Below, piece after piece: positions 1 to 22,292 of a stretch of 22,292 nucleotides of DNA. The DNA is from a virus. Under the pieces are notes generated by a model. It searched no databases, was not told the DNA's origin, and saw only the letters and a list, made by a program, of their open reading frames with translations. The DNA lies in IMG/VR virus record IMGVR_UViG_3300025062_000006, positions 1 to 22,292 of that record; one strand, written 5' to 3'. A program made the translations under genes and the position numbers. Numbering within the stretch: position 1 is the first letter of the stretch; each line of letters opens with the position of its first letter.

Positions 1-513
1 CGTACCAACATCCAAGGCGCTTATGGTCGTGGTCGATGGTATCAACAGCAAGCCAATAAAGATGAGCGCCCATACTTGATGCGCGATGGTATCAACGATA
101 TTAGACAGCGCCCAGCTCATAAAGTGCTAGATGGCGTGGTCAGACATATTGATGACCCATTTTGGCAGAAGCATTACGCGCCTGATGGCTATCGTTGCCG
201 CTGTATCATGCGCTCTCTCACCAAGTCGCAAGCTGAATCAAAAGGTATAACCGTCGATGACGACTTGCCAAATGTGCCAAACGATAAAGGTTGGATTGGC
301 GGTACACCGGCTCAGTACACAGGCAACATGAATCGGTTAGTCAATAAGACAATAGCTGAACTCGCTATCACGTACTACAAACAATCAGGTGCAATATTGG
401 CAGCAAGACAGCGGATTGAAGCAGCTATTACCGTGATGTTGGCACAGCCGATACCTGAGCTTGCGACATTGATTGACGAAGCCAAGGAATTGATTGAGGA
501 GCAGGGCGAATGA
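1..513 (+). CDS. Head morphogenesis protein, Mu gpF / SPP1 gp7 family (3' part only)
   Basis: The frame is open from base 1, so the true start lies left of the window; 170 residues are visible. The segment reading RTNIQGAYGRGRW, then RPYLMRDG, RQRPAHKVLDG, DDPFW and GYRCRCIMRSLT matches the C-terminal signature of the Mu gpF-like / SPP1 gp7 minor head proteins (conserved R-x-R-P-x-H, D-D-P-F-W and the C-R-C motif). In the family this protein sits at the portal, usually encoded right after the portal gene, and helps DNA packaging or ejection. The last ~80 residues form a helical tail rich in Ala and Glu. The ATG at 79 is internal and should not be used as a start. The stop overlaps the next gene by ATGA. 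Family call is firm; exact role in this phage is inferred. Confidence 0.85.
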   Translation, partial: RTNIQGAYGRGRWYQQQANKDERPYLMRDGINDIRQRPAHKVLDGVVRHIDDPFWQKHYAPDGYRCRCIMRSLTKSQAESKGITVDDDLPNVPNDKGWIGGTPAQYTGNMNRLVNKTIAELAITYYKQSGAILAARQRIEAAITVMLAQPIPELATLIDEAKELIEEQGE

Positions 514-764
514 AAATTATAGAGAATCATGAATATATTAGCTGGTCTGTCGTTAGTTGTGATGAGAAATTATCCGACACATTTAAGAAAACACTGTCTA
601 ACACCCAAGCGCATAGTATTAATTGCGGGGAAAATCGCAAGCAATTCTCTTTAGATGAGCTATGGCGGAATATGAGCAGTCTTAAACACGAGCCTATGGA
701 TGCTGCGGTCGTTGCTAAACTTATAGAAATGAATGCTAGATACATAGATGTTAGTTTTGATTAA
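510..764 (+). CDS. Small hypothetical protein, 84 aa
   Basis: Starts in an ATGA overlap with the head morphogenesis gene and has an AGGG-type ribosome site just upstream, so translational coupling is likely. The protein is soluble, mixed in charge, and shows no signal peptide, membrane segment or metal-binding motif; it has two separate cysteines only. I do not recognise a family. Its place between the minor head protein and the capsid protease is a common site for small accessory genes in siphoviruses. A 72-aa frame on the opposite strand over the same bases is treated as a shadow because it lacks a ribosome site and opposes the operon. Confidence 0.6.
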   Translation: MKIIENHEYISWSVVSCDEKLSDTFKKTLSNTQAHSINCGENRKQFSLDELWRNMSSLKHEPMDAAVVAKLIEMNARYIDVSFD

Positions 765-776
765 GGAGTATAGCGA

Positions 777-878
777 ATGACAAAGAAATCACGAATACTT
801 AAAGTTATTGTGCTGATAGCTGATATAGCATTGACCATATACACCAAACGCAAGAAACAAAAACAAGACCGCCGATAA
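777..878 (+). CDS. Possible 33-aa membrane microprotein
   Basis: A short ORF begins 12 bases after the stop of the preceding gene and has a strong AAGGAG site (763-768) eight bases before its ATG, better than that of many neighbours. The product is a basic start (TKKSRILK), one hydrophobic stretch of about 14 residues (VIVLIADIALTIY) and a highly basic end (KRKKQKQDRR). This is the layout of a single-pass membrane peptide with a positive cytoplasmic tail. Its stop codon lies in the loop of an intrinsic terminator. It could also be a remnant of a longer gene. No family recognised. Confidence 0.45.
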   Translation: MTKKSRILKVIVLIADIALTIYTKRKKQKQDRR

Positions 879-890
879 GGGCGGTTTTTT
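868..890 (+). terminator. Intrinsic terminator inside the head operon
   Basis: Stem ACCGCC (868-873) pairs with GGCGGT (880-885) around a six-base loop, followed by a run of T to 890. It overlaps the end of the microprotein ORF. It lies between the minor head protein and the capsid protease, so late transcripts must read through it. Confidence 0.8.
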
Positions 891-913
891 ACTGCCTACA
901 CAAAGGTAAAAAT

Positions 914-2122
914 ATGAACTTACAAGCAAAGATTAAGCGCGATATTGATAGCCATGCGCTCATGAGCTGCACAAGGCTTGAGCATCAGCTTGCGTCTATC
1001 GACTTCAAAGCGCTATCACGCTATGACGATGACGACAGTGAAGCGGCTTACACGGTTGAGAATGGCGTAGCGACGATTGATGTGCGCGGTCTGCTAGTAC
1101 CTGAAACCTCAAGCGATTATCGCTCATGGGGCGTGACAGGCTATGCAAACTTAGCTGATTACATTCAGCAAGCCAATGATGATTACGTAGTAACTAGCAT
1201 TGTCTTAGACATTGATAGTGGCGGTGGTTATGTCGCAGGGCTTGATATTGCAACTGAAGCAATTTACCAATCTACAAAGCCGATTGAAACGTTTGTCAGT
1301 GGCGATATGTATTCAGCCGCTTATTGGCTAGGCGCTAGCACAAGCAAGGTTACAGCGTCTAAGCATTCAGGCGTTGGTAGCATCGGTGTTTATGTAGTCC
1401 ACACCGAGGAAAGCGGTTGGCTTGAACGCTATGGCGAAAAGGTTTCATTGTTCCGATCAGGAAAGTGGAAAGCCGCGTTTAACTCATTTATGCCATTAAC
1501 AGACGATGAAAAGACACGCTTACAAGAAGGTGTCGATGAATCTGCAAGTATCTTTTTTAATCATGTAGCAGCACAGCGCAATGTTGATGCCAAAACAGTC
1601 AAAGGCTGGGAGGGCGATGTATTCACCGCCGTCAAAGCAAAAGAATTAGGTCTAATTGATGCGATTGCGGATAGCGTGGCAGTGTCAAGCAGCACCAAAC
1701 AAAGCAACACTAATCCGCAACTTGAGGAGAATTACGTGGATGAATTAGCACAGGCGAAAGCCAAAATCACAGCGCTAGAGGCTGAAAAGGCTCAAGCGGT
1801 ACAAGATGCAGCCGACGCAAAAGCCGCAGCACTGGCAGCGCAAAACGCACTGGCAGAAACGCAAGCAGCTACCCGTCAAACCGCTATCGACAAGTTAGCT
1901 GCTGATACTGGTCGCACGTTTACCGACGAGCAGGTGACCGCGTTTAAAGCGATGGATGACGCACAGTTTGCTGTTGCTGAATTTATGGCAAAACCAATTG
2001 AGCAGAAAGCGCCGCCATTACCTGATGGCTTGGATAAAGAGCAGGCAACAAGCGGTCGTCAAAGTGGCGAAAGTAAAATCATGGCGGCTGTCGAAGCAGC
2101 TAAAGCACAAGGAGCTAAATAA
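914..2122 (+). CDS. Capsid maturation protease, S49 (SppA/ClpP-fold) family, with scaffold tail
   Basis: Prohead protease of 402 aa. Residues ~45-255 are an S49 peptidase domain: a strand-turn motif VLDIDSGGGYVAG (97-109), the nucleophile region SGDMYSAAYWLG with likely Ser134, the oxyanion/strand motif GSIGVYV (155-161), and RSGKWKAAF with the likely catalytic Lys at 184 or 186. Residues ~275-330 are Ala/Glu/Lys-rich, predicted coiled coil, and the rest is low complexity and ends in KAQGAK, as expected of a scaffold. This two-part design is that of lambda gpC, where the C-terminal part is also made alone as the scaffold Nu3. Start chosen for an AAAGG site seven bases upstream. The stop overlaps the decoration protein start (TAATG). 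Catalytic assignments are by motif, not alignment. Confidence 0.9.
   Translation: MNLQAKIKRDIDSHALMSCTRLEHQLASIDFKALSRYDDDDSEAAYTVENGVATIDVRGLLVPETSSDYRSWGVTGYANLADYIQQANDDYVVTSIVLDIDSGGGYVAGLDIATEAIYQSTKPIETFVSGDMYSAAYWLGASTSKVTASKHSGVGSIGVYVVHTEESGWLERYGEKVSLFRSGKWKAAFNSFMPLTDDEKTRLQEGVDESASIFFNHVAAQRNVDAKTVKGWEGDVFTAVKAKELGLIDAIADSVAVSSSTKQSNTNPQLEENYVDELAQAKAKITALEAEKAQAVQDAADAKAAALAAQNALAETQAATRQTAIDKLAADTGRTFTDEQVTAFKAMDDAQFAVAEFMAKPIEQKAPPLPDGLDKEQATSGRQSGESKIMAAVEAAKAQGAK
1736..2122 (+). CDS. Nested scaffold protein (in-frame internal start in the protease gene)
   Basis: Inside the protease gene, AGGAG (1725-1729) stands six bases before an in-frame GTG at codon 275, exactly where the protease domain ends and the coiled-coil region begins. 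Translation from it would give a 128-aa scaffold: an Ala-rich coiled coil (~residues 5-55) and a flexible, polar C-terminal half. Lambda Nu3 inside C and the Mu I/Z pair use the same arrangement. The Shine-Dalgarno site in an otherwise ordinary coding stretch is the main evidence; production of the shorter protein is inference. The ATG four bases later is out of frame and ends at once, so GTG is the only sensible start. Confidence 0.6.
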   Translation: MDELAQAKAKITALEAEKAQAVQDAADAKAAALAAQNALAETQAATRQTAIDKLAADTGRTFTDEQVTAFKAMDDAQFAVAEFMAKPIEQKAPPLPDGLDKEQATSGRQSGESKIMAAVEAAKAQGAK

Positions 2123-2490
2123 TGCCTAACTTTAATTACACAACCGAACAGCCTTTACCGGTCGATATTGCGCCTACCACTGATAGCGTCGTACCTACTA
2201 CGGCAACCGCCTATAAAAAAGGCGACTTACTTGTGATTGCTGCTGACACTAATGCAGCTACTCATAGCGTAACCGGTAAAGATTTTCATGCTATTTGCTT
2301 AGCTGATGTGACCGCTGCACAAGCGACTGAAAAACTAGCGATGGGCGTTGAAATGCCGGTTTATATCGCGGGTAAGTTTGACGTGGCACAAGTCAAGATT
2401 AACGGCGTTGCATTAACACCAACTCAAAAGCTAGCAGCCCGTGCGCACGCTAATCGTTCACTACCTATTACGCTTAGCGTAGTTAAATAA
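2122..2490 (+). CDS. Head decoration protein, lambda gpD-like
   Basis: A 122-aa protein between protease and major capsid genes, the place of lambda D. The features fit the HDPD family: an extended N-terminal arm with Pro, a YKKGDLLVI strand, an LAMGVEMPVYIAGKFDV beta region and a small conserved C-terminal part. In lambda, trimers of D bind the expanded capsid and hold it against internal DNA pressure. Length is close to the family norm (about 110-125 aa). It starts on the A of the protease stop codon, so the two are likely coupled. No cysteines and no membrane segment. Confidence 0.85.
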   Translation: MPNFNYTTEQPLPVDIAPTTDSVVPTTATAYKKGDLLVIAADTNAATHSVTGKDFHAICLADVTAAQATEKLAMGVEMPVYIAGKFDVAQVKINGVALTPTQKLAARAHANRSLPITLSVVK

Positions 2491-2502
2491 GGATAAATAT
2501 TT

Positions 2503-3597
2503 ATGGCTACTTTTGTATTTGATGATGCGCAAATTGATACCGCATCTTTTGAAGAGCTTGGCGCGGTTTATGACCACAGCAAGCCAGTTGATAGTTTTTT
2601 ACGTGACCGTTATTTTGGTAATCCGATTTACCTAAATGGTCAAGACAAAGTGCCAGTAGGTGATATTAAAACCTACGTACCGCTTGCACCAGCCGTTTTG
2701 CCGACTGCACAAGGTCGGGTTATCAAAGATAAAGTTGAATTAAACGTCAGCTATATCAAAGCGCCTTACTTAAAGCCCGCGTGTGTCGTTGAGCCGCTGA
2801 GCGACATTGACGCTAAGATGCAAAAACTATTGCAATCTATGCGCGTTATCGCAACCAATGCTCCAGGTGTGCCGCCGACCATGCAAGACGAATGGGAAAT
2901 GGCAGCCGCCAACTCTTACTGGACTATCCGCCAGTCAATCGCTGCACGTATCGCTTTGATGTGCCGTGATGCTTTGTTATACGGCAAAGTTGTCGTACAA
3001 GGTGATGATAATGCAGGTGTGACCGTTGATTATGGTCGTCATGCTGATCTTAAGTTTAATCCGTTGGTTGCATGGGATGCAGTAGGCGCTACGCCTTACG
3101 AAGATATTCGCAAGATGGTTAAGAATTTAACCAAGCATGGCAAGCGTCGCGCTGTTGATGCCCTTATGTCTAGCCGTGTATTTGAAGCATTGGCGGATAA
3201 TGAGAAGTTTAACAAACGCTTTACTGCTGCACTCAATACTAATGTTAGTCGCGTATTTGACGGCGGTTTTGGTGGTGAGACTGAGGCGACCTTACGCGGC
3301 ACTTTAGACGGTATCGAATTTTGGACGTATGACGTTGAGTTTGAAAAACAAGACGGCACCAGTGAGCTAATGATTCCAGAAGATGGTTTTTGGTTAGTGT
3401 CTGAGCGTGGTAACAACTTGTACTTCTGTATGATTAAGCATCGTAAAAATCCTGCTAAATTAGCAATGGAATTGATGCCATACCATGTGTTTAGTGATAA
3501 CCCATCTGTTGATGAGTTTATTGCTGATTCAAGCCCATTGCCTGTGACCATCAATAAAAACGGTGCCGCTGGTGGCGTTGGTTTTATCACTCTTTAA
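2503..3597 (+). CDS. Major capsid protein, lambda gpE family
   Basis: HK97-fold major head protein of 364 aa (lambda E is 341). Marks of the gpE family are an N-terminal region with FLRDRYFGNPIYLNG (approx. 31-47), the segment with VSYIKAPYLKP (approx. 83-93) that matches the lambda motif ending in GYVKPK, a long helix around RIALMCRDALLYGK, and a C-terminal part with typical P-domain strands (FWLVSERGNNLYF). Its place right after the decoration gene supports the call. AAGGA-type ribosome site precedes ATG 2503. Codon use is even and the gene is followed by a terminator, consistent with high expression. Confidence 0.9.
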   Translation: MATFVFDDAQIDTASFEELGAVYDHSKPVDSFLRDRYFGNPIYLNGQDKVPVGDIKTYVPLAPAVLPTAQGRVIKDKVELNVSYIKAPYLKPACVVEPLSDIDAKMQKLLQSMRVIATNAPGVPPTMQDEWEMAAANSYWTIRQSIAARIALMCRDALLYGKVVVQGDDNAGVTVDYGRHADLKFNPLVAWDAVGATPYEDIRKMVKNLTKHGKRRAVDALMSSRVFEALADNEKFNKRFTAALNTNVSRVFDGGFGGETEATLRGTLDGIEFWTYDVEFEKQDGTSELMIPEDGFWLVSERGNNLYFCMIKHRKNPAKLAMELMPYHVFSDNPSVDEFIADSSPLPVTINKNGAAGGVGFITL

Positions 3598-3615
3598 TAA
3601 ACCCTTAACTTAATT

Positions 3616-3643
3616 GCCCTGCCTAATCAGTAGGGCTTTTTTT
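3616..3643 (+). terminator. Intrinsic terminator after the major capsid gene
   Basis: Stem GCCCT (3616-3620) with AGGGC (3632-3636), an 11-base loop and seven T. The T run merges with the ribosome site of the next gene (GGAG 3644-3647), so the terminator and the next start are only ten bases apart. Confidence 0.75.
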
Positions 3644-3653
3644 GGAGCAAATT

Positions 3654-3914
3654 ATGTCAAAAGTTTATATTGCAATGAACGCTATCGGTCAATTTAACGC
3701 CGGTGAAGAAGTCGTAGGCTTGGATGATGCCGAGCGCATCGAATACTTGCTAAGTATCGGTGCTATCGAAGAAGCCGATGGTGAAGGTGGCGAAGTGGTC
3801 AAGCTCGATAAGCTAACCAAGGCTGATCTAGCAGCATTACTCGATGAAGAAGGTATCGAGTACAACGAATCAGACACCAAAGCCGAGCTAATCGCGCTAT
3901 TTCCAAAGGACTAA
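3654..3914 (+). CDS. Small HeH/LEM-domain protein, probable head-tail or head accessory protein
   Basis: An 86-aa acidic protein. The C-terminal ~35 residues (LDKLTKADLAALLDEEGIEY then DTKAELIALF) form a helix-extended-helix of the HeH/LEM/SAP type, with the typical pattern of a first short helix, a Gly-containing turn and a second helix ending in hydrophobics. The N-terminal ~40 residues read as a small beta unit (VYIAMNAIGQFNAGEEV). Such proteins often follow the capsid gene in siphoviruses, in the slot of lambda FI, but a shared function is not established here. ATG 3654 chosen over the in-frame TTG at 3642, because TTG overlaps the terminator and GGAG is seven bases before ATG. Confidence 0.7.
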   Translation: MSKVYIAMNAIGQFNAGEEVVGLDDAERIEYLLSIGAIEEADGEGGEVVKLDKLTKADLAALLDEEGIEYNESDTKAELIALFPKD

Positions 3915-3917
3915 ATT

Positions 3918-4355
3918 ATGTATGCGACTCATGACGATTTAATAAGCCGCTTTGGTGAGCTTGCTATAGCTGAGCTTGAGTCCATGCACAATGACGGCTT
4001 GCTTGCAGTCACTAACGCACTGTCTGACGCATCAGAGAAGATGAATAGCTACTTATCTATACGCTATAAAACGCCATTGAATAAGACTGAGCATTTAAAG
4101 TTGGTGTGCGCTGACATTGCTCGCTATTTGCTTTATATGAACGAGCCGACCGATGAAGTCGAGGCACGTTATAAAGAAGCGCTTAAGTGGCTGCAAGATG
4201 TTGGAGCAGGTAAAGCAAACGTTACCTTTAACGAGCCATTAACCGACGATGAGCAGCAAAGCACGTACATCAAACCTGCTGTGCCAATCGGTGATAGTTA
4301 TCGTGGTCAAGTCTTTGGTGATGATGTGTTTGCCAAGATGCCGGGCATGAATTGA
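3918..4355 (+). CDS. Head-tail connector, Mu gp36-like (DUF1320)
   Basis: A 145-aa protein opening with MYATHDDLISRFGELAIAEL, the hallmark of the DUF1320/Mu gp36 family, followed by a four-helix region with AYLSIRY-type motif (here NSYLSIRYKTPL), LVCADIARYLLY and EEARYKEALKWL-like helix. The family forms the ring that caps the portal (adaptor, comparable to HK97 gp6 / SPP1 gp15). Only three bases separate it from the previous gene; AAGGA lies seven bases before its ATG. The C-terminal ~35 residues are polar and probably flexible. Family call firm; ring position inferred from relatives. Confidence 0.85.
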   Translation: MYATHDDLISRFGELAIAELESMHNDGLLAVTNALSDASEKMNSYLSIRYKTPLNKTEHLKLVCADIARYLLYMNEPTDEVEARYKEALKWLQDVGAGKANVTFNEPLTDDEQQSTYIKPAVPIGDSYRGQVFGDDVFAKMPGMN

Positions 4356-4362
4356 GGTCCTT

Positions 4363-4779
4363 ATGATTGATGCAAACTTATCAGGCGGTGACGAGATCAT
4401 CAGACGGCTGGGCGCTTTGTATTTTGATAGTCAAAAAATGCAGAAGTTTAGCCGTATGGCTGGTGCTGAGATGGTCCATCAAACTGAGGAGCGCTTTTAC
4501 AATCAGCACGACTTAGGGCGTCAACCGTGGATACCGTCACAAAGGGCTATCGCGGATCAGGGAAAAACCTTGCGTGATACTGGTCGACTCATGGCTTCAC
4601 CCACCTACATAGCGCTACCTGATGGCGTCAAGTGGGGTACAAACGTGGTGTATGCAAAAGCGATGCACTACGGGCTACCTTATCGCAATGTCACGCCTAG
4701 ACCATATATGGGCATGAATGAAGACGACAGAGCCAGTGTGCTCAATATTATTAATCGGATTATGGACGTGGACTTATGA
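4363..4779 (+). CDS. Virion morphogenesis / tail completion protein, Mu gpG-like
   Basis: A 138-aa protein of the phage virion morphogenesis family (Mu gpG, P2 gpS). Visible family marks are a helical N-terminus, MVHQTEERFYNQHDLGRQPW (Phe plus G-x-x-W), the segment GKTLRDTGRLMAS, the strand VKWGTNVVYAKAMHYG and the end RNVTPRPYMGMNEDD, where the R-P-x-(M/F)-G motif is highly conserved. It acts at the head-tail joint or in tail completion. GAGG precedes ATG 4363, and the 3' end overlaps the next start by ATGA. Confident family call. Confidence 0.88.
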   Translation: MIDANLSGGDEIIRRLGALYFDSQKMQKFSRMAGAEMVHQTEERFYNQHDLGRQPWIPSQRAIADQGKTLRDTGRLMASPTYIALPDGVKWGTNVVYAKAMHYGLPYRNVTPRPYMGMNEDDRASVLNIINRIMDVDL

Positions 4780-5198
4780 GTAATTATTTTGCAGTAGGTC
4801 TTGGCTTGATTGACCACTTAAAAGCAAAGCAAACGGAGTGGGGGATCAAGCACGTCGGTACGGTTGCTAGTATTAATAAGATTAATAAAAACACCACACC
4901 AGCGCTATATGTCATTAATACATCAAACAATCCACGTGCTAACGGCTCGATAGATAGTGTAGATATGCAGCAATGGACGGTTGTTGTCGCTGTCAGCAAC
5001 CAAGCAGCGCAAGACGATGTTAGAGCACTCATGGAAACGTCAGGCGAGCTTATCAGCAAGGTCATTAATCACGTACAAGGTTATGAGTTAGACGATTATC
5101 ACGAACCGTTAGAACGCACCACAACATCAGGCAGACCGGACTATTTCAGCACGTTTGCGCTTTATCCGCTTACTTTTAGCACACAATTTCAGCCTTAG
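4776..5198 (+). CDS. Tail terminator-like protein
   Basis: A 140-aa alpha/beta protein overlapping the previous gene by ATGA. Its order after the gpG-like gene and before the tail tube gene is where siphoviruses and Mu-like phages encode the tail terminator (Mu gp37-like; lambda gpU slot). The predicted layout fits: N-terminal helix with LIDHLKAK, strands TPALYVINTSN and QQWTVVVAVSNQ, a long helix DDVRALMETSGELISKVINH, and a C-terminal strand block ending FALYPLTFSTQF. This order of secondary structure is that of the terminator fold, which caps the tail and joins it to the connector. Called from order and layout rather than a clear sequence motif. Confidence 0.65.
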   Translation: MSNYFAVGLGLIDHLKAKQTEWGIKHVGTVASINKINKNTTPALYVINTSNNPRANGSIDSVDMQQWTVVVAVSNQAAQDDVRALMETSGELISKVINHVQGYELDDYHEPLERTTTSGRPDYFSTFALYPLTFSTQFQP

Positions 5199-5210
5199 AG
5201 GACAATCAAA

Positions 5211-5945
5211 ATGGCAGAGAACTTAAATCAATCCCACGCCTTTATCGGCAAGGGTAAAATCTTTATGACACCCATTACGGGTGCAGTACGTGGCAAGCCT
5301 TTTTGGGTTGGCGTTGCGTCTGCATTATCTTTTGCTCACTCAGTCGAAGATGAGAAAGAATTAATTGAGCACCATTCTGGCACCAACCAAGTTTGGGATG
5401 TGTCAGCCGGTACGAAAAAGACTACGGTATCTTTGACTATCCAAGAGCGCCGCTTAGAGGCAATGCGCGCAGCACTACAAGCAACCGTTGAAACCGTAGC
5501 GACTGGCTCCGTGGTAGCAGAAGAACACGCCGTCGATGCAGTTGGTGATATTGCTTTTTTAAAGCATTCAAATGTTACTGTGACTACTGTTACGGATAGC
5601 GCTGACGGCCCATTGTCTGAGGGTACTGACTATAAAATCGACAAGCAGTATGGCCGCATTGAGATATTAAAAGCGGGCTTAACAGGTATCAAAGTCGGCT
5701 ATACCTACGGCGAAGCAACTGTCATGAAGCCAATGACCGATAACGTGGATTTCTACGAGCTACGCATTGACGGTATGAATACGGTCGGCCAAAAAGATAA
5801 ACAGATTGTCACAGCTTATCGCGTCAAGCTTAACCCGTCTGATGCTTACGATCTAATCAATGACGACTTTGCAGAAATGCAGATTGAGGGCACAGCGTTA
5901 TTTGATGAAGCACGTAATGCCGCTTATGAGATTAAAACGATTTAG
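5211..5945 (+). CDS. Major tail tube protein
   Basis: A 244-aa beta-rich protein with AGAGGA upstream and a terminator just after, typical of the very highly expressed tail tube gene. It shows strands characteristic of tail tube proteins: GKGKIFMTP near the start, a Lys/Thr-rich hairpin TKKTTVSLTIQERRLEAMRAAL, and a C-terminal DFYELRIDGMN / QIVTAYRVKLNP / EMQIEGTALFDEA set. A central insert (approx. 118-170) reads as an extra small domain with YKIDKQYGRIEIL and GLTGIKVGYTYGEA, resembling the bead-like modules placed on some tail tubes. It assembles in rings around the tape measure. Good call; no single diagnostic motif. Confidence 0.8.
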   Translation: MAENLNQSHAFIGKGKIFMTPITGAVRGKPFWVGVASALSFAHSVEDEKELIEHHSGTNQVWDVSAGTKKTTVSLTIQERRLEAMRAALQATVETVATGSVVAEEHAVDAVGDIAFLKHSNVTVTTVTDSADGPLSEGTDYKIDKQYGRIEILKAGLTGIKVGYTYGEATVMKPMTDNVDFYELRIDGMNTVGQKDKQIVTAYRVKLNPSDAYDLINDDFAEMQIEGTALFDEARNAAYEIKTI

Positions 5946-5960
5946 TGATTATTTCTAATT

Positions 5961-5980
5961 CCCTCGAATTCGGGGGTTTT
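5961..5980 (+). terminator. Intrinsic terminator after the tail tube gene
   Basis: Stem CCCTCG (5961-5966) with CGGGGG (5971-5976), one T-G pair, AATT loop, then TTTT; a second T run follows at 5984-5989. Confidence 0.7.
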
Positions 5981-6042
5981 AGATTTTTTGTTTAATCAAG
6001 TCATTACGCTGTGATGATTTGCTCAAATAAAAAGAGGTGATT

Positions 6043-6474
6043 ATGCGTACTAATGCACAAACTAAACTGACAAACACTGTCACAAACGCTGTCATCGTCT
6101 TATCTGATAGCTTATATCCTGATGCTGAGCATGATTGGTCATCAGTAGTATCAAATACCAAGTACGCGCTAGACGGCACGATGATAGTTGAGCAGTCAGT
6201 AAGGCAAGCTGGCAGACCATACGTGATGCAAGCGCCTGATGGTCATGGCGTACTATCACGAGCAACGGTTAATGCGCTCAAATCTGAGCGTGACAAGTTG
6301 GGCGCTACCTTTTGGTTGGATTATCTAGCAGATGGAGCGGTAAAGCGCGTAAAAGTGATATTTGACACGACGCAAGAGGCCATCAATGCTACGCCAATCA
6401 AAGGCTCGACAAGTCCAGAACTGACCGATTATTACAATGTGTCGCTTAAGTTTTTAGAGATACCGAACGTGTAA
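6043..6474 (+). CDS. Small conserved-looking tail protein, 143 aa
   Basis: Follows the tail tube gene after a 97-base gap that holds a terminator. The middle contains SVRQAGRPYVMQAPDGHGV and RATVNALKSERDKLGATFWL, then GAVKRVKVIFD. The R-P-(hydrophobic)-x-L/M, 'switch to helix', 'strand' pattern is one I associate with small tail proteins near the tube and baseplate genes of siphoviruses, but I cannot name the family. AGAGG is five bases before ATG 6043; the in-frame GTG at 6037 lies within that ribosome site and is less likely. No signal or membrane segment. A promoter for the next cassette lies at its very end. Confidence 0.7.
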   Translation: MRTNAQTKLTNTVTNAVIVLSDSLYPDAEHDWSSVVSNTKYALDGTMIVEQSVRQAGRPYVMQAPDGHGVLSRATVNALKSERDKLGATFWLDYLADGAVKRVKVIFDTTQEAINATPIKGSTSPELTDYYNVSLKFLEIPNV

Positions 6475-6475
6475 A

Positions 6476-6484
6476 TGGTATAAT
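6476..6484 (+). promoter_or_regulatory. Extended -10 promoter of inserted cassette 1
   Basis: TGGTATAAT (6476-6484) is a perfect extended -10 (TGn plus TATAAT), directly after the stop codon of the 6043 gene and 27 bases before ATG 6511. No good -35 is seen at 17 bases; an extended -10 does not need one. Predicted start of transcription is near 6491. A host sigma-70 promoter inside a late tail operon suggests expression during lysogeny. Confidence 0.65.
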
Positions 6485-6510
6485 TAAGCATACTTTTGAT
6501 GGGGTGTGTT

Positions 6511-6726
6511 ATGAGTGATGATAAAATAATTACCATAAATGACATAGATAAGTTGCGTGACGAGCGCGATAGTATTTTTCGCAAAATGGAAGCGTCAACA
6601 AACACATCAGAGCGCAATTCGTTAAAATGGGCTTGGCACATAAAGCAAGCGCAGTTAAGGCTATGTACCGATAAAATCAGCTCTTTGCCTAGCAGCGAGT
6701 TTGGAGTCGACGATGAGCGATATTAA
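6511..6726 (+). CDS. Cassette 1 hypothetical protein, 71 aa
   Basis: First gene of a short cassette inserted between tail genes. The product is soluble, charged and mostly helical (INDIDKLRDERDSIFRKME, then SLKWAWHIKQAQLRL), so a small helical hairpin is likely. No family recognised. Start chosen at ATG 6511, with GGGGTG (6501-6506) five bases upstream; in-frame ATG 6499 and TTG 6496 lack a ribosome site. It is read from the extended -10 promoter at 6476 and overlaps the second cassette gene by 14 bases, so the two are probably coupled. Likely a lysogeny-expressed accessory gene (moron); function unknown. Confidence 0.65.
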   Translation: MSDDKIITINDIDKLRDERDSIFRKMEASTNTSERNSLKWAWHIKQAQLRLCTDKISSLPSSEFGVDDERY

Positions 6727-6916
6727 TCACTTTCAATTAGTAGAGGGTGATGTTGATAGCTTGACTTGCCCTAGCTGTTCATCAAAGCTTAAATTAAATA
6801 GCACGTATATCCGCATCTTGAATGACAACGGTTCTTTGCGAATACCTTGTTTTGTGTGCGAGACACCGTTAAAAATATCATATATATTAAAAAAACTTCA
6901 TATTAGACTTGAATAA
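6713..6916 (+). CDS. Cassette 1 zinc-ribbon protein, 67 aa
   Basis: A small protein with two C-x2-C knuckles, CPSC at residues 19-22 and CFVC at 46-49, 24 residues apart: a classic four-Cys zinc ribbon. The C-terminus ISYILKKLHIRLE is basic and hydrophobic. ATG 6713 is used because GGAG (6703-6706) lies six bases before it. The sequence is very AT-rich (16 of 60 bases are G or C at 6841-6900 by hand count), unlike the flanking tail genes, which points to separate origin. With its neighbour it forms a promoter-to-terminator cassette. Small zinc ribbons in phages often bind nucleic acid or a host enzyme, but no target can be named. Confidence 0.65.
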   Translation: MSDINHFQLVEGDVDSLTCPSCSSKLKLNSTYIRILNDNGSLRIPCFVCETPLKISYILKKLHIRLE

Positions 6917-6938
6917 AACCTAATTAGCAAAACCACAG

Positions 6939-6961
6939 CCCACTCAATGAGTGGGTTTTTT
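6939..6961 (+). terminator. Intrinsic terminator closing cassette 1
   Basis: Perfect 7-bp stem CCCACTC / GAGTGGG (6939-6945, 6949-6955) with AAT loop, followed by six T. It ends the promoter-gene-gene unit and leads straight into the recurring joint sequence at 6964-6992. Confidence 0.85.
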
Positions 6962-6963
6962 AA

Positions 6964-6992
6964 TGCCTACAATTTGACGGATGATAACAATG
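6964..6992 (+). repeat. Module-border leader sequence, copy 1
   Basis: Two bases after a terminator T run comes TGCCTACA (identical to 893-900), then AATTTGA and a variant ribosome site before ATG 6990. It parallels the leaders at 16811-16836 and 20398-20418. Confidence 0.5.
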
Positions 6993-9900
6993 GCGATTAC
7001 TCAAAACGATTTAGAGATACTAAAGTCCGAGATTATGGCTGATACGCCTGATGGCGGCGGATTGCCTACAGGTATTGCTGTCATTGATGGGGTATCAAAT
7101 AACTTATTTCCTGATGTGTCGGATATTGACCGCCTTATCGGTCGTGTGCGCCTGCGTAAGGTATCACTGGCAGTCAAGACGGCTAATGCGGAATTGCTGC
7201 AAGCGGTGCGGATGCTGTTTACTGAATTGCCTGAAAACCCGAATATTAGCGTTTTTGCGTTTAAAGCCAGCAGCTTTGCGGATAGACGAGTGGATGCTCA
7301 GAACAAGATTGAGAGCTACTTAGCTTTTGGCTCAAAGTGGGCAGGGCACTTGCTTGAAACCCAATTAACAGGTCAGCGGGTTATCCAAGTGTCGCTTGAT
7401 AAAGGCGATCAGATACCAGCAGTCGGACAGCCACTTGTAATTGTGCAAAACGAGGGTCAAAGCGACGAGTTTTATCAGTATATTCGTCCGCTTAAGGTTG
7501 ACACAATCGAGCGCCGTTTTCAACGAACTGTTAGCGAGACAGTGACACGTATAGTCGCAACGATTGAGTTTGGCGACACGCTGACAAAGACTTTTAACGG
7601 ATTAACCGTACCTGAGTTTTATCAAAACGCTAGTACCAGCCGCCGCGCAATATTACGTGAGGCTCGCGTTGCTGATGCTGCTAAGTATTACAGCGCCAGT
7701 CGCTTAGCTGAGCCAGTAGTGGCAATGACAAGTCGTCAAGTGCGCTTAAATTCAATCTACACGCAAGTTGTGCCAAGCACACAAGTAGAAACGCCGATAT
7801 TACAGCGTGACCCAGCCAATCAGGTTGCTACTCAGGCGCGTGGTGATGGTGTGATTGCTATCAATCAGTCGGTCAATGTTGCGACTAATACAGCGTTTAG
7901 TCTGCCGTCAGGTATTGCAGTCGGTACGCTGAGTATTGCGGTAGGTGGTCGATCGCTAACTGATAGAGATGGTCAGTTAGTCGATAGCACTGGATTGGCT
8001 TATGCGTCTATCAAATATGGCGTTGGTCAAATCACATGGTATAGCGTCTTAAATCTTGGGCAAACAACGGTAACAGGTAGCTATAAACCTGCGAGTGAGT
8101 TTACCCGCGTGGCACAAACTGATTATCAAATCGTTGGTGACAACGCAGGTTATAACTATGTTCGCGAGCTGGGCGCTGAGCCGGTGCCTAACAGCCTTAA
8201 AATCACTTATACGGTAGATGGTAATAACTATCTCGTACACGATGATGGACGCGGCAATCTGATTGATGATGACGGCAACGGACGCGGTACAGTACAAGGC
8301 AAGACTGTATTGCTTACGACTGCTGCCATACCTGATGCTGCCAGCTATATTATTTACTCTTTTGGCGTGGATTTAGATACGGTTAAGTATGGCGCTCAAG
8401 CATTATTGCCAGCTTATCACTCGGCAATTCTTACTGATAAAGTGGTTGGCAATATAACTATTACATGGGCAACCGGCAAAACAGCGACTATGACTAATGG
8501 CATTATCACTGGTGATGCAACAGGCACGTTTGATGCCAATGAATTACGCATAGCGCCTAAAGAGACGGTCGCCAAAGATACTGTATTTACGGTGACTTAT
8601 AACAAAGTGCTGGATTCGATGACTACAGCAATCAATGCCAATTATTCACCGCAAAATGCCAACGGTGTTTTCGTCGGCAGTATTGATCTTGCAAGCGCTA
8701 TTGAGGGTTTGGATTTCCAAGTAATTCTTAGCGATAAGCAGAAACCACAAGTCATGATTAGTTTTGGCATCGCTGAAAACAATACCAGTTTGTTTGTTAA
8801 GACTGTTTTTTATCCAAGCTATCAAAGTGTGCAGTCGTACAGTGGTAACGCTATTATGACGGACGTAAATATATCATGGATGCCATACGCAAGCGGCTCG
8901 GCTGACGATTGGCAGCCAACGCTAGTAAGTAGCAGTGTAAACAAAGCAACGGGTAAGGTTAATTTTTCTGTCAAAGTGGCGCGTAAAAAAATAATTACTG
9001 ATGTGGTTATGGTTGGCGGTATCAATAAAAGCCCTATCTTTTCCACGAATGCCGTTAACGAACTTTTATTTATCGAGACAGCAAGAGTTAAAGGCATTGC
9101 AACACTTGGTAGTACGACCGAATCAGCGACAGTAGGTATAAAGGCTGATAAGTTTCTTGTAGCGCCACCACAAGCGTCAGACACGCCAGTGGTTAATGGC
9201 TCAGTATTTATTGATGTACTCGGACAGAGCTTGCGTGATGATAATGGCAATGTCAAAAACGGTTCATCTGTAGTTGGTACTATTGATATTAAATCAGGAG
9301 TTATAGCGTTAACAACATGGGCTGCAGGGGTTGCAAATACAGCTAGCCTTAAATCAATGTTGCGCGAAAACGACCCAGTGCCACTTGCTAATATTATTTT
9401 TAGAACACCAGTTGCGCCGCTTAAAAAAGCCTCATTACAAATCAGTGCTGAGCTTGCAGACGGTACGATATTGTCGTTATCGACTGATGCACAAGGCGGC
9501 ATTACTGGTAGTAAGTACGCTCATGGTACGGTTGATTTTAAAGCGGGTGTTGTTGCGCTGTATTTTTACGAAAAACTGGGAGTAACAGCGAATCCTAGCA
9601 TCGTGAATGAATCATGGTATGACGCGGCAAATATTTATATGGACGGGGGCACAAACTATATCAATAAACCGATTTACGTTAAACCTGACAGCATCCGTTA
9701 TAACGCGATTGCTTACAGCTACTTGCCGCTTGATAAAGAGCTTATCGGTCTTGATCCGGTGCGCTTGCCGACTGATGGTCGTGTGCCATTTGTTCGCAAA
9801 GGTGACAGCATAGCGATTACTGAGCTTAAAACAATGGCGCTACCGACCAATGCACCTAATGACACGTTTGATTTAGGCTTTGAGCGTTTGTCAGATGTGA

Positions 9901-10613
9901 ATGTCGTTGATAGTACAGGTAAAAAAGTGAGCTTTGATTACCTTGATATTGACTTAGACGCTGGTACATTAAAGCTTAACGGTATGTTTGATATATCGCT
10001 ATACACAGCTCCGTTGACAGCCAAATACCGCATTATGGATATTGCGCTAGTCATTGAGACTGATATATCAGGGCGTGTAACGCTATCAACAGTTATTACG
10101 CACAATTACACCACAGCAGCGGTCTTTAGCTCGATGCTATTAGCAGGTGATATGCAAGCACGAGCGTTTAATGTTTTTGGTCAAAAATCATGGGGTGGCG
10201 TTTGGAGCGATAGCTTAGTCGGTGATTCTACAACCGCGCAGCTACAAGTTACTAACAATCCTATCGTGGTGACTAATCGCGATGCCATTACTGAAAGCTG
10301 GGCGCTAGTATTTACCAGTCAAACGGCATTCAACATTATCGGTCGGACAGTCGGTCAAATTGGCTCAGGGTCGACAACTACGCTAACAGCACCTATTAAT
10401 CCGATGACTGGCTATCCTTATTTTACGATACCGGTTGCTGCTTGGGGGCTTGGTTGGTCAGCTAACAACGTGGTTAGACTCAATACCGATGCGCCTAAAT
10501 ATCCGATATGGATAGGCAATGCGATACAGCAACATCAAGGTAGCAGTAGCGATAATTATGATTTCACTATTGGCTATCATGCCAACATCGATAGAGAGCG
10601 AGGTGCGCCATGA
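6990..10613 (+). CDS. Very large tail-tip/fibre structural protein, 1207 aa
   Basis: The largest protein in the window. The N-terminal ~230 residues look like a globular region (PTGIAVIDGVSNNLFPDVSD; RRFQRTVSETVTRIVATIEF). The centre is beta-rich and modular: related segments of the form D-x-x-G ... hG(T)h(D)-x-x-(S/T)G-x-hxL occur near 7960-8040, 8240-8325, 8470-8540, 9205-9320 and 9455-9565. The C-terminal ~200 residues read as another beta domain. No signal peptide or cysteine pattern. Its position, size and modular beta build suggest a tail fibre or baseplate-associated structural protein; I do not recognise a named family. ATG 6990 was preferred to ATG 6981, because the latter overlaps the only ribosome-like site and 6990 matches the leader layout of the tape measure gene. 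ATGA overlap with the next gene. Confidence 0.75.
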   Translation: MAITQNDLEILKSEIMADTPDGGGLPTGIAVIDGVSNNLFPDVSDIDRLIGRVRLRKVSLAVKTANAELLQAVRMLFTELPENPNISVFAFKASSFADRRVDAQNKIESYLAFGSKWAGHLLETQLTGQRVIQVSLDKGDQIPAVGQPLVIVQNEGQSDEFYQYIRPLKVDTIERRFQRTVSETVTRIVATIEFGDTLTKTFNGLTVPEFYQNASTSRRAILREARVADAAKYYSASRLAEPVVAMTSRQVRLNSIYTQVVPSTQVETPILQRDPANQVATQARGDGVIAINQSVNVATNTAFSLPSGIAVGTLSIAVGGRSLTDRDGQLVDSTGLAYASIKYGVGQITWYSVLNLGQTTVTGSYKPASEFTRVAQTDYQIVGDNAGYNYVRELGAEPVPNSLKITYTVDGNNYLVHDDGRGNLIDDDGNGRGTVQGKTVLLTTAAIPDAASYIIYSFGVDLDTVKYGAQALLPAYHSAILTDKVVGNITITWATGKTATMTNGIITGDATGTFDANELRIAPKETVAKDTVFTVTYNKVLDSMTTAINANYSPQNANGVFVGSIDLASAIEGLDFQVILSDKQKPQVMISFGIAENNTSLFVKTVFYPSYQSVQSYSGNAIMTDVNISWMPYASGSADDWQPTLVSSSVNKATGKVNFSVKVARKKIITDVVMVGGINKSPIFSTNAVNELLFIETARVKGIATLGSTTESATVGIKADKFLVAPPQASDTPVVNGSVFIDVLGQSLRDDNGNVKNGSSVVGTIDIKSGVIALTTWAAGVANTASLKSMLRENDPVPLANIIFRTPVAPLKKASLQISAELADGTILSLSTDAQGGITGSKYAHGTVDFKAGVVALYFYEKLGVTANPSIVNESWYDAANIYMDGGTNYINKPIYVKPDSIRYNAIAYSYLPLDKELIGLDPVRLPTDGRVPFVRKGDSIAITELKTMALPTNAPNDTFDLGFERLSDVNVVDSTGKKVSFDYLDIDLDAGTLKLNGMFDISLYTAPLTAKYRIMDIALVIETDISGRVTLSTVITHNYTTAAVFSSMLLAGDMQARAFNVFGQKSWGGVWSDSLVGDSTTAQLQVTNNPIVVTNRDAITESWALVFTSQTAFNIIGRTVGQIGSGSTTTLTAPINPMTGYPYFTIPVAAWGLGWSANNVVRLNTDAPKYPIWIGNAIQQHQGSSSDNYDFTIGYHANIDRERGAP

Positions 10614-10954
10614 TATTGAGTATTGATGCTAAAAACGCAGCCTTGCAAGGCATTGCCGATAGATTAAACGTCGGTACTAATTCGGTATTGTCGCTCTATG
10701 TTGGCGCAACTCTGGCGGCTGAGTTTGCGCTGACCAATCCCGTAGAGGCATCTATTGCTAACGCTGTAATGCTGTTTAAGATGCCGCCTAGAGTTTTGGC
10801 GGTATCATCAGGAGTGTTAACAGGCGCTAAAATATTAGATGCAAGCGGTGTGCTCATTGCTACGCTAGACGTGGCAACAGAGATTACGCTTGATAAATCG
10901 CAAGTCTATCAGGGTGGTTATGTGAGCATAACATCACTACAAATAGGTATCTGA
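10610..10954 (+). CDS. Small beta-rich tail protein, 114 aa
   Basis: Starts in the ATGA overlap with the 1207-aa gene, so the two are coupled and probably act together. Sequence is rich in short strands: NSVLSLYVGATLAAEFAL, PRVLAVSSGVLTG, AKILDASGVLIATLDV, and a final YQGGYVSITSLQI. It could be a small jelly-roll or Ig-like fold. No catalytic or binding motif, no signal sequence. Position among tail-tip genes is the only clue to its role; no family recognised. Confidence 0.65.
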   Translation: MILSIDAKNAALQGIADRLNVGTNSVLSLYVGATLAAEFALTNPVEASIANAVMLFKMPPRVLAVSSGVLTGAKILDASGVLIATLDVATEITLDKSQVYQGGYVSITSLQIGI

Positions 10955-10955
10955 T

Positions 10956-11180
10956 ATGGCGGTTATTAATGGCAGGGTAAAACGCTATGACGGCACCGCT
11001 ATTGATTATGTTTTGATATTCAAATGGAGAGATGGCAAGTGCTTGGGTAAATCAACACCTGATAAAGCTGGGAATTGGTCGTTTGAGTACGATGCTAATA
11101 TGATAGTCGGCGTCACTTATGTTGCTGATGGTTGTGAGCCGCTATCACATGGACCATATGAATTTGTACTTAATAAATAG
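10956..11180 (+). CDS. Small transthyretin/Ig-like tail protein, 74 aa
   Basis: The whole protein is one short beta unit: INGRVKRYDGTAIDYVLIF, WRDGKCLGKSTPDKAGNWSF and TYVADGCEPLSHGPYEFVL. The G-x-V ... G-x-x-h-x-x-V ... D-x-x-G-x-(W/Y)-x-F pattern is that of carboxypeptidase regulatory-like (transthyretin-type) beta sandwiches, which occur as add-on domains of phage tail proteins. The two Cys residues (29 and 58 by rough count) may simply be structural. Two bases from the previous gene; TAGGT serves as weak ribosome site. Assigned to the tail tip by context. Confidence 0.65.
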   Translation: MAVINGRVKRYDGTAIDYVLIFKWRDGKCLGKSTPDKAGNWSFEYDANMIVGVTYVADGCEPLSHGPYEFVLNK

Positions 11181-11188
11181 GATGAATT

Positions 11189-12079
11189 ATGAGTATATTA
11201 ACTCCGGTTAAAGTACCAGTAAAGATTTATAGATGGGACGATGTAGGCGCTCCCGTATTTAACAAAACGACAGATGTTATTGCGAAACTTTTTAAAGCCT
11301 GTCTTGTTACCGGTTACGGTGCAAAACAAGGCGCAGGATGGACAATGCCGTTTGAAGTTAGCGGCATCAAAGTATTTCGTCCCGAGGTATGTGCTGAGCC
11401 TGATTTTTACTTGCGATGTTCCGGAAATACAACAACGCAGATGACAGCGCAAGTTTATATCAATATGACAGACGCAAGCACAGGTGTTTTAAAGCTACAA
11501 TGTAGTGATCCTTTTAAATTTGCGCGGGGTATTATATCCGGCAAGTGGATATTAATTGCCTCATCACGCGCTTTTTGGTTTTTTTGCGAGCAAGCTGAGG
11601 TTGCCTCAACTCCCCAGCAAACAACTGGATCGTATTTTTTTGCAGGCGATGTATATAGTCAAAATAATACAAACGTGTATATGCAACATACAGCAGGCGA
11701 TAACTATGCTGCATATAGCTCGTTACTACGCACGTATTTATACAATAACACCCCGTCGACAGATAAAACTGTTTACAGTCCGGGTAAACTACTCCAAAGC
11801 GATAACAGTGTTATTACAGTTGATGTAACATCAATCACAAACTGGGACGGTACAAATAAAGCATTAAATAAGTTTGTGTTGGCTCCGCTTGTTGTTAATA
11901 GCGCTAACGATATGTTTGTGCTGCCTGGCATTTTTACTAGCGCAGATGGCGTGACAAAACAAAATTTTGATGAGGTCAGTATTGCGAGTAGCGTTGCGCT
12001 AACAAACACAGTTGTTTTTGGTACTGGCAGCACGATGCCTAGCAACTTTTATATTAGTACAGATTATTGGGTGCGCTAA
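11189..12079 (+). CDS. Tail-tip structural protein, 296 aa
   Basis: A 296-aa beta-rich protein with AGGATG upstream. It opens VKVPVKIYRWDDVGAP and contains TGYGAKQGAGWTMPFE, a pattern I associate with phage structural proteins encoded beside small Ig-like tail genes. The middle (CEQAEVASTPQQTTGSYFFAG) and the Asn/Thr/Ser-rich second half (YNNTPSTDKTVYSPGK; FVLAPLVVNSANDMFVLPG) read like a receptor-binding or decoration domain. AT content is a little higher than in its neighbours. No transmembrane part. Stop overlaps the next start (TAATG). Structural role is inferred from context; no family name is claimed. Confidence 0.65.
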   Translation: MSILTPVKVPVKIYRWDDVGAPVFNKTTDVIAKLFKACLVTGYGAKQGAGWTMPFEVSGIKVFRPEVCAEPDFYLRCSGNTTTQMTAQVYINMTDASTGVLKLQCSDPFKFARGIISGKWILIASSRAFWFFCEQAEVASTPQQTTGSYFFAGDVYSQNNTNVYMQHTAGDNYAAYSSLLRTYLYNNTPSTDKTVYSPGKLLQSDNSVITVDVTSITNWDGTNKALNKFVLAPLVVNSANDMFVLPGIFTSADGVTKQNFDEVSIASSVALTNTVVFGTGSTMPSNFYISTDYWVR

Positions 12080-12396
12080 TGATTATTGACTTATATTATC
12101 AAGCATACGGCACAGGTTATATTGCAGGTACTAATGATGGAATTGTTACGGTGAGGGGCAGCCCAGCATCACGCAAGATATGGTTACTTGATGCACAAAC
12201 ACTTACTATCGTTAAAGTTGTGACGTCGCTACCAAATGGTCATTATTTGTTTTTAGGGCTAAATCCTGATCAAGAATATTTGGTCATGGTGCGCGACTAC
12301 AAGCGTGAGCTTGAGCCGTTTGCATGGGATTACGTTAAACCTGTAAACGATATAACACTCGATGCACAGCAAGCATTATGGGCATCATGGCAATAA
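12079..12396 (+). CDS. Small Ig/carboxypeptidase-like tail protein, 105 aa
   Basis: Begins on the last base of the previous stop codon (TAATG). The in-frame GTG at 12067 would lie within the previous gene and is not needed. Layout: GTVxVxG-type strand (DGIVTVRGSPASRKIWLLD), LTIVKVVTSLPNGHYLFLGL and EYLVMVRDYKRELEPFAWDY. This is the pattern of a short beta-sandwich with the 'G-x-Y-x-F-x-x-L' turn of carboxypeptidase regulatory-like domains, as seen in 10956-11180. Probably a tail-tip component acting with the neighbouring genes; no named family. Confidence 0.65.
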   Translation: MIIDLYYQAYGTGYIAGTNDGIVTVRGSPASRKIWLLDAQTLTIVKVVTSLPNGHYLFLGLNPDQEYLVMVRDYKRELEPFAWDYVKPVNDITLDAQQALWASWQ

Positions 12397-12409
12397 ATTG
12401 AGGTGATAA

Positions 12410-14653
12410 ATGGCAAGCCCACCTGCTAATACAGAAACAATTATTTATATCACGTCAGAAAGCTTGCCGTTACCGTTGTCAGTACCAACAAGTGAGCAAC
12501 CGCTATCTAGCGCGCTACCGCTGAGTATGTCGCGTAATTTGCGAACAGTTGATGGTGGAGATATAGAGCCACCTAATGATGATGTAAGTGTAGCCATTAG
12601 TGCAATGGCTGTTATCGCGCCTACAGCGTCCGCAAGCGCAACGGCTGATTTTATCGAGGTCGGCGTAACAGTCACTGCATATTGCGATCTAAACGCCACT
12701 GCAAGCATGGTCGCAAGTTATGACGCTAATGTATTTAGAGGCATCATAGGTGATGTATCGGGCAGTATTCAGCAATCAAAACTACAAGGTGTTAGTGGGC
12801 AAGGAAAATTTGAGAGCAATAAAAAGCTAAATAACAATATCGGCACTAACTGGCAGCAATCAAGGTTGGTCGGTACTGACAATCACGCTCAGTTTGAGTC
12901 TAACGAAAACTTAGTATCAGGCAATCAGTTATTGTTTGAGCAATCAAAACTTATTGGTACGAGTAATCAGCAAAGCGCCGAGTATCAGACGTTTATCGCC
13001 CAGCGCAAGCGGTTTGATTACGAGCAAGCAAAGTTAGTCGGTCAAGGTCAGTGGTACGGCTTTGAAGCAATGACTAAACGTCAAATTGAGCGAGCGATAC
13101 AGGGTGAAAATAGTAAATTATTAACAGATAAGCTAAGCTCATACAACGAGTACGGCTACCTGTTAAATACTCGCACTGACTTTTTAATCGAAGCTGCAAG
13201 ACTACCATTTTCAAAGCTCAGGTATGTTGCGCCTAACTTATCACAGACAGTCATACTTAAACAGCAAATCATAGACGGCTGGGAATGTGGCTCAGGTGAT
13301 TTAAGGCACTATGTTTATAGTGACGAGTTACCACTACTGATGACAAGACGTATTGCGGGTAGAGGTTTGTCCAGTAACATACCTCTACCAATGACGATGC
13401 CTCGCAGCACATTGGTGCTATCAGCTGTTGAGGTTGAGGCACTACCTAACAGACCATGCAAGCGCAAGACATTGGGCGTTAATCCTACGCTTGATATAAC
13501 AATGTGCGAGCCTAGAGTATTTGGCAAGTCATCAAGCATGGCAGTAAATGCAATCGGTACGCTAAACGCTATCGCATGGCTAACATTAATCGCTGGTGAA
13601 AAAGACAGCGCCCGCGGTCAAGGAGTTATATTTGTGACAAACAGTGTGTCATTAGTGCGCTCCGATAATGGGCGTGAGATTAAAATGCTAGGCTTTAGCG
13701 TGGGCATTGATAGCAATAGCTATACGTGGTCATTTAGTGCCACTGTGCCACTCTCAGAGCTATCAAAAGTCGATACAGCACATGAGCAGCGAATAGGCGT
13801 AGACTTTGAGTGCAACGGCAATCTATGGCGATTTATCTTAGATGATTGCAGTGACAGCGTGTCGTTTGGTGAAAGCTCGCTAACGATTAAAGGTAAGTCA
13901 CGCGCCATGCTACTCGCGCACCCATACGCTACTCAAAGAGGCTTTAAGTTTGACACAGCTATGAGCGCAAGACAGATTGCTGATGCGGAATTAAACCGTA
14001 ATGGCGTAGCGTCAGGCTTTACATTGGATTGGCAGCTCGCAGGGGTTAACGGTTGGAATGTACCAGCCAACACTTATAGCTATACAGGCAAAACGCCTAT
14101 CAATAGCTTGCAATGGATAGCCGAGGCAGCCGGTGGCTTTATCAATGCGGACATGAGTGCTGATATTTTGCACGTATTGGCACACTATCCTATCCCATCG
14201 TGGGAATGGGCAGCGCAAACGCCTAGCATTAACTTGCCAATGTCACTTATTACCAGTCGCAGCCGTGGCCGTGTCAATAAACCGGCATACAACGGCGTGA
14301 CTATCTACGGTGAGCATGACACTAGCTTTGGTGGATTAATCAAGCGCAGAGGCACAAGCGGAGGTTATCAACCGCCAATGGTCACAAGCGACTTAATGAC
14401 AGATCAGGATGCGGCTATTAGTCGTGGCAAGATGATACTTAGTGATACAGGTGATATTGGTAACATCGGTATCTCAATGCCATTGGTCGCTGATATTGGC
14501 GTGCTAAAGCCGTCTACACTTATCGGTATAAATGATGGTGAGCAATGGGTTGGCATGGTCAGAGGCACAACTATCACAGGTCGTCTATCGAGCAATCGAG
14601 CGTTAGAGATTGACCAGTCTATTGATGTTGAGCGTCATTTTGATAAGGGGTAG
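12410..14653 (+). CDS. Tail hub / baseplate-like protein with 28-residue repeats, 747 aa
   Basis: GAGGTGA precedes the ATG. Three parts are visible. Residues 1-~110 are Ser/Pro/Ala-rich with many small residues. Residues 121-~275 hold an exact 28-residue repeat (two 14-residue halves): see the separate entry. The C-terminal ~400 residues have hub-like traits: VGIDSNSYTWSFSATVPLS, DFECNGNLWRFILDDCSD, SLTIKGKSRAMLLAHPYA, then an AEAAGGFINADMSADILHVL segment resembling the hub domain in which a 'tail protein D / gp27-like' hub module contacts the tail tube, and a long beta part at the end. It lies between small tip proteins and a small beta-rich protein. Baseplate hub role is inferred from this layout; lysozyme or peptidase motifs are not seen. 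Confidence 0.65.
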   Translation: MASPPANTETIIYITSESLPLPLSVPTSEQPLSSALPLSMSRNLRTVDGGDIEPPNDDVSVAISAMAVIAPTASASATADFIEVGVTVTAYCDLNATASMVASYDANVFRGIIGDVSGSIQQSKLQGVSGQGKFESNKKLNNNIGTNWQQSRLVGTDNHAQFESNENLVSGNQLLFEQSKLIGTSNQQSAEYQTFIAQRKRFDYEQAKLVGQGQWYGFEAMTKRQIERAIQGENSKLLTDKLSSYNEYGYLLNTRTDFLIEAARLPFSKLRYVAPNLSQTVILKQQIIDGWECGSGDLRHYVYSDELPLLMTRRIAGRGLSSNIPLPMTMPRSTLVLSAVEVEALPNRPCKRKTLGVNPTLDITMCEPRVFGKSSSMAVNAIGTLNAIAWLTLIAGEKDSARGQGVIFVTNSVSLVRSDNGREIKMLGFSVGIDSNSYTWSFSATVPLSELSKVDTAHEQRIGVDFECNGNLWRFILDDCSDSVSFGESSLTIKGKSRAMLLAHPYATQRGFKFDTAMSARQIADAELNRNGVASGFTLDWQLAGVNGWNVPANTYSYTGKTPINSLQWIAEAAGGFINADMSADILHVLAHYPIPSWEWAAQTPSINLPMSLITSRSRGRVNKPAYNGVTIYGEHDTSFGGLIKRRGTSGGYQPPMVTSDLMTDQDAAISRGKMILSDTGDIGNIGISMPLVADIGVLKPSTLIGINDGEQWVGMVRGTTITGRLSSNRALEIDQSIDVERHFDKG
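12770..13234 (+). repeat. 28-residue protein repeat (six units) in the hub-like protein
   Basis: Units begin at residues 121 (QQSKLQG), 149 (QQSRLVG), 177 (EQSKLIG), 205 (EQAKLVG), 233 (ENSKLLT) and 261 (EAARLPF), each exactly 28 residues after the last. Halfway (residues 135, 163, 191, 219, 247) is always Glu, usually after an aromatic. The true period is therefore 14 residues. DNA identity between units is modest, so this is an old, constrained repeat. Confidence 0.8.
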
Positions 14654-14657
14654 TATT

Positions 14658-14921
14658 ATGAATTTTATAGAAGCATTAAGTTTGGTTGAGAAAGGTGAGT
14701 GGGTAGGTCGTCAAGCGTGGGGTGAAGGTCGTTATTTATTTATGGGTAATGATGATGGTGAGTTTAACATCAACCCCACAGGAAATAAGGTGCTGACTTG
14801 TCGCGTAGCTCATGCCGATTACTTTTACTTATCACGAAGCACAGACGCGCAAACGCAGGATTTGCAAGATGATTTGTTTGCAAAAGACTGGGTATCCTTT
14901 GGTGTAAATAAAGAGGGTTAA
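14658..14921 (+). CDS. DUF2829 / Tad2-like protein (possible anti-Thoeris factor)
   Basis: An 87-aa protein with the outline of the DUF2829/Tad2 family: N-terminal MNFIEALSLVEKGEWVGR (Phe3, Ala6-Leu7, Gly13, Val16, Arg18), Trp21 and Gly24 in the turn, hydrophobic YLF strand, and the C-terminal D-D-L-F-A-K-D-W block (71-78), the most conserved part. In that family, Tad2 sequesters the signalling molecule made by Thoeris TIR proteins and so blocks this defence. Length is normal for single-domain members. Start is ATG 14658 (GGGG at 14647-14650); upstream in-frame codons lie inside the previous gene. It has no promoter of its own and is read with tail genes. Family membership is likely; anti-defence action is inferred. 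Confidence 0.65.
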   Translation: MNFIEALSLVEKGEWVGRQAWGEGRYLFMGNDDGEFNINPTGNKVLTCRVAHADYFYLSRSTDAQTQDLQDDLFAKDWVSFGVNKEG

Positions 14922-14923
14922 TT

Positions 14924-15157
14924 ATGGCTAGCGGCAACCTATGGCAGCTATTCAAAAACGTGACAGAGCAAGGCGCTAAGCAGTTAGCGACTGTCATTGA
15001 TAGACAAGGCTCAAACTATACCGTCACCATGCAAGGTGGCGGTAATACGATTGTGCAATCAAATGCGGCTTACGAGCTGCAATCAAAAGTCTTTATTCGT
15101 GATGGGCAGATTGTAGCGCAAGCACCTAATTTAACTTATGTAGAGATTGACGTATGA
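14924..15157 (+). CDS. Small beta-barrel tail protein, 77 aa
   Basis: Two bases after the previous stop, with GAGGG overlapping that stop. Residues 15-35 (QGAKQLATVIDRQGSNYTVT) start a beta hairpin, then the motif M-Q-G-G-G-N-T-I-V-Q, KVFIRDGQIVAQAPNLTYVEI. The G-G-G turn and 'vfvrdGqi-x-APnLp' ending are typical of small OB-like tail proteins that sit beside the hub in siphoviruses. No cysteines. It overlaps the chaperone start by ATGA. Structural role by context. Confidence 0.6.
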   Translation: MASGNLWQLFKNVTEQGAKQLATVIDRQGSNYTVTMQGGGNTIVQSNAAYELQSKVFIRDGQIVAQAPNLTYVEIDV

Positions 15158-15588
15158 CAGACATTAAAAAAGACGATAGCGTTAAAACTATCAAGGTAGC
15201 AGGGCAAGAGATTGCGATCAATCGCGTCAAGGTTAAAAACTTGCATGAAGTGACGCGAGCATTTACGCCATTTGTCGCTGAGTTTGAGCGCATTGTGAAA
15301 GCCAAAAAAGGTATGCCAGAGAGTGAGCTAATGGCGCTTATCGGTACGTTTACAGATGAAACAGTCATCTTAGCCTCGACACTGACAGACCAGCCGCCGA
15401 GCTTTTATAGAGAGCTTGAGCCATTAGAGATGCTGCAAGTAATGCAGGAGGTCGTCGCCCATAGTGGCGATTTTTTTATGCGTCAGATTTTCATGCCCCT
15501 AAAGCAGTTGGGGGCGCAACTGGCGTTACTTGGTACGACAGCTTATTACCATTCTACAAAATCGGAATCAGAGAATCCGACATCTTAG
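15154..15588 (+). CDS. Tail assembly chaperone, lambda gpG-like
   Basis: A 144-aa protein encoded upstream of the tape measure gene, as lambda G is. It opens with a beta segment (SVKTIKVAGQEIAINRVKVKN), then helices: HEVTRAFTPFVAEFERIVK, SELMALIGTFTDETVILASTL, and LEMLQVMQEVVAHSGDFF. The 'L-x-x-V-x-x-N/S-x-D-F-F' end of the last helix is typical of the family. In lambda, gpG and the frameshifted gpGT bind tape measure protein and recruit tail tube subunits, and are absent from the virion. The second part is in the -1 frame directly downstream (15477-15725). Start overlaps the previous stop by ATGA. The last ~20 residues of this frame are polar and look disposable. Confidence 0.8.
   Translation: MTDIKKDDSVKTIKVAGQEIAINRVKVKNLHEVTRAFTPFVAEFERIVKAKKGMPESELMALIGTFTDETVILASTLTDQPPSFYRELEPLEMLQVMQEVVAHSGDFFMRQIFMPLKQLGAQLALLGTTAYYHSTKSESENPTS
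15471..15477 (+). promoter_or_regulatory. Putative -1 frameshift site (T TTT TTT)
   Basis: Seven T span codons 106-108 (GAT TTT TTT) of the chaperone gene, giving a canonical X-XXY-YYZ heptamer. The -1 frame is closed by TAG at 15462-15464, immediately upstream, and open from 15465 to the TAG at 15723. Shifting back by one joins the two frames. A less canonical alternative is the G run at 15510-15514. Confidence 0.6.
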
Positions 15589-15725
15589 ATATGATCTTTG
15601 GTGAATGGTGGGGTTTATCTAAAGCACTGGCTAAAGATAAGCAGCAGGAAGTTAAGAATATGGCAATCGCTGTACGTATGGCGCAAGCTGATGCTAAATC
15701 GTGGAAAGAGTTTATGAAGGGCTAG
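15477..15725 (+). CDS. -1 frame extension of the tail chaperone (lambda gpT-like part)
   Basis: This frame has no ribosome site of its own, yet is open for 86 codons and reads like a real protein: a variable linker, VTWYDSLLPFYKIGIRESDI, LDMIFGEWWGLSKALAKDKQ, then a helix NMAIAVRMAQADAKSWKEFM. Frameshifting at 15471-15477 would give a 190-aa fusion (108 codons in frame 0, then 82 in -1), comparable to lambda gpGT. Phage tail chaperones are often split this way. ATG 15591 could start a 44-aa piece but lacks a ribosome site. The gene sits where gpT should be, apart from the inserted cassette 2 before the tape measure. Confidence 0.7.
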   Translation, partial: YASDFHAPKAVGGATGVTWYDSLLPFYKIGIRESDILDMIFGEWWGLSKALAKDKQQEVKNMAIAVRMAQADAKSWKEFMKG

Positions 15726-15759
15726 CGCAACAATGGTTAATCGGTTAAAGTTGTTAGAT

Positions 15760-15765
15760 TATAAT
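15760..15765 (+). promoter_or_regulatory. -10 box of inserted cassette 2 promoter
   Basis: Perfect TATAAT at 15760-15765, 35 bases after the chaperone stop. A 17-base spacing puts TTAATC (15737-15742) at -35, a weak match. Transcription would begin near 15772, leaving a leader of about 11 bases before ATG 15783, with only GAG as a possible ribosome site. Confidence 0.55.
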
Positions 15766-15782
15766 TTTGTTGAGTATTAGCA

Positions 15783-16358
15783 ATGAAAAAGCTATTAGCT
15801 GTTGGTATGGCATTGGTGCTAAGTGGTTGTGGTGAATTTGATAGTTTGCCGCCAAAGGTAGATAACGGCAATGGCGGGACAATTGGTCCTGGTAGTACAT
15901 TTCCTACAGATAAGGGCAATTGGAAGTATGGCAATACAAGTAATGAAAACGGCCTGTTTTCATTAACCGCTAGAATAGATGCTATTAATACATATACGGT
16001 TCCAAAATATCCAAATCTTGAGCGGAGATCATGGATCGAGTTAGAAAAAAGGAAGTTATTTGATAGCAACATATCAAAAAGATTTCTGGTTTTTGCACCT
16101 GAAGAAGTTAAGTGTACGCCAAGTTGCGACATAAGAATTAAGTTTAATGGAAATACAACTACTTATAGCTTTTTGCAGAGTAGTGAAGGCGTGTTAACTC
16201 CAGCAAGTGATCGGATAGCAGCTGAGCTGTTTGACAAAACCACGCAATCCAATAGAGCTACTATTTATCTGCCTATTATGGGTTTAAGCAAAGAGTTTGG
16301 GTCTGAGTTTAATCTTAGAGGCTATGATTCGGCTAAAATGAAATTTATAAGCGAGTAA
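15783..16358 (+). CDS. Cassette 2 lipoprotein, 191 aa
   Basis: The N-terminus MKKLLAVGMALVLSGC is a clear lipoprotein signal: two Lys, a hydrophobic stretch and the lipobox L-S-G-C with Cys16 as the lipidated residue. A Gly/Asn/Pro-rich linker follows (VDNGNGGTIGPG), then a ~150-residue domain with a possible disulphide pair in VKCTPSCDIRI. Residue 17 is Gly, not Asp, so outer-membrane sorting is likely in a gammaproteobacterium. The gene is AT-rich (20 of 60 G or C at 16021-16080 versus 33 of 60 at 17041-17100 by hand count) and follows its own -10 box. Membrane lipoproteins expressed from prophages sometimes exclude other phages or alter the cell surface; no specific function can be assigned. 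Weak ribosome site. Confidence 0.7.
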   Translation: MKKLLAVGMALVLSGCGEFDSLPPKVDNGNGGTIGPGSTFPTDKGNWKYGNTSNENGLFSLTARIDAINTYTVPKYPNLERRSWIELEKRKLFDSNISKRFLVFAPEEVKCTPSCDIRIKFNGNTTTYSFLQSSEGVLTPASDRIAAELFDKTTQSNRATIYLPIMGLSKEFGSEFNLRGYDSAKMKFISE

Positions 16359-16765
16359 TGATATTGGATAAGATAAATAAAGAGATAGTAATTGCGCTTA
16401 TAGTGGCAGCAGGATTGTTTTGGGGTTTAATTTTTTACCTAAATAACAGCACTATGTCGCCTGAAGGCCTTGATGCCATGATGGAGCGACAGGCTGATTA
16501 TGAAAAAAGAGAAAGCGAAAAGCCTAAAAAAACCAACAGTAGCACCAAGTTGATCACCGACTGTCAAATCAGATTGAAGTCAACGCTACGCAACCCTAGT
16601 TCTTTAGAGCTTAAGTTTTCATCAAATCAAGCTACAAACACAAGTGATGGCACAAGGGTATCTTTTCCTTACTCTGCTGAAAACGGTTTTGGTGGTATGG
16701 CAGCAGGACATGCTGTTTGTGTTTATGACACCAGCGGGAATGTGATAAGTACGCAATTTAATTGA
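16358..16765 (+). CDS. Cassette 2 membrane-anchored periplasmic protein, 135 aa
   Basis: Overlaps the lipoprotein stop codon (TAATG), so the two are probably made together. One membrane segment near the N-terminus (IVIALIVAAGLFWGLIFYL, ~10-28) is followed by a charged linker (YEKRESEKPKK) and a periplasmic domain with a Cys pair (DCQIRLKSTLRNPSSLEL and AVCVYDTSGNVISTQF). The motif 'C-x6-L-x-x-P-x-S-h ... h-x-Y-x-A-x-N-x-F-G-G ... C' is one I associate with small secreted domains of bacteria and phages; function unknown. Paired with the lipoprotein it may form an envelope complex. Terminator follows within 20 bases. Confidence 0.65.
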   Translation: MILDKINKEIVIALIVAAGLFWGLIFYLNNSTMSPEGLDAMMERQADYEKRESEKPKKTNSSTKLITDCQIRLKSTLRNPSSLELKFSSNQATNTSDGTRVSFPYSAENGFGGMAAGHAVCVYDTSGNVISTQFN

Positions 16766-16784
16766 TAACGAATAGTTCAAACAA

Positions 16785-16809
16785 GTCACCTTAGTTGGTG
16801 GCTTTTTTT
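16785..16809 (+). terminator. Intrinsic terminator closing cassette 2
   Basis: Stem GTCACC / GGTGGC (16785-16790, 16797-16802; one T-G pair), six-base loop, seven T. It closes the cassette 25 bases before the tape measure start. Confidence 0.8.
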
Positions 16810-16810
16810 A

Positions 16811-16836
16811 TGCCCAAAATTTGAGGTGAGACAATG
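16811..16836 (+). repeat. Module-border leader sequence, copy 2
   Basis: TGCCCA directly after the terminator T run, then AATTTGAGGTGAGACAATG (16818-16836), which gives the ribosome site and start of the tape measure gene. It matches 20400-20418 at 18 of 19 bases. Confidence 0.65.
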
Positions 16837-19800
16837 GCAGGTGATTTAGATTTTAGCGTACAGTTGCGGCTATTGAATGATCAGTTCAATAATGGCATCA
16901 ATGAGGCGCGTGATAAATTCACGGCATATGCGCAATCAATACAGCGCAATCTTGCGCAAATGGGCACCGATACCGAACGAGCGGAAACGCTATTAACAGG
17001 TCTTGGCAACGTAAGCTCAGACAGACTGACCGCTGAGATACGGGCAACAGCTGACCAACTCAGGCAGATGGGTGCTGGTGCTAACTTATCAGGTGAGCAA
17101 GTTGAAGCCGCAATGCAAGCATCTGCTTTGCAGGTGACGCGCTTAGGTCGTCAATTAGAAGTCGCTAGAGCGGAGGCGGTGCGATTAAGTCAAACAGGCG
17201 CATCACCTCAAGATTTAGAGCAAGCAGCGCAAAATGTTAACCGCTTAGAAACTGAATTAAACGAAGCGCGCAGTGCCAGTGTTAGTCTCGCTAATGAGTT
17301 GTCAGGTGCAATGAATCGCGCATCTAATACGGCAGATGGTGCGCGTAATGCCATTTATCGAATAACAAACATTCGAGTACCTGAAACCATACGCGGTGAG
17401 ATTGACCAAATCAGCAGATCATTGGTAGATTTTCAGCGCAACAGTGGTCGTCCTGCAGAAGAGATAGACCGGGTAACAAGGGCTGCTGAGGAGCAAATCA
17501 GAAGACTGAGAGCGGAATTAAACGGACTTGATGAAACGCAAGATAGGGTTAATCAAGGGTCAAACCGTTTTGCAGGCGGTATAAATGGTGTGCGTTCAGC
17601 CTTTGGTAGTTTGCAAGGTATGTTGGCGGCAGCAGGTCTTGGTATCGGTGTCGCTGAGATTATCGAAGTGTCAGACGCATTTAAAACGCTTGAGGCTCGT
17701 ATCAAGTTAGCCACAGGCGAGGGCGCTAGCTTTGTATCGGGGTTTGAAGGCGTTAAGAATATTGCTAATGAGACATTCTCCAGTATCGAAAATACAGGCG
17801 AGCTATTTGCCCGTATCTCACAAGCTGCTGAAACTCTAGGACTTGCACAAGCTGAGACATTGAGTGTCACCCGTACTATTAACGAGGCAATCAAATTATC
17901 AGGTGGTAGTGCTGCCAGTGCTGATGCCGCAATTACTCAGTTAATTCAGGGCTTGCAATCAGGTGTAGTGCGTGGCGAAGAATTTAACTCCATCATGGAA
18001 CAAGCACCGCGATTGGCTAAGGCTATGGCTGATGGTTTGGGCGTAACGCGTGGTGAATTACGAGCAATGGCACAAGATGGCGCGTTAACGTCAGAAGTAG
18101 TAATTAATGCATTACGTTCTCAGAGTGACGCTATCGCTCAAGAGTTTGGCACGCTGCCAACTACGGTCGGCAATGCGGTTCAGGTCGTAAAAAATCAGTT
18201 ATTCAACTTTATCGGAGAGATGGACAAAACAGTTAATCAGTCATCAATACTCGCTAATGCTATTACAGCGGTTGGTGATAGCTTAGAAAATCTTGATCCT
18301 AGAACCGTTGCAGCACTTGACCAAACATTTAACCAGCTTATAGAGACAGTCAGTATCTTTTGGCGCCGAATAAGTGACACTTATGCTGATATTAATAATC
18401 TTATTAATTCGATAGCTGGCGGTGCTACAGATGCAAATGAGCAAGTCGGACTAATTACAGCTTCATTAAGTGGTGTCAGTATTTCTATCGGCGCTATCAA
18501 TGACGGCTTAAAATCTATAGAAATAATAGGTCGCGTCATTGAGAGTGTTTTAGCGACGTGGGCGGCGATGGCAGCAAGGTTTGTGTCATACCTAACTTTT
18601 GGAGAAGCTAGACAGGCACTACAAGGTATCGCAGCGGACTTGGATGAGTACGCTGTCAAAGCAATGGGCAAGGCTGACCAAGCAGCACAAGATTTCTCAT
18701 CATCGTTTGAAGCGGCCATGCTTGAGGCGGGTAAGTCTGCTGCTACTCATTTGGGTGATGCAGCGAAAGCAGCAACCGATACCTATGACCAAATGAAGGC
18801 AAGCGGTACAGCGTCAGCGGAGGCAGTTGCAGGCGCATTTACTAAAATGGCAAATGCTCAAATCGCAGCGTATGGCGGGGCAGCGTTAAGCGCGTTGCAA
18901 GCCGAGGGTGCTGAGCGCGGGCTAAAAATTGCTATTGATGAAACTGGTAAAGCTATCATCGATAAAATGAGCACAGAGGAACAGTCATCCGCAGCAGCGC
19001 AGCAAAATGCAAAGGCGCTTGACAAGAGTTATCGAGAACTTGCCGACTCTTTAAGCGTGGGTATTACAAAGGGTTATGCTGATGCTAAGGCATCGGTACT
19101 AGAACTATCCAAGAGCTTTGACGTACTGACAGACTCAGGCTATCAGACGGGCGATGTACTGCAAGCCGCTTTACTCAAGATGACCACACAAGCAAAAAAT
19201 ACAGATGAAGTGCGTGACGTTATCACAATGTGGGAAGAGCTGGGTGAACAAGGGCAGCTTACGGGCGAAGATTTGGCGGCAGGTCTTGACTTAGCTAATG
19301 AGCGATTAGACGCACTGACAGATGGTGTGAATAGCGTCAACGAAGCCTATAAGGTTTTAGGTTTAACTACTCGGAAAGAGGCGGCATTGCAAGCCGAGGC
19401 TTATACTCAGGCATACGGCATCATCGTTAAAGACGGCGAAGCGACAACCGGTCAACTTGCCGAGGGTTTTAAAAAGTATGCAAAAGCAGCCGTTGCCGCC
19501 AATGGGGATGTAGTCACAGCACAGTTAAAAGCTGAGGCGGCTCAACGTGGTCTGGCAGTCGCAGTTGATGAGACAGGTCGTGTCACTTTTAAATCGATGA
19601 GCGATACAAAAGAGGCAAACGACAAGGTAACGCGTTCAGTCACTAATATTCGCACAGCCTACGACGGCATATCATCAAGTGCTGGTAATGCTGGTAACGC
19701 CATGGTACGCGCTGCAAACGAGGCATCATCTGCTTACGATAAACTGCAACAGAAAATCAAAGCGGTCAAAGAGGCTCAAGAGTTGAAAAGTGGTGATGAA

Positions 19801-20343
19801 ACACTTAAAAACTTACGAGTTTACGGCACTGAAAAAGCGCCAGCGGAAGGCAATCAGTTTGGATCAAAAACAGGCGTTGAAAACTTTTTAAAATCGGCTG
19901 GACTGAGTGCAGAGCGAGCAGCCGAGGAAGCTCGTAAACTATACGTAAAATCAGGTAAGGATAGCGGCGCTCTTAACTTTGGCGATTTGCAAGGAGTTCA
20001 AGCAGGAGCGGTTATGACTCCTGCAATGCTAGCTAATTTTAAAACAGCATCAATGTATCTACTTGAAGTTGCAGAAAAAGCAAAAGTCGACGAAGCGAGA
20101 CGCAGTAAGTATGAAGCCAGTCTTAACCGGTTGCCCGATTCAGCATTGCAAGCTGTTAGTAATCTAAATAAGCAACCTAACTTTTTTGACACGGGTAACA
20201 ACAATATTAGCAGTAAGAGTTATAACGTCAAGTTTACACTTGGCGGTATAACAGCAAATGCAAGTGTGCCAGAGTCTCAAGCAAGTATGTTTGAGCGCAT
20301 GATGCAAGAATTACAAGACAGTAAAGCAATAGCAGGTTACTAG
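16834..20343 (+). CDS. Tape measure protein, 1169 aa
   Basis: The long tail-length ruler. Residues ~1-250 are helical coiled coil (many A/E/Q/R). Residues ~275-465 are the classic tape-measure domain: EVSDAFKTLEARIKLATG, ISQAAETLGLAQAETL, QLIQGLQSGVVRGEEFNSI, MEQAPRLAKAMADGLGVTRG, LRAMAQDGALTSEVVINAL, ending QVVKNQLFNFIGEMD. Hydrophobic segments near ~530-590 fit the membrane-active region. A 64-residue segment is present twice, at 649-712 and 859-922. The C-terminal ~100 residues are a soluble domain (NVKFTLGGITANASVP). It fixes tail length (1169 aa suggests about 1.2 residues-to-1.5 A scale, roughly 175 nm) and passes into the host envelope at infection. Strong GAGGTGA ribosome site. Chaperones are encoded just upstream, split off by cassette 2. 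Confidence 0.92.
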   Translation: MAGDLDFSVQLRLLNDQFNNGINEARDKFTAYAQSIQRNLAQMGTDTERAETLLTGLGNVSSDRLTAEIRATADQLRQMGAGANLSGEQVEAAMQASALQVTRLGRQLEVARAEAVRLSQTGASPQDLEQAAQNVNRLETELNEARSASVSLANELSGAMNRASNTADGARNAIYRITNIRVPETIRGEIDQISRSLVDFQRNSGRPAEEIDRVTRAAEEQIRRLRAELNGLDETQDRVNQGSNRFAGGINGVRSAFGSLQGMLAAAGLGIGVAEIIEVSDAFKTLEARIKLATGEGASFVSGFEGVKNIANETFSSIENTGELFARISQAAETLGLAQAETLSVTRTINEAIKLSGGSAASADAAITQLIQGLQSGVVRGEEFNSIMEQAPRLAKAMADGLGVTRGELRAMAQDGALTSEVVINALRSQSDAIAQEFGTLPTTVGNAVQVVKNQLFNFIGEMDKTVNQSSILANAITAVGDSLENLDPRTVAALDQTFNQLIETVSIFWRRISDTYADINNLINSIAGGATDANEQVGLITASLSGVSISIGAINDGLKSIEIIGRVIESVLATWAAMAARFVSYLTFGEARQALQGIAADLDEYAVKAMGKADQAAQDFSSSFEAAMLEAGKSAATHLGDAAKAATDTYDQMKASGTASAEAVAGAFTKMANAQIAAYGGAALSALQAEGAERGLKIAIDETGKAIIDKMSTEEQSSAAAQQNAKALDKSYRELADSLSVGITKGYADAKASVLELSKSFDVLTDSGYQTGDVLQAALLKMTTQAKNTDEVRDVITMWEELGEQGQLTGEDLAAGLDLANERLDALTDGVNSVNEAYKVLGLTTRKEAALQAEAYTQAYGIIVKDGEATTGQLAEGFKKYAKAAVAANGDVVTAQLKAEAAQRGLAVAVDETGRVTFKSMSDTKEANDKVTRSVTNIRTAYDGISSSAGNAGNAMVRAANEASSAYDKLQQKIKAVKEAQELKSGDETLKNLRVYGTEKAPAEGNQFGSKTGVENFLKSAGLSAERAAEEARKLYVKSGKDSGALNFGDLQGVQAGAVMTPAMLANFKTASMYLLEVAEKAKVDEARRSKYEASLNRLPDSALQAVSNLNKQPNFFDTGNNNISSKSYNVKFTLGGITANASVPESQASMFERMMQELQDSKAIAGY

Positions 20344-20390
20344 CCACTCATTCGTTATAACTGCTAGTAATAACACTCGAGTGGTTTTTT
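20344..20390 (+). terminator. Intrinsic terminator after the tape measure gene
   Basis: CCACTC (20344-20349) pairs with GAGTGG (20379-20384) across a long loop that itself can form GTTAT/ATAAC (20354-20358, 20370-20374), then six T. A two-part stem is less sure than the other terminators here, and CACTCGAGTG at 20374-20383 is an alternative fold. Confidence 0.55.
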
Positions 20391-20397
20391 ATTATCA

Positions 20398-20418
20398 AAA
20401 ATTTGAGGAGAGACAATG
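20398..20418 (+). repeat. Module-border leader sequence, copy 3
   Basis: AATTTGAGGAGAGACAATG (20400-20418) matches the tape measure leader except at one base. Here it starts only a 17-codon ORF, so the leader appears orphaned. Confidence 0.65.
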
Positions 20419-20469
20419 CTTGAGATTAAGGAGGGCTTATGCAGCAAGACATGGCGATTGCGACAGTAA
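20416..20469 (+). other. 17-aa leader ORF on an orphan start signal
   Basis: ATG 20416 has a good GAGGAGA site and encodes 17 residues (MLEIKEGLCSKTWRLRQ) before a stop at 20467. It overlaps the first 31 bases of the membrane protein gene in another frame. It may be a relic of a gene start left by recombination, or a short leader that couples translation to the gene below. No domain. Confidence 0.4.
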
Positions 20470-21041
20470 AATATCTTGCGATATCAAGCTCAGGCACATT
20501 AGCAGCAGCGGCAAGTTTGGGGGCGCAATTAAGTACGCCCCATGTTTATCTAAACCTACACTTGCCGTATTGGGTTTTTCTATTGTCGATGGTATTACTA
20601 AATTTCATCGGCGCATTTTTCGCACTTAAAATCGATTATATGCAAGCAAATGGCAGCACGATAAGTAACTTTTTTACGGCTGTGGTCGTCGGTCTAATCT
20701 TATCGTTTATTGTTATGCCAACTATCAGCCCAACGTCAGGCGTTGGCTTAATGCAGATAGCCTCTTTTATCTCAGGCTTATGCGGTACGATTTTTCTAAG
20801 AGTAATTATTAATATACTTAATCGTCAAGATTTGCAAGAGGCTATTGTTGATCTGATTGTCAGTAACAGCATCAAACTTGCGAACATCGTTATTGATTTG
20901 GCTGTAGCACATACCGCTAAAATCGTCACAGCCTTGCTAGCTGGAGTCATTGCCTCGCTTGTTTACACAAACAATGCAAACGATAAGAGCAATGATAATA
21001 CGGCGCCACAAGCTCAGGTAACGGAGGTGGCAAATGATTAA
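20439..21041 (+). CDS. Multi-span membrane protein, candidate holin or lysis regulator, 200 aa
   Basis: A near-perfect AAGGAGG site (20428-20434) precedes ATG 20439. Hydrophobic segments: ~43-65 (YWVFLLSMVLLNFIGAFFAL), ~76-96 (FFTAVVVGLILSFIV), ~103-127 (LMQIASFISGLCGTIFLRVI) and ~147-176 (TAKIVTALLAGVIASLVYT), so about four crossings, and a polar, Asn/Asp-rich C-terminus. It is placed between tape measure and endolysin, where holins lie. Typical class I-III holins have one to three spans and are ~65-150 aa, so this one is large; it could be a holin, an accessory protein or something else. It overlaps the next membrane gene by eight bases. Confidence 0.65.
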   Translation: MQQDMAIATVKYLAISSSGTLAAAASLGAQLSTPHVYLNLHLPYWVFLLSMVLLNFIGAFFALKIDYMQANGSTISNFFTAVVVGLILSFIVMPTISPTSGVGLMQIASFISGLCGTIFLRVIINILNRQDLQEAIVDLIVSNSIKLANIVIDLAVAHTAKIVTALLAGVIASLVYTNNANDKSNDNTAPQAQVTEVAND

Positions 21042-21309
21042 CTTGATTAGCTACCTTGTACCGTTCTTTGGCTTAGCAATATGCCTTGTCGCTGTGTTCA
21101 CTCGCAAGATTGATACCCGATGCCCGATACGAGTGAGCAAAATGTGCTTATGGATGACAATATGGACAATCGTATTGTTTTACGACTATCCATACGACGC
21201 ATTAAAAGCAGTATCAATTATGGTAGTCAGGCTTTGTATGTTGATGGTCAATATCTTGTATGTTGTTGAGGCGCTGCGACCAAACGAAAAATGCAAAATA
21301 ATTAAATAA
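21034..21309 (+). CDS. Small membrane protein, candidate holin/antiholin, 91 aa
   Basis: GGAGGTG stands before ATG 21034, which overlaps the previous stop. Hydrophobic segments at ~4-23 (LISYLVPFFGLAICLVAVF), ~37-51 (MCLWMTIWTIVLFYD) and ~56-82 (LKAVSIMVVRLCMLMVNILYVV) predict three crossings; the ends are positively charged (NEKCKIIK). Size and layout suit a class I holin. The overlap with the 200-aa membrane gene suggests that the two act as a lysis pair. No family identity is claimed. Confidence 0.6.
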   Translation: MINLISYLVPFFGLAICLVAVFTRKIDTRCPIRVSKMCLWMTIWTIVLFYDYPYDALKAVSIMVVRLCMLMVNILYVVEALRPNEKCKIIK

Positions 21310-21312
21310 TTC

Positions 21313-21334
21313 GCCCCTTTTTTGGGGCTTTTTT
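21313..21334 (+). terminator. Intrinsic terminator between the membrane genes and endolysin
   Basis: GCCCC (21313-21317) and GGGGC (21324-21328) around a TTTTTT loop, followed by six T. It lies just before the lysozyme ribosome site (GGAG 21337-21340), so it could tune endolysin mRNA relative to the membrane genes. Confidence 0.8.
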
Positions 21335-21348
21335 GTGGAGAATGATAA

Positions 21349-21984
21349 ATGAAAGACAGTGAGTTTTTCGATTGGGTGCGGATCAATCAGCAGTCAGGGC
21401 AATTATCACAGATGCAAGTTGACGGCGCCAAAAAAGTTTTGAGTGTAGTCAAAGCGAATGAGCTGCAAGCATTTGTGGCAGCACTAACAGGCTGGACTAT
21501 TGACGGTGCTAGCATAGATGATAAAACAGACACGCTAGATCGCGTTATGTCACAAAAAGGCATTGAGCATCTAAAAGATAGTGAAGGCTTGCGATTAAAA
21601 GCGTATCAAGACACTGGCAAGGTTTGGACTATTGGTTACGGACATACATCGGCAGCTGGTGGTATGAAAGTTTATGCCGGACTGACAATTACTCATGCGC
21701 AAGCCGAGCAACTTCTTAAAGATGATTTAGCGCGTATGACTTACCCAGTCATCAAACGTTTGGTCAAAGTTGATCTGACGCAAGGTCAGTTTGATGCGTT
21801 ATGCTCTTTTATTTACAATCTAGGCGAAGGGCAAGTAAAAACATCTACACTGTTAAAGCTGCTTAACGCAAAAGACTATGAAGGCGCATCTGGTCAGTTT
21901 GAGCGATGGATCTATGATAACGGTAAAAAGTTTGACGGCTTGGTGACTCGCAGAGAAAACGAGCAAGAATTGTTTAATAGTTAA
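21349..21984 (+). CDS. Endolysin, GH24 (T4-type) lysozyme
   Basis: A 211-aa muramidase that cuts the MurNAc-GlcNAc bond of peptidoglycan. Residues ~70-205 are the GH24 domain: GIEHLKDSEGLRLKAYQD with catalytic Glu79, then Asp88 and Thr94 in VWTIGYGHT, the same spacing (9 and 6) as Glu11/Asp20/Thr26 of T4 lysozyme. Later family blocks are LTQGQFDALCSFIYNLGEG and GLVTRRENEQELF. The first ~65 residues (MKDSEFFDWVRINQQSGQLS ...) are an extra N-terminal domain without a signal peptide or SAR segment, so export relies on a holin. GGAG lies eight bases before ATG 21349. No Rz/Rz1 spanin gene is visible nearby. Confidence 0.93.
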   Translation: MKDSEFFDWVRINQQSGQLSQMQVDGAKKVLSVVKANELQAFVAALTGWTIDGASIDDKTDTLDRVMSQKGIEHLKDSEGLRLKAYQDTGKVWTIGYGHTSAAGGMKVYAGLTITHAQAEQLLKDDLARMTYPVIKRLVKVDLTQGQFDALCSFIYNLGEGQVKTSTLLKLLNAKDYEGASGQFERWIYDNGKKFDGLVTRRENEQELFNS

Positions 21985-21988
21985 ATCA

Positions 21989-22014
21989 GCCGTCCTTAAT
22001 TGGACGGCTTTTTT
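21989..22014 (+). terminator. Intrinsic terminator after the endolysin gene
   Basis: Perfect 7-bp stem GCCGTCC / GGACGGC (21989-21995, 22002-22008), TTAATT loop, six T. Ends the late transcript near the prophage border. Confidence 0.9.
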
Positions 22015-22128
22015 ATTTGCCTAATTTTTGAAGTGATGAGTATTGCTCGGTAGCAGATTTGGCTTAGTCGTTCGGAAGAGGATTACTATTTGATTACTTT
22101 TTTATAGAGAGCAATAAATCGCAGACAA
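22015..22128. other. Prophage edge without genes; contains a degenerate border leader
   Basis: Nothing coding. After the terminator comes TGCCTAATTTTTGAAGTG and ATG 22036, which ends after five codons (TAG 22051-22053), a degenerate copy of the border leader. The attachment junction should lie between here and the tRNA, but with only one end in view the att core cannot be fixed. Confidence 0.4.
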
Positions 22129-22158
22129 TAAAAAAGGCTTACAATCGCTGTAAGCCTT
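22129..22158 (-). terminator. Intrinsic terminator of the tRNA-Leu gene
   Basis: A 10-bp stem AAGGCTTACA / TGTAAGCCTT (22134-22143, 22149-22158) with a five-base loop; the minus strand ends in a run of T (A run at 22129-22135). It lies nine bases from the CCA end of the tRNA. Confidence 0.85.
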
Positions 22159-22166
22159 ACTTTATA

Positions 22167-22253
22167 TGGTACCAGTGGTCGGACTCGAACCGACACGCTT
22201 TTAAAGGCAACGGATTTTGAATCCGTCATGTCTACCAATTCCATCACACTGGC
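22167..22253 (-). tRNA. tRNA-Leu (anticodon CAA)
   Basis: On the minus strand the 87-nt sequence folds as a class II tRNA: acceptor stem GCCAGTG / CACTGGT (G-U at the first pair), D-loop AATTGGTAGA, anticodon stem ACGGA / TCCGT with loop TTCAAAA giving CAA, a long variable arm (about 15 nt), T arm GTCGG-TTCGAGT-CCGAC, discriminator A and encoded CCA at 22167-22169. Variable arm and A73 mark tRNA-Leu. It reads UUG. The prophage ends beside its 3' side, a usual tyrosine-integrase target, so it probably marks the attachment site. Confidence 0.95.
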
Positions 22254-22292
22254 ATGTTAGGTGATAAAGTTTAGATACTGCAAACATTATCG

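Follow-up and report, generated by a model that had tools for sequence, protein, structure and literature searches.

The 22,292 nucleotides analysed here (positions 1 to 22,292 of the virus record IMGVR_UViG_3300025062_000006, hereafter the window) carry a tail assembly chaperone locus of a Psychrobacter phage that, judged from sequence comparison, very probably produces a short gpG-like and a long gpGT-like protein through a –1 ribosomal slip on a run of seven T (T7). The first-pass annotation had proposed a frameshifted pair of the gpG/gpGT type, joined at 15471-15477, and this proposal is now supported by matches to the families PHROG 1442 and PHROG 14432, by a T7 or T9 run in 23/23 homologues, by the onset of constraint at this run and by the existence of natural single-ORF fusions. 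The arrangement of the two frames is conserved, and selection acts on both of them from the T run onward.

In the –1 frame of the chaperone gene, a TAG at 15462-15464 is followed by 86 open codons up to a stop ending at 15725, and these coordinates were confirmed. The ORF has no start signal of its own, as its first ATG (15591) lies 40 codons downstream of its beginning and would give a product of 44 aa. The T7 run is in phase with frame 0 (GAT TTT TTT ATG, i.e., T_TTT_TTT), with 6 bases between the TAG and the run, and joining the two frames at this point gives a fusion of 190 aa, the size originally expected. The region in which both frames are coding is 115 nt long (Table 1).

Table 1. Position of the predicted elements of the chaperone locus in the window.
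Feature	Position	Strand	Basis
Frame-0 gene, predicted tail assembly chaperone, short gpG-like product (144 aa)	15154..15588	+	PHROG 1442
Predicted gpGT-like frameshift fusion (190 aa), whole span	15154..15725	+	PHROG 14432 match in one stretch
SD-like AGGAGGT before the slip site, of doubtful role	15446..15452	+	18 nt before T7; kept in 22/23 homologues
Terminator-like hairpin, possible stimulator or chance	15454..15471	+	Terminator-like scan match; –11.4 kcal/mol
TAG that ends the –1 frame before the slip site	15462..15464	+	Sequence
Predicted slip site T_TTT_TTT, in phase with frame 0	15471..15477	+	Homologue conservation; onset of synonymous constraint
–1 frame extension, gpT-like part (84 codons from the T run + stop)	15471..15725	+	PHROG 14432; dN/dS
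Tape measure protein gene, expected partner of the chaperone	16834..20343	+	PHROG 12706, E = 1.9e-163; Pfam TMP_3, E = 7.8e-61

Comparison with the PHROG profiles assigned the frame-0 product to the 'tail assembly chaperone' family 1442 over residues 12-137 (E = 6.1e-13). The predicted fusion matched PHROG 14432 in one stretch, its residues 13-189 corresponding to positions 12-186 of 191 (E = 7.2e-15), and the –1 product alone matched the C-terminal third of the same family (E = 4.5e-11). Neither the frame-0 nor the –1 part matched Pfam or NCBIfam above the cut-off, the similarity of the frame-0 product to Pfam TAC_15 lying under the cut-off of that family. The structure model of the short form was too uncertain for use (pLDDT 58.6); a viral fold search carried out with this low-confidence model returned several tail chaperones, including a 'pre-tape measure frameshift protein G', with TM-scores <0.5, and a search of the PDB with the same model found nothing.

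The frame-0 gene was searched in viral contigs, phage records and bacterial genomes, and the removal of duplicates left 23 distinct sequences, one of which is distant (L075). All the named matches are Psychrobacter phages or Psychrobacter genomes, and the –1 part was found in the same contigs as the frame-0 gene. The two-frame layout and the in-phase run are kept in all 23 sequences, as T7 in 21 and as T9 in two (L030 and the distant L075). The collecting script demanded GA followed by 7-9 T, but all the loci examined earlier without that filter had the site, so that the count is not a product of the filter. In five homologues (L021, L025, L030, L033, and L084) the T run directly adjoins a –1-frame TGA, and therefore their –1 frame can be entered only at or after the run. 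Neither chaperone family was matched in eight distant phages (of Pseudomonas, Shewanella, Vibrio, and others) reached via the neighbouring tail genes.

Synonymous variation in frame 0 was measured in the homologue alignment as the proportion of pairs with the same residue whose codons differ; as the homologues are related, these differences are not independent events, and the upstream part of the same sequences was used as control. The measure falls from 0.416 upstream to 0.011 in codons 0 to +7 from the T run and is 0.067 in codons 0 to +10, a value as low as the latter being reached in 0/70 upstream 11-codon windows and in 0/100,000 random 10-codon draws. The drop coincides exactly with the T run, the codons immediately before it being still variable. 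In the region coding only in the –1 frame, dN/dS is 0.10 in this frame vs 1.5 and 1.9 in the other two. Diversity at the second codon position of frame 0 is 0.089 in the overlap and 0.329 where only the –1 frame codes; frame 0 is thus also constrained in the overlap, which indicates that both products are kept by selection. A joint at the G run 15510-15514, tried as an alternative, is unlikely because synonymous sites of frame 0 are already constrained from codon 0 of the run on, and because the homologues conserve YASDFH, the –1-frame residues before the G run. By itself, an in-phase T7 is weak evidence, since the genes of the window hold 22 in-phase heptamers of the form XXXYYYZ in 6,524 positions, 2 of which are T7. 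The comparative data, namely the presence of the site in every homologue, the onset of constraint at the run and the low dN/dS of the –1 frame, together lie well beyond chance.

These data also bear on the reading that an indel in the T run has interrupted a single ORF, either through a sequencing error or in a decayed gene, which has a negligible probability. Homopolymers are error-prone and a single ORF is present in some relatives (see below), but the same layout occurs in 23 distinct sequences, which come from collections of phages, viral contigs and bacterial genomes, and frame 0 is still constrained after T7, as seen from its second-position diversity. Such dual-frame constraint already contradicts this reading.

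Natural counterparts of the predicted fusion were obtained by searching a profile of the –1 part against 199 genomes of the host's family, which gave genomes with the domain within one open frame of about 190-230 codons (loci L076-L081); these may belong to Acinetobacter. Both of the two single-ORF proteins that were scanned matched PHROG 14432 along their entire length and, with the N-terminal half, PHROG 1442. Five single-ORF proteins can be aligned to the predicted fusion through the joint and are 36-39% identical to it over the 64 C-terminal residues. Near the junction the only candidate slip sites of these loci are AAA AAG, AAG AAA or AAA AAA, and the –1 frame stops soon after; slippage from the long frame might give them the short form.

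The same fusions are relevant to the possibility that the –1 ORF is a separate gene of 44 aa, starting at the conserved ATG 15591 and coupled to the frame-0 stop 2 bases before it. The ATG is indeed found at this position in all homologues, near the frame-0 stop in most of them, and the locus is annotated in this way in OQ059336.1, which lists the chaperone and a separate 43-aa 'hypothetical protein', in agreement with the earlier expectation that the fusion partner would be lost by usual gene calling. However, the Met encoded at 15591 has its counterpart in a Met of the natural fusions, in which no restart is required, and both the constraint on the –1 frame and the matched PHROG 14432 domain begin upstream of the ATG, the former well upstream. 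Moreover, the spacing between stop and ATG is not kept in L033 and L075, and no SD-like sequence was seen by eye at the usual distance before the ATG. An independent gene is therefore very improbable.

As for the mechanism by which the two frames are joined, a –1 slip on U_UUU_UUU is most likely and would be the simplest reading of the site. Low-level –1 frameshifting is widely conserved in the tail chaperone genes of long-tailed phages, and U_UUU_UUU is less shift-prone than A_AAA_AAG in E. coli (PMC5009743). This weak shift-proneness is one of the points against a ribosomal slip, the others being the distance of the SD-like sequence and the state of the downstream region, in which the search for a stimulatory structure found none that is conserved and gave a single-sequence fold with z = –1.05 and a homologue alignment fold without compensatory pair or covariation. 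The SD-like sequence is missing only from the distant L075, and its role in stimulation is doubtful because its spacing lies outside the 9-14 nt reported for upstream SD sequences that stimulate –1 frameshifting (PMC5009743).

A hairpin resembling an intrinsic terminator adjoins the T run and is more stable than expected (0/200 shuffles equally stable), and it could help an RNA polymerase to slip at the run. With one U added or two lost, part of the mRNAs would encode the fusion directly. The T9 of two homologues also fits polymerase slippage, which is known from bacterial enzymes on runs of this length (PMC5009743). Yet 21/23 homologues have T7 and not T9, and in the known case of hairpin-driven slippage, the Roseiflexus IS630 element, one base is removed and the opposite frame is reached (PMC5009743). 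Furthermore, the hairpin is suggestive in the window and L075, but it shows no covariation among homologues and is not kept in L021, L025, L030, and L084, where it is weak or no better than synonymous controls. Since the terminator-like hairpin is not kept in these four homologues, polymerase slippage is regarded as a rival of low probability.

With regard to the genomic context, the chaperone gene precedes the tape measure gene in the same orientation, with two unrelated genes between them (window 15726-16833), one for a putative lipoprotein and one for a protein of PHROG 32961. The major tail protein gene (5211-5945, PHROG 807) is located about 9 kb upstream and does not adjoin the chaperone. 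Pairs of the gpG/gpGT type usually adjoin the major tail protein gene, even if this order is not strictly defining, and both the distance of this gene and the two intervening genes count against the gpG/gpGT reading. The gene order as a whole is odd (5211-20343), the major tail protein gene being followed first by tail tip and tail protein genes and only then by those of the chaperone and the tape measure protein; in OQ059336.1, tail protein genes likewise precede the chaperone.

The stretch between chaperone and tape measure genes varies in gene content among relatives (window 15726-16833; L001 8570-10319; L075), including, among others, Arc-like and KilA-N genes in OQ059336.1, and accessory genes seem to be inserted here. 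A terminator-like hairpin followed by a T7 (16783-16810, + strand) immediately precedes the tape measure gene. Two places upstream of the chaperone, the gene 14610-14921 (+ strand) matches Pfam Tad2-like (Thoeris anti-defence 2-like domain) with 37.7 bits at a cut-off of 25, and its place is taken in OQ059336.1 by a 76-aa gene without PHROG match; a PADLOC scan found nothing. Near the right end of the window, a tRNA gene (22170-22253, – strand; Rfam RF00005, 55.4 bits) possibly marks host DNA or an attachment site.

From the arrangement described above we infer the ribosomal nature of the slip, its frequency and the ratio of the products, as well as the role in tail assembly. Most ribosomes would complete frame 0 and synthesize the 144-aa short form, and a minority would slip back one base on U_UUU_UUU and read the –1 frame to its stop, producing the 190-aa form, in which the last 36 residues of the short form would be exchanged for an extension of 82 residues. 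By analogy with lambda gpG/gpGT, both forms may bind the tape measure protein, and the extension may recruit the major tail protein.

These results correct the annotation of a gene family that is split or missed by gene callers, and PHROG 14432, listed as 'unknown function', likely represents tail chaperones in their long form. In addition, the contrast between the frameshifted copies of Psychrobacter phages and the single-ORF fusions of relatives amounts to a small natural experiment on the need for the short form.

The locus is well supported as a further example of the known class of tail-chaperone frameshifts. With lambda gpG/gpGT and the conserved –1 frameshift of long-tailed dsDNA phages it shares the position of the chaperone before the tape measure gene, and, as predicted here, a –1 slip towards the end of the gene, a short and a C-terminally extended form, and an extension without its own start. 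It differs from lambda in the T_TTT_TTT site, in the extent of the dual-coded overlap, in the failure to match Pfam or NCBIfam tail-chaperone families above cut-off, and in the position relative to the tape measure and major tail protein genes. The single-ORF fusions of PHROG 14432 consist of the same two halves and have a similar length (about 185-200 aa), but they are read in one open frame that needs no frameshift, with no separate short copy in the stretches fetched. The Psychrobacter phage vB_PmaS_Y8A (OQ059336.1), the closest relative with a name, has the same T7, with 97.9% identity in the chaperone and 90.6% in the –1 part, and differs in having the two halves annotated as separate, unrelated hypothetical proteins and other genes inserted before the tape measure gene.
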